From: a virus
Strand: one strand, 5' to 3'
IMG/VR virus record: IMGVR_UViG_3300037099_000532
Span: 1 to 54,447 of that record
DNA: 54,447 nt
Under the pieces are notes generated by a model. It was not told where the DNA came from and searched no databases. It was given only the letters and a program-made list of their open reading frames with translations. Shown piece after piece: positions 1 through 54,447 of the stretch; the first letter of the stretch is position 1, and the number at the start of each line of letters is the position of its first letter. The translations under genes were made by a program, and so were the position numbers.

Positions 1-58
1 ACACAACGTGATACTTGCAGTCCCAGATCGTGTGGCTTCCAGGCTTCGCGTCTTGCAT
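1..58 (-). CDS. tnpA: IS200/IS605-type transposase TnpA, 5' end only
   Basis: The minus strand reads MQDAKPGSHTIWDCKYHVV from an ATG at 56-58 and runs off the window start. The H-T-x-W-x-C-K-Y-H-V-V block is the characteristic N-terminus of the Y1 HUH transposase TnpA of IS200/IS605 elements, which moves single-stranded DNA. Only 19 residues are visible, so the HUH motif and catalytic Tyr cannot be checked. A REP-associated (RAYT) relative is the main alternative. Confidence 0.75.
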   Translation of the reverse strand, partial: MQDAKPGSHTIWDCKYHVV

Positions 59-125
59 GACCGGAGCGTCGCATCCCGGTCGCCTAAAGGCGAGGGGTTT
101 ACGGATCCCCAATCGGGGACTCTAA
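1..125 (-). mobile_element. Left part of an IS200-like insertion with subterminal hairpins
   Basis: Upstream of the tnpA start lie two short perfect hairpins, TCGCC-TAAA-GGCGA (80-93) and TCCCC-AATC-GGGGA (106-119). IS200/IS605 ends carry such subterminal foldback structures instead of terminal inverted repeats. FkbM-like coding in the minus frame ceases to look like the family at about 120-125, which sets the approximate border. The exact cleavage site cannot be fixed from one end. Confidence 0.6.
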
Positions 126-948
126 ACTCGGAGACGATCGCGGGGCGATGACGACCCAGGGTTTCCTTCGCGCCGCGCATGACGCGAAACTCCGACCCTT
201 CGACATCGATCTTTATGAAGTCGACACGGCGGCCGCGCAGGACGTCGTCCAGCGTAGACCGGGGAGCGACCGCGCAATTTGGATTAGCCACCTCCGTTTG
301 AGCGAAGATAACGCCATTGCTTCCGATCGCCGGGCTTAACAACGCGACGCCCGGTTTATCAGATAGCGCAAAGGGTTGCACTTCGACGTGACCGAAGTGG
401 TTGGCCGCCGCGTTCATCATGATCAAACGGCAGTTCTCGGTCGACGGCTCGATCGCAATCACCTTGCCGTCGCCGCCAACAACATGCGCCATCTGCATGG
501 TCTGAAAGCCGACATTCGCGCCGATATCGACGCCGGTCATTCCCGGCCGCAGAAAGTGCCGAATGGCGTTTGTCACGTGACTTTCGAAGCCGCCCTGGGT
601 GATGACCGTATGCCCGATGGCGAAGTCAAAACGATCGGCGATGAAGCGGAAGCCGTCACACTGGACGGTCACGAGATCCTCGGGCGAGCATCGGATGTTG
701 AGGGTGGTGGGATATTTATAGCTCTCGAACGCCGAGACCACCGCGCGCAACTGCGAAAGCGGCGGCCCAGAATCCGGTATTCCGAAATGTTGAAGACGCA
801 ACATATCATCGGGCGTTGCATCTTGTCCGAAGGCGATCGCAAAAGCTTCCCTTGATGTAAGAATTGCAACCTCCCAATTGGCGGCCTTCTCCAAGAGTGC
901 GGCTCGCCTTGGCGGCACAGAAATTGAAACAGGAAACTTAGCCGGCAT
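123..948 (-). pseudogene. FkbM-family methyltransferase, 3' end cut by the IS element
   Basis: Reading the minus strand from ATG 948 gives about 275 residues of an S-adenosylmethionine methyltransferase of the FkbM family. Visible hallmarks are the SAM-binding motif GVDIGANVGFQT, followed by an acidic residue in VIAIEPS, and the family signature FIKIDVEGSEFRVMRGA. The frame then runs into the IS200-like sequence without a stop, so the last part of the domain (after PAIVSEF) is lost. An in-frame TGA at about 1030 limits the start; ATG 948 is the best choice. FkbM enzymes usually O-methylate sugars or polyketides. In a prophage this could be a glycan-modifying lysogenic-conversion gene, now probably inactive. 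Confidence 0.75.
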
Positions 949-1038
949 ACCCCCAACAGCCGTCGCGTCCAACTCGAATCTGAGCAGCTTGGCGTTCTCG
1001 GCCAGCCCGAGCCATCGAATAGAGCGCCTGCGTCAAGA

Positions 1039-1068
1039 CGGCCTCTCTCCAAGCGCGACAAGAGGCCG
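1039..1068 (-). terminator. Hairpin between the FkbM remnant and the small gene at 1133
   Basis: CGGCCTCT (1039-1046) and AGAGGCCG (1061-1068) form a perfect 8-bp stem with a 14-base loop, just after the last gene of the leftward series. No clear U-tract follows, so intrinsic termination is uncertain. The rest of 949-1132 shows nothing recognisable. Confidence 0.35.
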
Positions 1069-1132
1069 CTGGCGAGGCTCCGATCAATCGAAGCGGCACA
1101 ATCGGCGGCGCACACGGGCGCCCTGCCCGCTT

Positions 1133-1324
1133 CTATCCTGGCCGCCTTCGCACAAAACCCGCCGACGCGGCCCGCGCAGCGAGCGCGCGGGCCGCGGCGA
1201 GTTCGTCGAGGGCGGCGATCAGGTCGCGCGCCAGGCGCAGCGCGGCGGCGTCGAGATCGGCGGCCTCGGCGCGGTAGAGCGCGAGCAACGCCCGCGCTTC
1301 CGCGTCCGGTTCGGCAGGCGCCAC
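1133..1324 (-). CDS. Small Ala/Arg-rich hypothetical protein
   Basis: This 63-residue protein starts with GTG (1324). It is a single helix-like stretch rich in Ala, Leu, Asp and Arg (ALLALYRAEAADLDAAALRLARDL), so probably a short amphipathic coiled coil. It directly follows the membrane/coiled-coil gene in the same direction and is the last clear gene of the leftward operon. I do not recognise a family, and a composition-driven false ORF is possible. Confidence 0.4.
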   Translation of the reverse strand: MAPAEPDAEARALLALYRAEAADLDAAALRLARDLIAALDELAAARALAARAASAGFVRRRPG

Positions 1325-1336
1325 GGCGACGCGGCG

Positions 1337-1702
1337 CTATTGTCCCGCCTGGCGCGACGGCGAGCCGCCGTCCAAACGACGCTCGAGACGATCGACCCCC
1401 AGCGCCAGGTTCGTCACCGTTGCCGTCAGGCCGCCGAGCTTTTCGGCGACCGAGAGCGCGGCGGAATTACCCTCCTGCTGCTCTTTCTTGGCGTCCGCCT
1501 CGAGCTGGCCGATTCTTTGCGTGTGCTCGGCGATGATGACGTCCTGCGCGCCGGCCCGCATTCCGGTGACATAGGTCGCGCCGGCGACGCTGGCCGCGGC
1601 CCCGATGAGCGCTGATAGGATCGGCCCGGCCCATGGCGCCAATTTGCTTCCGCCGTCGCTCTTCACGGTCAGCGTCATCGATCGATAGCCCCAATTTCGC
1701 AT
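1337..1702 (-). CDS. Small membrane protein with C-terminal coiled coil (spanin-like architecture)
   Basis: Up to 121 residues; an internal ATG at 1678 (MTLTVKSDGG) is an equally good start. One hydrophobic segment (APWAGPILSALIGAAASVAGATYV) is followed by a charged, heptad-like region (HTQRIGQLEADAKKEQQEG and VDRLERRL). An N-terminal membrane anchor with a periplasmic coiled coil is the layout of an Rz-type inner-membrane spanin, and a lipoprotein gene lies just upstream. No conserved spanin motif is visible, so the role is inferred from layout and position in the lysis region. Confidence 0.55.
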   Translation of the reverse strand: MRNWGYRSMTLTVKSDGGSKLAPWAGPILSALIGAAASVAGATYVTGMRAGAQDVIIAEHTQRIGQLEADAKKEQQEGNSAALSVAEKLGGLTATVTNLALGVDRLERRLDGGSPSRQAGQ

Positions 1703-1766
1703 TCCGCGCCTTGAACTGGCGCTCTAACGCCTGCCTACGCTCTCAGCGGCGGACGCGCCGCCCGCG

Positions 1767-2171
1767 CTATTTCGCCGGCGTCGCCGCCGCCTTCGCCACC
1801 GGAATCAGCCCGTCGGCCGCGGCGATGTCGCCGAGCACGCCGGCGGCGGCCTTCAGCCGGCCGGCCGGCGTGTTCGGGCCGTCCGTATGAGCGCAGACGA
1901 TGCGCGCGTCGCGATCGAGCCGCGCCAGCGCCGCGCGCGCGAGCGCGCCGGCTTTCGTCGCCGGCGGATTGGCGGCAAGCCGCGCGCGGAGGCGGTCGGC
2001 CGCCGGCGCGGCGGCGGCGCACAGCGCCGGCAGATCGGCGGTGATTTTCGCCGCCTTGGCGTCGAGCGCGACGATCGCCGGCCCCGCCCCGCCGAAGATC
2101 GCCGCGACCCCGGAGGGCAGCGTGGCGCCGGTCAGCGCGGCGACGATGACGGCGACGATCGGCGCAGCCAT
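1767..2171 (-). CDS. Ala-rich hypothetical protein with hydrophobic N-terminus
   Basis: 134 residues. The N-terminal 35 residues are hydrophobic (APIVAVIVAALTGATLPSGVAAIF), consistent with a signal sequence or one membrane segment. The remainder is Ala-rich with two Cys (LCAAAAPA and IVCAHTD) that could pair in the periplasm. It starts one base past the stop of the lipoprotein gene, suggesting co-expression. Family not recognised. Confidence 0.5.
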   Translation of the reverse strand: MAAPIVAVIVAALTGATLPSGVAAIFGGAGPAIVALDAKAAKITADLPALCAAAAPAADRLRARLAANPPATKAGALARAALARLDRDARIVCAHTDGPNTPAGRLKAAAGVLGDIAAADGLIPVAKAAATPAK

Positions 2172-2172
2172 G

Positions 2173-2592
2173 TCAAGAGCCCGAGGCGCCGGCCGTCGTC
2201 GTCACGGCGGCGGCAGGCACAGCGCTGACCGAGGTCGTCGAGGTGTAGCCGGCGGCGGCGCAGAGGTCGGAGGCCAGCGCGCCGGCCGAGGACGCCTTCT
2301 GAAGCGCGGCCTTGACCTTGGCGTCGACGGCCGCGTCGGCCTTGATCGCCGCGCCGAGAGAAACGGTGGCGTTGATGATCGGGCAGTACGTCTTCGCCAG
2401 CGCCGCGGCGAGCTTCTCCTGATTGGCGACGACATCGGAGCCGAGCTTGATCACCGCCGTGTCGAGTGTGTCGACAGCCTGAGTTGTGGTTGCGACGTTG
2501 TCGGCGAATTTCTGCGCTGAGTCGCTAGAGCAGCCGACGACGGCGCCGGGCAAAGCGAGCGCGAGCGCGCCCAGGAGAGCGAGTTTCTTCAT
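2173..2592 (-). CDS. Predicted lipoprotein, 139 aa
   Basis: The N-terminus MKKLALLGALALALPGAVVGC is a lipoprotein signal peptide: Lys-Lys n-region, Leu/Ala core and a V-V-G-C lipobox with Cys21. The mature part is helical and Ala-rich, with two more Cys (TYCPI, DLCAAAG), and a Ser/Thr/Ala-rich tail. A purine-rich site (AGGACC) precedes the ATG. Beside a small membrane coiled-coil protein it could be the outer-membrane partner of a two-component spanin, but o-spanins are usually shorter, so a secreted phage lipoprotein of unknown role is equally possible. Confidence 0.55.
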   Translation of the reverse strand: MKKLALLGALALALPGAVVGCSSDSAQKFADNVATTTQAVDTLDTAVIKLGSDVVANQEKLAAALAKTYCPIINATVSLGAAIKADAAVDAKVKAALQKASSAGALASDLCAAAGYTSTTSVSAVPAAAVTTTAGASGS

Positions 2593-2645
2593 GCCGGTGG
2601 TCCTGTCTTGAGAGCGCGGCTTTACCGCCCGCGCGCGGAACAGAA

Positions 2646-2714
2646 AGCGATAAACTCGCTGAAACGCGATATTATCGCTTGACTGCGAAGCGATATTGAG
2701 CGATATTATCGCTC
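2646..2714 (+). promoter_or_regulatory. Promoter/operator region of the toxin-antitoxin operon with repeated palindromes
   Basis: Three inverted repeats built from AGCGA/TCGCT lie ahead of the toxin start: AGCGA-N5-TCGCT (2646-2660), GCGATA-T-TATCGC (2666-2678), and the 17-bp GAGCGATA-T-TATCGCTC (2698-2714), with another GCGATATT half-site at 2690-2697. The last palindrome touches the ATG at 2715. TTGACT (2679-2684) and TATTAT (2704-2709) resemble -35/-10 boxes (19-bp spacer), which would put transcription start on or near the ATG, i.e. a leaderless mRNA. Such palindromes are the usual target of the XRE antitoxin in autoregulation. Confidence 0.6.
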
Positions 2715-2966
2715 ATGAAAACGATCGTTCTCACCCACAAAGCCGCCAAAGAGCTAGACGCCCTTCCGGCCGCCGCGCGCCATTCGATCACGGAAGCTCT
2801 CGCGGCCTACGCGATCGACGGCCGCGGCGACGTCAAGGCGTTGGCGGGCCGCAAAGGCTTCCGGCTGCGCGTCGGAGATTACCGGGTGATTTTCGACGAC
2901 GACGGCGCCACGATCCTAGCGATCTACATCGGGCGCCGGGGAACGACCACTTACGCGAGGAACTGA
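2715..2966 (+). CDS. RelE/ParE-superfamily toxin (HigB-like)
   Basis: 83 residues with the RelE/ParE pattern: N-terminal strand and helix pair (KTIVLTHKAAKELDALP), then the core LRVGDYRVIFDDDG and a final strand (TILAIYIGRRG). Toxins of this fold are ribosome-dependent mRNA endonucleases or gyrase poisons. Toxin-first order with an XRE-type second gene matches HigBA-like pairs. The stop (2964-2966) is one base from the antitoxin ATG. It lies on the strand opposite the surrounding phage genes, as an independently transcribed cargo pair that could stabilise the prophage. Confidence 0.8.
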   Translation: MKTIVLTHKAAKELDALPAAARHSITEALAAYAIDGRGDVKALAGRKGFRLRVGDYRVIFDDDGATILAIYIGRRGTTTYARN

Positions 2967-2967
2967 A

Positions 2968-3354
2968 ATGAAACTCCAGACCATCACCACGCCGGGCGGC
3001 GATGAGCTCGTCGTCCTGCCGCGCGCCGAATATGACGCGCTGGTCGCCGCCGCGGCCGGGCGCGAAGAGGACGCCGACGACGTTGCGATCTACGACGCGC
3101 GTAAAGCCGAACTCGCGCGCGGCGTCGACGCACGCCTGCCGCCGGAAGTGAGCGCAGCGATGCTGCGCGGCGACAGCCTGCTCAAGGCGCTGCGCAAGTC
3201 GAAAGACATGACGCAGCTCCACTTGGCGTTCAAAACCAACATCGCCCAGGGCTACATCAGCGACATCGAGTCCGGCCGCCGCAAAGGCACCGTTGAAACC
3301 CTCACGGCGATCGCCAACGCGCTCGACGTCCCGGCCGAATGGCTGGTCGACTGA
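2968..3354 (+). CDS. XRE-family HTH antitoxin
   Basis: 128 residues. The C-terminal half is a Cro/CI-type helix-turn-helix (LLKALRKSKDMTQLHLAFKT...GYISDIESGRRKGTVETLTAIANAL), the DNA-binding part expected to act on the palindromes at 2646-2714. The N-terminal half (ELVVLPRAEYDALVAAAAG) resembles the short dimerisation/toxin-neutralising segments in RelE-XRE pairs. It is translated one base after the toxin stop. Its gene converges on the lipase gene (ending 3371), leaving 16 bases between the two stops. Confidence 0.8.
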   Translation: MKLQTITTPGGDELVVLPRAEYDALVAAAAGREEDADDVAIYDARKAELARGVDARLPPEVSAAMLRGDSLLKALRKSKDMTQLHLAFKTNIAQGYISDIESGRRKGTVETLTAIANALDVPAEWLVD

Positions 3355-3370
3355 GACAACCCGGGCCGGT

Positions 3371-4045
3371 TCATCGCCCCAGCTTCGCCAGGTCGTCGGC
3401 GTAGCGTTGAATCGAGTGGTTGCCGGGGATCGCCTGACCGATCTTGGCGATGTCCAAGAAATCGGCGAGCGCCTTGGGCGTGCCCGGAACCGGCTCGCCG
3501 ATCTGCCGCGGACGGGTCGGGTGGTTGAACGGCGGCCGCATCGGCAGCTCGGGCACGATGTCGCCCGCCCGCGCGTCCTCGACCGCCTCGACGCCCTGGC
3601 GCAGCAGATGACCGAGCCACGGATTAAGGAAGCCGACGCGCGGCGCGCCGAGCGCGACGACGCGAAAACGCCGGCCCGGCTGGCGCGCGGCGAAGATCCC
3701 ACCGAGCACAAGAGCCTCGGCGCCGCCGAGCGAATGGCCGACGAATGAGAGCAGCCGCGGATCGCCGGCGATTGTCGGCGCGATCTTGGCGTACAGCGCT
3801 TCGCCGGCGCGGCCGAAACCGCCGTGGACCGGCCCGACGCCGGCGATCCAGCACGGCGCGGCGCTGATGTCGCGCAACCAATCGAGCGGATCGAGGGGAT
3901 TGGTGCCGGGCATGACGACGACGAGCTCGTCGTCGCGCGGAAGCAGATCGTATTCGCAATCGAGCGCGACGCGCCCCGACCATGGGCCGCGATAGGAGAG
4001 CCCGGCGAGGCGCGCGAGTTCGGCGTGCGAGAGAAGGGCCGACAC
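3371..4045 (-). CDS. Lipase class 3-like alpha/beta hydrolase
   Basis: 224 residues. The nucleophile elbow SFVGHSLGGAEALVLG gives the catalytic Ser in G-H-S-L-G; a downstream Asp (ARAGDIVPELP) and a His near the C-terminus (GNHSIQRYADDL) complete a lipase_3 triad. The oxyanion region VVVMPGTNP and WLRDISAAP are also typical. No signal peptide is visible. It closes the lysis module, so it may degrade host lipids at lysis or modify an envelope layer; the substrate is unknown. The start (MSALLSHAELARLAG) follows the holin-like gene by six bases. Confidence 0.85.
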   Translation of the reverse strand: MSALLSHAELARLAGLSYRGPWSGRVALDCEYDLLPRDDELVVVMPGTNPLDPLDWLRDISAAPCWIAGVGPVHGGFGRAGEALYAKIAPTIAGDPRLLSFVGHSLGGAEALVLGGIFAARQPGRRFRVVALGAPRVGFLNPWLGHLLRQGVEAVEDARAGDIVPELPMRPPFNHPTRPRQIGEPVPGTPKALADFLDIAKIGQAIPGNHSIQRYADDLAKLGR

Positions 4046-4051
4046 GAGGCG

Positions 4052-4693
4052 TCAGGCCTGCGGCGCGGCGCTGATGCTGTTCGGCGCGGCCACGGTCGTT
4101 CCAGACGGCGCCGAAACGCGCGTCATTTGGATCTGGGCGCGGCCGAGCGCGGCGAGCGTTTCGTCGGTGACCCGCTGTTTCGTCCATCCGGCCTTGGCGA
4201 TCAGATCGGGAATCACCGCGGCCGCCCGCTTGGCGATACCGTCAACGATCGGATGGTCGTCGGTGAAGGTTGCCGTTGCGAGATTGCCTTCGGCCTTGCT
4301 CACTGCCGCTTCGGCGAGCGTATCGAGGTAGCCCGCGGCGGCGTCTTGGTCGGCTTGACTGATCTTGACGTGCAGGAACTTCGCCGCCAGCAGGGCGACG
4401 TCGCCGAGCGCCCATTTGATGACGCCGGCGAGCACGCCAAGCGCAAGCGGCGTCAACACCGGCAACAAGGGAGCGAGGGTGAACGTCGTCGTCGTCGCGG
4501 AGGCGTCGGCGGCGAAGGCGAGGCTTGCGCCGGCGACGAGCAGCCAGAACATGGCGAAGAGATACGCCGTGACGCGCCGCCAGCGAGCCCAAGGAACGGG
4601 CCGTGAGAACAACAGAACGGCAATCGTCGCCGCCACAACGGCGAACGGCAGGCGCAAAGCGAGCGCCGCCCACGGGTGCAGGATGAGGAACAT
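4052..4693 (-). CDS. Holin-like membrane protein
   Basis: 213 residues with three hydrophobic segments in the first 95 residues (around 5-30, 44-62, and 74-94: LLPVLTPLALGVLAGVIKWAL), followed by a soluble helical domain (ISQADQDAAAGYLDTLAEAA...DGIAKRAAAVIPDLIAKAGW). This layout and the soluble part resemble LLH-type phage holins, which permeabilise the inner membrane. It lies between endolysin and lipase genes. The AFAADAS stretch also resembles a signal-peptide cleavage site, so a secreted or membrane-anchored accessory protein is the alternative. Confidence 0.6.
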   Translation of the reverse strand: MFLILHPWAALALRLPFAVVAATIAVLLFSRPVPWARWRRVTAYLFAMFWLLVAGASLAFAADASATTTTFTLAPLLPVLTPLALGVLAGVIKWALGDVALLAAKFLHVKISQADQDAAAGYLDTLAEAAVSKAEGNLATATFTDDHPIVDGIAKRAAAVIPDLIAKAGWTKQRVTDETLAALGRAQIQMTRVSAPSGTTVAAPNSISAAPQA

Positions 4694-4814
4694 AGTTGGT
4701 CTCTCGATTGAAACGCCGGAATCCGCCGGCGCGCGGGAATCTTGATGACGGGGATTGGATCGTCAGCAACCCTTCGGCGGTCGCTCGCGGGTCTCGCGTC
4801 CGGGCCTTTTCAGA

Positions 4815-5117
4815 TCACGCCAACGAAGAGTCGGTCTCAGGCGTCTCGCCGCTCTTGTGAATCGGCTCCGGACGCTCTTCGCCGCGCAACAGCCAATAGT
4901 TGCCGTGCGCCTGCTGGATCGACCCGTGCATGATTGAGGTCGCCCGCAACAGCTTTTGGCCGTAGTTATCGCGCTGGCCTTCGACGTCGTTGACGTACAC
5001 CACGTTCACGCATTGCGGACCCCAGACCTCGGTGATCAGCGCGTCGTAGCGCCTGCCCCGCGGATCGTAGAAATCCACCGCCATGCCGCGGTGCTGTTCG
5101 CGCGTTACTTCCGTCAT
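4815..5117 (-). CDS. Hypothetical phage protein, 100 aa
   Basis: 100 residues, hydrophilic, without membrane segments. An apparently folded core (GMAVDFYDPRGRRYDALITEVWG, then NVVYVNDVEGQRDNYG) is followed by a charged tail. The start ATG has AGGAG-like sequence nearby. It stands in the lysis region between the endolysin and the holin-like gene. No family recognised. The 121 bases before the holin-like gene (4694-4814) hold no gene I can support. Confidence 0.55.
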   Translation of the reverse strand: MTEVTREQHRGMAVDFYDPRGRRYDALITEVWGPQCVNVVYVNDVEGQRDNYGQKLLRATSIMHGSIQQAHGNYWLLRGEERPEPIHKSGETPETDSSLA

Positions 5118-5186
5118 CGTTTGCTCCTCGTCTCCGGACTATCCGGAGAGGCGCGGGGCGACGCGCTCGCCCCAATTCGATTTGCG

Positions 5187-6044
5187 CTAAGCGCTCGCCG
5201 CGTCGAGCGCCGCCCAAGTCAGCGGGCCTAGACCGTCAGTCGCGAGGCCGTGCGCCTTCTGAAAGGCTACGATCGCCTGTTTCGTCTTGTTGCCGGCCCA
5301 TCCGTCGATTTTGAGCGGCTGCCCGTCGTCCGACGTTGCACCGGCTCTATTGAGCCGCCATTGCAGATCGGCGGCGGAATGCGCGGGATAGGTCGAGACG
5401 GTCGGATGCGGCGCTGGCGCTTCGTTGGGGTCATGCCGCGCCGCGCCACCGTGACTTGGCTCCGGCGGGACGTCGGGCGGCAGCTCAGCCTGATGCGGCC
5501 CCGGCGCGCCATGCAGCGCGAAGGGCGGCAGCGGCCCGTCGCCGAAGGCGTCGACGGCCTCTTTCGTGTAGGCGACGAGCTTCAGCCAGGTCTCGGAGCC
5601 GATTGCGCTGCAGTCGACATGGCCGCCGCCGGCGGCGCCGAGATCGTGGTGCTGGCACAGGCCCCGCCCCTGCCCGCCCTTGGCCCACACCGGCGGAATG
5701 CCGTAGGCGCGGCAGCACCAGCCGGCGACCAGCGCTGCGGAGCGCATCGTCTCTTCGCTCATCCCCTGGGCGGTGAAGCCTTCGATCTCGAGCGAGATCC
5801 CGCGGCCGTTGAACTCGCACTCGGCCCAGGCCTTGGCGCTGAGCGGAACGAGCTGCGTCAGCTCGCCGCCGTCCTTGCGCAGGCAGAGATGGGCGGAGGC
5901 CTTGGTGGCGGCGCGGCACAGCCAGTTGACCGAGCCGAGATAGCCGCCCTCCATCATATGGAAGACGAACAGGCCATGGGCGATCGGCGTCGGCGTGTAG
6001 CTCGGCGACGGAACCTGTTTGACGGGCGGCATGGTGACAGTCAT
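5187..6044 (-). CDS. Endolysin: N-acetylmuramoyl-L-alanine amidase with peptidoglycan-binding domain
   Basis: 285 residues from ATG 6044 (MTVTMPPVKQ), preceded by GAGGAG; an upstream ATG at 6077 lacks this support. The N-terminal 160 residues are an amidase_2/PGRP zinc amidase: first zinc His in LFVFHMMEGG, substrate region SAHLCLRKDGGELTQLVPL, and later ligands in CQHHDLG and GGHVDCS. A Pro-rich linker (about 190-215) leads to a PG_binding_1 domain (LQWRLNRAGA...AIVAFQKAHGLATDGLGPLTWAAL). It cleaves the amide between muramic acid and L-Ala. No signal peptide is present, so holin-dependent release is expected. Its ATG overlaps the stop of the upstream 40-residue membrane protein gene. Confidence 0.9.
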   Translation of the reverse strand: MTVTMPPVKQVPSPSYTPTPIAHGLFVFHMMEGGYLGSVNWLCRAATKASAHLCLRKDGGELTQLVPLSAKAWAECEFNGRGISLEIEGFTAQGMSEETMRSAALVAGWCCRAYGIPPVWAKGGQGRGLCQHHDLGAAGGGHVDCSAIGSETWLKLVAYTKEAVDAFGDGPLPPFALHGAPGPHQAELPPDVPPEPSHGGAARHDPNEAPAPHPTVSTYPAHSAADLQWRLNRAGATSDDGQPLKIDGWAGNKTKQAIVAFQKAHGLATDGLGPLTWAALDAASA

Positions 6045-6163
6045 CGAAAACTCCTCATCAGTTGGAAGGCGGCCCACGCCGCAACGACGACGCCCGAGAG
6101 AATTGCGATCGCCTTGAGCGCGGCCGTCAGCGCGAGAACGACAATCAGAACCGCGATGGTCAT
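6041..6163 (-). CDS. 40-residue single-span membrane protein coupled to the endolysin
   Basis: ATG 6163 to TGA 6041 encodes 40 residues: MTIAVLIVVLALTAALKAIA followed by ILSGVVVAAWAAF and a short basic end. It is almost wholly hydrophobic and forms one or two membrane spans. Its TGA overlaps the endolysin ATG (ATGA), so translation is probably coupled. Size, hydrophobicity and position suggest a small holin, pinholin or lysis regulator; no sequence family is recognisable. Confidence 0.65.
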   Translation of the reverse strand: MTIAVLIVVLALTAALKAIAILSGVVVAAWAAFQLMRSFR

Positions 6164-6170
6164 CGCCGCC

Positions 6171-6692
6171 TCACGGCCTCACAAAGACGAGACCGCGCCG
6201 CCCGACCGTCGCCTCGGCGACGCGACGATTCCAATTGCCCGACAGCAACCGGATCGACCCGTCCGGCTCGACGCCGGCGACGAAACCGACGTGATGCGGC
6301 GCGACAGCGAGATCGCCGACGCGCGGCGCGTCGACGCGCGTTCCGTAGCGGTAGGCGCTCGCCGCCAAGCGGTTCGGCAGCGGCGGCAGGCCAACGCGAC
6401 GCAGCACGAACGATACGAAGTCGGCGCACCACGGCCCGACAGTCCCGGTCGGATTGGCCTGCCCGAGCCAGCGCGTCGCCTCGTCGACCACGCGCGACGC
6501 GCCGCCCCACGCCTGCCCGGCCGCAATCGCCGGCGCGCCGTCCTGCCATCCCGGCGCATAGACGTCCTGCGGCGTGAGGCCGCCGCGCCCACCGGCCTCG
6601 GCAGCGCCGGATAGGCAAAGACACGTCACGACGGCGAACACCGCCAGCGAGCCCCACAGCGGCTTTATCGGCAGTCGGGGAAATCCGATCAT
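6171..6692 (-). CDS. NlpC/P60- or CHAP-like cysteine hydrolase (TIGR02594-type), exported
   Basis: 173 residues from ATG 6692, chosen because CAGGAGACGACC precedes it; ATG 6713 is the alternative. An N-terminal signal peptide or anchor (LWGSLAVFAVVTCLCLSGAAEAG) precedes a cysteine-peptidase fold: catalytic Cys in TVGPWCADFVSFVLRR, His in APHHVGFVAGV, and a polar third residue in LLSGNWNRRV. Families of this pattern hydrolyse peptide or amide bonds in peptidoglycan. With the amidase and lipase it makes a three-enzyme lysis set. A tail-borne role in entry is possible, but the location favours lysis. Confidence 0.75.
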   Translation of the reverse strand: MIGFPRLPIKPLWGSLAVFAVVTCLCLSGAAEAGGRGGLTPQDVYAPGWQDGAPAIAAGQAWGGASRVVDEATRWLGQANPTGTVGPWCADFVSFVLRRVGLPPLPNRLAASAYRYGTRVDAPRVGDLAVAPHHVGFVAGVEPDGSIRLLSGNWNRRVAEATVGRRGLVFVRP

Positions 6693-6830
6693 GGTCGTCT
6701 CCTGGAGAAGCATTCAGGCGGCGGCCGAGAACGCCGGGCGCGCCAACGCGCCCCGCGGAGGAAGCGGGTCGGGCATGACGATCCTTTCGATCTGGACTAA
6801 GATCAGGCGTTCAAACCCGCGAGGACGCTC

Positions 6831-6971
6831 ATGGGCCGTCTCAGGAGTTTCATCACCGCGCTGCGGAAGGCGCTCACGCGGCGGCGGCGCGAACGCGTCC
6901 CGCTTCTGCCGTGGTCGGAAGACGCCGAAACGCGCGCGGTGCAGCGCGACGAGATCGACGGCTGGTTCTGA
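6831..6971 (+). CDS. Tiny basic protein encoded against the late operon
   Basis: ATG 6831 to TGA 6971 gives 46 residues (MGRLRSFITALRKALTRRRR, then an acidic end with DEIDGWF). GAGGA six bases upstream is a good ribosome site. It is the only plus-strand candidate in the lysis/fibre region and its stop is adjacent to the end of the minus-strand gene at 6973, so the two converge. The charge split, basic then acidic, suggests a nucleic-acid- or membrane-associated helix. It may be an independently expressed 'moron'. Function unknown. Confidence 0.5.
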   Translation: MGRLRSFITALRKALTRRRRERVPLLPWSEDAETRAVQRDEIDGWF

Positions 6972-6972
6972 G

Positions 6973-7398
6973 TCAGTCGATCACGATCGCCGCGGCGGCG
7001 GCGATCAGCGCCGTGACTTGCGCGGCGGTCAGCGGCGACGGGACGGCTGCGGCGAGCGCCAGCAGTGCTTTCGAGTCGGCGGGGATTTGGTTGGCCCCGA
7101 CGGCGAAGAACGCCGTCAGAGCGGCATTGTTCTGCGCCTGCACGGCGGCCTGCACTTGCGCCCAGGTCGGCGGCGCGAAGCCGAGCGCGGCGGGCGGATC
7201 GTTGCACACGACCTCGAGCTGCCACAGCAGCGCGGTCGGGACCGGCGCGGAGGCAAGCGGCGCCGGACTCGGCGTATTCCCGACGGCAAGCCAAGCCTGT
7301 ATATCAGCGCTGCTGACGAGACGGCTCTCCATCGACCCGTCGGCGTTCACGCGCACGACGGCAGTGTTCGAGTCGTCCGTATATTGCCAGCCGCTCAT
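6973..7398 (-). CDS. Tail-fibre-associated protein
   Basis: 141 residues. The N-terminal part (SGWQYTDDSNTAVVRVNADG, then IQAWLAVGNTPSPA) has the layout of short proteins encoded next to tail fibres in many phages; the rest is Ala-rich and helical (VQAAVQAQNNAALTAFFAVG). Its ATG overlaps the TGA of the upstream secreted protein gene (ATGA). It probably helps fibre assembly or forms part of the fibre; inference from position and layout. Confidence 0.55.
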   Translation of the reverse strand: MSGWQYTDDSNTAVVRVNADGSMESRLVSSADIQAWLAVGNTPSPAPLASAPVPTALLWQLEVVCNDPPAALGFAPPTWAQVQAAVQAQNNAALTAFFAVGANQIPADSKALLALAAAVPSPLTAAQVTALIAAAAAIVID

Positions 7399-8543
7399 AG
7401 TTCGGCTCCGGTGAAATAGAATGACGTCGGCGTCATATCCAATTGGAAGAGGTATCCCGCCGTGAAGCTCGCGGTGGCGGTTGCGACGTAGATTCTCGCC
7501 GCGGACACGCTCACGCTGCCATTGATCGACAGTGCGCTCAAGGCGACGGGCGCCACGATGCTATCCTCGGTCGCCCAGATATTGGCGACCGTTCCGACAA
7601 TAACGCCGGTGACGGGAACCCGAGTTGGGATCGAAAAAAATACCGTAAAGTAACCGTGCGACGAGTCCCCAAACTCTCCAAGGCCGGGAAGCCGCCCGCT
7701 CGTAAACGCCGGCAAGTATCGTTGGGACTGCGCCAGCTCGACGCCGATCGGCCGCAGCTCCGGCGGCGGAACGGCTGCGGCGATCGCGTTGTTCGTCATG
7801 CCGGGCGTGGGGCGGAAGTCCGGCGCGGCGACCATGCATTTGACGGACGACGAGGCGAAAGCGGCGTTGCAATCGATGTCCACCTCGACGCCGTTGGCCG
7901 CATTGGCGTTCGGCGTCCAGGTGTAGGTCTCCAGGCACCACGTCGCGGTCGCGCAGGCCGTCAAGCTCGTCGCGCCCAGATCCGCGGTCGCGCCGGAATT
8001 GTTGGCGCAGTCGAACTTGTTGGTCCCACCATTCCATGTGTCCGCCGCCGTCGCGACGCACTCGACGATCTTCGGCGTGACCGTCGATCCGGTGTTCTGG
8101 TAGTACCAGAATTGCAGCGTCGAAACGACGCCCGCCACCGGCGACGCCATGAAGCTTTCAACGCGCTGGCCGATCTTGATGTCCGTGTTCGACGCGACGC
8201 CGTCGCACTCCAGCGCGTATTTGACGCCGACGCCGCTCGGGACGGTCGTCGATTGCTTGCAGGTCGCCGCGGCGCCGAAGCTGTAGCCAATCCAGCCATC
8301 GAGCGTGTAGCTCGGCGCACTGGCGATCGTCGTCGTCGTCGCCAGTCCCGACGCTCCGCGCTGCGCGACTTCCATCTTCGTGTTGCGGAAGACGTTGAGG
8401 AAGCCGCCGGGCATGTGCTGCGAAAGGAAGGACAGCGAAAGCGGCGACGGAGGCGGATTGGAAACGCCGTCGGCCGCCGCGCCGACGGGCGCCGCAGCGA
8501 GCGAGATGGCGATGAGAACGCCGGCGAGGATCTTGCGGAACAT
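7395..8543 (-). CDS. Exported or virion fibre protein, Thr/Ser-rich
   Basis: 382 residues. The first 25 residues form a classical signal peptide (FRKILAGVLIAISLAAAPVGAAA), odd for a virion protein. The remainder is beta-rich with Ser/Thr and several Cys (ATCKQST, ALECDGV, IVECVAT, DIDCNAA, VKCMVAA) that could form disulphides outside the cytoplasm. The middle (about 60-240) resembles a jelly-roll carbohydrate-binding module. It lies between two fibre-type genes, so it is probably a receptor-binding or periplasm/surface-displayed glycan-binding protein. No family identified with certainty. Confidence 0.6.
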   Translation of the reverse strand: MFRKILAGVLIAISLAAAPVGAAADGVSNPPPSPLSLSFLSQHMPGGFLNVFRNTKMEVAQRGASGLATTTTIASAPSYTLDGWIGYSFGAAATCKQSTTVPSGVGVKYALECDGVASNTDIKIGQRVESFMASPVAGVVSTLQFWYYQNTGSTVTPKIVECVATAADTWNGGTNKFDCANNSGATADLGATSLTACATATWCLETYTWTPNANAANGVEVDIDCNAAFASSSVKCMVAAPDFRPTPGMTNNAIAAAVPPPELRPIGVELAQSQRYLPAFTSGRLPGLGEFGDSSHGYFTVFFSIPTRVPVTGVIVGTVANIWATEDSIVAPVALSALSINGSVSVSAARIYVATATASFTAGYLFQLDMTPTSFYFTGAEL

Positions 8544-8558
8544 TGTTGCCCCTCGCGG

Positions 8559-9185
8559 TCAGGCGTTGACGCCGACGATACGGATCGCCGCCGGCGCGAC
8601 GATCGCGGTCGGCGGCGCGGCGGCGTTGATCTCGGCCACCGTCGCCGCGATCGCCGTCTCGAAGGCGGTCAACGCCGCCGCCAGCGCGGCGGGCGTCGTC
8701 GCGGCGTCCACCGCATCGTCGAGCGTCGCCAGCGCGGCCGAGAGATCGAGGTCCGCGCCCTGCATCGCCACGACCAGCGTCGCGAATGCGCTCGCCGGCA
8801 GACCGTAGACGGCCGCCAGCGCAGCGAACTTGGCCGCCAGCGGCGCGATCGTCGGCGCTGCGCCGCCATTGCCGTTGACCATCGAGGCCGCGTTTTGGAA
8901 CGCCGACTGATGCGTGGCGTCGGGATAGATCTGCGCGACGACGCTCGCGCAAGCGCCGCTCGCCGCGGCGCTCAGCGCCGTCTTGAGTTGCGCCAGCGGC
9001 GGCGCCGGCGGCGGCCCGAAGGCGCCGTTGGCGTAGCTCATGCCGACTGCGACGGCTTGATCGGTCGGCGCCGAGACCAGCGTCGCCGCGACGGCGGCGG
9101 AGAAGATCGCCGTGAGCTTTGCACCGTCCGGCAATGCAATCATTTCGGCGACGACGCCGTCGGCGATGCGCGCGTAATTGGTCAT
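8559..9185 (-). CDS. Tail-fibre-type protein with 'NGAFGPPP' motif
   Basis: 208 residues. The start (TNYARIADGVVAEMIALPDG, then ANGAFGPPPAPP) matches the short N-terminal module common in proteins encoded beside tail fibres. The C-terminal two-thirds is Ala-rich and helical (AALTAFETAIAATVAEINAA) with one Cys. It starts one base beyond the end of the glycine-rich fibre gene. A fibre assembly or adaptor role is inferred. Confidence 0.6.
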   Translation of the reverse strand: MTNYARIADGVVAEMIALPDGAKLTAIFSAAVAATLVSAPTDQAVAVGMSYANGAFGPPPAPPLAQLKTALSAAASGACASVVAQIYPDATHQSAFQNAASMVNGNGGAAPTIAPLAAKFAALAAVYGLPASAFATLVVAMQGADLDLSAALATLDDAVDAATTPAALAAALTAFETAIAATVAEINAAAPPTAIVAPAAIRIVGVNA

Positions 9186-9186
9186 C

Positions 9187-10335
9187 TCACCACTCCAAGA
9201 GAACGGCGCCGTCAGCGCCCGAGCCGCCCGCCCCGGCCACGAGGTAGCAAGAGCCGCCGCCGGAGCCCGGCGCGACGGCGTTCTGCAGCGCTGGCGACGA
9301 AGGGCCGTAAGCCGCCCGGCCGCCGCCGCCGAGCAGCGACGCGCCGCCGAGGCCGCTGAAGATGTTCACTCCGGCCATGCAGTCCGAGCCCATGCCGCCC
9401 GACAGGTTGAGCGCTCCGCCGGAGCCGACGCCCGGGCCCCCGCCGCCGCCGTTGGCGCCGGTGTTGTTGCCGGAGAAGCCGCCGGTGGCCGACAGGCCGA
9501 GAGCCGACGAAACGCCCCCGTTGCCGCCGCTGTTGTTGCCTGAGGCGCCGCCAAGTCCGCCCTTGCCGACGATGATTGCGTAGGCCTGGCCAGGGATGAC
9601 CGCGACCCGGCCGATCGCCGCGCCGCCGGCACCGCCGCATCCGCCGGCCGTTCCCGACGCGCAACCGGCGCCGCCGCCGCCGGCGCCGACCACCGTCGCC
9701 TTGACGCTGTTGACCCCGGCAGGACAGGTCCACGTATAGGTTCCGTTGGCGTCCCAGAACGCGAGCGCCTTAGGCGCAGCGAGGACCGAGCCCAACCGCA
9801 GTTTCTGATTCGGATCGACGACCAGCTTGAACATGCCGTCGCCGGCCATGTCGCCGACCTGAATCGCCGAGCCGTCGGAGCGCAGGATCGTCGTCGCGCC
9901 GAGCCCGCTGATATTGGCGGTCGGCGTCGTCGTCGCGTTCGGGTTTGCGCCCTTGACGACCCAGATCGTTGCGCCGGGCTTGTACTCGAGCCACGCCGGC
10001 GTCGGATTGAGCACGAGCGCGTCGGCCGAGCCGGCGTCGATCGCGAAGCTGAACTGACCGCGCTGGATCATCTGCTGCACCCCGCGCAGCAGCATGCCGT
10101 CGGTGTGATCCTCGCTGACCACCGGCGCGCCGGCGATCAGATTGCCGTTGCCGCGCAGCAGCGCGCGCAGGTTGGCGATGATTTCGTTGAGTTCTTCGGC
10201 GGTGATCGGCGTGCCGCCGGCGCCGTCGACGCAATCCTGCAGGAACGTGTCGGCCGCGCCGAAGGTGCGCGTGTCGGAGGGCCGCGTCGTCACCGAATTG
10301 GCGACGCTCGAGCTCGGTCCAAACGGGTCGGACAT
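9187..10335 (-). CDS. Tail fibre with glycine-rich C-terminal receptor domain
   Basis: 382 residues; GGAGAACTGA precedes the ATG. N-terminal (1-60) attachment region, a beta-rich middle (ATIWVVKGANPNATTTPTANI, then FWDANGTYTWTCPAGV), then from about 215 an extremely Gly-rich segment (VVGAGGGGAGC...GGCGGAGGAA...GANGGGGGPGVGSGG) to the end. Gly-rich runs with regular spacing are typical of polyglycine-II bundles in phage receptor-binding tips such as T-even gp38 adhesins, whose variable loops contact the host. It directly follows gp48, the usual fibre position in Mu-like phages. Confidence 0.75.
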   Translation of the reverse strand: MSDPFGPSSSVANSVTTRPSDTRTFGAADTFLQDCVDGAGGTPITAEELNEIIANLRALLRGNGNLIAGAPVVSEDHTDGMLLRGVQQMIQRGQFSFAIDAGSADALVLNPTPAWLEYKPGATIWVVKGANPNATTTPTANISGLGATTILRSDGSAIQVGDMAGDGMFKLVVDPNQKLRLGSVLAAPKALAFWDANGTYTWTCPAGVNSVKATVVGAGGGGAGCASGTAGGCGGAGGAAIGRVAVIPGQAYAIIVGKGGLGGASGNNSGGNGGVSSALGLSATGGFSGNNTGANGGGGGPGVGSGGALNLSGGMGSDCMAGVNIFSGLGGASLLGGGGRAAYGPSSPALQNAVAPGSGGGSCYLVAGAGGSGADGAVLLEW

Positions 10336-10346
10336 TCAGTTCTCCT

Positions 10347-11003
10347 TCACGGCGTCGTCTGATAAACGATCACGCAATGCGCGCGCACGATGCGCGCCAA
10401 CAAGCATTGCAGCGGCGAAATGTCGGGCGCGCATGCGAGCGGCATGCCGGCCTGCATCAGCCCGGCGAGCGGCGGCGTCTGATAGGCCGCGCCGTAGGCC
10501 GGGCTGCCCGACAGCGAGACGACGATCAGCAGCGTCGCCGCCGGCGGCGCGGCACCCGCGACGGCGAGGCCGGCGAGCGCTGTTCCGGCGAGCGCGCCGC
10601 AAGCCGAGCCGTCGCGCGAGCAAGCAATCGCCCAGCCCGCCCGCGCCGCTACCGCCGCGTAATAGGCGCACTGGTTGCCGCCGAGCGCCGCGACCTTCGC
10701 GCACAGATCCGGGTAAGGGTCGCAGCCGTCGGGCAGTCCGTATTCCGCCATCCACAGATCGCGTGTCTCGTCGCAGCTGGCGCAGAAGAATTCCTTCTTC
10801 AGCGCGCACAGCCGTTGGTTGACCCACGCCCAAACGGCGGCGAGCGCGTTGAAGAACTTCCAGCGCGGTGAGTCCGCTTGCAGATCGCCGCCTTCGTGCG
10901 TGCGCCACGCCCGGCCGCGCGGCAGCAGGGCGATCAATTGCGGCACGATCTGCTCTTGCGTCGGGCAGATGTCGAAGGCGTCGGAGCCGTTGGCGCAGGA
11001 CAT
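10347..11003 (-). CDS. Baseplate protein, Mu gp48/YmfQ family (DUF2313)
   Basis: 218 residues from ATG 11003 (MSCANGSDAF). Extension to 11051 would add residues encoded by the heptamer repeat and is rejected. The N-terminal part (QIVPQLIALLPRGRAWRTHEGGDL) with a Leu-Pro-x-Gly-x-Ala-W core is typical of the Mu gp48/DUF2313 wedge family; a Cys cluster (LCALKKEFFCASCDETRD) follows. It forms the outer baseplate and connects to fibres. Order J > gp48 > fibre is conserved. The region between 170 and 200 is unusually Ala/Gly-rich. Confidence 0.75.
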   Translation of the reverse strand: MSCANGSDAFDICPTQEQIVPQLIALLPRGRAWRTHEGGDLQADSPRWKFFNALAAVWAWVNQRLCALKKEFFCASCDETRDLWMAEYGLPDGCDPYPDLCAKVAALGGNQCAYYAAVAARAGWAIACSRDGSACGALAGTALAGLAVAGAAPPAATLLIVVSLSGSPAYGAAYQTPPLAGLMQAGMPLACAPDISPLQCLLARIVRAHCVIVYQTTP

Positions 11004-11020
11004 AGGTCTCACCGTGGAAA

Positions 11021-11070
11021 GCGAGTGGCGAATGGAGAAAGGCGATTCCACTCGCCACTCGCTATTCGCC
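11021..11070. repeat. Heptamer-built palindromic repeat, copy A
   Basis: GCGAGTGGCGAATGG (11021-11035) is answered by a complementary arm CCACTCGCCACTCGCTATT ending in CGCC (to 11070). The arms consist of GGCGA(A/G)(T/C) heptamers and their complements. It lies between baseplate J and gp48, just upstream of the gp48 start. Four more copies lie between tail genes (19927, 21584, 21866, 22819). Confidence 0.8.
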
Positions 11071-11097
11071 CCTCCCCGGCGCGCAGCGCCGTTCGCG

Positions 11098-12249
11098 TCA
11101 CGCGAACGTCAGCGCCCCCAGCGTCGGCACGCCGCCGGTCGCGATCGCCACGTCAGCGGTCGGCGCGATTATCACCGCGCGCTGGTCGCCGGCGGAATTG
11201 GCGACCGCCTGCGCCGCCCACAGCGCGGCGAACGACGTCGGCACGGCGAGGAACGGCATGGCGGTCAGCATGCCCGCCGTCGCCGCATCGGCGCCGGCGA
11301 CGCGGCCGAGGCGCTGGAACGTATCGAGCAGCTCGGCCCGAACGGCGTTCTGCTGCGCCGTCGTGTTCGGCGTCAGCCCTTGCACTGTGACGGCGATCGG
11401 CTGCGCCGTCGGCGCGACGACCGTCACCTGGGCGTCGCCCGGCGCATATTGCGCGATCAGATTGGCGACTGTCGCGATATGGCCGGCGTCGGCGATCCCG
11501 CCGGAAAACAGCGCGTCGAACATCGGAAAGACGCGGATCGTTCCCGCGCCGTTATAGAGCCGCTCGACAAAGGTGCGCGTGACGCCGGGAACCATGCCGG
11601 CCCACGAAACGTAGTCGGCCGGCGCGCCGCCTTGGAACGGGTTGCGCTTGCGAAACAGGATGCGGCCGCGATAGGTCGACAGGTCGGACGTGTAGGGCGC
11701 GCCGTCTGCTTCGACGTCGAGGCCGTTGGTCAAGCCGTTGGCGTCGACCGCCGCCGTCGCGGCCGCCGCGCCGGAGCCCGACGCGCCGGAGACGATGGTC
11801 AGCGCCGTTCCGGCCTGCGTGTTGCCCGCCGCCGCCGCGTTCACGGCGACCACGGCGACATTGAACGTCCCGGCCGCGCCGATCGACCCGCCGGTCGAGG
11901 CGGTGAACGCCGTCCCGTCGAGCCGCTGCAATTGCGCTCCGGCGGCGATCGCCATCGCGTCGGGCGCGGTGACCACGACGTTGCCGCTCGCCGCGCTGGC
12001 GAGCTTGCGCGCCAAACCGATCTCCGCGCCGTGGTCGTCGAGATCGGACCCGACCGCCGTCAGGGCGAATTTGGCTCGCTGGACGTCGTCCATGCGGTTG
12101 AACAGCTCCCATGCCGAACCGCCGATGACCTTGGCGCTCGGGCCGATGTTGTTCGGCCACAGCCAGGCGTCGGTGCCTGGCAGATAGGCGCGGAACGCCT
12201 GCCGCGTCTTCTCGACGCACGCGGCGAGCGACGGGATCGAAAAGGTCAT
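11098..12249 (-). CDS. Baseplate J-like wedge protein (Mu gp47 / P2 gpJ)
   Basis: 383 residues. Diagnostic segments: AYLPGTDAWLWPNNIGPSAK, then FNRMDDVQRAKFALTAVGSD, DDHGAEIGLARKLASAASG, and a central Ig/beta region; then PADYVSWAGMVPGVTRTFV, a typical baseplate_J core. It builds the wedges that open during contraction. It sits between the exported gene at 12266 and gp48, in Mu-like order. The Ala/Gly-rich insertion around 120-180 is longer than in Mu and may be a surface loop. Confidence 0.9.
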   Translation of the reverse strand: MTFSIPSLAACVEKTRQAFRAYLPGTDAWLWPNNIGPSAKVIGGSAWELFNRMDDVQRAKFALTAVGSDLDDHGAEIGLARKLASAASGNVVVTAPDAMAIAAGAQLQRLDGTAFTASTGGSIGAAGTFNVAVVAVNAAAAGNTQAGTALTIVSGASGSGAAAATAAVDANGLTNGLDVEADGAPYTSDLSTYRGRILFRKRNPFQGGAPADYVSWAGMVPGVTRTFVERLYNGAGTIRVFPMFDALFSGGIADAGHIATVANLIAQYAPGDAQVTVVAPTAQPIAVTVQGLTPNTTAQQNAVRAELLDTFQRLGRVAGADAATAGMLTAMPFLAVPTSFAALWAAQAVANSAGDQRAVIIAPTADVAIATGGVPTLGALTFA

Positions 12250-12265
12250 CGCGGCGCTCCGCCGC

Positions 12266-13246
12266 TCAACGGGTGTAGGTGCAGAGAAAGCGATGCCCGG
12301 TCGTCGCTGCGTTGACCGAAACGGCCGCCTGGATCACCGTGCCCGCCAGGGTCAGCGTCGCGGAGCCGCCCGGCGCGAGATCGAAATAGTCGCCGGCGCC
12401 GGTGGTCGTCGCCGCGCCGGTCACGGAGCCGAACAGATCCTCGGTCGCCGCCACCGGGTTCTCGATCAGCAGACTCTTGCGCGAAGAATCCGCCGCCGCG
12501 GCGGTCTGCGCCGCGCCGCCGGTCGTGATCGTTCCGCCGCAGTCGGTCGGCGCGACCGCCAGCGGCGCAATCGTGCCGCCGGTCGCCTGCATCGGCGAAC
12601 CCAGCGCCGTCAGGATCGAGGTCAATCGCTGCGCCAGCCGCTGCATCTGCGCGTTGAGCGCGCACGAGGCGGTGTCGGTGGCGCAGGCGGCCGCGCCAGG
12701 CGCGCCGAGGTCGGTCTCGAGCTGCGACTCGGTGACTGCGAGGTTCGAAGCGATCAGCGACGTCAGCCGCTGGGCGATGCGCTGCAGCAGCGCGTTGACG
12801 TTGCACGAGCCGGAATCGGTCGCGCACGCGGTCGAGCCGGGCGCGCCGAAATCGAGGTAGAGACCCGACAGCCAGCCGCGAATGCCGGCCGCGCCGGCCG
12901 GCGGCGTCGCGCCGGTCGCGTCGGTCCCGTCCTGCGCCGCCCCTTGCGGCAGCGGCGGCAGGTCGGTCCCCGAGAACGGCAGACCGGTCGCCGGGTCGAC
13001 GGCGACGAAGCCGCACACCAGCGACCCGTCCGCCACCGCCCAGCAGTGCTCTTTCTGCGCGACGTGATTGCCGTCGAGGATGTTGAGGTCCTGCACGCTC
13101 GGCGTTTGCGCCGCCGCCGGCGCGACCGCCCACACCGTCATTGCGAGGAGCGCAGCGACGAAGCAATCCAGGCCGCGCCCCAATCCTTGGATGGCTTCGC
13201 TTCGCTCGCAATGACGGTTGTGGCCGAACAACATGTGTGGCTCCAT
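12266..13246 (-). CDS. Exported baseplate-region protein whose signal peptide comes from an interspersed palindrome
   Basis: 326 residues from ATG 13246, overlapping the gp46 stop (TGATG); ATG 13231 is also possible. Residues about 11-37 (HCERSEAIQGLG...LDCFVAALLAMTV) are encoded by the palindromic repeat at 13137-13215. They give a basic region and hydrophobic core ending WAVAPAAAQTPS, a good signal peptidase site (AAA/Q). The mature part has two similar segments (ACATDSGSCNVNALLQRIAQ and ACATDTASCALNAQMQRLAQ, each followed by RLTS-type ends) and a beta-rich C-terminus. This gene is absent from the standard Mu order gp46-gp47. Function unknown; secretion suggests a role outside the virion or at the surface. 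Confidence 0.65.
   Translation of the reverse strand: MEPHMLFGHNRHCERSEAIQGLGRGLDCFVAALLAMTVWAVAPAAAQTPSVQDLNILDGNHVAQKEHCWAVADGSLVCGFVAVDPATGLPFSGTDLPPLPQGAAQDGTDATGATPPAGAAGIRGWLSGLYLDFGAPGSTACATDSGSCNVNALLQRIAQRLTSLIASNLAVTESQLETDLGAPGAAACATDTASCALNAQMQRLAQRLTSILTALGSPMQATGGTIAPLAVAPTDCGGTITTGGAAQTAAAADSSRKSLLIENPVAATEDLFGSVTGAATTTGAGDYFDLAPGGSATLTLAGTVIQAAVSVNAATTGHRFLCTYTR
13137..13215. repeat. Interspersed palindromic element ('HCERSEAIQ' type) inside a coding gene
   Basis: GTCATTGCGAGGAGCGCAGC continuing to 13170 is answered by an imperfect complementary arm (13188-13215) ending GCTTCGCTCGCAATGAC; the central 17 bases form the loop. Such elements, recognisable by the translation HCERSEAIQ...CFVA..LAMT, are widely dispersed in alphaproteobacterial chromosomes. 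Here it lies in frame near the start of the gene at 12266-13246. Confidence 0.85.
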
Positions 13247-13881
13247 CAAGGCAGCAGCGGCGCGAGGCCGCTATTGACGGGATTGCTGAAATCGAGGCCG
13301 GGCGCGTCGTAGCGCAGCGACCCCGCCGGCGACGTCGGCATGGGGCTGAATTCCCTCGCCCAGATATTGTTGAAGCGGCGGTCGTAGATCTTGCTTCCGT
13401 TCCTGCCGTAGAGTTGCACGGCGAGATCGAGCCGGCTCGGCGGGTTGGCGTAGGCTTGCACGGCGACGCGGGCGCAGGCGCCCTGCCTCGCCAGCCCAGC
13501 GAGCGCGTCCTGGGCGAAGGTGACCGCCCAGCGCGGCGTCGCGACGGGATCGAGGATCGAGCGTTCGAGCAGCCACAGCAGCGAGCCGAGCGGGTCTTCG
13601 CCGAGATCGGTCCGCACGTCGACCGCGTCGCCCCACCAGCCGCCCATGTCGCCGTCGGGCGGCGTCAGCGGGTGGCCGTCCGGGCAGCGGCGATTGGTGA
13701 ACAACGAGTCGATCACCGCCGTGTCGAGCGGCCGCATCGCCTGCAAGCCGCCGGCGTTGTGCGGCTCGCTCGGCTGCGCGACCGCCCAATCGGCGAACCC
13801 GCCCTCGGAATTCCATACGGAATCCCACAACAGCTCCGGCTGCGCCGCGCAGCCTTCGTTGATGCGGACGTTGATGTCCAT
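13246..13881 (-). CDS. Baseplate protein Mu gp46-like
   Basis: 211 residues from ATG 13881, which overlaps the TAA of the upstream gene (TAATG). Phage gp46-family features: DGDMGGWWGDAVDVRTDLGE and GSLLWLLERS, followed by YANPPSRLDLAVQLYGRNGS. In P2 the equivalent lysozyme-like gpW protein stabilises the wedge at the sheath/baseplate interface. The position before gp47 fits. The C-terminal 40 residues (IYDRRFNNIWAREFS) are longer than in many homologues. Confidence 0.8.
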   Translation of the reverse strand: MDINVRINEGCAAQPELLWDSVWNSEGGFADWAVAQPSEPHNAGGLQAMRPLDTAVIDSLFTNRRCPDGHPLTPPDGDMGGWWGDAVDVRTDLGEDPLGSLLWLLERSILDPVATPRWAVTFAQDALAGLARQGACARVAVQAYANPPSRLDLAVQLYGRNGSKIYDRRFNNIWAREFSPMPTSPAGSLRYDAPGLDFSNPVNSGLAPLLP

Positions 13882-14690
13882 TACGGCGTCAAAGCCTCGA
13901 AACGGGTCGGCATGAACGAAGCGTGCGGCGCGGCGTTGCGGGCGATCAGGTCGGCGGCGCGGGTCGGATCGCCGTACAGCCGATAGGCCCACCACAGGCT
14001 CGGCAACGAGATCGCCGCCGACACCGTCATCACCGGCTTGGCGTTGATGATCGCCTGACTGAGATAGGCGACGCAGGCGTCGCGCGTCTTGATCAGCCCG
14101 GCCGCCCACGGCGCGTCGACCGCGCCCTGACATTGGTCGATCTCGCGCTCGAACCGTTCGACGCAATCGGCCCGCGCCGTGATCGCGCTTGGCCGGTCGG
14201 CATAGGTCGTCAGCACCAAGGCTTGCGCGTAGGCGCCGAGCAGCACGCCGCGCGACAATCGCGCGACGATCTGCAGGTTCTCGGCGTCGACCAGCCGATT
14301 GGCCGTCTGGGTCGGCGCCGCCGCGGCGTCGGCCGTCGCGTCGGCCTCGGCGGCGAACACGGCGACCGCGCTCGCCGGCGCCATCGCCTCCGCAATTCCG
14401 TTGGCGATGGCGAACAGTCCAGTCGCCACGCTCGGGTCGATCCCGCTCGTCTCGCTGACCAGCGTCGGGATGACGTTGTAGAGCGCGACCAGCGCGTTGC
14501 TCAGCCCGGTCACCGCCGCGGTCGGCGCCGACACGGTCGCCGACGACGCCGGCCCGGCGGCGACGGCGGTCTTGAACGCCGCCGCTTTGGCCCCGTCGAG
14601 CGTGTTGGCGGCGGCGATCGCCTCGAGCGTCGCGACGAGATCCTGCAACCCCGTCACGACGTCGGCGAGGACCCAATTGGGGTAGGCCAT
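13881..14690 (-). CDS. C-terminal half of a Mu gp43-type DNA circularisation/tail protein, as a separate gene
   Basis: 269 residues. The end SLWWAYRLYGDPTRAADLIA followed by RNAAPHASFMPTRFEALTP matches the conserved C-terminus of Mu gp43 proteins (Ser-Leu-x-x-Ala-Tyr-Arg-Leu-Tyr-Gly-Asp, then Arg-Asn-x-x-x-His-x-x-Phe-x-P), and the preceding helical part (RGVLLGAYAQALVLTTYADR, then DACVAYLSQAIINAKPVMTV) fits too. The N-terminal DNA_circ_N domain lies instead in 16283-16756, with hub and spike genes between. Classic gp43 is one chain of about 490 residues. It starts 7 bases after the spike gene stop and ends overlapping gp46. Confidence 0.7.
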   Translation of the reverse strand: MAYPNWVLADVVTGLQDLVATLEAIAAANTLDGAKAAAFKTAVAAGPASSATVSAPTAAVTGLSNALVALYNVIPTLVSETSGIDPSVATGLFAIANGIAEAMAPASAVAVFAAEADATADAAAAPTQTANRLVDAENLQIVARLSRGVLLGAYAQALVLTTYADRPSAITARADCVERFEREIDQCQGAVDAPWAAGLIKTRDACVAYLSQAIINAKPVMTVSAAISLPSLWWAYRLYGDPTRAADLIARNAAPHASFMPTRFEALTP

Positions 14691-14697
14691 GCCGCTC

Positions 14698-15201
14698 CTA
14701 AGGATTCGGGACGCCGGTGTTGGCGCCGCCCGGCGTCACGCCGCCGTGAACATGCGTCGCGCCGATGTCGAGCGTCTGATGGGTCACCGTCCCGCCGACG
14801 ATCGCCACGCCGGCGCCAGTGATCGTCAGGCTGACGCCGCCGACGACCAGCTCGATCGTGCTGGCGTGAACGACGCGCAGCTTCGCCTGCACCACGCTCA
14901 CCGCGTCGCCATAGGCGTCGTAGAGCACCGTGCCGCCCGCCGGCGTGTTGGTCGGCCGCTTGCCCGGATGTTCGAACCCGAGCGCATGCGCCCGGTCGAA
15001 GCCGCCGCCGAGCGCCAGGATCAACCCCTCGGCGCCGGCCGGCGGCACGCTCGACAGCCCGAAATGCTGGCTGCGCACCGCCTCGCCGATCGGCTGACCG
15101 GCGAGGCCGGTCAGCTTCATCAGTTGTTGCGGCCCGCTGTCGTCGACGCTCTGCAGCGCGGCGCGCAGCAGTTGCGAGCGGATGTTCGGGTCGTAGCTCA
15201 C
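14698..15201 (-). CDS. Central spike, Mu gp45 / P2 gpV-like
   Basis: 167 residues from GTG 15201, whose GTGA overlaps the hub gene stop. OB-fold N-terminal part (QQLMKLTGLAGQPIGEAVRS, then AEGLILALGGGFDRAHALGF), then a repetitive beta-helix strand region (AKLRVVHASTIELVVGGVSL). The C-terminal apex has the H-x-H motif GATHVHGGVTPGGANTGVP; in P2 gpV and phi92 gp138 such histidines bind an iron ion at the membrane-piercing tip. Confidence 0.85.
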   Translation of the reverse strand: MSYDPNIRSQLLRAALQSVDDSGPQQLMKLTGLAGQPIGEAVRSQHFGLSSVPPAGAEGLILALGGGFDRAHALGFEHPGKRPTNTPAGGTVLYDAYGDAVSVVQAKLRVVHASTIELVVGGVSLTITGAGVAIVGGTVTHQTLDIGATHVHGGVTPGGANTGVPNP

Positions 15202-16280
15202 TGCGCGTCCGAGTCGTCGAAGCCCCAGTCGGCGCCCGACTTGTTGACCCCGCCGCCCCGCCCGCCGTGGGCGCGCGGATCGACGAGCTCCATGACGCAA
15301 TACGTGCCTTCCGTCGCCGCGCCGCCCTGCTCGTAGGAGACATGCTCGATCAGCATGTATTGGCAGAGATAGAGCGACGGCGAAACGGTGTAGGCCTTGT
15401 TGCCGGGAGTCCACAGCATGCCCTTGGCGTCCCGCCAGCCGCGCACATGCACGTTGGCGCGCACGCCTTCGCCTTGCTCCTTGTCGCGCCGCCGCTTCGC
15501 GCGGCGCAGAAGGCGCGCCCGGTCGGTGTGACGGTCATGGTGATGATGCAGCGGCCGATAGCGCGTCACGTTGGCGTTGTTGGCGACGGCGTGAATGGCG
15601 ATCGCCTGCGCCCCAGAGCCCTTGTAGGCTTGGCCGTGTACGTTGACGACTGAGTGCTGAGCGGAAACGTCGAATGCGCCCCCCGCCTTCCAAATTCCGC
15701 CAAGCCCCGCCATACCTTCGACGAGCGCGCTCGCCTGCGCCTGGGCGCTTTCGCCGGCGCGGGTAATCTTGATCGACCCGTCCGCCTGGCCGGCCATCGT
15801 CGCGCCCTCTTCCTCGCACAGCGGAGCCAGCGCTTCCCACAACGTCTGGCCAGGGTTCGGTCGCCAGCGGTCGAAACCGTCAGGCGTGAAATCGGCGGCG
15901 AAGCCGACGCCGAAGGCGTCCTGATCCTTCGCCACCGCCAGCACGTCGGCGTTGACATAGTCCGGCTTGGTATGGTCGACGCTGCAATCGACGGCGTCCT
16001 GGCCTTTGCTGCGCCCCGTGACGATGCAGACGTAGCTCTTGTCCTCGAATTTCGGCTCCCGCCTGTCAATATAACCGGTGAAGACGAGGTCGCCGCTGGC
16101 AGTCGCCGAGATCGGCGAGCCGAGCGGAAAGATCGTCGGCGCCAGCGGCGCGCCGAGCACGTCGTCGAAGGTGATCGACAACGTCCGCGCCGCATCCTTG
16201 ACGCCGGCGCCGATCGCGATCTTCTTGAACGTCGCAACGTCGCCGCCAGCGGCGTGGACGACGACCTGCTCCAGCGCCAT
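15198..16280 (-). CDS. Baseplate hub, Mu gp44 / P2 gpD-like
   Basis: 360 residues from ATG 16280, two bases after the stop of the DNA_circ_N gene. The frame stays open upstream, but that stretch overlaps the DNA_circ_N gene. Typical hub sequence: DVATFKKIAIGAGVKDAART, GDLVFTGYIDRREPKFEDKS, GRSKGQDAVDCSVDHTKPDY, QTLWEALAPLCEEEGATM. The trimeric hub carries the spike and is the tube's docking platform. A His-rich segment (RPLHHHHDRHTDRARLLRR) and the Arg/Lys-rich region after it are notable. Confidence 0.85.
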   Translation of the reverse strand: MALEQVVVHAAGGDVATFKKIAIGAGVKDAARTLSITFDDVLGAPLAPTIFPLGSPISATASGDLVFTGYIDRREPKFEDKSYVCIVTGRSKGQDAVDCSVDHTKPDYVNADVLAVAKDQDAFGVGFAADFTPDGFDRWRPNPGQTLWEALAPLCEEEGATMAGQADGSIKITRAGESAQAQASALVEGMAGLGGIWKAGGAFDVSAQHSVVNVHGQAYKGSGAQAIAIHAVANNANVTRYRPLHHHHDRHTDRARLLRRAKRRRDKEQGEGVRANVHVRGWRDAKGMLWTPGNKAYTVSPSLYLCQYMLIEHVSYEQGGAATEGTYCVMELVDPRAHGGRGGGVNKSGADWGFDDSDAQ

Positions 16281-16282
16281 CG

Positions 16283-16756
16283 CTAGAGCCCGATCTGCGC
16301 CGTCAGGCTCGCCGCCGCAGCGGCGAGCGCCTCGACGGCGTCGAAGGCGAGTTGGGCGAGGAATTCGGCCGGCTGCAGCGGCGAGGAGACGCCTTCGCGG
16401 ATGAACTTCGCCTCGAAGCCGAAGCGGCCCATCTTGTCGCGCAGGCGATCGCGCTTGAGTCTTTCGCAGCGGGCCGTAATCGGCCCCTGCGCCGGCATGA
16501 TCAGGACGCCGGCGTCCGACCCGTCGCCGCAAGCCGCCTCGAGCGCCGCGATTTCGTCATCGGCGGAGTCGCCGATCAGATAGCCGGTGATCTCGATCGT
16601 GCGCGCCTTGCGACCCAGATCCTCATTGAACGGCTCGTCCGCGCCGGCAAACTCGCTCGACGAGACGCGCCGACCCGTGTCGGCATGGTCGCGCTCGACC
16701 CAGAAGGGGACGCCCTTGTAGGACGCCGGCCACAGCGTCGCCATCCAATCGCGCAT
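16283..16756 (-). CDS. DNA circularisation protein N-terminal domain (Mu gp43 N-part) as a separate gene
   Basis: 157 residues. The block FWVERDHADTGRRVSSSEFA followed by EPFNEDLGRKARTIEITGYL and IGD is the DNA_circ_N family; the domain continues through IAALEAACGDGSDAGVLIMP. Full gp43 proteins are roughly three times longer; here the chain ends soon after the domain, with a stop at 16283. The missing C-terminal half appears at 13881-14690. The start overlaps the last base of the tape-measure stop. Confidence 0.8.
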   Translation of the reverse strand: MRDWMATLWPASYKGVPFWVERDHADTGRRVSSSEFAGADEPFNEDLGRKARTIEITGYLIGDSADDEIAALEAACGDGSDAGVLIMPAQGPITARCERLKRDRLRDKMGRFGFEAKFIREGVSSPLQPAEFLAQLAFDAVEALAAAAASLTAQIGL

Positions 16757-18762
16757 CAGTGAGCCCTGTTGTAGCGGCGCGGCGCGGCGTCAGTGTCCAT
16801 CCGGCCGACGTGCACCGCCAACGCGCCCTCGGCGCTCGCCTGAACGGTGGCGATCGCTTGCAGCAGCTTCTCGGTCGCGTCGACCTGGACCTTGACGTTG
16901 ACGTCGGCCTTCGAGTTCGGATCGAGCTGCACCTGCACCTTGCCGAACACCGCCTCTTCGGCCGCCCGCGTCGCCGCGGCGATATGGGCGTCGATCGAAC
17001 TGACGGTGTAGGCCGCGTCGGCGGCGTCCTGGGGACTCCTCACCGCAGCGCTGGCGGCGCGATGGCGGTCGAGATCGTATTGATAGTCCTCCTCGCCGCG
17101 CAGTTCGACCGAGCCGCGCCAGCGCGCGGTGCCCTGCGTCGCCTCGGCGCGCACGCGCTCGAGTTCGGCGCGCGCGGCGTCGCGGTCGGCGTAGGCGCGC
17201 TGCACCGCCGGGTCGTCGCCCGTTCCAAAAGCGATGTACCCGGTGTCGAGGCTGATTCTCCTGGTCAATTCATCGGCGCGCGACGTCCAGCCGATGACCT
17301 TGTTCTTGTAGTCTTCGTCGACCGTCTTGCGCACCGCGACGTCGGCGGCGCGGCCGAAGTCCGGCGTGTCGACGCCCCAAGCCAACCGGTTGAGATGGCT
17401 ATTGGCTCGGTCGGCCGCCAAGGAGGCGTCGCGTTGCTTTTGCGCTTGCGACTCGCCCAGCCACGTGTTCAAGCGCGCAATCGACTGGGCGGCGTCGGTC
17501 ATGGCGCTGGCAATTTGCAGCGCTTGGCCGAGCGTCCCGGTCAGCGCCTCGATCGACGCTTTCAGCCCTTGCCACGCCAGGCTCGGGTCTTCGCGCATCG
17601 CCCGGTCGGCGGCCGCCAGGCCCGGCGCGTTGCCGAGCAACGCCAGATCCTTGTCGATGCGCGACTGCTGCGTCGCCAGCAGCGAGACCATCTGGCCCGC
17701 CATCTGGTTTTGAAAGAGGGTCGAGACCTCTTTCATCACGTCGGCGCGGTCTTTGATCCCGAGCTTGTCGAGCGCCGGCACGAGATAGTCGCGCACCCAG
17801 GCGTTGGGATCTTCCTGCGCCTCGCGCCAGCCCTTGACGCTGTGGCCGGCGAGAATCTGCTTGTTGCCGCTCCTCAGGCTCTTGACGTCGCCCGCCCCGA
17901 GCAGCCCGAGGCGATAGAATTCGTCGACCGCCTTAGTCTTCAGCACGCCGCCGACGATCGCGGCGTTGAAGGCGCTGACCGCGCGGCCATAGGACGAGCC
18001 GCCGAGTTCCTGCGCCAGCGTCGGCGCGGTGCCGAGGATGAACTTCTCCGACAAGCCAGACGTCGCCTGGCGGCCGTACTTGAACATCTCGTAATACTGG
18101 TAGGGTTTCAGCGTGTCGCCGAAGACGTTGATGCCCTTGGCGATGCCTTCCATGTACTCGCGGAACTGCTTCGGGTTCTGCGTCACCCCTTTGATTTCGA
18201 GGCCCTTGATGAGCTGGTCGAAGTCCTCGCTGACGTCCTCGCCCGGTCGCGCCAGCTGCGCCAGCACGCGCAGCTTGGTCAGCGGCTCGGCGATCTCGGC
18301 GGCTTCCTTGTAATTGCCGACGATCGAGCGCGCGTTGCGCAGCATATGCAGCATTTCGGTCTGATCGACCGCGGGAAATTCTTGCGTCAGCTTGGCGGCG
18401 GCGGCCGTCGCCTCGGCGATCTCTTCCGGACGCATGCCGGCGACGGCCATGCGAACCATTTCGTGCTGCCGCGCGCCGACCGCCTTGACCGCCGCGTGCA
18501 CGGCGATCGCGCCGCCGCCGATCAAAGCGTAGTTCGCCGCCATGCTCGCGGCGGAGGCGACCGCGCCGAGGCCGAAACCGGCGTTGCGCGCCGCCTGCGC
18601 CGCCGACGAAGCGCTGGCGACCGCGCCGCCCGTCGCGCCGACGGCGCGCGAAACCCCGGCGACCGCCTTGCCCAAACGATTGACGCGCGCCTCGGCGGAG
18701 GCGAACGCCGGGCCCGACTCGTCGACGCCTTTGATGACAAGTCGCGATTCCAGAACGGTCAT
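16756..18762 (-). CDS. Tail tape measure protein
   Basis: 668 residues. Ala-rich helical N-terminus (AFASAEARVNRLGKAVAGVS), a hydrophobic segment around 60-95 (MAANYALIGGGAIAVHAAVK), then long charged helical regions with typical tape-measure motifs (FDQLIKGLEIKGVTQNPKQF, then GVLKTKAVDEFYRLGLLGAG). It sets tail length and is expelled during infection. At about 668 residues the protein would give a tail near 100 nm at about 0.15 nm per residue. Its ATG overlaps the end of the frameshifted chaperone product (ATGA), the standard G-T-H arrangement. Confidence 0.85.
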   Translation of the reverse strand: MTVLESRLVIKGVDESGPAFASAEARVNRLGKAVAGVSRAVGATGGAVASASSAAQAARNAGFGLGAVASAASMAANYALIGGGAIAVHAAVKAVGARQHEMVRMAVAGMRPEEIAEATAAAAKLTQEFPAVDQTEMLHMLRNARSIVGNYKEAAEIAEPLTKLRVLAQLARPGEDVSEDFDQLIKGLEIKGVTQNPKQFREYMEGIAKGINVFGDTLKPYQYYEMFKYGRQATSGLSEKFILGTAPTLAQELGGSSYGRAVSAFNAAIVGGVLKTKAVDEFYRLGLLGAGDVKSLRSGNKQILAGHSVKGWREAQEDPNAWVRDYLVPALDKLGIKDRADVMKEVSTLFQNQMAGQMVSLLATQQSRIDKDLALLGNAPGLAAADRAMREDPSLAWQGLKASIEALTGTLGQALQIASAMTDAAQSIARLNTWLGESQAQKQRDASLAADRANSHLNRLAWGVDTPDFGRAADVAVRKTVDEDYKNKVIGWTSRADELTRRISLDTGYIAFGTGDDPAVQRAYADRDAARAELERVRAEATQGTARWRGSVELRGEEDYQYDLDRHRAASAAVRSPQDAADAAYTVSSIDAHIAAATRAAEEAVFGKVQVQLDPNSKADVNVKVQVDATEKLLQAIATVQASAEGALAVHVGRMDTDAAPRRYNRAH

Positions 18763-19228
18763 GATGTGCGCTTCCTACGCCGCTCGGCCCAAGCCATCGC
18801 CCGCTCGAATTGGCGCTCGAGTTCGTCGAAGGTCCAAGCGTCGACGACGTCGAGGCTGGCGACCTTCAGGTCGAAGACGAGGAAGTCTGCTTTCTCTTGA
18901 AGAGCGCTTCCCGAGCGTCCGAAAAAAAATCGAACAGCGCGTCGCGCAGTGCGATCCCGTCTTCAAGATTGACCTTGGTCAGCAGCCCCGCAGCGCCGCC
19001 GTCAACCGGGTTGGTGCCGTCGATCGACAGCAGTTCGTCGAAATAGACCGGGATCACGTCGTCCCGATCGACGAAGTAGCGCGCCCCGGTCTGCGGATGC
19101 GCCACCAGCATGCGCGGTTCGCCGAGCCGCGTCAGGTGGCCCGCTCCCGGCGCGCGCAGAAACAGCGCGGTGACGCGCTGACCAAACCACTCGACCGGCT
19201 CGGTGAGCGGGATGCGCTGACTCGCCAT
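18759..19228 (-). CDS. Tail assembly chaperone, -1 frameshift form (gpGT analogue)
   Basis: After T-TTT-TTT at 18929-18923 the -1 frame stays open and adds 54 residues: FGRSGSALQEKADFLVFDLK, then VASLDDAWTFDELERQFERA and MAWAERRRKRTS, ending TGA 18759-18761 that overlaps the tape-measure ATG. The added region is clearly protein-like and has no start of its own. The product is about 156 residues. Many long-tailed phages make such a chaperone pair in a fixed ratio by frameshifting. Confidence 0.75.
18866..19228 (-). CDS. Tail assembly chaperone, short form (lambda gpG / Mu gp41 analogue)
   Basis: 120 residues from ATG 19228 (MASQRIPLTEPVEWFGQRVT), ending TGA 18866. Family features: IPLTEPVEWFGQRVTALFLR, GARYFVDRDDVIPVYFDELL. 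It binds the tape measure before tube polymerisation. Near its 3' end it contains T-TTT-TTT in the reading frame, where some ribosomes should shift to produce the longer form. An upstream ATG (19276) lacks family-like sequence and is not used. Confidence 0.8.
   Translation of the reverse strand: MASQRIPLTEPVEWFGQRVTALFLRAPGAGHLTRLGEPRMLVAHPQTGARYFVDRDDVIPVYFDELLSIDGTNPVDGGAAGLLTKVNLEDGIALRDALFDFFSDAREALFKRKQTSSSST
18923..18929 (-). other. Slippery heptamer for programmed -1 frameshifting
   Basis: On the minus strand the chaperone reads GAT TTT TTT TCG; the last T of GAT plus the two TTT codons form T_TTT_TTT, an X_XXY_YYZ site. Both tRNAs can re-pair after a one-base backward slip. It lies within an eight-T run, the only such run in this GC-rich stretch. 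Confidence 0.75.
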
Positions 19229-19322
19229 CTGAAAACTCCTCGTTCCCCGCCCGCGCCCGGCTTTGCAAACGGCCACACGCGGTGGTAAAATTACCGTGCC
19301 TGATTGGGAAAAGGCGCGATCA

Positions 19323-19493
19323 ATGACGCTTCGTCCATGCCGTCAATGCGGGGAGCCGCTCGCGACTTCGGCCCGCGCATGTCCTCATTGCGGCGCGCGG
19401 TGCCAGCGCTTGCCGACCAGCGCTGCGGCTTTCGCCATCCTGATCGCGATCATCGCCATTTACGTCCTCGCGCCGCGCGGCGCGGCGCCCTGA
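19323..19493 (+). CDS. Zinc-ribbon membrane microprotein, on the strand opposite the tail genes
   Basis: 56 residues from ATG 19323 (MTLRPCRQCGEPLATSARAC); TTG 19263 is an alternative. Two C-x-x-C knuckles (CRQC and CPHC) form a zinc ribbon of the type found in many short bacterial proteins, followed by one transmembrane segment (SAAAFAILIAIIAIYVLA). It sits on the plus strand between the tail tube and chaperone genes, which are transcribed the other way, as expected for a 'moron'. A membrane sensor or adaptor role is possible, function unknown. Confidence 0.6.
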   Translation: MTLRPCRQCGEPLATSARACPHCGARCQRLPTSAAAFAILIAIIAIYVLAPRGAAP

Positions 19494-19509
19494 GCGGGTC
19501 GCGACGCCC

Positions 19510-19902
19510 TTACGTGTTCGTCTGCTGATAGCCGCCGACCGCGCATTGCCCGGTGATGTCGGAGACGAGCCCCTTGAGCCGGTCGATCTTCGGACGTCCG
19601 AGGAATTTGGAGCCGGTGAAGGTGTGCAGGATGCCGTTCGAATCCTCGATCAGCGAGCAATTGTACGGGCCGCCCTTCATGATCGAATCCCACGGCAGCG
19701 ACGTCGCCTTGACCCCGTCGACCGAGTCGACGAATTCGAGGTCGAACTTCGGCCCCATCGGCTGGTAGTAACGATCGAACGAACCGTCCTGGTTGTCCTC
19801 GGCGTCGAACTTGCCGTTGGTCGGCTCGATCGTGACGCGCGCGCGGATCTTCATCGGCGTCGCGTCGAAGGTGAAGCGCATGATTCCGCCGAAATCGGCC
19901 AT
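19510..19902 (-). CDS. Tail tube protein (Mu gp40/gpM-like)
   Basis: 130 residues. Tail-tube family features: FGGIMRFTFDATPMKIRARV, a polar loop (KFDAEDNQDGSFDRYYQPMG) and LPWDSIMKGGPYNCSLIEDS. Polymerises as stacked hexamers around the tape measure; the sheath gene is immediately upstream in transcription. Good Shine-Dalgarno (AGGAG) before the ATG at 19902. Confidence 0.85.
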   Translation of the reverse strand: MADFGGIMRFTFDATPMKIRARVTIEPTNGKFDAEDNQDGSFDRYYQPMGPKFDLEFVDSVDGVKATSLPWDSIMKGGPYNCSLIEDSNGILHTFTGSKFLGRPKIDRLKGLVSDITGQCAVGGYQQTNT

Positions 19903-19926
19903 GGGAGAGCTCCTGTGTGGGAAGGG

Positions 19927-20008
19927 GGCGAATGGCGAGCGGCGAATAGCGACGGAAGTTCGCCGCTGCGCCCCTGCCCCACTCGCTATTCGCTATGCGC
20001 CATTCGCC
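19927..20008. repeat. Heptamer-built palindromic repeat, copy B
   Basis: GGCGAATGGCGAGCGGCGAA followed by TAGCG (from 19927) and the answering arm CCCCACTCGCTATTCGCTAT then GCGCCATTCGCC (to 20008). Lies between sheath and tube genes. Same GGCGA(A/G)(T/C) unit as copies A, C, D and E. Confidence 0.8.
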
Positions 20009-20025
20009 GGCCGCGCGGCGGCCGC

Positions 20026-21561
20026 CTACGCCGCTTGCGGGAACTTCTGATAGACCACCGCATTGGCGGCGAGGACGTCGAGCGGGTTGACGCGCTCGAG
20101 CGGACAGAAGGCGTCAACGCGGCGTTTATTGTCAGCATTCTGCTTGACGCTGAGCAGTTTGGCGTAGGTTTCCTTGTCGGCGTACACGCCCCGGTCGCAC
20201 AGCTGCGAATAGAGCGAGATGAAGCCGCCCTTGATGTCGGCCGGCGTCACGATCGCGCCGAGATTGCCGGGGTTGGAGGGCGCGATCGCCTTCTGGCCGA
20301 ATTGCGTGGCGAGGCCGGCGCGGATGAAGCTCAGGCCGCCCGAAACCTGATACACGGCCTGGATGTCTTGGAACACCGCGTCGGGCTGCCCGGACGAGCC
20401 GGTGCGATAGGTGGTGACGATCTTGTCGACTTGCACCGAGCCGTCGGCGCCGACCTTCCACGTCGAGATCCCCGACGAGACCAGGGTGTTGCGACCGGAG
20501 TAGTTCGGCCACACCGAGCGGTCGCGCGGCGGTTTGAGGCCTTGCACGACCAGCCCGGTCTGGTTGCGCGACACGTTGCCGGTGGTGCAATCCATCAGCC
20601 ACGGCGAGACGCGGGCGGCGAAGCCGGCGGCCCACAGATAGGAGCTGTGAGGCGTGCCGGCGGCGCCGGGCGCGATGCAGCCGATGACCGTCGTATGGCG
20701 ATCGTTCAGCGTCAGGCCGAGCGTCGTCAGCGCCGAGAACGCGCCGACGTCGGCGCACCAGACATGGCCGTAGGCCTGGCGGCTCCACGCCCAACGGCCC
20801 GAAACGTCCGAGCCCCAGGCCGTATACGAGCCGAGCGAAGTCGTGTCCGACCACGGGCAGACGACGAAATCGGCCGGATCGTCGCCGAGCGCGGCGAGCG
20901 CCGCCGCGACGCCGGTCGGCGTGCCGGCGCCGGGCGTCGTCTGGGTCAGCGTCCACACGCCGGTCGCAGCGAAGATGTTGCCCTGGATCAGCGGGTCGAC
21001 ATAGACGTCGGTCTCGTTGAAGATCGCGCCCTTGTTGCGCGCCGTGATGGTGACGACCGCCAGCGCCGACGTCGCCGTGACCGGCAGCATCGCCCCGGTC
21101 AACGGATTCCAGTAGGCGTTGATCGCGGCGGCGACCGCGGCGGCGACCGTGGTCGGCGTGTCGGTTGCGCTGATCCCGATCTGGATCTTCTCGCCGCAGA
21201 GTTCGAATACGCCGACGCCGGCGCCGCTCGGCAGCGCGCCGATCGTCAGCGACCATACGGCGGCGGTCAGAGAGGCGTCGTCGATCGCCATGATCCAGAA
21301 CGGCGTCGCCGGCGCGTTCTGCGCCGCGATGCGATACATCTCGCGCAGGTGCGAGCCCGCCCCGGCATAGGCGTCGACCTGGTTCTGGCTGGCGACCGGA
21401 ATCGCCTGATTGAGCGCCATCGACCCGGCCGCCGTCTTGTGGCCGATGATGATGAAGCGGTCGATCGCCTCATACTGGCCGCCGGAATTGACCTCGAAGG
21501 TGAAGATCGGCCCGACCAGGTTGGAGGGGATGTTGTTGAACGAGATGGGCGAGTCGGACAT
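20026..21561 (-). CDS. Contractile tail sheath (Mu gpL-like)
   Basis: 511 residues. Sheath features: FNNIPSNLVGPIFTFEVNSG at the N-terminus, FIIIGHKTAAGSMALNQAIP, the insertion domain with Ig-like strands, and the C-terminal core (WPNYSGRNTLVSSGISTWKV, then VQVDKIVTTYRTGSSGQPDA) that forms the contractile handshake. Shows that the phage is a myovirus. Followed by the tube gene after repeat copy B. The end (ANAVVYQKFPQAA) is slightly longer than Mu gpL. Confidence 0.9.
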   Translation of the reverse strand: MSDSPISFNNIPSNLVGPIFTFEVNSGGQYEAIDRFIIIGHKTAAGSMALNQAIPVASQNQVDAYAGAGSHLREMYRIAAQNAPATPFWIMAIDDASLTAAVWSLTIGALPSGAGVGVFELCGEKIQIGISATDTPTTVAAAVAAAINAYWNPLTGAMLPVTATSALAVVTITARNKGAIFNETDVYVDPLIQGNIFAATGVWTLTQTTPGAGTPTGVAAALAALGDDPADFVVCPWSDTTSLGSYTAWGSDVSGRWAWSRQAYGHVWCADVGAFSALTTLGLTLNDRHTTVIGCIAPGAAGTPHSSYLWAAGFAARVSPWLMDCTTGNVSRNQTGLVVQGLKPPRDRSVWPNYSGRNTLVSSGISTWKVGADGSVQVDKIVTTYRTGSSGQPDAVFQDIQAVYQVSGGLSFIRAGLATQFGQKAIAPSNPGNLGAIVTPADIKGGFISLYSQLCDRGVYADKETYAKLLSVKQNADNKRRVDAFCPLERVNPLDVLAANAVVYQKFPQAA

Positions 21562-21583
21562 GGCGGGGACTCCGGAGTGGAGA

Positions 21584-21640
21584 GGCGAATGGCGAGTGGC
21601 GAATGGCGAGCGGGAGCGGCGCTACTCGCTATTCGCCATT
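21584..21640. repeat. Heptamer-built palindromic repeat, copy C
   Basis: GGCGAATGGCGAGTGGCGAA then TGGCGAG (21584-21610) shows the clean heptamer array; the second arm TACTCGCTATTCGCCATT (21623-21640) encodes the last residues (MANSE) and the stop of the DUF2635 gene. Thus the repeat overlaps coding sequence. Confidence 0.8.
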
Positions 21641-21849
21641 GGCGCGGCGGTCTTCGCCGACGCAATTTCCTTTGGCGCTTGAACGATCGACCCGCCCGCG
21701 ATCAGCATGACGTTGTGGCCGTTCCACAGATCGACCAGTTCATGGCCGGGATCTTCGGTATTGGCGCCGAACAGACGTCCGCTCCACGGCAGCTTGTGCG
21801 TCGGGTCGGCCAGGCGGCAGCGGACGTAGCGGGCGGGATTGAGGGGCAT
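21622..21849 (-). CDS. Small tail protein, DUF2635 (Mu gp38 position)
   Basis: 75 residues from ATG 21849 with AGGAGACTCCC before it. PARYVRCRLADPTHKLPWSG and GHELVDLWNGHNVMLIAGGS fit the DUF2635 family encoded directly upstream of Mu-type sheaths. The last residues (MANSE) and the stop codon derive from repeat copy C, so the original C-terminus may have been replaced. Role in tail assembly inferred from conserved position. Confidence 0.7.
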   Translation of the reverse strand: MPLNPARYVRCRLADPTHKLPWSGRLFGANTEDPGHELVDLWNGHNVMLIAGGSIVQAPKEIASAKTAAPMANSE

Positions 21850-21865
21850 GGGAGTCTCCTGAGAG

Positions 21866-21941
21866 GGCGAATGGCGGGTGGTGAATGGCGAGTGGCGAAT
21901 GGCGGCCGGAAGGCGCAGCGATTCGCCACTCGCCGCTTCGC
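21866..21941. repeat. Heptamer-built palindromic repeat, copy D
   Basis: Arm 1 from 21866 (GGCGAATGGCGGGTGGTGAA, then TGGCGAGTGGCGAATGGCGG) and arm 2 ATTCGCCACTCGCCGCTTCG (from 21921). Lies between the 278-residue tail gene and DUF2635. The hairpin ends about 17 bases upstream of the DUF2635 start codon and close to its ribosome site. Confidence 0.75.
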
Positions 21942-21956
21942 GGGCGGCGAAGCCGC

Positions 21957-22793
21957 CTACCCCGCCAGCCCCGCGTCGCCGACGACGTCGGAATCCGAGC
22001 CGTCGGCTTGCGTCGGCGCGACACCGCGATCGACGGTCGAAAGAATGCGGATGTCGGTCAGCGGCGTCAGCGGCGCTGGCTGGGCGATCATCGTCGCGAT
22101 TTGCGCGCACAGCAGGCCGCCAGACGACGCTGGATCGAGCGCCTGCGCGACGCCCTGCAACGGCTGCGGCAGCAGCGCCAGACCGCTCGCCGGCGGGATC
22201 GAAGGTTGCAACGGCCACGCCGTTTCCGGAACGCGCAGCCGGAACTTGACCGTCCGCGCCGCGATGCGCGCCGCTTGGCCGGCGTCGCGCTGCGGCACGG
22301 AATGGACGTGGTGCAGTTCGCGCGCCACCCGGCGATAGATGTCGGCGGTCGGCGCGTAATTCGTCGGATCGAGGACGTAGCGCACCTGCGCCTCGAGCAC
22401 GTCGAGGATCGCCTCGTGCTGGCGGTCGCTCAGCGGCGCGGCCAGCGTGCCGACCGTCGCCGTCGTCCCGTCCGGCTGTTCGACGTTGAGCGAGCCGGTC
22501 GCGGCGATCATCAGCTCGACGACCAGTTCGGCGATTTCCTTGTCGGCCGGATATTCGCCCTCGACCGGCGACGTCTCCTGCTCCTCGGTGTAGAGGATGA
22601 CCAGCGGCTGGTTTTCGATTTGCTTGAGAAAGGCGTTCCAATCGTCTTCGGCGGCGACGGGATCGACCCGCGAGTCGAACACATTGGCGCCGGCCAACGT
22701 CGGCCACGGCCCTTGCGGCGTCGCGCTCACCGCGGCGAAAGGACACAGCGCTTCATAGGCGGCGAGGCGCAGCGCGAGGCGGGAAAGGGACAT
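21957..22793 (-). CDS. Tail completion/terminator-type protein (gp37 position)
   Basis: 278 residues from ATG 22793 (MSLSRLALRLAAYEAL), with AAGGAGCGTCC in front; the upstream extension is repeat-derived. The central segment (NQPLVILYTEEQETSPVEGE, then AELVVELMIAATGSLNV) suggests an alpha/beta fold resembling tail-terminator proteins; the C-terminal half is unfamiliar. In Mu-like order the gene upstream of DUF2635 is gp37, which helps end the tail. Family-level assignment is by position. Confidence 0.55.
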   Translation of the reverse strand: MSLSRLALRLAAYEALCPFAAVSATPQGPWPTLAGANVFDSRVDPVAAEDDWNAFLKQIENQPLVILYTEEQETSPVEGEYPADKEIAELVVELMIAATGSLNVEQPDGTTATVGTLAAPLSDRQHEAILDVLEAQVRYVLDPTNYAPTADIYRRVARELHHVHSVPQRDAGQAARIAARTVKFRLRVPETAWPLQPSIPPASGLALLPQPLQGVAQALDPASSGGLLCAQIATMIAQPAPLTPLTDIRILSTVDRGVAPTQADGSDSDVVGDAGLAG

Positions 22794-22818
22794 GGACGCT
22801 CCTTCGGAGCGGTGAAAG

Positions 22819-22870
22819 GTGAGTGGCGAATGGCGAACAGGGAAGACCTCTTCCACTCGCTATTCGCCGG
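22819..22870. repeat. Heptamer-built palindromic repeat, copy E
   Basis: GTGAGTGGCGAATGGCGAAC (22819-22838) answered by TTCCACTCGCTATTCGCCGG (22851-22870), separated by a 12-base loop. Lies just upstream of the gp37-position gene's ribosome site. Confidence 0.75.
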
Positions 22871-22883
22871 CCGCTGCGCGGCC

Positions 22884-23303
22884 CTACCCGATCTTGTTGA
22901 CCTTCAGCCGCACCAGACCGTTCGCCGTTACGAACAGCGATGCGACGCGAAACCATGCGCCGTCTTTGACCCGCTGCAGATGGTCGGCTTCGCCGATGAC
23001 GAACGGCATTTGCAGCTCTTCGCTCAGGCGCGCTGTTTCCGCCGGCGAGATCTCGATATGCGGATGCCCGGATTCCACGCCTGGCCTACGCACCTGTCGC
23101 ACGTCGTAGGAATTCGGCTCGATCGGCTTCGCTTCGGGGTCGACATAGACGGCGCACAGGGTGACGCGAGAGCGGCTCGGGTCGGCGACGTCCGGCGCCG
23201 CCCGCTCCTTCGCAGGCATGAACGGCGCAAAGACGAACGCGCCCGCAAACGCCTTGTCGACAGCGCGAAAAGCGGTGTGCGCCGCGACGTCGAACCGCGC
23301 CAT
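22884..23303 (-). CDS. Head-tail connector-type protein, lambda FII/Z region
   Basis: 139 residues. Beta-rich sequence (RFDVAAHTAFRAVDKAFAGA, then VTLCAVYVDPEAKPIEPNSY and DGAWFRVASLFVTANGLVRL) of a size usual for head-tail joining proteins. It follows the capsid and the 112-residue gene, and precedes the tail genes, the position of gpFII-like connectors or Mu gp36. Specific family not recognised with certainty. Confidence 0.5.
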   Translation of the reverse strand: MARFDVAAHTAFRAVDKAFAGAFVFAPFMPAKERAAPDVADPSRSRVTLCAVYVDPEAKPIEPNSYDVRQVRRPGVESGHPHIEISPAETARLSEELQMPFVIGEADHLQRVKDGAWFRVASLFVTANGLVRLKVNKIG

Positions 23304-23306
23304 CGC

Positions 23307-23645
23307 TCAGGCCGACTTCTTCTCGAAAGCGGCTTTCTCGGCGGCGAGCCGCTCGCGCAACGCGCGGACGGCGTTCTTACGCTCGTATTCGGCGAGCTGC
23401 AGATCCTCGTCAATCGGCGGCGAAACCTGGGCCGCCTGCCCCGGCGCAAGCAGACGCTCTTTCAAAGTGACTCGGCGCGCCTTGGCGTGAGCCTCACCAG
23501 CCAGTGTGACACCTGGCTGCTTGAGCAGACGCGCGGCGAGCTTGTCGTCGTCGAGCATCAACACCTCGCCGGCGTCGACCGCCGCCGCCTTGCCGGGCCC
23601 AAGACCGATCGTTCGGCCATGGGCGAAAAAAAGTTCCTTCGACAT
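23307..23645 (-). CDS. Hypothetical head protein, 112 aa (FI-like position)
   Basis: 112 residues; charged and helical at the end (DLQLAEYERKNAVRALRERL then AAEKAAFEKK), with an N-terminal beta segment (SKELFFAHGRTIGLGPGKAA). Between major capsid and connector genes this is where lambda has FI. Likely head completion or a packaging accessory; inference from position only. Confidence 0.5.
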   Translation of the reverse strand: MSKELFFAHGRTIGLGPGKAAAVDAGEVLMLDDDKLAARLLKQPGVTLAGEAHAKARRVTLKERLLAPGQAAQVSPPIDEDLQLAEYERKNAVRALRERLAAEKAAFEKKSA

Positions 23646-23725
23646 CGCTTATCTCATGTTTGCGGCCAGCGCCCCAAGGCGCCGGCGCAGGTTGCGTCAG
23701 GGCTCGCTGCGTCAGGACTCGGCGA

Positions 23726-24799
23726 TTACTCGCCGAGCACGTTGACCGACAACGACGCCTCGGGCCAGCCGACGACCGGCAGCGGCGCCGATTCCGTCAT
23801 CAGATAGGTGACGCTCGGGTCCTTCTCGCGCCACATCTTGGGGAAGCGCGGCAATGGCCGGAAGCCGGCCTCGGCGTCGCGGATCGCGCCATAGGTGCGC
23901 GTGCCCTGCACGCCGTTCGGAGAACCCATCAGCACCGTTCCGGGCGGCAGCATCTGCTGCACCACGCCGGTCGGATCGACGTAGAGCTGCTGGTAGACGA
24001 ACACCTCAAACTCGCCGATCCGGCCGAGATACTTGACCTCCTCGCCGTTGGCGCCCGCCAGAACGCCGGCGAGCTGGATATTGCCGATGCGGAATTCGCC
24101 GTTGATCGGGAAGTTGATCCCCTTGAGGATCTCCTTGACCTCCGGGTCCTTGACGAACAGTTCCTGCGCCGCCGGATCCATGATCACGATGTTGGCGTTG
24201 AAACCAGAGTCGGCCATCGTCAGCGTATTCCAGGCCCGCAGGTTGGACAGCGGCGACACACCGCTCTGACCCCAACAATTAGCGCCGGTGAGCTGGATGG
24301 TGTGGGTCGCCGGGCGGCCGAAGTCGACCAGCATCGGCGGAAAATCCTCGCCTTCGACGGTGACGGCGCCGCTGACGAGAATCTGCGCCGCCATCCATTC
24401 CTCGCGGCGGCGGATCTCCAGATCTTCCGTCGCCAGCAACTCGGCGATGACGCGGTTGTAGCGCTCTTCCGGCGACAGCGCGCCCAGCAGTCGCTCGCCC
24501 GGCATGCGCTTGAGCGGCCGATGCGGATCGACGACGTATTTCGGCTTCACATACGCCGGTTCGAAGTCCTTGGTGGTGAAGCCTTGCTGACGCAGCGGCT
24601 TGCCGGCGACCAGCGGCGAGACAAATGGCGCCAACCGGCGGGCGCGATCGACCTTGTCGAACGCCACCTTTTCGGTTTCGAACACCTGCTCCGACGGAAA
24701 GAACATGTTGAGCAGGAAGGGGTTGACGGTTTCGACGACGCCATAAGCGCCGAGCAGAAATTCGGTTCCATAGACCGGGAGGGTCACGGCTGTCTCCAT
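23726..24799 (-). CDS. Major capsid protein, lambda gpE family
   Basis: 357 residues. Features of gpE-type (phage_cap_E) proteins: FLLNMFFPSEQVFETEKVAF, RLAPFVSPLVAGKPLRQQGF, RPLKRMPGERLLGALSPEER, EIRRREEWMAAQILVSGAVT, and late WREKDPSVTYLMTESAPLPV. Forms hexamers and pentamers of an HK97-fold T=7-type shell with the decoration protein. Its gene follows the decoration gene across a 106-base spacer that holds a repeat hairpin. Confidence 0.92.
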   Translation of the reverse strand: METAVTLPVYGTEFLLGAYGVVETVNPFLLNMFFPSEQVFETEKVAFDKVDRARRLAPFVSPLVAGKPLRQQGFTTKDFEPAYVKPKYVVDPHRPLKRMPGERLLGALSPEERYNRVIAELLATEDLEIRRREEWMAAQILVSGAVTVEGEDFPPMLVDFGRPATHTIQLTGANCWGQSGVSPLSNLRAWNTLTMADSGFNANIVIMDPAAQELFVKDPEVKEILKGINFPINGEFRIGNIQLAGVLAGANGEEVKYLGRIGEFEVFVYQQLYVDPTGVVQQMLPPGTVLMGSPNGVQGTRTYGAIRDAEAGFRPLPRFPKMWREKDPSVTYLMTESAPLPVVGWPEASLSVNVLGE

Positions 24800-24840
24800 T
24801 GTCGCTCGCCCTTGCGCGCCGAGGCGGCCGAAGGGAAATT

Positions 24841-24898
24841 GAGGGTTCCCCCCTCCCCTTGCGGGAGGGGGGTCGTGGGTGAGAAAGAGCCTTTGCTC
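24841..24898. repeat. Interspersed G/C hairpin ('PLPQGEGG' type) between decoration and capsid genes
   Basis: CCCCCCTCCC-CTTGC-GGGAGGGGGG (24848-24872) forms a 10-bp stem; AGAGC-CTTT-GCTCT (24885-24898) forms a second, which read on the minus strand is followed by a short T-rich stretch (TTTCTC). The surrounding sequence translates in the minus direction to SPTTPLPQGEGGTLN, a signature of an interspersed repeat found in many alphaproteobacteria. It may act as a partial terminator or mRNA-stabiliser between two genes needed in near-equal amounts. Confidence 0.65.
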
Positions 24899-24905
24899 TG
24901 CGCGA

Positions 24906-25847
24906 TTACGCGGCCGCCCCGACGCTGCGGACGAACAAGCTGCGACCGCTGGCGGCGAAGGCCTGCGACAGCGTCTCCATGGTCCAGCTCGGATCGACGG
25001 TCATCTTTTCGAAGGCGAATTCGCCGGTGAAATAGGCGTCGGCGGTCACCGGGCCGGCTGAGGTGTCGACCCATTCGGCGAGCACGCAATCGGGCGTCTG
25101 CGAGCCGTCGGTCGCGCTGCGCACGCTCGGGACGTGCAGATTGAGTGCCGACACCGTGACGGCGAACGAGTCGCCCTGGGCGAACGCCGTCGCGCCGGCC
25201 GCGACGGTGAAGCCGATCTGGTTGGCGAACGCCGTCCCGACCACGCCTTCGCCGACCGGATCGCCGAACGGATCGCTGACCATGAACTGCGTCGCCGAGA
25301 CGAACGCGAGCTTGTAGACGCCGGCCTGCGCGTAGGCTAGCGCCGCCGGCGAAGCGAGCGCCAGCGTCCCGTTGCCGACGTTCGATCCCCCAGCCGCCGC
25401 CGCGACGCTGAACGCGTTCGCCTGCGCCTGCGCCACTGTCACGTCGAACTCGTCGCCAGCGACGAAGGCCGTTGCGCCCGCTGTGGTGGTGAACTTGATC
25501 TGGGTCGCAAACGCGGCGCCATTGGCGCCGACGCCGATCTCGTCGCCCTTCGGGTCGTAGACCTGGAATGCAGTCGCCGACGAGAAAACGACGCGGTAGA
25601 CGCCGGCGATGACGTTGGCCAGCGTCGCCGGCGAACCGAGCGCCAGCGTCCCATTGCCGGTGTTGCCCGCTTTCGCCGCGCCGGCGGCCGAGAACGCGCC
25701 GGCGTTGGTCTGCGCGCCGAGCAGCACGCCCGGTTCGAGCGGCGAGCCCGCTGCATTGAGTCCGGCGGGAAGGTTGATCTTGCGGTGCGCTAAAGGAAAG
25801 TCGCCGGCGATAAGCGACGTGGGATCGAAATGCGGATAGACGGCCAT
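24906..25847 (-). CDS. Head decoration protein (lambda gpD-like) with two inserted tandem domains
   Basis: 313 residues, versus about 110-140 for usual decoration proteins. The first 45 (KINLPAGLNAAGSPLEPGVL) and last 80 residues (PDCVLAEWVDTSAGPVTADA, then YFTGEFAFEKMTV) match the HDPD/gpD family. Inserted between are two similar segments of about 90 residues (51-139 and 145-233), each with GNGTLAL-SPA, AGVY, ATQF or ATAF, and AFA(T/N)QI. These beta-rich modules would project from the capsid surface. A GGAGG site precedes the ATG. Confidence 0.85.
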   Translation of the reverse strand: MAVYPHFDPTSLIAGDFPLAHRKINLPAGLNAAGSPLEPGVLLGAQTNAGAFSAAGAAKAGNTGNGTLALGSPATLANVIAGVYRVVFSSATAFQVYDPKGDEIGVGANGAAFATQIKFTTTAGATAFVAGDEFDVTVAQAQANAFSVAAAAGGSNVGNGTLALASPAALAYAQAGVYKLAFVSATQFMVSDPFGDPVGEGVVGTAFANQIGFTVAAGATAFAQGDSFAVTVSALNLHVPSVRSATDGSQTPDCVLAEWVDTSAGPVTADAYFTGEFAFEKMTVDPSWTMETLSQAFAASGRSLFVRSVGAAA

Positions 25848-25861
25848 GCTAGGCCTCCTTC

Positions 25862-25880
25862 GGCCGCCGCGCCGGCGGCC
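25862..25880 (-). terminator. Strong GC hairpin before the decoration gene
   Basis: GGCCGCCG-CGC-CGGCGGCC is a perfect 8-bp stem with a three-base loop, 15 bases upstream of the decoration start and directly followed by its GGAGG ribosome site. Without a U-tract it is more likely a 5' mRNA stabiliser or processing signal than a terminator. The rest of 25848-25974 shows nothing else. Confidence 0.4.
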
Positions 25881-25974
25881 CTGGCTTGAGGACGAGGGTT
25901 GAATAGCCCGCGGTCGTTAGCGACCTCGAGCAACGGATGCGATTGCGACGCGACCGCGCTGTTTCGCGCGCGGC

Positions 25975-27630
25975 TCAGTCGCGCGGCGGCGTCTTGCCGA
26001 GCGCCTGGGCGAAGGCGCGCGCGCCTTTTTCGGTTTCACTCATTCCTTCGACGCCAGATCCGGCCGGGTCGGGCGCGATCGCCGGCCGCGGCACGATGGC
26101 GTCGAGCCGCGACGCCGGGCGCGCCGCTGACGGCGCTTCCTTCGCCGTCTTGGCCAGCGCCTTGACCGCCTGCTCGGCGGTCAGGTCGGTTTCCAACGCG
26201 AACACCAGCGCCGCGCCGAGCCGGCCTTCCGCCGCCTCGCTGCGCAGGATTGCGCCGATGCGGGCCCGCTCCGCCGCCGCGCCCGTTTGACGCGACGCTT
26301 TGCTCTTCTCGCCGTCACCGTCCTCAGCTTTGGCGTCAACCTTGTCGAGCAGCCGGCCCGCGGCCTCATAGACATCGTCGGCGTTCTCCTGCGCCGCGCG
26401 CTGGCGGATCGCCACCAGGGCGCTGCGATAGACCTTGCCGTCCTTGCCGTGCGGATAATGCCAGCGCGCCTTCGTCTCCTTATCCTTCTCGGCGTCCTCG
26501 CCGAGATGGAACTCGGAATAGCCGCTCCAGTCATCGCCGGCGGGGCCGAGCAGCTTGTCGCCGTCCTCGGCCGAAAACGACCACGGCGAGCTGCGGTCGA
26601 CCTTGCCCGCTTCGATCAGCGAGTCGGCGCGCCGCTCGCCTGCCTTATGCAGTTTCACGGCCATCTTGCCGCTCCTCTTGCTTCCGAGCCTGGTGGTTTG
26701 ACGCTGGACCGCGGCGCGGCTCGCCGCCGCCTCGGCCGCCTGCCGGCGAAGGCCGGCGAGAACTCCGTCGAAGTCGCCGAGCGCGTCGGCCAGTTTGGCT
26801 TCTACCGCGGCCTTGCCGACGTAGATCGCCGCCTCGGTCCTGCGCGCCCCGTCCGCGCCGAGCCCCGGCCGATGGCGGCCGACTGCGTCGACGAACAGGT
26901 CGTAATATTCGCCGATCCACGCACTGATGCGCTTGCGCGCCCCGTCGTCGAGCGGCTCGTATTCGTTGCCATCGATCTTGTAGGCGCCGGCGTGCAGCAG
27001 CGTCGGCTTCACCCCGCGCTGCGCGTAGGCCTCGGACAGATCCATGTGCAGCCAAACGACGCCGATTGAGCCGATGGTCGCCGACGGTGCGACAACCAGC
27101 TCGCTCGACCCCGAGGCGAGGGCGTAGGCGGCCGAGCAGCCCATGCCGTCGACATACGCCGTCACAGGCTTTTTCGCCGCCGCCGCGCGAATCGCTGTCG
27201 CCGCTTCGAAACACCCCGTCGCCTCGCCGCCCGGCGAGTCGATGTCGAGCGCGATAGCGCTGACCTGCGGATCGTCGCAGGCCTGCTGCAACGCAGCACG
27301 GATCGTCGCGTAGGACGTCAGCCCCGAGGCCGATTCCAGCCACGAACCGCGGTTGATCAGCTCGCCCCGCACGGCGATCACGGCCACGCCGTCGCAGACC
27401 TCGTAGAGCTTGCGCTGCGCGGTGTCGTCGTCCTCGACTTCGACCGTCACCACCGCGCCCGGGGTGCGGCGGAGCGGCCTGTCGACGCCGCTCGCCGCCG
27501 GCGCTGGGAACTCGCCAAGGATCCGCGTCGACAGATTGCCCGCCAGCGCCGTCGCCGCGTCAGGCAAAATGAGCAACGGCCGGTTGAACAGCCGCGCCGC
27601 GATGCGATCGAGTCGATGGGCCATGAACAT
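25975..27630 (-). CDS. Capsid maturation protease (S49 family) fused to scaffold region
   Basis: 551 residues from ATG 27630 (or 549 from 27624). The N-terminal 300 residues are a ClpP/SppA-like S49 protease: VCDGVAVIAVRGELINRGSW, IALDIDSPGGEATGCFEAAT, VDGMGCSAAYALASGSSELV (catalytic Ser in the G-C-S-A-A-Y region) and PSATIGSIGVVWLHMDLSEA. The C-terminal part (about 330-551) contains SSPWSFSAEDGDKLLGPAGD and a long helical, charged segment, as in lambda gpC, whose C-terminal product Nu3 is the scaffold. Position between portal and decoration genes agrees. Expected to cut itself and the scaffold during prohead maturation. Confidence 0.85.
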   Translation of the reverse strand: MFMAHRLDRIAARLFNRPLLILPDAATALAGNLSTRILGEFPAPAASGVDRPLRRTPGAVVTVEVEDDDTAQRKLYEVCDGVAVIAVRGELINRGSWLESASGLTSYATIRAALQQACDDPQVSAIALDIDSPGGEATGCFEAATAIRAAAAKKPVTAYVDGMGCSAAYALASGSSELVVAPSATIGSIGVVWLHMDLSEAYAQRGVKPTLLHAGAYKIDGNEYEPLDDGARKRISAWIGEYYDLFVDAVGRHRPGLGADGARRTEAAIYVGKAAVEAKLADALGDFDGVLAGLRRQAAEAAASRAAVQRQTTRLGSKRSGKMAVKLHKAGERRADSLIEAGKVDRSSPWSFSAEDGDKLLGPAGDDWSGYSEFHLGEDAEKDKETKARWHYPHGKDGKVYRSALVAIRQRAAQENADDVYEAAGRLLDKVDAKAEDGDGEKSKASRQTGAAAERARIGAILRSEAAEGRLGAALVFALETDLTAEQAVKALAKTAKEAPSAARPASRLDAIVPRPAIAPDPAGSGVEGMSETEKGARAFAQALGKTPPRD

Positions 27631-27731
27631 CTCCCGCTTCTCCCCATCACCGGGAAGAAGGCGGCGGTGAAGCCGCTGGATGAAGGCTGTGTTGAGGTCG
27701 CAGAACGAATCGGCGCAGTTCGCCGGTGTCG

Positions 27732-29429
27732 TCACGCCGCCATCAGATCGCCCAGCGCCTGCGCATGGGCCGCCATCTCGGCGCCGGTTTTCTCTTCGAC
27801 CTCTTCGCTGTCCGGCTTCGGACCGCGCGTCGAGCGCGTCGCCATCACCAACGACTCTCGGCTCAAGCCGCGTTCGCTGAGTTCCTTGCGCTCGAGCGCG
27901 ATCTGGTCGAACACTTCGATGTAGTCTTTGCCGCGCTCCGCGCACTCGTCCTCGTAAGTCGAGGTCAAGTTCTCGATCCGCATCGTGCTCGCTTCGGCTT
28001 CCTTCAGCGGGTCGACGACGCCGCGGCCCGGCCCGATCCACCGCGCGGCGAGATAGGCGCCGGGATTGTCCCAAAAATCCGGCGCGCCCACGGGCGCTTC
28101 GATGTAGCCGCGGTCGAACGCCTCTTCGATCACCGCGTAATAGATCGGCGCGACCACCTGCTCGGCGAACGCTGCACGCATGCGCGTCAGGCTTCGCCAC
28201 ACCTCATTCAGCGCCGCGCGAGCCGAGGAATAGTTGACCCGCGACCAGTCCATCGTCAGCTGCTCGTAGGAGAGATTCAGCGACGCGGCGATCGAATGCA
28301 GGAAGGCGGTCTGGAACGCCGGAAACGCCGTCGTCTGGCGCGGCGAGGCGTTCATCGTCACTTTCGATCCCGGCGCCAGGACCGGAATGCGCACCCCGCC
28401 GATCTTGGCCGGGAACTTCTCGTACCAGCGCAGTAGATAGCTCATCCACGATCGGCGATCATGGATGTCTCTTTGCGGCGTCAACCGCTCGGCGACCTCG
28501 TCGGCCGGCGCCTCGGTCTCGACGAAGGCGGCGAACAGCGCGTTGGCCGTCGCAGCGGCCAGTTCGTTGTCGGCGAACTTGCCGATCATCCTCAGCCGAT
28601 TGATCAGCGAGGCGAACGGCGTCATCGCCTTGGACATGCCCTCGCGGTCGGGCTCGAAGCCGTGGATGAAGACCGGGCGGCCCCATTCGGTGCGTCGCGG
28701 CACATAGGTCCAGGTCCAGGCCCGACCGTAGGCCCACCAGTCGCCGGCGTGGGCGTTGCGAACATGGTAGCCGCGGGGCTCGCCGTCGTCGGTCATCTCG
28801 ACGCCGCCGCGCATCGTCAGGCGGTCGATCGTCCCGTAAGGATTGGAGACGCGGTCGGGATCGATCGCCAGCACGCAGGTCGCGTAGCGCTGCTCGCCCG
28901 GTTTCCATCCGAGCGCTGCCGCCGTCTCGCCAACCGTGAACCACGTCCGCGCGAACAGCCGCAGAAGGCCGTTCATCGACAGCCGCCGCTGCGAGTCGCA
29001 GGTGCGGCGCGGATCGTCGCAAAACGCTCGCCATTCCCACTGCAGCGCCCGTTTGAGGACCCGCCGGGTTTCCCCGTCGGTGATCCCGAGCGCCTCGAAA
29101 TCCGGCCGCGCCGACAGCCTCAGGCCCTCGCCAACCGCCGCGTCCATCAGCCGCTCGACCGCCGAGCGCGCCACTGGATCGTTGCGCACCACGTCGCGGA
29201 CGCGCGCCACTGCGAGGTCGCGCGCCGGCAGCAGCGCGCCGTCGGCCGAACCGAACGCCGGGTTCCACTCGACCGTGTCCTGCCGGTCATGACTGGCGAC
29301 CCGGTAGGGTGACTCGAAGACCGACTCCGAGTAGTGCCCACGCGCGTCGTCGACGCTCGCCCGCGGGCCGACCCCGCCACCCGGCCGCCGCCGGAATCGC
29401 GCCGGCAGAATGTTTGCCCAGGCGCCCAT
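27732..29429 (-). CDS. Portal protein, lambda gpB family
   Basis: 565 residues. Family features: YRVASHDRQDTVEWNPAFGS, RDVVRNDPVARSAVERLMDA, GEGLRLSARPDFEALGI, PRGYHVRNAHAGDWWAYGRA, and QLTMDWSRVNYSSARAALNE with its conserved W-S-x-x-N-Y-S-S-A-R. Forms the dodecameric DNA channel at one vertex. The start overlaps the gpW stop by one base. The acidic C-terminal tail is typical. Confidence 0.92.
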   Translation of the reverse strand: MGAWANILPARFRRRPGGGVGPRASVDDARGHYSESVFESPYRVASHDRQDTVEWNPAFGSADGALLPARDLAVARVRDVVRNDPVARSAVERLMDAAVGEGLRLSARPDFEALGITDGETRRVLKRALQWEWRAFCDDPRRTCDSQRRLSMNGLLRLFARTWFTVGETAAALGWKPGEQRYATCVLAIDPDRVSNPYGTIDRLTMRGGVEMTDDGEPRGYHVRNAHAGDWWAYGRAWTWTYVPRRTEWGRPVFIHGFEPDREGMSKAMTPFASLINRLRMIGKFADNELAAATANALFAAFVETEAPADEVAERLTPQRDIHDRRSWMSYLLRWYEKFPAKIGGVRIPVLAPGSKVTMNASPRQTTAFPAFQTAFLHSIAASLNLSYEQLTMDWSRVNYSSARAALNEVWRSLTRMRAAFAEQVVAPIYYAVIEEAFDRGYIEAPVGAPDFWDNPGAYLAARWIGPGRGVVDPLKEAEASTMRIENLTSTYEDECAERGKDYIEVFDQIALERKELSERGLSRESLVMATRSTRGPKPDSEEVEEKTGAEMAAHAQALGDLMAA

Positions 29430-29641
29430 CAGCCGAAGGTGATCCCGATGGCACCGGTCAGCCGGCGGCGGCCAGCCAGCTCGTCTTCGAGCCGAGCGAC
29501 ATAGCCTTGCAACTTGTCGACATCGGTGTGGCTGTAGCGCACGCGCCGGCCATCCACCTCGACTTCGACCTCCTTCTGCCCGGTCAGCAACAAATGCAGC
29601 GCCTCGCGCGCATCATCGAGTCGGGCCGCGGTCGTCATCAT
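29429..29641 (-). CDS. Head-tail joining protein gpW
   Basis: 70 residues from ATG 29641, which overlaps the previous stop (ATGA). TTAARLDDAREALHLLLTGQ then VEVEVDGRRVRYSHTDVDKL and YVARLEDELAG are clearly gpW (two helices and a beta hairpin). In lambda gpW is added after packaging to close the head for tail attachment. The order terminase-gpW-portal is the lambda order. Confidence 0.88.
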   Translation of the reverse strand: MMTTAARLDDAREALHLLLTGQKEVEVEVDGRRVRYSHTDVDKLQGYVARLEDELAGRRRLTGAIGITFG

Positions 29642-29871
29642 CGCGCGGCGACGCCGATCGACAGCGCCCGGTGCGAAACCGCGCCGAAGCGCAATCGGCG
29701 CCAACGCGCCGCGCTCATCGGCGCGACGCCAGCCCAAATCACTAAGTCGCGCGTCGCCGCCCGCGCCACAGCGGCGATCGCCGCGCGGCTCGCCCGCCAC
29801 CGTGCGTCGGCCGAAAGCGTCGACGGCCCGACCGTAACGGTTCCCATAGTTGCAAGATCGTCTGAACTCAT
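29638..29871 (-). CDS. Small hypothetical protein between terminase and gpW
   Basis: 77 residues from ATG 29871 (MSSDDLATMGTVTVGPSTLS), with GGAG eight bases upstream. Basic, Ala/Arg-rich (RASRAAIAAVARAATRDLVI). Its TGA overlaps the gpW start. Position corresponds to no standard lambda gene; unknown. The 172 bases between this gene and the terminase stop hold nothing recognisable. Confidence 0.5.
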   Translation of the reverse strand: MSSDDLATMGTVTVGPSTLSADARWRASRAAIAAVARAATRDLVIWAGVAPMSAARWRRLRFGAVSHRALSIGVAAR

Positions 29872-30043
29872 CGAAACCGCTCCACGACTAGATTGGCTGG
29901 TCGGGTGAAACTCAGCGGGGGAAATTGCCGGCCGTCGCCGACCGTTCCGACCCGCTTCGGTGGGGCGCTCTCCTCTCGCCGCGTTCAATTCGCCCCGTCA
30001 GGCGAAAACCAGCACGGCAGGTCCCTCACGTGTCTTTAGCGAG

Positions 30044-32119
30044 CTACCGAAACAACGCCGCATTCTGTTGGCCGAGCCGTTCGAGCTCGGCCTCGAGCGT
30101 ATCGCCCGAAGGCGCGGCCTCGGCAGAAGCCTCATTCGTCACTTTCACCGGCCCGCCCGTTAGCGGCGCCGAGGCGGCAGCAGCCTCGACGGCGGCGCGC
30201 GGCTTGAACAGCGCCAGCGCATCGTCGGGCGGCATTCCGCGCGCTTTCGCCAGCGCCGCCCATTCGTCGTGGGTCAGCGCGCTCAAACCGAGCTTTTCGG
30301 CCAGAGCGAGCGCGTAGACGCGGCAGTCGAGAAAGTGGTTGTCGCGATCCGATGAGATCGGCTTCCACACCTTGCGCGTGCGGCCGCGAAAAGCCTCGTC
30401 GACCAGACGTTCGGCGGTGATCTGCTTGAAATAGGCTTCGTCGAGCCATGTCGCGAAATGGCAATAGCCGGGCGGGTCGACCGGCGCGCCCGAGCGCACG
30501 CCGATCTTGTGCAAATCGGCGTAGAACGCGCCTTTGAGCGGCCAAGTGCCGACCGGCCACAGTTTCACGCCCTTTTTGACCTTGTGGCCGGCGAGATCGA
30601 TGTCGACCAGCGACGGCGTGCCGATCGCCGGCTTGCCCCAACCGTCGCGCCCATCGACCGCGAACACCAGGTCCTCGCCGGTGTCGGGATGCACCCGCTG
30701 ATTTTGCCGCGTCCAGGCGTAGACGATGTGGCTGCGATAGCCGGAATCGACCGCCAGACCGTCGATGCGGCGCTTGCGTCCGAACGCGTCGTTGAATTCG
30801 CGCTCGAGCGTCAGCCGCTTGAGCTTGTCGAACGCCTCGCCTTCGACCGATTCGGTCGAGCCGTCGCAATAGAACGCGTCGACCACCCAGCTCTGCCGAT
30901 CGGGCGCGAAGGCGACGATCTCGCACCAGATGCCGCGCATCTGCACGTCGGCGGCGGCGATCAGGATGAGCCCGTTCGCCGGCACATGGCCGCGCGTCAA
31001 CCCCTCCTCGCGCCGCTCCATCAGCCGCGCGTGGTCGGGCGCGTCGCCCTTGTAGAGGTACGGCAGGCCGAGCTTGAGAGTGGAGAAGTCCTTCTGCGCG
31101 ATCGCGCCACCCTTGCGCGCCTTGAGCCAATCCTCGGCGATCGCCTCATAGCTCATCATCAGCGAGATGAACGCATCGATGTGAAAGCCCGGGTGGCGGT
31201 CAGGCCCTTCCGCCGTGGCGCGCCAGAAACCGTCGCGGATCATCGCCGGCCGGGCGTCGTCGTCGATCACGCCGCCACAATGCGGACAGACGTAGTAGCT
31301 CTTGTGCGGATGCGCCTCGTCGACCTTCAGCGACTTGAACGCGTGGACGAACGCTTCGCCGCAGGCTGGGCACGGGCAATGCCAGAAACGCTGATCCGAT
31401 CGCTTGAACGAGCGGTCGATGCGGCAATGGCCGGGCGCGTCGCCGGCATCGTCGCCCGAATCGACCTCCGGGGTCGAGATTTCGAGGATCTTCCAGTTGC
31501 GGCGGCGGCGGAAGGCGGTGAAGCGACCGAAAAACAGCGTTTCCGGGTCGCCGTAGCCGGGAATGTCCTGCCATTTCGACAATTCGTCCTTCACCCCCTT
31601 GCGGGCGGTGATCGACGACAGATCCATCACCGAATTGGCGTTGCGCAGCCACAGGCGGCCGCGCGGAAAGACCTTCTCGTAAGTGGTCGAACCCGACGCC
31701 GAGCGCGACGTCTGCGCCTCGATCACTTGGCGCCCGGTTCGCTTCTGCCAGGCGTCGATCAGCGGCTGCAGCTTGCCGGCGTTGAGATCGCGCAGCGCGT
31801 CGATGCCCGGCACGGCGTAGAGCGTGTTGGCGGGCTCGCAATCGGCGATGAATAGCGCCCAGCCAAGCGCCAGGATCGAGGCGCCCGATTGTTCCGACTT
31901 GCGCACCGTAACGAGATTCGCCGGATAGTCCTCATCGAGGCATTCGGCGATTCCGACAAGATACGGCGCGCCTCTCGCGTTCCATAGCCGTCCCGCCGAC
32001 GGCCCGTCGACCAGCACCAGGTTCTCTTCGAGCCAGCGCGCGAACGGCACCGCTGGCGGCGGTTCGATCCGCTCCGCCAGCGCCTCGAGCGTCGCTGCGG
32101 CGATCAGCGCGTCGCTCAT
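30044..32119 (-). CDS. Terminase large subunit, GpA family
   Basis: 691 residues. N-terminal ATPase with GpA-type P-loop variant (VTVRKSEQSGASILALGWAL), then SSITARKGVKDELSKW, two zinc knuckles (CPCPACGEAF and YVCPHCGGVID), a typical GpA insertion, and the nuclease part (GLAVDSGYRSHIVYAW, then FLDCRVYALALAEKL). It cuts concatemeric DNA and drives packaging. GpA enzymes of the lambda group make cos ends; no cos site can be pointed out here with confidence. Its ATG overlaps the small-subunit stop (ATGA). Confidence 0.93.
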   Translation of the reverse strand: MSDALIAAATLEALAERIEPPPAVPFARWLEENLVLVDGPSAGRLWNARGAPYLVGIAECLDEDYPANLVTVRKSEQSGASILALGWALFIADCEPANTLYAVPGIDALRDLNAGKLQPLIDAWQKRTGRQVIEAQTSRSASGSTTYEKVFPRGRLWLRNANSVMDLSSITARKGVKDELSKWQDIPGYGDPETLFFGRFTAFRRRRNWKILEISTPEVDSGDDAGDAPGHCRIDRSFKRSDQRFWHCPCPACGEAFVHAFKSLKVDEAHPHKSYYVCPHCGGVIDDDARPAMIRDGFWRATAEGPDRHPGFHIDAFISLMMSYEAIAEDWLKARKGGAIAQKDFSTLKLGLPYLYKGDAPDHARLMERREEGLTRGHVPANGLILIAAADVQMRGIWCEIVAFAPDRQSWVVDAFYCDGSTESVEGEAFDKLKRLTLEREFNDAFGRKRRIDGLAVDSGYRSHIVYAWTRQNQRVHPDTGEDLVFAVDGRDGWGKPAIGTPSLVDIDLAGHKVKKGVKLWPVGTWPLKGAFYADLHKIGVRSGAPVDPPGYCHFATWLDEAYFKQITAERLVDEAFRGRTRKVWKPISSDRDNHFLDCRVYALALAEKLGLSALTHDEWAALAKARGMPPDDALALFKPRAAVEAAAASAPLTGGPVKVTNEASAEAAPSGDTLEAELERLGQQNAALFR

Positions 32120-32808
32120 TGCGCGGTGCGGCCCGCGTCCTCTGTCACGCCGGCGCGCAGACGTCGCGCCTCGGCGCGCAACGCGTCGGCGATTTCGCGC
32201 CGCATCAGGATCTTCAATCGCTTCAGCGCCACGCCGAGACCGGCGGTCTTGATGATCGGCGCGAGGTCGTCTTCGTGGTCGTCGATCCGCTCGATCGCCT
32301 CGATGACCACGGACGCTCCGCGGTCATGTCCCTGCGCCACCGATTCCGTATCGACCAGCTTGCCCCTGACGACGTCGAGATCGATCCGCCGCCGCTCGGT
32401 CTCGAGCCAGGTCTTCTGCCGCAGCGCTTCGTCGTAGGTTTCGTTCGTCGACTCGTCAGAGTCGCCGCGCGACCGCGGCGCCTGCGCCTTCGAAGGGTCG
32501 TCGTAGCGGCCGCGCAGCGCATCGTACTCGGCGACGTTGAGCCGCGCGACGCGCCCCTGCGCGTCCCGCTCGACCGTCAGCCCATGCTGTTCGACGAAGC
32601 GCTTGACGCGAATCGACACGGTCGGCTTCGAGACGCCGTCCCGTTCCGCGACCTGCGCCACGCTCCACATCACGGCGCGCGGCGCGTTAGCGCTGTTAGC
32701 GGCCTCTGTTAGCACTGTTAGCCCTGAATTCCCGATCGCCTTACTGGCCAAAACGCAGACTGCCTCGGCCGCGTCTTCGATGGGGGGTGGCGGGGAAGGA
32801 CCCGTCAA
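32116..32808 (-). CDS. Terminase small subunit, Nu1-like with HTH
   Basis: 230 residues if translated from TTG 32808, which overlaps the GpZ-like gene stop (TTGA); ATG 32670 is an alternative that still keeps the DNA-binding domain. An HTH (VAQVAERDGVSKPTVSIRVK) is followed by a helical assembly region (YDEALRQKTWLETERRRIDL) with the L-V-D-x-E segment found in Nu1-like proteins. It recognises the packaging site and recruits the large subunit. Confidence 0.8.
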   Translation of the reverse strand: MTGPSPPPPIEDAAEAVCVLASKAIGNSGLTVLTEAANSANAPRAVMWSVAQVAERDGVSKPTVSIRVKRFVEQHGLTVERDAQGRVARLNVAEYDALRGRYDDPSKAQAPRSRGDSDESTNETYDEALRQKTWLETERRRIDLDVVRGKLVDTESVAQGHDRGASVVIEAIERIDDHEDDLAPIIKTAGLGVALKRLKILMRREIADALRAEARRLRAGVTEDAGRTAQ

Positions 32809-33386
32809 ATCAATCTGGCGAGGTGCTTGTCGATCATCGGCGGCACGACGGCCGACGCTTGCGTCAGGAAGGTTTCAGCGACCTTTCCTTTGACCGCTTC
32901 CTTCGCCAGGTTCGGTCCGTCGAAGCCGCGGATCGGCAGTCGCTCGCCACCGAGGCGCATGCGCAGGCCGCCGAGGAGCTTCTGTTGAAACGACCGCTTG
33001 AAGGTATGAGCGACGCCCCACATCCACACCGTGACGCCGCCGCCGGCCCCGCGCTTGACCTGTTTCTTGAACTCGCTCGGCTTGGTCGTCGGCTTGCCGA
33101 CGAAGATGATGGTGTAAGTCAGCGAGGCGGGTCGCGTCGGCCCGATTCCGCTCTTCGCCTCGCGTCCAACCCCGTACGCCCGAGCCGTGCGAGAACGGCT
33201 GGTCACCGAGTTGAGACGCACCAATCCGGTCTGTTCGCGCATCGCCGCGCGCACCTTCGTGCGAACGAGATCGCCGCCTTCGTTGAGTCCGCGGGCGATG
33301 GCGACCTGCACGCGCCCGCTCATCTTGGCCAGCGCCGCCGCCGTCTTGTCGAGATCGGACGTCATGCGCAGCGCAATCCCGCTCAT
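32805..33386 (-). CDS. Minor tail protein Z-like (GPZ) protein
   Basis: 193 residues from ATG 33386. MTSDLDKTAAALAKMSGRVQ, ARGLNEGGDLVRTKVRAAMR, EQTGLVRLNSV fit the prophage minor tail protein Z family that finishes the tail's head-proximal end. It is upstream of terminase rather than after the head genes, an unusual position. The start overlaps the preceding 66-residue gene (ATGA) and the stop overlaps terminase small, so the three are translationally coupled. Confidence 0.75.
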   Translation of the reverse strand: MSGIALRMTSDLDKTAAALAKMSGRVQVAIARGLNEGGDLVRTKVRAAMREQTGLVRLNSVTSRSRTARAYGVGREAKSGIGPTRPASLTYTIIFVGKPTTKPSEFKKQVKRGAGGGVTVWMWGVAHTFKRSFQQKLLGGLRMRLGGERLPIRGFDGPNLAKEAVKGKVAETFLTQASAVVPPMIDKHLARLI

Positions 33387-33583
33387 CGCGTCAACCTCCG
33401 CCGCGCCGCGGCGAGCAGCGCCTGGCGCGCCGAGGCCGCCAAGCCGACGGGATCGTGGCGTAAGTCGTCGACGAACGACCGGCCAATGAATTGCGCTTGA
33501 TTGACAGCCCCCGCGACGTCGCCGCGGCGCAACGCGCGCACGCCGGCGACGATCGCGACGCGCCTTTCGGCGCATTGGCACAT
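33383..33583 (-). CDS. Small hypothetical protein at the start of the late operon
   Basis: 66 residues from ATG 33583 (MCQCAERRVAIVAGVRALRR), with GGGGGTCGTC upstream. Two Cys at the N-terminus, then a helical basic stretch (GRSFVDDLRHDPVGLAASAR). Its TGA overlaps the GpZ-like start. First gene after the hairpins that follow the NusG-like gene. Unknown function. Confidence 0.5.
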   Translation of the reverse strand: MCQCAERRVAIVAGVRALRRGDVAGAVNQAQFIGRSFVDDLRHDPVGLAASARQALLAAARRRLTR

Positions 33584-33692
33584 GACGACCCCCAAATAGG
33601 AAAATCGAAAAAGGAGGGTCGGAACGGCCGAAGGATGGTCGGAGGGCCGTTCGGCGACCGCGCTCGACGCGGTTTTCGCCATTGCGGCGGCA

Positions 33693-33748
33693 GGGTGGGG
33701 TTGCATATTTGCAACACCGCCCCGCAGATCGCGCTCCAATAGGGAGCG
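33693..33748 (-). terminator. Two hairpins between the NusG-like gene and the late genes
   Basis: CGCTCC-AATAG-GGAGCG (33732-33748) lies 25 bases beyond the NusG-like stop. A second, larger hairpin at 33693-33722 has GTTGCA-TATT-TGCAAC as its tip and GGGTGG/CCGCCC flanks with one mismatch and one G-T pair. Neither ends in a U-run on the minus strand. They stand exactly where late transcription would need to be either stopped or allowed through, so they may be terminators or signals for the antiterminator. Confidence 0.45.
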
Positions 33749-33772
33749 ACTCGCGTTGGGCGACTCGGATAG

Positions 33773-34525
33773 CTAAACCGGCTCGACTTGGCAAGCGTTG
33801 AACGTCGCCGGCGTTGCGCCGCCGAACAGCGACAGACTGACCCGGACGCGCATTTCCGCCGGCAAAGCCTCGACAATGCCTTCGAAATCGGCGAATGGCC
33901 CGTCGAGCACGCGCACGCGACCGCCTGTGCGTAAGTGGGTCTGGCCGCGCCAATTGGCCCACCACTGGCCCGCGACTTCCAGCTTGTTGATCTCTTCGAT
34001 GATTCGCGGCGCGACGGGCGTCGGCTTGCGGGCGTCGCCGAGCACGACGCCGACGCGTTCGCCAAAGCCGTTGTAAATCTCGCGGCCGATCTCTTGGCCG
34101 GGCGCGCAGCCAACGAACAGATAGGGCGCGAACACAACAAACTGCCGCATCCTGCGCCCGCGCCGTTCGACGCCGCCGCGGCTCACCCGCGCCCGCAGCG
34201 CCAGTTTGCGCCCCAGCGGGCAGTAGGGCCGATAGCCTTGGGCGGCGAGGTCGCGCGCGACGCGCAGCTCGGAGCCGGGCGCCACGCGGGCCACCACCCA
34301 TCGCAACCCTTCGACCTCGATCTTGACCGGCTCGACCAGCCTTTCGGCTTCCGGCGCGCTCCCCTCGGGCTTCGGCGTCGGCGCAGGTTCGTATTGCAGC
34401 GCCGCGCGTTGATCGGCCGACAGTCCAGCGAGGTAAGCTTCGAGGCTTTCGGCGGGAATCTTCGCCGCTGGCCGAAGGCCCGTCGCCCGAAACGTCCCGC
34501 CGTTCGCCCCCCTGCGCGTTTTCAT
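33773..34525 (-). CDS. NusG/RfaH-family transcription elongation factor (putative late antiterminator)
   Basis: 250 residues from ATG 34525 (MKTRRGANGG). A Pro/Glu-rich N-terminal extension (1-70) precedes an NGN domain (RWVVARVAPGSELRVARDLA, QGYRPYCPLGRKLALRARV, RRGRRMRQFVVFAPYLFVGC) and a C-terminal KOW motif (TGGRVRVLDGPFADFEGIVE). NusG paralogues bind RNA polymerase over the clamp and suppress pausing or termination. It is the last gene of the leftward early operon and directly precedes the late genes, the genomic position of lambda Q, so control of late transcription is the natural inference. Bacterial NusG lacks the N-terminal extension. Confidence 0.85.
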   Translation of the reverse strand: MKTRRGANGGTFRATGLRPAAKIPAESLEAYLAGLSADQRAALQYEPAPTPKPEGSAPEAERLVEPVKIEVEGLRWVVARVAPGSELRVARDLAAQGYRPYCPLGRKLALRARVSRGGVERRGRRMRQFVVFAPYLFVGCAPGQEIGREIYNGFGERVGVVLGDARKPTPVAPRIIEEINKLEVAGQWWANWRGQTHLRTGGRVRVLDGPFADFEGIVEALPAEMRVRVSLSLFGGATPATFNACQVEPV

Positions 34526-34570
34526 GGTCCGATGCCTCTCCCGACGAGCCCAACGCGCCAAACGCCCGCT

Positions 34571-35632
34571 TCACGCAACGAAAGCCTCGTCTTCGGGCGG
34601 CCCGGTGGAGGCTTCCGCGGGCGACGGCTGCGGCGCGGCGACGCCGGGCGGAAACAGGGTTGGCCGCCACGCGCCGTCGCAGCCGAGTTCGGGGTTGTGC
34701 GAGAAGAACGGCTCGCCGCGCGCGAAGCCCTTTTGCCGCCGCCACACCGCGGTCCAGGCCGTCCACGCCTTGGTGCCGCGCCGCACCCAGGCCTGCGGCG
34801 CGACGGCGGGGTTTTCCGGCTGCGCCTTGGCGATCAACGCCAGGCCGTCGAACTCGCAATCGCGCAGCCATTGCGCCGCGTCCATCACCGAGCGCCGGCC
34901 GCCTTCCTTGACGCCAGCGGCGTAGACCGGCGCGAAACGCAGCGCCTTTTCGCGCTGCTTGGCGGTCAGTTCGAAGAACTCGCGCCGCGCTGCGTTGACC
35001 GACATCCAGCTGCGCACCGGATAGCGCTGGAGTAAGAGCTTGAACTGTTCGTCGCGCTTGGCCGCAGCCGTCTCTTGCCCGCCGAGCCCCTCCGTCCCGC
35101 CGCCGCGCTGTTCGTCGTCGCGCGCGCCCGCAGTCTCAGGCTCGCTGCTGGAAAGAGAGGAGTCCTGTTTAGGATTCAAGATTCCCGTATTAAGTGAGGC
35201 AGTCCGAACGCCGGACTCCCCCCAGTCCGCCTGCTGGACTCCCCTCTCCGCTTGTCCACAGGGGGAGTCCGTATTCTGGACTGGGGGGGAGTCCGGGAGC
35301 TGGACTGCCCCCCCTTCAGCTTCTGCGGTCGCCGCAACGCCTTCCGTTTCGCCGAAAGCGCGATCGAGCCGCAACTGGATCGAGATGAGCTCGCCGCCGT
35401 TGTCGCGCCGACCGGTCGCCAACCGCACCGCAACCCCGCCATCCTCGAGCCGGCGCAGATGGGCGAACACCGTCGAGCGCGACAGCTCGCCGCAATCGGT
35501 GAGATACTTGACCGAGAGAAAGCGCACGAAGCCGTCGGCGTCGGCCACGTCGGCGAGCAGCAGCAACACCGTCTTGGTCGAGCCCGACCCGGTGCGGACG
35601 CGCTTCGCCCATCTCAGCGCTTCGCTGCTCAC
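34571..35632 (-). CDS. Winged-helix replication-initiator-like protein (lambda O-type position)
   Basis: 353 residues from GTG 35632, whose GTGA overlaps the previous stop. The N-terminal wHTH (GSTKTVLLLLADVADADGFV, RFLSVKYLTDCGELSRSTVF, AHLRRLEDGGVAVRLATGR) resembles phage replication proteins and replisome organisers; the middle is low-complexity and polar. The C-terminal part (LLLQRYPVRSWMSVNAARRE, then DAAQWLRDCEFDGLALIAKA) is shared among phage proteins of this type. It probably binds the phage origin, perhaps within its own gene as in lambda; no iterons are obvious. A regulator role is not excluded. Confidence 0.65.
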   Translation of the reverse strand: MSSEALRWAKRVRTGSGSTKTVLLLLADVADADGFVRFLSVKYLTDCGELSRSTVFAHLRRLEDGGVAVRLATGRRDNGGELISIQLRLDRAFGETEGVAATAEAEGGAVQLPDSPPVQNTDSPCGQAERGVQQADWGESGVRTASLNTGILNPKQDSSLSSSEPETAGARDDEQRGGGTEGLGGQETAAAKRDEQFKLLLQRYPVRSWMSVNAARREFFELTAKQREKALRFAPVYAAGVKEGGRRSVMDAAQWLRDCEFDGLALIAKAQPENPAVAPQAWVRRGTKAWTAWTAVWRRQKGFARGEPFFSHNPELGCDGAWRPTLFPPGVAAPQPSPAEASTGPPEDEAFVA

Positions 35633-35922
35633 CGTTTCGTCTCCGCGTTCATCGGCAGGTTGAAATCGCGATCAAGTGCGAGCTGCAGCGCGCAGCCGTG
35701 GTCGCGCACGCGCAACGTGACGGCGCCGATCGCGACGACGCCGCGCAGCGCGGCCTCGATTTCGTCCGGCGGAACGCGCAGCCGTTCGGCCAATGCGGCG
35801 AGGTCGAAGACGAACGCCCAGCCATCGTCGTCCGCCAGCGCGGCGATCGTCAGCAGCGCGAGCTGCTCGACCGGCCCGCACATGAATTGCCGTTCCGCCC
35901 AGGCCCGCGCCCTAAGGCTCAC
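35629..35922 (-). CDS. Small winged-helix-like protein
   Basis: 97 residues from GTG 35922, overlapping the preceding gene by 11 bases. QLALLTIAALADDDGWAFVF then ALAERLRVPPDEIEAALRGV resembles the wHTH of the next gene and of other replication modules. Probably a partner or paralogue of the replication-type protein; role inferred. Confidence 0.55.
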   Translation of the reverse strand: MSLRARAWAERQFMCGPVEQLALLTIAALADDDGWAFVFDLAALAERLRVPPDEIEAALRGVVAIGAVTLRVRDHGCALQLALDRDFNLPMNAETKR

Positions 35923-36121
35923 CCGCCCCCCTCGCGCCCGGACACGGCGGCGTGTTTCGGTACGCGAGGCGCTGACAATCGCGCCAATACTCGACCCAGG
36001 AAATCACCGTCGCGCCGCCGTCGTGACGCGTCACCTTGACTAGCCCGCAGCGCGCGCAGACGCGCTCACTCTTGTTGAGAAAGGCGGTCTTCGGGCCCCA
36101 GCGATGGCGCGCCGCGGTCAT
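35912..36121 (-). CDS. Small Cys-containing protein
   Basis: 69 residues; one C-x-x-C (RVCARCGLVKVTRHDGG) and two later Cys could bind zinc. Basic N-terminus (TAARHRWGPKTAFLNKSERV). The ATG overlaps the Dam gene stop (ATGA). Unknown function. Confidence 0.5.
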   Translation of the reverse strand: MTAARHRWGPKTAFLNKSERVCARCGLVKVTRHDGGATVISWVEYWRDCQRLAYRNTPPCPGARGAGEP

Positions 36122-36984
36122 GCCGCCGCTCCATCGAACAGCGAGCCCTGACTCACGCCGCGCGCGGCGGCGGGGTTAAGCCACAAGACTTCGGTGCGCG
36201 CCCTTCCCCCGTCCGCCATCGCTTCGCGCTCGACGCGCCGCCAGCCGCGCAGCGCGGCCTCGTAGAGCGGTGACGGGTAAGCGGAGAGCGCCACCATGCC
36301 GCGGAGTTCACTCAGGCGTCGCAGCAGCGCCATATGGTCGTCATCGGTCAATTCATAGCGATAACCATGCGTCGAGCCGCGACCGTCGGCGAGCGACGAG
36401 CGCGTCGCCAGCACGTAAGGCGGATCGACGTAGAACAGCGTTTCCGTCGTGTCGTAGCGGGCGATGATCTCACCGGCGTCGCGCTGTTCGATGCACGTTC
36501 CGAGCAGCCGGCGCGTGAAGAAAGGGATCGTCGCGGCGTAGGACGCCCAAGCCTGCGCCGGCAAAGAATCGCCGCGGCCGCCAGCCATTGCGGCGCGAAA
36601 GCCGGTGCGGCACGTGCGCGTGACGCTGTCGGTCCCATGGCCCATGAAGCTTAGCGCGATCGCCTTGCGCGCCGCGTCGACGTCGTCGATCGGCGGCGCG
36701 TAGCAATCGTCGAATTCCTCGCGCGCGAACGGCGTCAGTTCGAGCCGCCGCCTCAGTTCGTCGGCGCTCGCCGGGTCGCGCAGCACGCGAAAGACGTTGA
36801 CCACCTGGCCGTCGAGATCGTTGTAACATTCAGCGGCGATCGCCGGTTTGCGCAGCAGCACGCTCGCCCCGCCGCCGAATGGCTCGACATAGACGCGGTG
36901 CGGCGGAAAATGCGCGATGATCCACGGCGCGAGCCGCCACTTGCCGCCATGCCAGCGGATCGCCGGTCGCGTCGGCGCGTTCAT
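36118..36984 (-). CDS. DNA adenine N6-methyltransferase, Dam/D12 family
   Basis: 288 residues from ATG 36984. Motifs: IRWHGGKWRLAPWI and VEPFGGGASVLLRKP (SAM-binding FxGxG variant, residues 33-45), and DPPY at 187-190 in TLFYVDPPYVLATRSS. Belongs to the D12 class that methylates adenine in short sites such as GATC. No cognate restriction enzyme gene is nearby, so it is an orphan methylase, probably shielding phage DNA from host restriction or timing replication/packaging. Overlaps its neighbours on both sides. Confidence 0.9.
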   Translation of the reverse strand: MNAPTRPAIRWHGGKWRLAPWIIAHFPPHRVYVEPFGGGASVLLRKPAIAAECYNDLDGQVVNVFRVLRDPASADELRRRLELTPFAREEFDDCYAPPIDDVDAARKAIALSFMGHGTDSVTRTCRTGFRAAMAGGRGDSLPAQAWASYAATIPFFTRRLLGTCIEQRDAGEIIARYDTTETLFYVDPPYVLATRSSLADGRGSTHGYRYELTDDDHMALLRRLSELRGMVALSAYPSPLYEAALRGWRRVEREAMADGGRARTEVLWLNPAAARGVSQGSLFDGAAA

Positions 36985-37289
36985 CGCGCCGCCCCAATGC
37001 AGCGAGCGAGAGCGAGAAACGCCAGCGCCAGCGCATAAACGAGCAGCGGGTGTCGGAACAGGAATCCGCGCGTTCGCCGGGCGGACAAAACGAGCCAAAT
37101 TGGTCGATCAAACGGCTTGGATCGCTCCGCGTTGACGCAGAAGGCGACAGGCGTCGCCTTCTCGGCGTCGTGCATCCGCATCAGTTGGCCGAGGGCGACG
37201 TCGACCTCTTTCGGCAAGTCGATCGTCTCACGAACCCGCGAGCCGTCGCGTCGCACGATGTCGTATTCGATCGATTGGAGGGCACTCAT
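36981..37289 (-). CDS. Small protein with C-terminal membrane anchor
   Basis: 102 residues from ATG 37289 (MSALQSIEYDIVRRDGSRVR). The soluble part (IDLPKEVDVALGQLMRMHDA) is followed by one C-terminal hydrophobic segment (HPLLVYALALAFLALARCIG), a tail anchor. Overlaps neighbours at both ends. Unknown; possibly a membrane-bound early protein. Confidence 0.5.
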   Translation of the reverse strand: MSALQSIEYDIVRRDGSRVRETIDLPKEVDVALGQLMRMHDAEKATPVAFCVNAERSKPFDRPIWLVLSARRTRGFLFRHPLLVYALALAFLALARCIGAAR

Positions 37290-37549
37290 TCGGGCGGGTA
37301 TCCCGCAAGATCGGCCCACTTCGGAAAAACGATCTCGCCAGTTCGTGAATCGCGCACCGGCGCATCGAATTCCCACGCCTGGCCGAGCCATTCAAAGGTC
37401 AAGACGCGGACGTAAAGCGGCCCACGCTCGTCGTCGACGCAGGGCTCGCCAGTATCAACGATCGACCCATCGCGATTCAGCGGCCAGAGATTGAAGCCGA
37501 TCCATGGCAACAGGCCGCCGAACAGCCACTCCACGCGCGGCGCGCTCAT
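37286..37549 (-). CDS. Hypothetical early protein, 87 aa
   Basis: 87 residues from ATG 37549 (MSAPRVEWLFGGLLPWIGFN), overlapping the XRE gene stop by ATGA. Aromatic-rich, with LTFEWLGQAWEFDAPVRDSR and GEIVFPKWADLAGYPPE, suggesting a small beta domain. No family recognised. Confidence 0.5.
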   Translation of the reverse strand: MSAPRVEWLFGGLLPWIGFNLWPLNRDGSIVDTGEPCVDDERGPLYVRVLTFEWLGQAWEFDAPVRDSRTGEIVFPKWADLAGYPPE

Positions 37550-37776
37550 CTCTGCGCCTCGTCGAGCGCCGCCAGCGTCAGGTCGAACCCCAGCGCGTTC
37601 GCCCAGGCGACGGCGTTCGCCAGCCTTGGCGAACGCGCCCCGCGTTCCCATTTGCCGATCAGGTCGTGAGCGAAACCGGCGCGCTGGCCGAGTTGGTCGA
37701 GCGAGACGCCGCGCGCCAGGCGCTCGGCGCGTAGGGCCGCCAACAGGGGATCGCGCGTCCGCAGCGGTATGTTCAT
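37546..37776 (-). CDS. XRE-family HTH regulator
   Basis: 76 residues from ATG 37776 (MNIPLRTRDP), preferred over ATG 37782 because of GAGG spacing. HTH: LRAERLARGVSLDQLGQRAG, then DLIGKWERGARSPRLANAVA. A small Cro/CI-type regulator inside the early operon, possibly acting on the operon itself or as the second repressor of this phage. Its target is unknown. Confidence 0.75.
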   Translation of the reverse strand: MNIPLRTRDPLLAALRAERLARGVSLDQLGQRAGFAHDLIGKWERGARSPRLANAVAWANALGFDLTLAALDEAQR

Positions 37777-37815
37777 CGCCATGCCTCGCCGAGATTGGCG
37801 CCGACGGCCCCGAAA

Positions 37816-38115
37816 TCACGCATGCCTCTCCCCCTTCACGCCTGTCGCCGGGCGGCGCTTCGTCCGCTGGGCGATCCACTCGTAATCGTCGAACCCGCGC
37901 CGCCGCAGACACAGCGCGACGCGCCCTTCCGCTTCGAGCCGCCGCGTCAGGTCCGCGATCGGTTTCACGTCGCCGCGAAACAGCAAGAACGCCCCGCTGG
38001 TGCCGCGCGCGTAGACGATTTCCGTCGCGCCTTGGCCGTCGGCGAGCCAGGCGTCGATCGCCTTGACGCTCGCTGTGAGCTTGATCTGTGGCGGTCGCAG
38101 CGCTGGAGAATTCAT
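37816..38115 (-). CDS. Hypothetical early protein, 99 aa
   Basis: 99 residues from ATG 38115 (MNSPALRPPQIKLTASVKAI); GTG 38127 is an alternative. Alpha/beta pattern (TEIVYARGTSGAFLLFRGDV then TRRLEAEGRVALCLRRRGFD) and a basic tail. No family recognised. Confidence 0.45.
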   Translation of the reverse strand: MNSPALRPPQIKLTASVKAIDAWLADGQGATEIVYARGTSGAFLLFRGDVKPIADLTRRLEAEGRVALCLRRRGFDDYEWIAQRTKRRPATGVKGERHA

Positions 38116-38128
38116 GGCGACGCCCACG

Positions 38129-38602
38129 TCAGAAACCCGCCGCCGAAAGCGCGCCGCCGCGACGCAGCCGCGTCAGCGCCATCGCCACGACGCGCTCGTC
38201 GGCGTCGACGGCCTCGGCGAGCGCGCCACGATCGGTCGAGCCGAGCCGTTTCGCGGCGTCGAGCACGCGGCCGTCGAAGGAATCTGCCGGCGGACTGCTG
38301 GAAAACGTCAGCGGCTTGCGCGCAGGCTTGGGCGCGGCGGCCGAAGGCGGCGACGTCCAGTCTCGCCGACGCTCGAGGGCCGCTTGACGCTCCGCGTCGG
38401 CAGGCGCGGAGGCCGCCTCGGCGCCCTCTCCGTCGATCTCTTCCGGCGGGTCATCAAGGCCGCTGAAAACGATGTCCGGCCATACCACGCGAAACTGCGC
38501 CTTGATTGCGTCAATCGCCGGCGCGGCGTCCTCAAAGCTTTCGACGACGAGGTTGATCCGCGCCGATTTCGATTCCACATCGGCCGAGACTGTGCCTTTC
38601 AT
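38129..38602 (-). CDS. Hypothetical early protein with HTH-like C-terminus
   Basis: 157 residues from ATG 38602, overlapping the MT-A70 stop (ATGA). N-terminal beta/alpha segment (SARINLVVESFEDAAPAIDA), a Pro/Ala-rich linker (90-110), and a C-terminal helical part (VLDAAKRLGSTDRGALAEAV then ADERVVAMALTRLRRGG) resembling a small winged helix. DNA binding is possible. Unknown function. Confidence 0.45.
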   Translation of the reverse strand: MKGTVSADVESKSARINLVVESFEDAAPAIDAIKAQFRVVWPDIVFSGLDDPPEEIDGEGAEAASAPADAERQAALERRRDWTSPPSAAAPKPARKPLTFSSSPPADSFDGRVLDAAKRLGSTDRGALAEAVDADERVVAMALTRLRRGGALSAAGF

Positions 38603-39996
38603 ACCGCCCCTCCCACGCGCGCCCGCTTCTCTTTGAAGCGGCGATAGAGTCCCTTGGCCTCGCCGCGGCCAATGCCGAGCCGCTCGCCGATCGCCCGCAT
38701 ACTGAGGCGCTCGTCCTCGTAGAGCGCGGCGACGCGCAGCTCGACGTCGATTCCCCATTTCGGCGACCGATCGGCGGCGTAAGGCGCATGAGTCCGTTCG
38801 CCCGCTTCCGGCAGATCCTGCGCGTCGGAGCGAGGGGCGCGCATGGCCGCGTCGCGCGACCCCTCGCCCTCTGCGCCGGCGCAGGGCGTCGAAAGACGCC
38901 CGTCTGGCGACCGGCTTTCGACGCCGGCGCATTCGCGCGCGACCTCGGCCTCGAAGGCCGCGCGCGAAATTTCGTTGCCCCAAGTGAACCAGCGCTTATG
39001 CGGCCGGCGCGCATACAGTTCGAGATACGGGCCGCCGACCAGCCGCTCGATGCGGTCGTGGATCTCGTCCGGTTTGCGCGAGTGCTCCTGCACTGGCGAC
39101 AGAATCGCCTGCATCACGCCGGCGTCGAGCCGCATCGGCGCGCCGCGTGTTGCCAGCAGACAGAGTTCGATGTTCTGTCGCGTCCAGTAACCCTGTCCCA
39201 TGAACAAGCCGTCGCCGCTGGCGTTCTGTTTCATCCAGGCGAAGCCGATCGTCTTGAGGTCGAAGCCCCAAGCGTCGACGAGGTCGAGGGCCTCGCGCAA
39301 CATCGAGCCGATCGCCCACGGGAAGAGAACGCAATCCTTGGCCGCGAGCTTCGCCACCGGCAGTTCGGCGATCGCCTTGAGTGGGTCGGTGCGATAGCCG
39401 GGCGAGCGATCGCGGCCCTTGGCCGACCAGGTCTCGAACGCCCATGGCGGGTCGACGAGGATGGCGCCGAAGCGGCGTCCCGAATCGACCAACTTAGCGA
39501 GGTCGTCGACGTCGCAGCCGTCGGCGGTGCGCGCGGTGAACGCGGCCCGTCGTTCGGCCTTCTCGCGCTCGCGTAGCAAATTGGTCGTCACCCGCGCCCC
39601 GGCCCGCGCCACGTCCTCGCGCCAGCGCCCGAGCGAGCCTTCGAAATCCTCGCGCGGCAGCCGGGCGACGGCCTGGGCGCGGGCGGAAAGGGAGCGATCG
39701 ATGCCAAGCTCTGCGAGGTTGACGCGCGGAAACTGTTCGTCGGTGTTACAGTTTTCCGGCGGCCGCCCTTCGCCAAACCATCCCTTGGCTTTGCCTTCAA
39801 TCAGCATCTCTCCGAGTCGCTGCTCGGCGCGGATGCGAATCTCGGCGGCGTCGATCTCAAGATCGCGGTTCTTTGCCTTGCGATAGTAAACGCGCAACGC
39901 ATCCATCTTGTTGGCGAGCGTTGCCGCTTCGTCGACCGTCTTGGCCTCGGCGACCGCGCGGCATGCTTCGTCGTATTTGAGCAGTTCGACGCTCAC
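38599..39996 (-). CDS. MT-A70-type DNA N6-adenine methyltransferase with terminal helical extensions
   Basis: 465 residues from GTG 39996, whose GTGA overlaps the upstream stop; ATG 40023 is less likely. N-terminal 150 residues are helical and charged (LEIDAAEIRIRAEQRLGEML). The methylase core has the DPPW motif (FGAILVDPPWAFETWSAKGR, residues 182-185), then WGFDLKTIGFAWMKQNASG and EHSRKPDEIHDRIERLVGGP, all MT-A70. A C-terminal HTH-like end (RLSMRAIGERLGIGRGEAKG) suggests site targeting. Second adenine methylase of the phage; a protective or regulatory modification is likely. Confidence 0.85.
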   Translation of the reverse strand: MSVELLKYDEACRAVAEAKTVDEAATLANKMDALRVYYRKAKNRDLEIDAAEIRIRAEQRLGEMLIEGKAKGWFGEGRPPENCNTDEQFPRVNLAELGIDRSLSARAQAVARLPREDFEGSLGRWREDVARAGARVTTNLLREREKAERRAAFTARTADGCDVDDLAKLVDSGRRFGAILVDPPWAFETWSAKGRDRSPGYRTDPLKAIAELPVAKLAAKDCVLFPWAIGSMLREALDLVDAWGFDLKTIGFAWMKQNASGDGLFMGQGYWTRQNIELCLLATRGAPMRLDAGVMQAILSPVQEHSRKPDEIHDRIERLVGGPYLELYARRPHKRWFTWGNEISRAAFEAEVARECAGVESRSPDGRLSTPCAGAEGEGSRDAAMRAPRSDAQDLPEAGERTHAPYAADRSPKWGIDVELRVAALYEDERLSMRAIGERLGIGRGEAKGLYRRFKEKRARVGGAV

Positions 39997-40217
39997 GCGA
40001 GTCGCCCGTCCGGCGCGAGCCATTGCGGCGGCTCGGCGGGTTTTGGCGTCAGTTCGTTAGCCTCGCGCAGCCAACGCGATCCATCCTCGGTTTCAACCTC
40101 GAAATTGCGCCCGCTGCAGGCGACGATCCGTCCGACGAACGCCGGGCAAACGCCTACCGCGACAGACGAGACGTCCTGACCGACATCGAACGCGGCAGGC
40201 TTCGCGATCCGCCTCAT
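39993..40217 (-). CDS. Small early protein, 74 aa
   Basis: 74 residues from ATG 40217 (MRRIAKPAAFDVGQDV), overlapping the stop of the upstream gene (ATGA). VGRIVACSGRNFEVETEDGS then RWLREANELTPK suggests a small beta barrel (SH3-like). Unknown function. Confidence 0.5.
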   Translation of the reverse strand: MRRIAKPAAFDVGQDVSSVAVGVCPAFVGRIVACSGRNFEVETEDGSRWLREANELTPKPAEPPQWLAPDGRLA

Positions 40218-41023
40218 GGCGCCGCCACCTTCGCCGCGGCCGGCGATATGATGAAATCGGGGAGCGCCGGCGGCGCCCATGGGCGCATCGGCATGAAGGC
40301 GCCGACGAATTCCGGCAGCCCGCTCACCTGGAGAATGAAAGCCCTCTGTTCGCCAATCGGCGCTGACCGCGAAATGGCGGCGATGCCGCCTTCGCAGTCA
40401 CGGCGTTGCGCCAGATCCATCACCGGCGAGAAATACTCCGCGACAAACGGGTTGAGATTGATCGTCGCCGCGTCGACTGGCGCATTGTCGCGAACGAACG
40501 CCCGCCGCCACGCGACGGGCGGCCGTTCGTCGACGCGGAAATCTTCCTCGCGCCAGTGGTTGCCGGTTTCGATCATGACGTTGGCGAGGATCGGGCCGTC
40601 TTCAGCGTCGTCGACGTCGGGATACGGCATGCGCCCGCACAGCATCGCTGCGATGGGATAGAGATGAACGTCGCCAGGCTGCGCCCACTCAGGCAATTCG
40701 CGCTCGTCGCTGCCCTCGCAAAACATCTCGACCGGCGCGGGCGGCGCGCAACGGTCAAGAAAGCGCTTCGGCAGCATGGCGCGGAACGGCTTGTTGACGC
40801 AGCCGTCGCGATCGTGAAAGACGCCGACGGCCACGCCGTCCGTCGCCACGATGAGCGCCCCGCCATCCGGCGCGGGTTCTACGATCAGGCCGACCGAGCG
40901 ATAGAGCTGGCGCTCGCGCGCCGCATCGAGGATGCGCCGCAGCGCATGCAGATACTCGGATTTGAACCGGGCGTAGATGTCCGGCAGCTCGTCGCGTTTG
41001 GCTTCCGTCTTCCGCTCGCCCAT
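40214..41023 (-). CDS. Hypothetical early protein, possibly sliding-clamp-like N-terminal part
   Basis: 269 residues from ATG 41023 (MGERKTEAKRDELPDIYARF). The segment SVGLIVEPAPDGGALIVATD followed by GVAVGVFHDRDG resembles the 'ATDG' strand-turn of beta-clamp-type proteins seen in several phage early proteins. The remainder (VRDNAPVDAATINLNPFVAE) has no familiar motif. A clamp-related or DNA-binding role is speculative. Confidence 0.45.
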   Translation of the reverse strand: MGERKTEAKRDELPDIYARFKSEYLHALRRILDAARERQLYRSVGLIVEPAPDGGALIVATDGVAVGVFHDRDGCVNKPFRAMLPKRFLDRCAPPAPVEMFCEGSDERELPEWAQPGDVHLYPIAAMLCGRMPYPDVDDAEDGPILANVMIETGNHWREEDFRVDERPPVAWRRAFVRDNAPVDAATINLNPFVAEYFSPVMDLAQRRDCEGGIAAISRSAPIGEQRAFILQVSGLPEFVGAFMPMRPWAPPALPDFIISPAAAKVAAP

Positions 41024-41060
41024 TCCCTTCACCCCCTGCCCTGCAAACCGCGCCGCGCGT

Positions 41061-41417
41061 TCACGCCGCTGCCGCCTTCGCCTGCGGTCGCAGATAGATG
41101 GCGACCGGGCCGTCCTCGGTGTCCCACTTGGCCGCGATCTTCCAGCCATCGCCGAGGTCAGGCGGCGTCCAGTCGGCGACCAGCGTCTCCATGTGAGCGT
41201 CGTCATCGAAAAGCCGCTCGGCTCGGTCGCGGAGAGGCGCCGTCTCTTCTCGATTGTCATGGTCGAGCGAGAGCGTCCGCAGTTCGAAGCCCTGCTCACG
41301 CGCGATCTGCATCAAGTCGTGACCTTCGAGCGCGAAATGAAACATCAGCGGGCCGAAAGCGCCGTCGGGATATTCAATCAACGCGTCCGGCGCCGGCAGT
41401 TCATTGGGTTTCAGCAT
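41061..41417 (-). CDS. Hypothetical early protein, 118 aa
   Basis: 118 residues from ATG 41417 (MLKPNELPAPDALIEYPDGA), overlapping the HD gene end by seven bases. Acidic alpha/beta sequence (FHFALEGHDLMQIAREQGFE then LVADWTPPDLGDGWKIAAKW). No recognised family. A 37-base gap (41024-41060) separates it from the next gene. Confidence 0.5.
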   Translation of the reverse strand: MLKPNELPAPDALIEYPDGAFGPLMFHFALEGHDLMQIAREQGFELRTLSLDHDNREETAPLRDRAERLFDDDAHMETLVADWTPPDLGDGWKIAAKWDTEDGPVAIYLRPQAKAAAA

Positions 41418-42031
41418 CGGCCGCCCCCCTGCTCCACAAACCGCGCGACGGTCGCCGCGCGCAGCGCCTCGAGCCATTGCGTCGCGGCGAAGGCTTCGGT
41501 CATGTCGAAATAGTCGTTCGCCAGCGGCGCGGCGCGAAAACGCAGATCGTTCTCGATCTCGAACGCCAGATGGTCGGCGCGGCGCACCTCAGCCGAGCGC
41601 ATTTCTTCGACTAGGATCTCCGCTTCGATCGCCGCGCCGCGCGCGATCGTCGTGGCCGCGTAGGCGTCGATCACGCGCCGCGCGATCGCTTGGTCCAGGC
41701 CGCGCTTGATGTAGTCGGTCGCCGCCGCCGCACCCGGCGTCAGCGTGTCGAGCGCCCGCACGAACGGCGTGATCACGTCGTTGATGACGTATTCGTGGCC
41801 GTCGTGCAGCAGCGCAGCGAGGCGCAAGTTTCTCGGCGCCAGATCGGCGACATGCAGCGAATGCGCGGCGTCGTTGAACGGCACGCGGCTCTGGCCGACG
41901 AAGCGGCGCACGCGCACCAGACCGTGCGCCATGTCTTCGAGCGAGACGTCGCGCCAGTCCGGCGCCAGAAGGTCGACACGTGACCGCGACAGCATCTCGA
42001 AGACGAACGCACCCCTCGGCCGATCATCCAT
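41411..42031 (-). CDS. HD-domain phosphohydrolase (YfbR/5'-nucleotidase-like)
   Basis: 206 residues. HD signature: FNDAAHSLHVADLAPRNLRL then AALLHDGHEYVINDVITPF, with His60 and His76-Asp77 as metal ligands and a later Asp (ANDYFDMTEAFAA). Phage HD proteins of this size often dephosphorylate (deoxy)nucleotides, shifting pools for phage DNA or counteracting nucleotide-based defence. Overlaps both neighbours. Confidence 0.8.
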   Translation of the reverse strand: MDDRPRGAFVFEMLSRSRVDLLAPDWRDVSLEDMAHGLVRVRRFVGQSRVPFNDAAHSLHVADLAPRNLRLAALLHDGHEYVINDVITPFVRALDTLTPGAAAATDYIKRGLDQAIARRVIDAYAATTIARGAAIEAEILVEEMRSAEVRRADHLAFEIENDLRFRAAPLANDYFDMTEAFAATQWLEALRAATVARFVEQGGGRC

Positions 42032-42401
42032 AGTTCGTGTCCCAGTTTGCGGCCGCCGCGCTTTCGAGCGCCGCCGCTTCCGCCCGCCGCATGGCGATCT
42101 CGCCGTCGAGCGCCCGCAGCCGCTCGGCCGCCGCGGCGCAGATCACCCAGCGCGGCGGCGCGGCGAAGGCCGCTTCGAGAAACGCCGGACCGAAAGTCGC
42201 GATCAGCGCCATCAGATGCGCGGCGCTCGGCCGCGCGCCCTTCATCCAACTCGCTGCGGTCTCGCGCGGCGCGCCGCACGCGGCGGCGAGGCTGTCGACC
42301 GTCTTCTCCGGGAAGCGGCGGCGAAAGAACGCCTGCGCCCCGGCGGCGGTGAAACTTCCCCTCGGATTGGGTGAAGTTTCACCCCAGTTTTGGTGAGACA
42401 T
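42024..42401 (-). CDS. Regulator-like early protein with HTH-type segment
   Basis: 125 residues from ATG 42401 (MSHQNWGETS); a much longer reading from ATG 42656, which overlaps the upstream stop by ATGA, cannot be excluded. KTVDSLAAACGAPRETAASW then MKGARPSAAHLMALIATFGP is an HTH-like pattern; the C-terminal part is Ala-rich. The 251 bases between 42402 and 42652 contain no other gene I can support. Confidence 0.5.
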   Translation of the reverse strand: MSHQNWGETSPNPRGSFTAAGAQAFFRRRFPEKTVDSLAAACGAPRETAASWMKGARPSAAHLMALIATFGPAFLEAAFAAPPRWVICAAAAERLRALDGEIAMRRAEAAALESAAAANWDTNYG

Positions 42402-42652
42402 AACGCAAACTCCTACGCGATATTGAACGCGCTCCCGTCGGAGCGGCCGCGCCAACGGCCGGAAGTCGAGTTGTTGAAATGCGCTGCGTTTCTGCGTGCC
42501 AAAAGGCGCCTTCAGCGCCGTCTCTGCGATCGGCCGCGTCGCATGCGCGGCCCCTTCCTTCACGATCGAGCGCCGCGTCATTCGCGCGGCGCCTTTCCCA
42601 GCGACTGAAGGCGGCGTTCCGACCGCCGCCCTCTCCAGTCCGCGCGCGGCGT

Positions 42653-42994
42653 TCATGCGTCCGCCCCGAACAAGGACGCGGCGGCGCCGGAAGGTCGCGC
42701 CGCCGCGTCAGGTGGGGAGGATACGACGCACACACCCTCGCGGGCCTCGAACGCGCCGGTCGACGCCGGCGCGAATGCAAGTTCTCCGGGTGGCAAGCGG
42801 GCCGACGACGCCGCGCCGCGCCAGATAGGGGCCGCAGTCTCGGTAATCCAGCCACGCGCCGGCGCGATCAGCGTCCGCTCGCAGCCGATGCAACGCCCGA
42901 CCCAAAACCGCGCCCCCTCGCCGGTCACGCGCAGCCGCCCCTCGGCGACGAAGCCGCAGGCGCAGGCGACCAGCATGGAGGCGGACGCCGTCAT
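42653..42994 (-). CDS. Small Cys-containing early protein
   Basis: 113 residues from ATG 42994, overlapping the Cro-like stop (ATGA). ACACGFVAEGRLRVTGEGAR then FWVGRCIGCERTLIAP holds two C-x(1-2)-C pairs, a likely zinc ribbon. The rest is Ala/Pro-rich. Unknown. Confidence 0.5.
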   Translation of the reverse strand: MTASASMLVACACGFVAEGRLRVTGEGARFWVGRCIGCERTLIAPARGWITETAAPIWRGAASSARLPPGELAFAPASTGAFEAREGVCVVSSPPDAAARPSGAAASLFGADA

Positions 42995-43260
42995 TGACCG
43001 CCCCAGTCTTCGTCGTCGGCTTCGCCGTCTTCCCCGGCGATCGCCTGCAGGCATTCGACCGGCGTCATGCCCGGCTTGGCGAGCCCCCGCGCGATCGCCG
43101 CCTCGAGCATGTGCAGCAGGCGCGAAACCGGACCCGATTCGGGCTGGCCGCGCTCGATATTGGCGACGCTGGGTTGGGAAAGGCCGAGGAATTCGGCCAT
43201 CGCCCATTGCTGCCAGCCGAGGGCGGCGCGGAGGCGCTTGATGCGAGCGTCGGTGTCCAT
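42991..43260 (-). CDS. Cro-like XRE-family repressor, leaderless start
   Basis: 89 residues from ATG 43260. HTH: RIKRLRAALGWQQWAMAEFL then GLSQPSVANIERGQPESGP. Divergent from the S24 repressor gene, with the operators and its own promoter between. Its -10 box ends seven bases before the ATG, so the mRNA probably begins at or next to the start codon. First gene of the leftward early operon, the place of Cro, so it likely competes with the repressor for the same operators. Confidence 0.75.
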   Translation of the reverse strand: MDTDARIKRLRAALGWQQWAMAEFLGLSQPSVANIERGQPESGPVSRLLHMLEAAIARGLAKPGMTPVECLQAIAGEDGEADDEDWGGQ

Positions 43261-43267
43261 GACCAAA

Positions 43268-43307
43268 ACAATAAGAAACTTATCGTGCTTGTCAATAAGT
43301 ATCTGAT
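43268..43307 (-). promoter_or_regulatory. Leftward early promoter with two operators (OR-like pair)
   Basis: Two operators 24 bp apart: ATAAG-AAA-CTTAT (43271-43283) and ATAAG-TAT-CTGAT (43295-43307). On the minus strand, TTGACA (43295-43290) and TATTGT (43273-43268) with a 16-bp spacer form a near-ideal promoter for the Cro-like gene; each operator overlaps one promoter box, so binding excludes RNA polymerase. The repressor gene start is 24 bases to the right. Confidence 0.8.
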
Positions 43308-43331
43308 CGCCCCCTGCGCTAGCGTGGAATC

Positions 43332-44015
43332 ATGAACCACGGGCAGGCGGAACGGCTGAAACGCGCGCGGATTGAGGCGGGCTATGCGAAGGCGATCGAC
43401 GCCGCCCGCGCCCTCGACGTTGAGCCAGGCACATACAACCACCACGAAAACGGCACCGCCGGGCTGTCGCGCGCCGGCGAAAGGTACGCGCGTTTCTTCG
43501 GCGTCAACCTCGAGTGGCTGCTGACCGGCAAAGGCGAGATGCGGCCGTCACATTCCGCTCCGGCGCCCGAGGTGGCGATTGACGGGATCGTGCGCGCCGG
43601 CGCGGAAATCCAATCGAATGCGGACCTTCCCGATTTTGGAGGTCCGACAGTGATCAAAGTTCCATCCGGCGACGGCGTCGGCGCCTATGTGGTTAGTGGC
43701 GATTCGCAGTGGCCGCGCTTTCTCGACGGCGAACTCATTCTTTACGAGAAACGTCCGCGCGCCCCGAGCGAACTGCTCGACAATTACGCCATTGTGCAAA
43801 CGCTCGACGGCCGGCGCGTCATCAAGATCGTGCGCGCCAATCCCAACGGCGGCGACGACCTGTGGCGGCTCGAGTCGCACAACGCGCCGCCCGAAGACGA
43901 CGTCAAGATCCTCGCCGCCTGGCGCTATCTCGGCGTGCTGCCGCGCCAGGAGGCGACGAGCCTGCCGTCGCTGAAAACCCCAAAGCCGCGCCTCGGGCAC
44001 GCGAGGAAACGCTAG
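43332..44015 (+). CDS. CI/LexA-type prophage repressor with S24 self-cleavage domain
   Basis: 227 residues. N-terminal HTH (1-70: RLKRARIEAGYAKAIDAARA, EWLLTGKGEMRP). The C-terminal S24 domain has a cleavage-site Ala89-Gly90 (GIVRAGAEIQ), catalytic Ser125 (VSGDSQWPRFLDGE) and Lys165 (RRVIKIVRAN). RecA-stimulated autocleavage would link induction to DNA damage. Opposite orientation to the Cro-like gene and bordered on both sides by operator pairs. It is the maintainer of lysogeny. Confidence 0.9.
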   Translation: MNHGQAERLKRARIEAGYAKAIDAARALDVEPGTYNHHENGTAGLSRAGERYARFFGVNLEWLLTGKGEMRPSHSAPAPEVAIDGIVRAGAEIQSNADLPDFGGPTVIKVPSGDGVGAYVVSGDSQWPRFLDGELILYEKRPRAPSELLDNYAIVQTLDGRRVIKIVRANPNGGDDLWRLESHNAPPEDDVKILAAWRYLGVLPRQEATSLPSLKTPKPRLGHARKR

Positions 44016-44026
44016 GCTGGCGCGCC

Positions 44027-44056
44027 CGCTCGCGCCGCAAGGCGCCCCAGCGAGCG
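44027..44056 (+). terminator. GNRA-tipped hairpin after the repressor gene
   Basis: CGCTCGC-GCC-GCAA-GGC-GCCCCA-GCGAGCG, 12 bases after the repressor stop: 7-bp outer stem, 3-bp inner stem closed by a GCAA tetraloop, and a six-base bulge on the 3' side. No U-tract follows; it may be a factor-dependent terminator or a 3' stabiliser. Bases 44057-44232 show nothing else. Confidence 0.4.
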
Positions 44057-44232
44057 ATGGCGTGCAGCCGACGCGGCGATTTATCCAACGCTGTTTAGGG
44101 CCCGACGCCGTTACAGATCGGCCGTTCGCGGCGAATGTGACGCGCCGCCGTTCGAGAATGACGCCACGGGTCGCGCGAGCGACGTTCGCTGGCGCCGGAG
44201 CGCCGTCAAAGAACCGTCGCGTGCACGGAACA

Positions 44233-44272
44233 ATAAGAAACTGATTGACACAAACGATAAGTTTCTTATTCT
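44233..44272 (+). promoter_or_regulatory. Rightward promoter with two operators (OL-like pair)
   Basis: Operators ATAAG-AAA-CTGAT (44233-44245) and ATAAG-TTT-CTTAT (44257-44269), again 24 bp apart. TTGACA (44245-44250) and TATTCT (44267-44272), 16-bp spacer, lie in the same relation to the operators as in the leftward promoter, read in the opposite direction. Drives the accessory operon beginning at 44304. Confidence 0.8.
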
Positions 44273-44303
44273 TGCGCCCTAGCTTCACCGCTGGGGGGCC
44301 GCC

Positions 44304-44444
44304 TTGCTCGCCGATCGTTCCAACCCGTTCATCCCGCCGGAACCCGCGCCTTCCCGCCTCGCTGACCGCGTCAACGTCGCCGGCCTGCTGCTCGGCTATG
44401 GCGTCCTGCTCGTCGTCGTCCTCGCCACGGCGTTCGGCGCATGA
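44304..44444 (+). CDS. 46-residue membrane protein, first gene of the rightward operon
   Basis: TTG 44304 (preceded by GGGGGG) to TGA 44444 gives 46 residues: a polar N-terminus (LADRSNPFIPPEPAPSRLAD) and one membrane span (VAGLLLGYGVLLVVVLATAF). TGA overlaps the next ATG (ATGA). As the most promoter-proximal gene it could be an exclusion or sensing protein; function unknown. Confidence 0.6.
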   Translation: MLADRSNPFIPPEPAPSRLADRVNVAGLLLGYGVLLVVVLATAFGA

Positions 44445-45049
44445 GCGCCGCTGGGGCCAAACCGCGGCGCAGCGAGTTGACGCGCGAGCAGGTGAACCGA
44501 CTGGCGCGCCGCGTCGTTGATCTCCAGGACAAGCTTCGCGCCCGCGGCAAGGATCTGCGCGCGCTTCGGCAACGCTTCGTCGTCGCCGACGCGACGACCG
44601 CCGAGTTGGAGAAGCAGCGCGACTTCTACGCCGGCGCCGAAGCGCGCCAGGCCGAGCAGAGCCTGCGGCTAACGACCGAGCGCGACGCGTTTCGCGACGC
44701 GGCGCGCCGGACAGAGGCTGAACGCGACAGCGCGCGGGACGAGGCCGCGGTTGACCGCGCCGTCGCTGAGACGAAGTTCGCCGAATTGAGGCGGCAGAGC
44801 GACCGCGTCGTCGCCGCCAACGCCGAACTGCGCCGCCAGCTCGCCAACGCCGAGCAGGTCGCCGGCGTCTGGCGCAAATCCTACGAGACCGCCGAAGCCG
44901 AGCGCGTCGCGCTCGACGCCGCCTTCCGCGCGCTGGCGTTGCGCAACGCCGAACTCGAACGCCGCGCCTTCGCGTTGCGTATCGACAAAGACGTCGCCCG
45001 GCGCGCGACCCAAGCCGCCCTGCAAGCCGAAGCCGAGGCGAGACAATGA
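44441..45049 (+). CDS. Coiled-coil protein, 202 aa
   Basis: Nearly all of the 202 residues are a charged coiled coil (NRLARRVVDLQDKLRARGKD, ERDAFRDAARRTEAERDSAR, ELRRQSDRVVAANAELRRQL). No enzyme motif or membrane segment. Overlaps the previous and the next gene by ATGA. Might be a structural or membrane-tethered partner of the first small protein. Unknown. Confidence 0.6.
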   Translation: MSAAGAKPRRSELTREQVNRLARRVVDLQDKLRARGKDLRALRQRFVVADATTAELEKQRDFYAGAEARQAEQSLRLTTERDAFRDAARRTEAERDSARDEAAVDRAVAETKFAELRRQSDRVVAANAELRRQLANAEQVAGVWRKSYETAEAERVALDAAFRALALRNAELERRAFALRIDKDVARRATQAALQAEAEARQ

Positions 45050-45498
45050 CCGAACCGACTGCCTATTTTCCCGCAGCGCTCGTCGACGAGATCATGCCCG
45101 CCGACCGCGACAGCCCTGACGCCTGGCTGATCAGCAGCGGCGGCGGCGCGCCGCGGCTCGACTTGAGCGACGGCTTCGGCGAAGGCGGCAGTCGCCCGCT
45201 TGCCAACGGCGAGATCGTCAAGTTCGTCTCCCGCACCGATTACGGCGTCGCGACGCTCACTCTGAGCGCTGACGGCTTCACGGTCAGCGAGCCGATGCCG
45301 GCCGACGCCGAGCAATGCTGCATCCTCGATGGTCTGCAGGCCGAAACGCTTGCCGCCGATGTGGAGGAATGTGTCGGTCTGCTGCGCGACTATGGCGCCG
45401 AGTGCGACGACTATCGCATCTCCTACTACACGTTCGACGACGGCCTTCCCTATCGCTTCGACGCTGCGACGCGCCACTTCGACAAGGTGAACGCATGA
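45046..45498 (+). CDS. Hypothetical accessory protein, 150 aa
   Basis: 150 residues, acidic alpha/beta. AYFPAALVDEIMPADRDSPD then WLISSGGGAPRLDLSDGFGE and ISYYTFDDGLPYRFDAATRH. Three Cys in the C-terminal half. No family recognised. Joined to its neighbours by 4-base overlaps. Confidence 0.5.
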   Translation: MTEPTAYFPAALVDEIMPADRDSPDAWLISSGGGAPRLDLSDGFGEGGSRPLANGEIVKFVSRTDYGVATLTLSADGFTVSEPMPADAEQCCILDGLQAETLAADVEECVGLLRDYGAECDDYRISYYTFDDGLPYRFDAATRHFDKVNA

Positions 45499-45671
45499 CC
45501 ACCCTCGCCTATCTCGCCGCCGCCTATCCGGTCACCCACGGCGGCGCCGTCGCGCTGGCCGCGATCGCTTTCGACGCCCTGTTCTGCCTGTTCTTTGTCT
45601 GCACCGACTTTGTCGACGCGCGCCGCCACCGCGCCAGGCTCGCCCGCGCCGGCGACAAGGAGGGCGCTTAG
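45495..45671 (+). CDS. Small membrane protein, 58 aa
   Basis: 58 residues: TLAYLAAAYPVTHGGAVALA then AIAFDALFCLFFVCTDFVDA is mostly hydrophobic (one or two spans), with a basic tail (RRHRARLARAGDKEG). Starts with ATGA overlap and ends adjacent to the next ATG. Unknown. Confidence 0.55.
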   Translation: MTTLAYLAAAYPVTHGGAVALAAIAFDALFCLFFVCTDFVDARRHRARLARAGDKEGA

Positions 45672-46019
45672 ATGGCGCGGCGATCGCAAGCCGTCCGCGA
45701 CGTCATCGCCGAACGCCTGCGCCAGATCCGCGAGGAAGGCTGGACAGCGGAACACGATGACGCTCACGCCAACGGCCAGTTGGAGCGCGCGGCCGCCGCC
45801 TACGCGCTGTTCGCCAGTTGCGACGACACGGCGCGCGAACTGCGCGCCACCTTCGTCATGGACCTGGTCTGGGCGATCTGGCCGGTCGCTTGGGCCCGCG
45901 CCTGGTGGAAGCCGAAGACCCGCCGCCGCGATCTCGTCCGCGCCGCCGCCCTCATCATCGCCGCGATCGAGCGCGGCGACCGCAAGGCCGCGCGCATGAA
46001 CGCCAACAAGGGAGTCTGA
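45672..46019 (+). CDS. Conserved phage protein of the 'EGWTxEHDDxH' type
   Basis: 115 residues. RDVIAERLRQIREEGWTAEH then DDAHANGQLERAAAAYALFA and WPVAWARAWWKPKTRRRDLV, RAAALIIAAIERGDR is a pattern common in phages of many hosts, with conserved E-G-W-T-x-E-H-D-D-x-H and W-W-K-P. Its helical fold and acidic/His residues recall MazG-like pyrophosphohydrolases, but a catalytic role has not been demonstrated to my knowledge. Confidence 0.7.
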   Translation: MARRSQAVRDVIAERLRQIREEGWTAEHDDAHANGQLERAAAAYALFASCDDTARELRATFVMDLVWAIWPVAWARAWWKPKTRRRDLVRAAALIIAAIERGDRKAARMNANKGV

Positions 46020-46020
46020 C

Positions 46021-46380
46021 GTGAGCGAAGACGGAATCGCGACCCCGGCCGATAGCGCCTCCGCGCTGCAACAGGAAGGCTGGGAATGGGCGATCGTCGA
46101 AATCTTCGGCCATCGCCGCCACGCCGGCCGCATCCGCGAGGAAGAGCGCTTCGGCGCCAAGATGCTGCGCATCGACGTGCCGACCGATGGCGACCCGGCC
46201 AAAGGCTGGGAGACCCGCTACTACGGCGGGTCGTCGATCTTTTCGCTCAGCCTCTCCGACGAGCCGACCGTGATGAAGGCCAATCGCCCCTACGATTCGC
46301 CTTACCGGCTAACCGTCGCCGCCGCGCCTTCCGTCCCCGACGAAGGCGTCGCCACGCCGCAAGACGGCGAGCCGCTCTGA
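46021..46380 (+). CDS. Hypothetical accessory protein, 119 aa
   Basis: 119 residues from GTG 46021. SALQQEGWEWAIVEIFGHRR then HAGRIREEERFGAKMLRIDV, YYGGSSIFSLSLSDE; a beta-barrel-like core seen in phage proteins encoded before DUF5131 genes. Its TGA overlaps the next ATG (TGATG). Function unknown. Confidence 0.55.
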   Translation: MSEDGIATPADSASALQQEGWEWAIVEIFGHRRHAGRIREEERFGAKMLRIDVPTDGDPAKGWETRYYGGSSIFSLSLSDEPTVMKANRPYDSPYRLTVAAAPSVPDEGVATPQDGEPL

Positions 46381-47531
46381 TGGCTGACCGCACCAGCATC
46401 GAATGGGCCACTGCGACCCTCAACCCCATCCGCGCCCGCAACAAGGCGACCGGCAAAGTCGGCTGGCATTGCGAGCACGTCTCGCCGGCCTGCGAGTATT
46501 GCTACGCCGAGGCGCAGAACCGCAACGGCGCCCGCGGCGGCACGCGCCTGCCCTACAAGCCCGGCCATCGCGCCGACGGCGAGATCTTCCTCGACGAAGA
46601 GACGCTGACCCGGCCGCTTCACTGGCGCAAACCGCGCCGCATCTTCTGGGGCTCGATGACCGACCTGTTCGGCGATTGGGTTCCCGACGCCTGGCTCGAC
46701 CGCATCTTCGCTGTGATGGCGCTCACCCCGCAGCACACCCACCTGGTGCTGACGAAGCACAGCAAGAGGATGCGGGATTACGTCGACAAGTTGGGGCGCG
46801 CCTGGATTCTGCGCCTATCGCACGCCATCAATGCTGTGCCGGAACTGATTGCGGCAGCCGATCGCCCCGGCCGCGAAACGCCGCACTGGCCGCTCCCCAA
46901 CGTTCATTTCGGCGTCACCGCCGAAGATCAGCCCCGCGCCGACGAACGCATCCCCAATCTTCTGGCGACGCCGGCGGCCATCCGCTTTGTCAGCGCCGAG
47001 CCTCTATTGGCCGATATCGACTTCACCTCGCTGCCGAGCGTCAGCGGCATCGGCCGCCATCTCGACGCGTTGAGCACAGCCGGCGCGAAGTTCAGCGATC
47101 TGCCCGGCCGCATCGATCAAATCATCACCGGCGGCGAGACCGGCCCGCGCGCTCGCGGCACGCCGATCGCCGCCTTCCGTTCGATCCGCGACCAATGCGC
47201 CGCCGCCGGCGTCGCGTACTTCCACAAACACAACGGCGAGTGGATCGACGCCGACGAGTGGTACGACCTCGTCGATCAGGGCGCAGTCGAGATTGTCACG
47301 CGCTTCGGCCGATTGCGCGGCCACGTCTGCGACGGCCGCGGCGCTTTCGCCGACTGGGCGCCCGCGCGCCCGCTGAATTTCGAGGACGCCGAGGCGTTGG
47401 CGGAGATCACCGGCGTCAGGCGCCTTGAGCATCAATCCGACGGCACAACCTTGCTGCGCGTCGGCGCCCGCCGCGCCGGCCGCGCGCTCGGCGGCCGCGT
47501 CTACGATGAGTTCCCGGAGCCGCGCCGATGA
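46380..47531 (+). CDS. Phage Gp37/Gp68 family protein (DUF5131), radical-SAM-like
   Basis: 383 residues. SIEWATATLNPIRARNKATG, then a Cys cluster C-x6-C-x2-C-Y (WHCEHVSPACEYCYAEAQNR), IFWGSMTDLFGDWVPDAWLD, HLVLTKHSKRMRDYV, PHWPLPNVHFGVTAEDQPRA, and IITGGETGPRARGTPI are the family's landmarks. The Cys cluster suggests an Fe-S cluster and a TIM-barrel radical-SAM-type enzyme; the substrate is not established. The C-terminal 80 residues (RFGRLRGHVCDGRGAFADWA) are variable among relatives. Confidence 0.85.
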   Translation: MADRTSIEWATATLNPIRARNKATGKVGWHCEHVSPACEYCYAEAQNRNGARGGTRLPYKPGHRADGEIFLDEETLTRPLHWRKPRRIFWGSMTDLFGDWVPDAWLDRIFAVMALTPQHTHLVLTKHSKRMRDYVDKLGRAWILRLSHAINAVPELIAAADRPGRETPHWPLPNVHFGVTAEDQPRADERIPNLLATPAAIRFVSAEPLLADIDFTSLPSVSGIGRHLDALSTAGAKFSDLPGRIDQIITGGETGPRARGTPIAAFRSIRDQCAAAGVAYFHKHNGEWIDADEWYDLVDQGAVEIVTRFGRLRGHVCDGRGAFADWAPARPLNFEDAEALAEITGVRRLEHQSDGTTLLRVGARRAGRALGGRVYDEFPEPRR

Positions 47532-47746
47532 CCAACCCGAAAATGCAGCCGTGCCCCAAATGCGGAAGCGCTGAATATCTCGCCGTTTACACGTATTACA
47601 ACGGCTGGCGGCACGTCGAGTGCGTCGCGCCGAGTTGCAGCTATCTCGGGCCTGGCGAAGGTTCGATCCGCGCAGCGATTAAGAGCCACAACAAAGCGTC
47701 GCTCGACAAGGCCGAACACAATGCCGAGCCGGAGCCGCGGCGATGA
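47528..47746 (+). CDS. Zinc-ribbon protein, Lar restriction-alleviation-like
   Basis: 72 residues. PCPKCGSAEYLAVYTYYNGW then RHVECVAPSCSYLGPGEGSI, with C-x-x-C and C-x5-C and late A-I-K-S-H-N resembles the Lar family (restriction alleviation), whose Rac-prophage member modulates type I restriction. Only the fold is evident; the role is inferred. Confidence 0.6.
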   Translation: MTNPKMQPCPKCGSAEYLAVYTYYNGWRHVECVAPSCSYLGPGEGSIRAAIKSHNKASLDKAEHNAEPEPRR

Positions 47747-48027
47747 TTGCGCTCGCGCTCTCGGCGCGCCAGGTCGACCTTGCGCGTCACGCGCTCGGGC
47801 TGCCGAACGAGCGCCGCCGCTCCTACCGCAACCGTTTCTGCTGCGGCCCCGGCCACGCCGACTATGAAGAATGGCGAGCAATGGTGATCGCGGGGGCGGC
47901 GCGGCAATTCCCCCTGACGGCGCGGGGCCGTGATTCTCTCTTCGCCCTCACCGAGACCGGCGCCCGCATCACGCTGCGCCCCGGCGAAGCGCTCGACGAC
48001 GAAGACTTCCCGAGGAACCCACGATGA
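47743..48027 (+). CDS. Hypothetical accessory protein, 94 aa
   Basis: 94 residues: LSARQVDLARHALGLPNERR then RSYRNRFCCGPGHADYEEWR, AARQFPLTARGRDSLFALTE. The L-x-x-x-R-x-A-L-G-L-x...R-N-R-F...G...W pattern recurs in small phage proteins near DUF5131. Unknown function. Confidence 0.6.
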   Translation: MIALALSARQVDLARHALGLPNERRRSYRNRFCCGPGHADYEEWRAMVIAGAARQFPLTARGRDSLFALTETGARITLRPGEALDDEDFPRNPR

Positions 48028-49829
48028 AGCCAGCTCTCGTTCCCCTCTCCGAACTGCGTCCTGGCGAGGCGATCAACCCGCGCTCGAAAGGCCGCGACGC
48101 CGGCGACGCCGCGCTGGTCGCGTCGATCCAGGCGCGCGGCCTGCTGCAGCCGCTGGTCGTTCGTGGGCCCGAGCGCTCGCTGACCGCCGGTGGGATGGAG
48201 AAGCATACCTACGACGTCGTCGACGGGCGGCGGCGGTTGAAGGCGTTGATCAAGATCCACGGCAAGAAGCCGATCGAGATCCCCGTCGTCATCGTCGACG
48301 GCGACGAGACCAGCCTGCGCGAAATGGCGCTCGCCGCCAATGTCGTGCGCGCCGCGCTGCATCCCGTCGACGAATACGACGCCTATCGCGATCTCATCGA
48401 CTCCGGCCTTTCGGTCGACGACGTCGCCGCGCATTTCGGCGTCAAGGAAAAATGGGTGCGCCAGCGCCTGCAGCTCGCCAGGCTCGCGCCCGAACTGCGC
48501 GCTGTCTGGCGCGCCGGCAAGATGACCGCCGAGCAGGCCGAGGCGCTGTCGAGCGCTCCCGACCACGCCAAGCAATGTGCCGCGTGGAACGCCTCGCGCG
48601 ATGAATGGCGGCGCAAGCCCGACCAGCTGCGCGCCGCTTTGCGCCAGAGCGCTCCGCGGCAGGACGACGCGCGGGTGAAGTTCATCGGCCTCGACGCGTA
48701 TCTCGACGCCGGCGGCGAACTCTCCGACGATCTCTTCACCGAGACGCGGACGCTGACCGACGAAGCGCTGCTCGACCGGCTCGCAGACGCGAAACTGCTG
48801 GAGAGCTGCGCCGCCTTCGTCGCCGATGGCTGGGCCTGGGCGAAGACGGAGGCGCAGATCGACCGATGGCGGTTGCGCGAGCTCGACGTCGCGCCCTGGC
48901 TGACCGACGACGAGCGCGCCAAGCTCGCCAAGGCCGGAACCTGGAACGCCCAGCAGAAATGGCTCGCGCTGGCGCGCGATCGCGCGCACGCCGATCCCGT
49001 AGCCCGCGCCCAGTCAGGCGTCGTCGTCGCGCTTGGCGACGACGGCGAAGTCGACCCGGAGTTCCTGCAGGTCTTGCCCGATGGGCAGGCGGAAGCCGAC
49101 GACGACGCCGAGGTCGAAGCCGAGAGCGAGGGGGAATCCGCAGAAGCGATCGGCGCCGGCGCCGACGAGGCCGCCGCGCCTGACGCGAAGGTCAACTGGA
49201 CGCTGCGCGAGACGTTGTCCGAGCAGCTCACGCTCGCCGCGAGCCGGGCGCTCGGCGCTGCGCCCGACGTCGCGCTGGCCGCGCTGATCGCCTCGCTCTC
49301 GGTCGCCCTGCGTTCTTATGCGCCCTCGCCGCTGCAGCTCAGCGCCGCCGACGCCTGGCGCGGCGTCGCGCCCGATCGCGACCGCGCAGACGAAGACGAA
49401 AGCGAACCCGAGATCGACTGGCCGAAGCAATTCGCCGCCGCGCGCACGACCGCGCTCGCCACCCAGCTCGACGTTCTGGCGCGCCTCGTCGCGATGACGC
49501 TCGACCTGCGCGCGCCGCGCTTCGACCGCCGCGGCGGTTGGAACGGCGACCGGGCGAAGATCGTCGCCGCGCTGGCCGACGCGCTCCCCCGCGAACCCTT
49601 CGCCGCGGCGCTCGCCGAGGTCTTCGACGCCGAGGCTTACTTCAAGCGCGTCAGCGCCGCGGCCTGCATCGCCGCGATCGCCGAAATGGACGGCTACAAG
49701 GCGGCGCTGCCGAAGAAGAAAGCCGACCTGGTCGCTCACGCGCTGGGCAAAGCGAAGGCCTGCGGCTGGCTCCCGCCCGAGCTGCGCACCTGCGCTTACA
49801 CGGGACCGGCGCTCAAGGAGGCCGTGTGA
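48024..49829 (+). CDS. ParB/Srx-domain protein without ParA
   Basis: 601 residues. N-terminal ParB/Srx nuclease-like domain: VPLSELRPGEAINPRSKGRD, VASIQARGLLQPLVVRG, YDVVDGRRRLKALIKI, SLREMALAANVVRAALHPVD; then an HTH (LSVDDVAAHFGVKEKWVRQR) and helical region. Residues 340-400 are very acidic; the C-terminal 200 are helical with no known motif. No ParA gene or centromere repeats are nearby, so segregation is unlikely; CTP-dependent DNA clamping, regulation or nicking are alternatives. It is the longest gene of the rightward operon. Confidence 0.8.
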   Translation: MKPALVPLSELRPGEAINPRSKGRDAGDAALVASIQARGLLQPLVVRGPERSLTAGGMEKHTYDVVDGRRRLKALIKIHGKKPIEIPVVIVDGDETSLREMALAANVVRAALHPVDEYDAYRDLIDSGLSVDDVAAHFGVKEKWVRQRLQLARLAPELRAVWRAGKMTAEQAEALSSAPDHAKQCAAWNASRDEWRRKPDQLRAALRQSAPRQDDARVKFIGLDAYLDAGGELSDDLFTETRTLTDEALLDRLADAKLLESCAAFVADGWAWAKTEAQIDRWRLRELDVAPWLTDDERAKLAKAGTWNAQQKWLALARDRAHADPVARAQSGVVVALGDDGEVDPEFLQVLPDGQAEADDDAEVEAESEGESAEAIGAGADEAAAPDAKVNWTLRETLSEQLTLAASRALGAAPDVALAALIASLSVALRSYAPSPLQLSAADAWRGVAPDRDRADEDESEPEIDWPKQFAAARTTALATQLDVLARLVAMTLDLRAPRFDRRGGWNGDRAKIVAALADALPREPFAAALAEVFDAEAYFKRVSAAACIAAIAEMDGYKAALPKKKADLVAHALGKAKACGWLPPELRTCAYTGPALKEAV

Positions 49830-50089
49830 TGATGAGCATCGCCGAGCGCTGGAAGCTCGATCAGGAAATCTCCGCCGCGTTGCGCGAACGCAGCCGCACA
49901 GCAACCTACGTCATCCGCAATATCGTGGCCGACAACCCCGGCCGGCGCGGCTTGAAGACGTCGCAGGTCCTGCGCCGCCTCCGCACGATGGAGCGCCGCG
50001 GCGACGTCGAACGGGTGGAGAGAGACTATCTCGTCATGCTCTCCTGGCGCATCGCGCCCAAGCACGCTGACACGGGAGCGGCAAAATGA
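49829..50089 (+). CDS. Small winged-helix protein
   Basis: 86 residues from ATG 49829, overlapping the ParB-like stop. KTSQVLRRLRTMERRGDVER then VERDYLVMLSWRIAP looks like a wHTH with its wing. A regulator or partner of the ParB-like protein is plausible. An alternative start is ATG 49832. Confidence 0.55.
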   Translation: MMSIAERWKLDQEISAALRERSRTATYVIRNIVADNPGRRGLKTSQVLRRLRTMERRGDVERVERDYLVMLSWRIAPKHADTGAAK

Positions 50090-50457
50090 TCGAGCGCATC
50101 GCCCTCGCCTATTCCGACGGATCATACGGCGTTCTCTCGGAGGCCACGACGATCGACGCCGCGCGGCACGAGCGCGACGACGCCGACCGCAACGAACGTG
50201 ATCCGGCCAACGCTACCCGGATTCTGCGCGTGCGGCTTGAGGTCGTCGAAAGCCTCGACGACTGGCGGCCGACGCCGACGCCCATCTCGCCGGCGAAGGC
50301 GCTGAGTTGTCACGATGAACTCGTCGGCGCGGTCAACGGATTGCTCACCGTCGTCGCGACGCTCTCGCGCAGCGACCTGTCCGAAAACCTGGCCGACGCT
50401 GTCAACAAGCGCATCGAAGCGGCGAACCGCGCCGTCGCCAAGGCGACCGCGCTGTGA
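50086..50457 (+). CDS. Hypothetical accessory protein, 123 aa
   Basis: 123 residues: beta-rich N-terminus (ERIALAYSDGSYGVLSEATT) and a helical C-terminus (LLTVVATLSRSDLSENLADA then VNKRIEAANRAV). One Cys. Joined by ATGA and GTGA overlaps to neighbours. No family recognised. Confidence 0.5.
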   Translation: MIERIALAYSDGSYGVLSEATTIDAARHERDDADRNERDPANATRILRVRLEVVESLDDWRPTPTPISPAKALSCHDELVGAVNGLLTVVATLSRSDLSENLADAVNKRIEAANRAVAKATAL

Positions 50458-50735
50458 CCGACAAACCCGACTTCGCCGCCCTGCGCGCCAAGCGCGACGC
50501 GGATTTCGCCAGGATCGTTGACGAGATCGCGGCCAAGTCCTTCCCCAATACGCCCCGTTCCGAACTGCTGGTGTTCGACGGCCCGCGCGGTTGCTACTGC
50601 GCCTGCGAAAGCGGCGGCCCCTGCGAACACGAGTTCGTCGGCTGGCGCGAGTTCGAGGACGGACGCGGCGACGAGCAAGTCTGCCGCCTCTGTGGCCTCG
50701 GCGCGATGAGCCACAGCCTCAGGTGCGATCTATGA
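50454..50735 (+). CDS. Cys-rich small protein, 93 aa
   Basis: 93 residues from GTG 50454. Four Cys in GCYCACESGGPCEHEFVGW and two more in VCRLCGLGAMSHS, together with His, are likely zinc ligands. The N-terminal part is helical (AALRAKRDADFARIVDEIAA). No known family; one of several zinc-ribbon-type small proteins in this operon. Confidence 0.5.
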   Translation: MTDKPDFAALRAKRDADFARIVDEIAAKSFPNTPRSELLVFDGPRGCYCACESGGPCEHEFVGWREFEDGRGDEQVCRLCGLGAMSHSLRCDL

Positions 50736-51097
50736 CCGTCTACGTCGACGACGTCCGCCACAGCTTCGGCCACATGGTGATGTGTCACATGTGGGCGGAC
50801 TCGCTCGACGAGCTGCTGGCGATGGCCGACGCGATCGGCGTCCAGCGCAAATGGCTGCAGCGGCCGCCGAAAGCGTCGTGGGTCCACTTCGACGTCAGCC
50901 TCGGCATGAAAACCAAGGCGCTTCGCCGAGGCGCCGTCCTGACCGACAAGTTCGGCCCGGTCGAGCATTGCGCGAAGCTCGACGTCGCGTCTGGCGATCC
51001 AGGGCGCGTCGCCTACGGCCAAACCAAGCTCGCCGGCGTCGCGTTGTGCCGCGCCAAGAGCGCCCACGCTCCCGCTGAGGACAACTCGGAGGCTTGA
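50732..51097 (+). CDS. DUF4031 protein
   Basis: 121 residues from ATG 50732. TVYVDDVRHSFGHMVMCHMW, ADSLDELLAMADAIGVQRKW and WVHFDVSLGMKTKALRRGAV fit the DUF4031 family found in phages and actinobacteria, with V-D-D and H-F-D-V conserved residues that look like an active or metal site. Biochemical function unknown. Confidence 0.8.
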   Translation: MTVYVDDVRHSFGHMVMCHMWADSLDELLAMADAIGVQRKWLQRPPKASWVHFDVSLGMKTKALRRGAVLTDKFGPVEHCAKLDVASGDPGRVAYGQTKLAGVALCRAKSAHAPAEDNSEA

Positions 51098-51300
51098 TGA
51101 TGTGCAACGCCTGCGGAAACCTCTGCTGCGGCTCGGACATGTTTGGCGAGTGCGGCTGCGACTTCTGCGACAATTCCGAGTGCTGGACGCCTGAGGACGA
51201 CGATGAGTTCGACGATGATCCGGCCGATCTCGGTCTCGATTTTGCGCCGCCCGCCCCGCCGGAGCGTCGGCGTCACGTTCATTGCGAGGCCGCGCCGTGA
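51097..51300 (+). CDS. Cys-rich acidic microprotein, 67 aa
   Basis: 67 residues from ATG 51097. Eight Cys in the first 30 residues (CNACGNLCCGSDMFGECGCD then FCDNSEC), followed by a strongly acidic stretch (WTPEDDDEFDDDPADLGLDF). The Cys arrangement fits one or two metal centres. The acidic tail could mimic DNA, a feature of some anti-restriction proteins. Function unknown. Confidence 0.6.
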   Translation: MMCNACGNLCCGSDMFGECGCDFCDNSECWTPEDDDEFDDDPADLGLDFAPPAPPERRRHVHCEAAP

Positions 51301-51689
51301 CCGATCTGCTCGCCCTATCGGTTCGCCAGCCCTGGCCGTGGGCAATGTTCTACGCCGGCAAAGACGTCGAGAACCGCTCCTGGCCGACCCGCTATCGCGG
51401 CCGCGTGCTCATTCACGCCAGCCTACAGTTCGACGGGCCGCGCGACGCTGCATTTGCGAATTGTACGATATGGGCTCGCGAGGCGAACGCCCGGCCTCCG
51501 GATGGTGTCTATGACTTTCCACTCGGCGGCATCGTCGGCGAGGCCGAGATCGTCGATTGCGTCACACAATCGGATTCGCGGTGGTTCGAAGGCCCCTACG
51601 GCTTCGTGCTGCGCAACGCTAAGCCGCTACCCTTCCGCCCGTGCCGCGGCAAGCTCGGGTTCTTCAAGCCGGATTTCGAGGCGCTCTGA
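51297..51689 (+). CDS. ASCH-domain protein
   Basis: 130 residues from GTG 51297, overlapping the previous stop (GTGA). LALSVRQPWPWAMFYAGKDV, ENRSWPTRYRGRVLIHASL, DFPLGGIVGEAEIVDCVTQS and WFEGPYGFVLRNAKPLPFRP are ASCH features (PUA-like beta barrel). Some ASCH proteins hydrolyse N4-acetylcytidine or bind modified RNA. The target here is unknown. Confidence 0.85.
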   Translation: MTDLLALSVRQPWPWAMFYAGKDVENRSWPTRYRGRVLIHASLQFDGPRDAAFANCTIWAREANARPPDGVYDFPLGGIVGEAEIVDCVTQSDSRWFEGPYGFVLRNAKPLPFRPCRGKLGFFKPDFEAL

Positions 51690-51690
51690 G

Positions 51691-51927
51691 ATGACTCGCG
51701 CGATCGTCCGCAACGTCGTCGAGCCGCGCGGGTTGAGCCGCGACGACGCCGCGACCTATATCGGCGTCGGCGCCTCGCTGTTCGACCGCTTGGTCGACGA
51801 CGGCCGGATGCCGAAGGGCGCGCGGCTCGACGGCCGGATCATTTGGGACCGCCGCCAACTTGACCGCGCCCTTGACCGGCTGTTTGATGCCGCCGAACCG
51901 AATGACCCGTTCTCTCGGGTCGCCTAA
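51691..51927 (+). CDS. AlpA-like excisionase/regulator
   Basis: 78 residues from ATG 51691. GLSRDDAATYIGVGASLFDR then LVDDGRMPKGARLDGRIIWD and RRQLDRALDRL show the small winged HTH of AlpA/excisionase proteins. It lies 10 bases before the integrase start, the usual place for xis. Would bend attachment DNA and favour excision. Confidence 0.75.
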   Translation: MTRAIVRNVVEPRGLSRDDAATYIGVGASLFDRLVDDGRMPKGARLDGRIIWDRRQLDRALDRLFDAAEPNDPFSRVA

Positions 51928-51937
51928 ATGGCCCGGC

Positions 51938-53093
51938 ATGAAACGATCCGGCCTGCCGCGATATGTGATCCAAGACGCCTGCCGCGATGGTCGGCCGCGG
52001 CTGCGCTATCGCGCTCCCGGCCATCCGGCGCGCGACTTGCCGGGGCCGTTCGGTTCGGATGCCTTTTGGAGGGCCTACGCGGCCGCCAAGGCCGGCCAGC
52101 CGGTCAACCGGCGCAGACGGCGCCACGAAGCGCCGCAAAGCCGCCGACGGCACGCTTCGCGCTCTTATCGAGGCCTACTACCGCCGCGCGCCGGATTTCG
52201 TCGCCGCCGACCCACTGACGCAGGCCGACAAGCGCGGAGTTCTCGAAGGCATCCTCAGAGAGGCGCTGGCGCCCGACAATCCGCTTCTCTTTGACGAGTG
52301 CCCAGTCAAGAGCTTCACACCGCGCCACGTCGTCGTGCTGCGCGATCGCAAGGCGAGCCTCCCCAACGCCGGCAACAAGCGGCTGCGCTATCTCAAGATG
52401 GTTTTCGACTGGGGAATCGAGGCGCGGCTGGCCGAGACGAATCCGGTCGAGAAGGTCAAAAAGCTGAAGGTCCCTCGCAAGGGCTTCCATGCCTGGACGC
52501 CCGAGGAAATCCGCCAATTCGAGACCCGGCATCCGATCGGCACCAAGGCGCGCCTCGCGTTGGCCCTGATGGCGTTCACCGGTCTGCGCGTTTCCGACCT
52601 CCGCCAAGTCGGGGCGCGGCATATCAAGGATGGATGGCTGGAGCTGCCGCAGCACAAGAATCGCAATCGAGCGCCGAAGATCATTCGCGTGCCGATACTG
52701 CCCGAGCTGCAGGCGATCATCGACCGTTCGCCGATCGGCGAACCGACGCTTCTCGTCACCGACGCCGGCGAACCCTTCACGATCAAGGGGGCGGCCAACA
52801 AGGTCAAACAATGGTGCGTCGCGGCCGGCCTGCCGCATTGCTCCGCCCACGGCGTCCGCAAGGCGGGCGCGGCGGTGGCCGCCGAGAACGGCGCGACCGA
52901 GGCGCAACTGATGGCGATCTTCGGTTGGGAGGATGCGAAAGAGGCGGTCGTCTACACCCGCTCAGCCCGCCAAAAGAAGCTCGCCGGCGACGCCATGCAC
53001 CTGATGTTGCCGCGCCTCGACCCGGCCCCTAAATCCTCCCACGCAATTCCCGAAACCGAGCGGGGGGAAGAAATGGCGATAATTACTCAATGA
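51938..53093 (+). pseudogene. int: Tyrosine-recombinase integrase, apparent +1 frameshift near 52106
   Basis: From ATG 51938, frame 1 reads MKRSGLPRYVIQDACRDGRP and LPGPFGSDAFWRAYAAAKAG, the typical N-terminus of this family, then becomes Arg-rich nonsense. The family sequence resumes one frame over (TKRRKAADGTLRALIEAYYR onward). Dropping one A of the AA at 52106-52107 would join them as GQPVTGADGATKR. The catalytic part is complete: Arg in FTGLRVSDLR, His-x-x-Arg in HGVRKAGAA, and Tyr in VVYTRSARQKK. The integrase is therefore broken, read through a rare frameshift, or affected by a base-call error. It would integrate at the adjacent tRNA-Trp sequence. Confidence 0.8.
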
Positions 53094-53114
53094 AATCAAC
53101 GCCGGTTAACACAT

Positions 53115-53162
53115 TGGCAGGAGAGGAGGGACTCGAACCCCCAACCCCCGGTTTTGGAGACC
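53115..53162 (-). other. tRNA-Trp(CCA) 3'-half, likely attachment core
   Basis: The minus strand reads GGTCTCCAAAACCGG through a T-arm (GGGTTCGAGTCCC) to TCTCCTGCCA, i.e. a tRNA-Trp from anticodon stem (loop CTCCAAA, anticodon CCA) to the encoded CCA end. Only the 3' half is present: upstream sequence breaks the anticodon stem and contains no D-arm or acceptor 5' strand. A 48-bp tRNA 3' end next to int is the hallmark of an att core. Confidence 0.85.
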
Positions 53163-53462
53163 CATTTTACAACATTGAGTTTACGTTCCAATTCTTCTCA
53201 TCCGATTGAACGGTCAACATAATCCTGAGACAGGAGGCGACACCCTGCGACACCGAAAGACAAATATTTCGGTATAAAATGGGACCGAAATGGGACCGAA
53301 TCCGCCGACCGCTTGCCGGAGCGCCGAGCCGCCTGAGTGCCGACGATGCGAATGTCGAAGTCGGCGGCAAAGCAGACATTGTCCATCGCGAGCGCGTATT
53401 ACAAAATCCCTCGCCGGGCGCCTATATCTGGCGGAGTAGGAATGCCGACCCCAAGCAAATGG
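53163..53462. other. Non-coding stretch right of the att core, with direct repeats
   Basis: Contains GCGACACC twice with 10-bp spacing (53237-53244, 53247-53254) and a tandem 11-bp repeat AAATGGGACCG (53277-53298). Repeats spaced by one helical turn are what integrase or excisionase arm sites look like. A weak plus-strand reading at 53279-53467 begins inside the tandem repeat; I do not count it as a gene. Confidence 0.45.
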
Positions 53463-53469
53463 ATTGACG

Positions 53470-54447
53470 ATGGCAAACTCCGCGCCGCCGGCTGATTTTC
53501 CCCCGCAGATGCGACCGAGGGCGTTCGCCGATTTCTTGGGCGTCAGCCTAAAGACCGTCCAGCGATACATCGTCCGCGGAATGCCCGTAATTGGGCGCGG
53601 GCGCAAGGGCTTCGCAAAAAGCATTCCTGTTGCGGCAGCGTTGGCCTGGCTCAATGCGTCTCCCCCAAAGCTGCGGCGCGGTCGGCCCCCCAATCTCAGT
53701 CGCGGCGGCGATGTCCAACCCGCATCGCCCCATGCAGCCATGCCAAGCGCACCCCCGACCCAATCGCCGGTGAGCACGCCGACCCTTATGCCGCCTTATG
53801 CCCCTGCACCGCCATACGATCCGAACGTTGCTATGCAGCGGTGGAAACATCTTTTGTTGCTTGATGCCAATGCGCGCTTCGCTGAGGATGTCGCAACGTT
53901 GAACGCTCGGCAGCGCGGCAGCGAGATCCTGCCGCAGCGATTGAAGCAATGCAGAATTCACAAACAATTGTATGGTCTGGCTGCGGAGTACGGGCCCGGC
54001 TGCACATATTCCGCAGCGATCCAATCGCAGCTCATTGCCGAGGGCCTCAACTCCGCAGAGCGTGCCGGGATTCAGCGTAGGATCGCGCACGGGTTTATCC
54101 GAGACGCCTTATCGCCGGATGGCAAGCGTGGGGACCTACCGCCACGTAACTTCATCGAACGGTTTCTGAGAGCCCTGGGCTTAGCGGTGTCGGCGCAAAC
54201 CCTTGAGGAAACTTATCGGGAATGTGCAAGATCGCGCGCCAGCATTGAAGCATACATGGTCGGCCTATACGAAGCGGCGATTTCCGATCCCGAATTTGCC
54301 AAAACGATGGTGACGGTTCAGTTGCCGATCGTGAGGGAGTTTGACGGGACGCAATGGTCGGAACCGGCTTATTCCGTGGGCGACCGCATAGAGAAAGGAC
54401 GGTTCACGGTTGAGACCACGGATGAGGCAATCTTCGTCCGCGTATAG
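53470..54447 (+). CDS. Nu1/excisionase-like HTH protein with unknown C-terminal part
   Basis: 325 residues from ATG 53470; TTG 53464 is possible. N-terminal wHTH (RPRAFADFLGVSLKTVQRYI, RGMPVIGRGRKGFAKSI, AALAWLNA) is like lambda Nu1 or plasmid/phage helix-turn-helix proteins. A Pro-rich linker (about 85-120) precedes a helical domain (FAEDVATLNARQRGSEILPQ, then ERAGIQRRIAHGFIRDALSP) and a late beta segment. Lower GC and less biased codon use than the phage genes suggest a different origin. It may be a second mobile element or a phage segment beyond att. Ends at the window edge with a stop. Confidence 0.6.
   Translation: MANSAPPADFPPQMRPRAFADFLGVSLKTVQRYIVRGMPVIGRGRKGFAKSIPVAAALAWLNASPPKLRRGRPPNLSRGGDVQPASPHAAMPSAPPTQSPVSTPTLMPPYAPAPPYDPNVAMQRWKHLLLLDANARFAEDVATLNARQRGSEILPQRLKQCRIHKQLYGLAAEYGPGCTYSAAIQSQLIAEGLNSAERAGIQRRIAHGFIRDALSPDGKRGDLPPRNFIERFLRALGLAVSAQTLEETYRECARSRASIEAYMVGLYEAAISDPEFAKTMVTVQLPIVREFDGTQWSEPAYSVGDRIEKGRFTVETTDEAIFVRV

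Follow-up and report, generated by a model that had tools for sequence, protein, structure and literature searches.

A phage NusG paralogue at the position of lambda Q: a probable RNA-dependent late-gene antiterminator whose relatives have structured leader RNAs

The NusG-like protein encoded in the phage sequence analysed here (the window; an IMG/VR virus record of 54,447 nucleotides) is probably an RNA-dependent antiterminator of the late genes, LoaP-like in its mode of action and placed at the position that Q occupies in lambda. NusG paralogues are known as antiterminators of long operons, as in the cases of RfaH, LoaP, UpxY and the paralogues of plasmid tra operons, and to our knowledge it is not known how the late genes are activated in most phages outside the lambda group. 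Sequence comparisons support the Q-slot reading well, since the occupants of the slot are mutually exclusive, published phages have a NusG gene at the same place, and the relatives possess a conserved RNA together with a terminator. With less assurance, we also lean towards the wider reading that NusG paralogues have repeatedly been recruited as the late switch of alphaproteobacterial phages, each lineage with its own leader RNA (classes I to III and divergent forms like that of the window). These would constitute a new family of antitermination systems made up of NusG and RNA and situated where lambda has Q, with the unrelated family phrog_9306 as an alternative late antiterminator at the same place.

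Gene calls and family matches gave the window the layout of a temperate lambdoid phage, with an integrase gene (52059-53093, plus strand) and an immunity region in which a CI-like repressor gene (43332-44015, plus strand) faces an HTH gene (42991-43260, minus strand). A leftward early run starts at the immunity region and ends with the gene for an O-like replication initiation protein (34571-35632), directly followed by that of the NusG-like protein (33773-34525), both on the minus strand. On the same strand, a non-coding leader of 189 nt (33584-33772) extends from the NusG stop codon to the first late ORF, which encodes a 66-aa CxC protein (33383-33583). Next come the genes for a Neck1/tail-completion protein (phrog_27; 32805-33386), the small terminase subunit TerS (phrog_57; 32116-32670) and the GpA-type large subunit TerL (30044-32119), and then the portal and capsid genes, all on the minus strand down to about 1.1 kb; the late operon is approximately 32 kb long. 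In Rhizobium phage PPF1 (L074 1-705 and L073 5939-6475), the ends of the linear record fall between the neck1 and TerS genes, which suggests a cos site there, and a similar cos site may lie within 32671-32804 of the window.

The NusG-like protein comprises 250 aa, with an N-terminal extension of approximately 70 residues. Residues 75-179 matched the Pfam NusG NGN family (E 3.9e-6; 27.7 against a gathering score of 22.2), and the Pfam KOW match (E 0.0017) fell just under the curated cut-off. The AF2 model displayed an NGN domain, a beta-barrel KOW domain and a mostly disordered N-terminal extension. Its fold agreed with NusG over residues 73-250, the PDB matches being NusG and RfaH, and the NGN model aligned with RfaH with a Z of 11.7 over 99 residues. 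Judged by these domain matches and the predicted fold, the protein belongs to the NusG/Spt5 superfamily, with NGN and KOW; together with the gene calls, this confirms the proposal of the first-pass annotation that an NGN-KOW protein with an N-terminal extension ends the leftward early operon. The KOW domain is unusually close to that of host NusG, with 39.8% identity to the Salmonella protein (residues 158-248) and 49% identity to the E. coli CTD over 57 columns, and contacts to the ribosome, NusA or Rho may therefore be kept.

Among the NCBIfam models, the protein missed the equivalog cut-offs of both housekeeping NusG (TIGR00922; 42.6 versus 135.7 bits) and RfaH (36.5 versus 144.5 bits), scored far below the cut-off for UpxY and gave no match to LoaP at E <= 0.1; a relative (L042) reached 55 bits with the LoaP model, whose cut-off is 125. 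PHROG 6386, labelled 'transcription antiterminator', was matched at E 3e-26. Host NusG scores even higher with this profile than the phage proteins do, so that the label alone proves nothing, and the match was rejected as evidence of a phage-specific family. The protein scan of IMG/VR revealed no close relatives, and 397 genomes gave a single match, of 35% identity. In the tree, the window protein fell outside the clade of NusGs associated with the class I RNA described below, on a long branch near chromosomal paralogues. The NusGs found in the slot derive from several lineages, many with long branches, and a single common origin was rejected for want of support in the tree.

The leader of the window is strongly structured. 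Minus-strand RNA from 33586-33760 folded with -77.8 kcal/mol, compared to -60.3 +/- 3.9 kcal/mol for shuffled sequences (z -4.5), a value reached by none of 200 shuffles. Two hairpins had been described between the NusG-like gene and the late genes, and both are real: hairpin A (CGCTCC/GGAGCG) at 33732-33748 and hairpin B at 33690-33725. The count was too low, however, as the leader contains at least five, the others being hairpin C (CGCC GCAAT GGCG; 33677-33689), hairpin D (CCGCG/CGCGG; 33658-33672) and hairpin E (AACGGCC/GGCCGTT with a 15-nt loop; 33623-33651), all on the minus strand. Hairpin E is followed after approximately 10 nt by a T5 stretch and is not a canonical terminator. Three simple terminator scans recognised no intrinsic terminator in the gap, and the hairpins have no U-tract at the proper position; a putative transcription stop in the leader may be Rho-dependent or weak. 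The 16-mer TGCCGCCGCAATGGCG of hairpin C occurs exactly in a relative (L003), where the hairpin has a T-tract behind it and is scored as a terminator. Searching Rfam gave nothing on the leader and only a chance RT-15 match in the region (E 0.37).

The corresponding slot was assessed in 94 TerL-anchored loci in which the sequence ahead of the packaging genes was readable, taken from viral contigs and alphaproteobacterial genomes and including some duplicates. It held a NusG-like ORF in 22 loci, phrog_9306 in 57 and neither in 15, and the two were never found together in the 94 loci. The family phrog_9306 consists of proteins of approximately 270 residues of unknown function, unrelated to NusG, and lies upstream of TerS in L002, L007, L020, L021, L025, L026, L030, L036 and others. 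Its predicted structure is a good model (pLDDT 82), whose fold matched nothing in PDB or BFVD at E <= 0.001. The order replication initiator, NusG, terminase was also present in Mesorhizobium vB_MseS-P1, Sinorhizobium phi3LM21, Rhizobium vB_RleM_PPF1 and Nostoc Nsp-JY10, so that the occurrence at the same place in related phages, which had been named as a check, was found in these four published phages as well as in the 22 loci. The packaging genes beside the slot NusGs are of both the HK97 and the GpA type, which indicates that the regulator is not merely travelling with one packaging module. Some further features were observed around the slot. The CxC protein (MCQCAERR...) heads the late operon with either occupant (also in L003, L039, L022, L025 and L026), and a DUF6362 protein near the slot of a TerL relative (L010 14-616), with a weak match to the Q-like phrog_79 (E 0.025), is possibly a third occupant. 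Rfam matches to the suhB/mmgR sRNA lie near slot-NusG prophages (L048 426-498 and L262 3942-4020).

In the published phages, the gaps that follow NusG have a 23-nt motif in common. IMG/VR was scanned with the exact degenerate motif, adjacency to NusG playing no part in the selection, which yielded 108 loci; in all 98 with enough flanking sequence, the same strand has a NusG-like ORF whose end lies 93-158 nt upstream. A large subset of relatives, among them phi3LM21, has a covarying RNA of approximately 160 nt (class I), which begins at the NusG stop codon. The alignment of 42 non-redundant members supports eight helices, of which the outermost, involving approximately 75 nt of transcript, is paired in 100% of the sequences; four of its five pairs show changes on both sides. 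Taking all helices together, 93.7% of the cells were paired, compared to at most 47% when the partners were slid, and the covariation score was 0.310, compared to 0.162 in shuffled and at most 0.108 in slid alignments. The changes on both sides (139 cells, compared to 45 in shuffles) carry more weight, since the structure was derived from the same sequences, which favours the pairing percentage.

Rfam has no such family, and the leaders of the relatives gave no Rfam match. The class I covariance model (R1) found the RNA in five of 65 earlier sources, in each case immediately behind a slot NusG, and had further matches in additional slot-NusG loci. Among 488 alphaproteobacterial genomes it matched one, where the RNA starts at the stop codon of a NusG gene and TerS lies downstream, and the RNA likewise begins at the NusG stop in all 15 matches from NusG-anchored viral loci. 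No copy was found downstream of phrog_9306 or next to the chromosomal paralogues of NusG. In one locus (L033 5112-5185), a tRNA gene separates the class I RNA from the late genes.

Of 62 non-redundant class I loci, 52 have an intrinsic terminator after the RNA, compared to 21 of 254 pieces taken at random from these loci, and the terminator begins at a median of 15 nt past the RNA motif. From the terminator hairpin to the first late start codon the median distance is 17 nt, and it is at most 42 nt in 44 of 51 class I loci. This leaves no room for a promoter, so that late transcription in these phages must cross the terminator. Slots with phrog_9306 likewise have intrinsic terminators (25 of 46, compared to 10 of 203 random pieces), which suggests that this family does the same job as the slot NusGs and makes it a candidate new late antiterminator. 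As the RNA and the terminator are separate elements in the relatives, some of the window hairpins are more likely a recognition or antitermination structure than stop signals. The idea that late expression depends on the NusG-like protein letting polymerase through the hairpins thus gained from the slot, the RNA and the terminators of the relatives, but the hairpins of the window themselves are not recognisable as intrinsic terminators.

These distances also bear on the foremost alternative, according to which the late genes use a promoter of their own that some other factor of the phage or the host activates. On this view, the NusG-like gene simply happens to come last among the early genes, and the hairpins form an operator or mark where the early operon ends. 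We consider this alternative unlikely, the late start codon of the class I loci being too close to the terminator hairpin. As had been noted before, there is no obvious strong promoter at the head of the late genes: no sigma-70-like promoter was found in the gap, by a scan that does not cover every promoter type and leaves out alphaproteobacterial and activator-dependent promoters, which gives this alternative some room. An early operon would also be expected to end in a terminator if the late genes owned a promoter, which counts against the antiterminator reading, and the late genes of the Caulobacter GTA are served by a promoter-bound antiterminator, GafZ (PMC11150451). Moreover, hairpin B holds a perfect palindrome, GTTGCA-N4-TGCAAC, at 33700-33715; it has no second copy in the window, which speaks against an operator, and it was rejected as a repeated one.

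Other slot NusGs are followed by different leaders. In class II (L039, L203, L223, L262, L263, L266 and L268-L274), three to five AGCCACCC repeats, about 11-13 nt apart, come right after the NusG stop and precede an intrinsic terminator; the repeats could be a repeated binding site or a Rho site. The class III leader (L275-L286, L312 and L324) has covarying helices of its own, and its GCTTCACC can pair either with the upstream GGTGAAGC or with the downstream GGCGAAGC, two pairings that exclude each other and resemble a switch. Neither covariance model matches the window leader significantly, and this, like its lack of a recognisable intrinsic terminator and the place of the window NusG outside the class I clade, argues against the antiterminator reading. 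The best match of R1 within 33200-34700 had 2.3 bits and lay on the opposite strand. The class III model (R2) could be placed at full length on the minus strand at 33671-33768, with only 3.8 bits (E 0.45), and its best match over the whole window (20.6 bits at 3141-3222) lies outside the leader and looks like background. The stretch 33671-33768 is nevertheless collinear with the class III leaders, having AGCGC.ATC.GC, a hairpin and the 13-mer core CCGCAATGGCGAA in the same place and order. Its top-5 alignment score was reached by none of 300 shuffles, whereas 3% of the pieces drawn at random from the window reached it. By this resemblance, the leader is possibly a divergent class III leader. 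The end-to-end similarity to class III and the hairpin C 16-mer in common with L003 make the window a probable, though unproven, divergent member of the NusG-leader systems.

The strong structure and covariation of the leader RNAs would also suit a put-like antiterminator that acts by itself, or an attenuator by which the NusG gene regulates itself, the protein having another job. The put RNA of HK022 is reported to work without a phage protein (PMC9378689). This alternative appears improbable, as the RNA was found only directly behind the slot NusG family and neither with phrog_9306 nor with chromosomal NusG paralogues, and an attenuator of the NusG gene would be expected upstream of that gene. 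Slightly less probable still is that the protein, with no specific late role, chiefly affects host transcription in trans, for instance by taking the place of host NusG so that Rho silencing of the phage DNA is relieved. This would fit the host-like KOW domain but conflicts with the fixed position at the early/late junction, the mutual exclusion with phrog_9306 and the RNA partner in cis in relatives.

If the protein is indeed an RNA-dependent antiterminator, early transcripts would normally end in the leader until enough of the NusG paralogue has been made. The nascent leader RNA would then recruit it to the elongation complex, where its NGN domain would occupy the beta' clamp instead of host NusG, and the polymerase, thus made processive, would read through the leader and the rest of the late operon. 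Recruitment by the leader RNA is the most likely route, by analogy with LoaP and the dfn hairpin. Building on the observed protein family, gene position, RNA structure and terminators of the relatives, we infer RNA binding, read-through and a dependence of the late genes on the protein.

The protein as such is not new, since GenBank already annotates some of the slot genes as 'transcription antitermination protein NusG'; the novelty lies in the slot, in the RNA as partner and in how the terminator is arranged. Within the open PMC papers, to which the search was confined, no description of a phage NusG as late-gene regulator or of the class I RNA was found, and the phi3LM21 paper mentions neither NusG nor antitermination. 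The results offer a concrete, testable answer to how the late genes are switched on in a large set of rhizobial and related phages. The specialised NusG family gains a phage branch, and phrog_9306 a predicted function. They also provide a class of covarying RNA that Rfam lacks and whose protein partner is obvious, and suggest that NusG-type factors can gain operon specificity through an RNA address in their own operon.

Compared to known systems, the protein resembles RfaH as an NGN-KOW paralogue of NusG whose modelled NGN domain matches that of RfaH. The RfaH KOW is, however, an alpha-helical hairpin, whereas that of the window protein is predicted as a beta barrel, in a single AF2 model, which does not speak for or against fold switching. 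RfaH uses an ops DNA element, and the proposed search for an ops-like sequence showed no excess, the window having 43 matches against 34.7 +/- 5.3 expected. As in lambda N-nut and HK022 put, the RNA element lies within the operon, upstream of terminators; the class I RNA is larger than nut or put and unrelated to them by Rfam, and the partner is a NusG paralogue instead of the short N-type peptide of lambda. Conjugative plasmids carry NusG paralogues in their tra operons (PMC7593976), likewise a mobile element with its own paralogue for a long operon, for which that paper describes no phage late role or RNA partner. With lambda Q, Q21 and GafZ, the protein shares the location between replication and packaging genes, the place as last early gene and the presumed late antitermination, but no relation in sequence or fold was seen; Q and GafZ load at a DNA site of the promoter, whereas the relatives have an element that is transcribed, as a covarying RNA, within the operon of the regulator itself. 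The closest parallel in arrangement is with LoaP of Bacillus velezensis, whose antitermination requires the leader RNA hairpin dfn/mln and for which read-through has been shown experimentally (PMC12691694). Both systems combine a NusG paralogue, a leader RNA element and an intrinsic terminator ahead of a long operon, the terminator being present here in the class I relatives and not found in the window. LoaP serves polyketide operons by way of a small UNCG hairpin, whereas the phage proteins would serve late genes, in class I through an RNA of approximately 160 nt that starts at the stop codon of the regulator itself.
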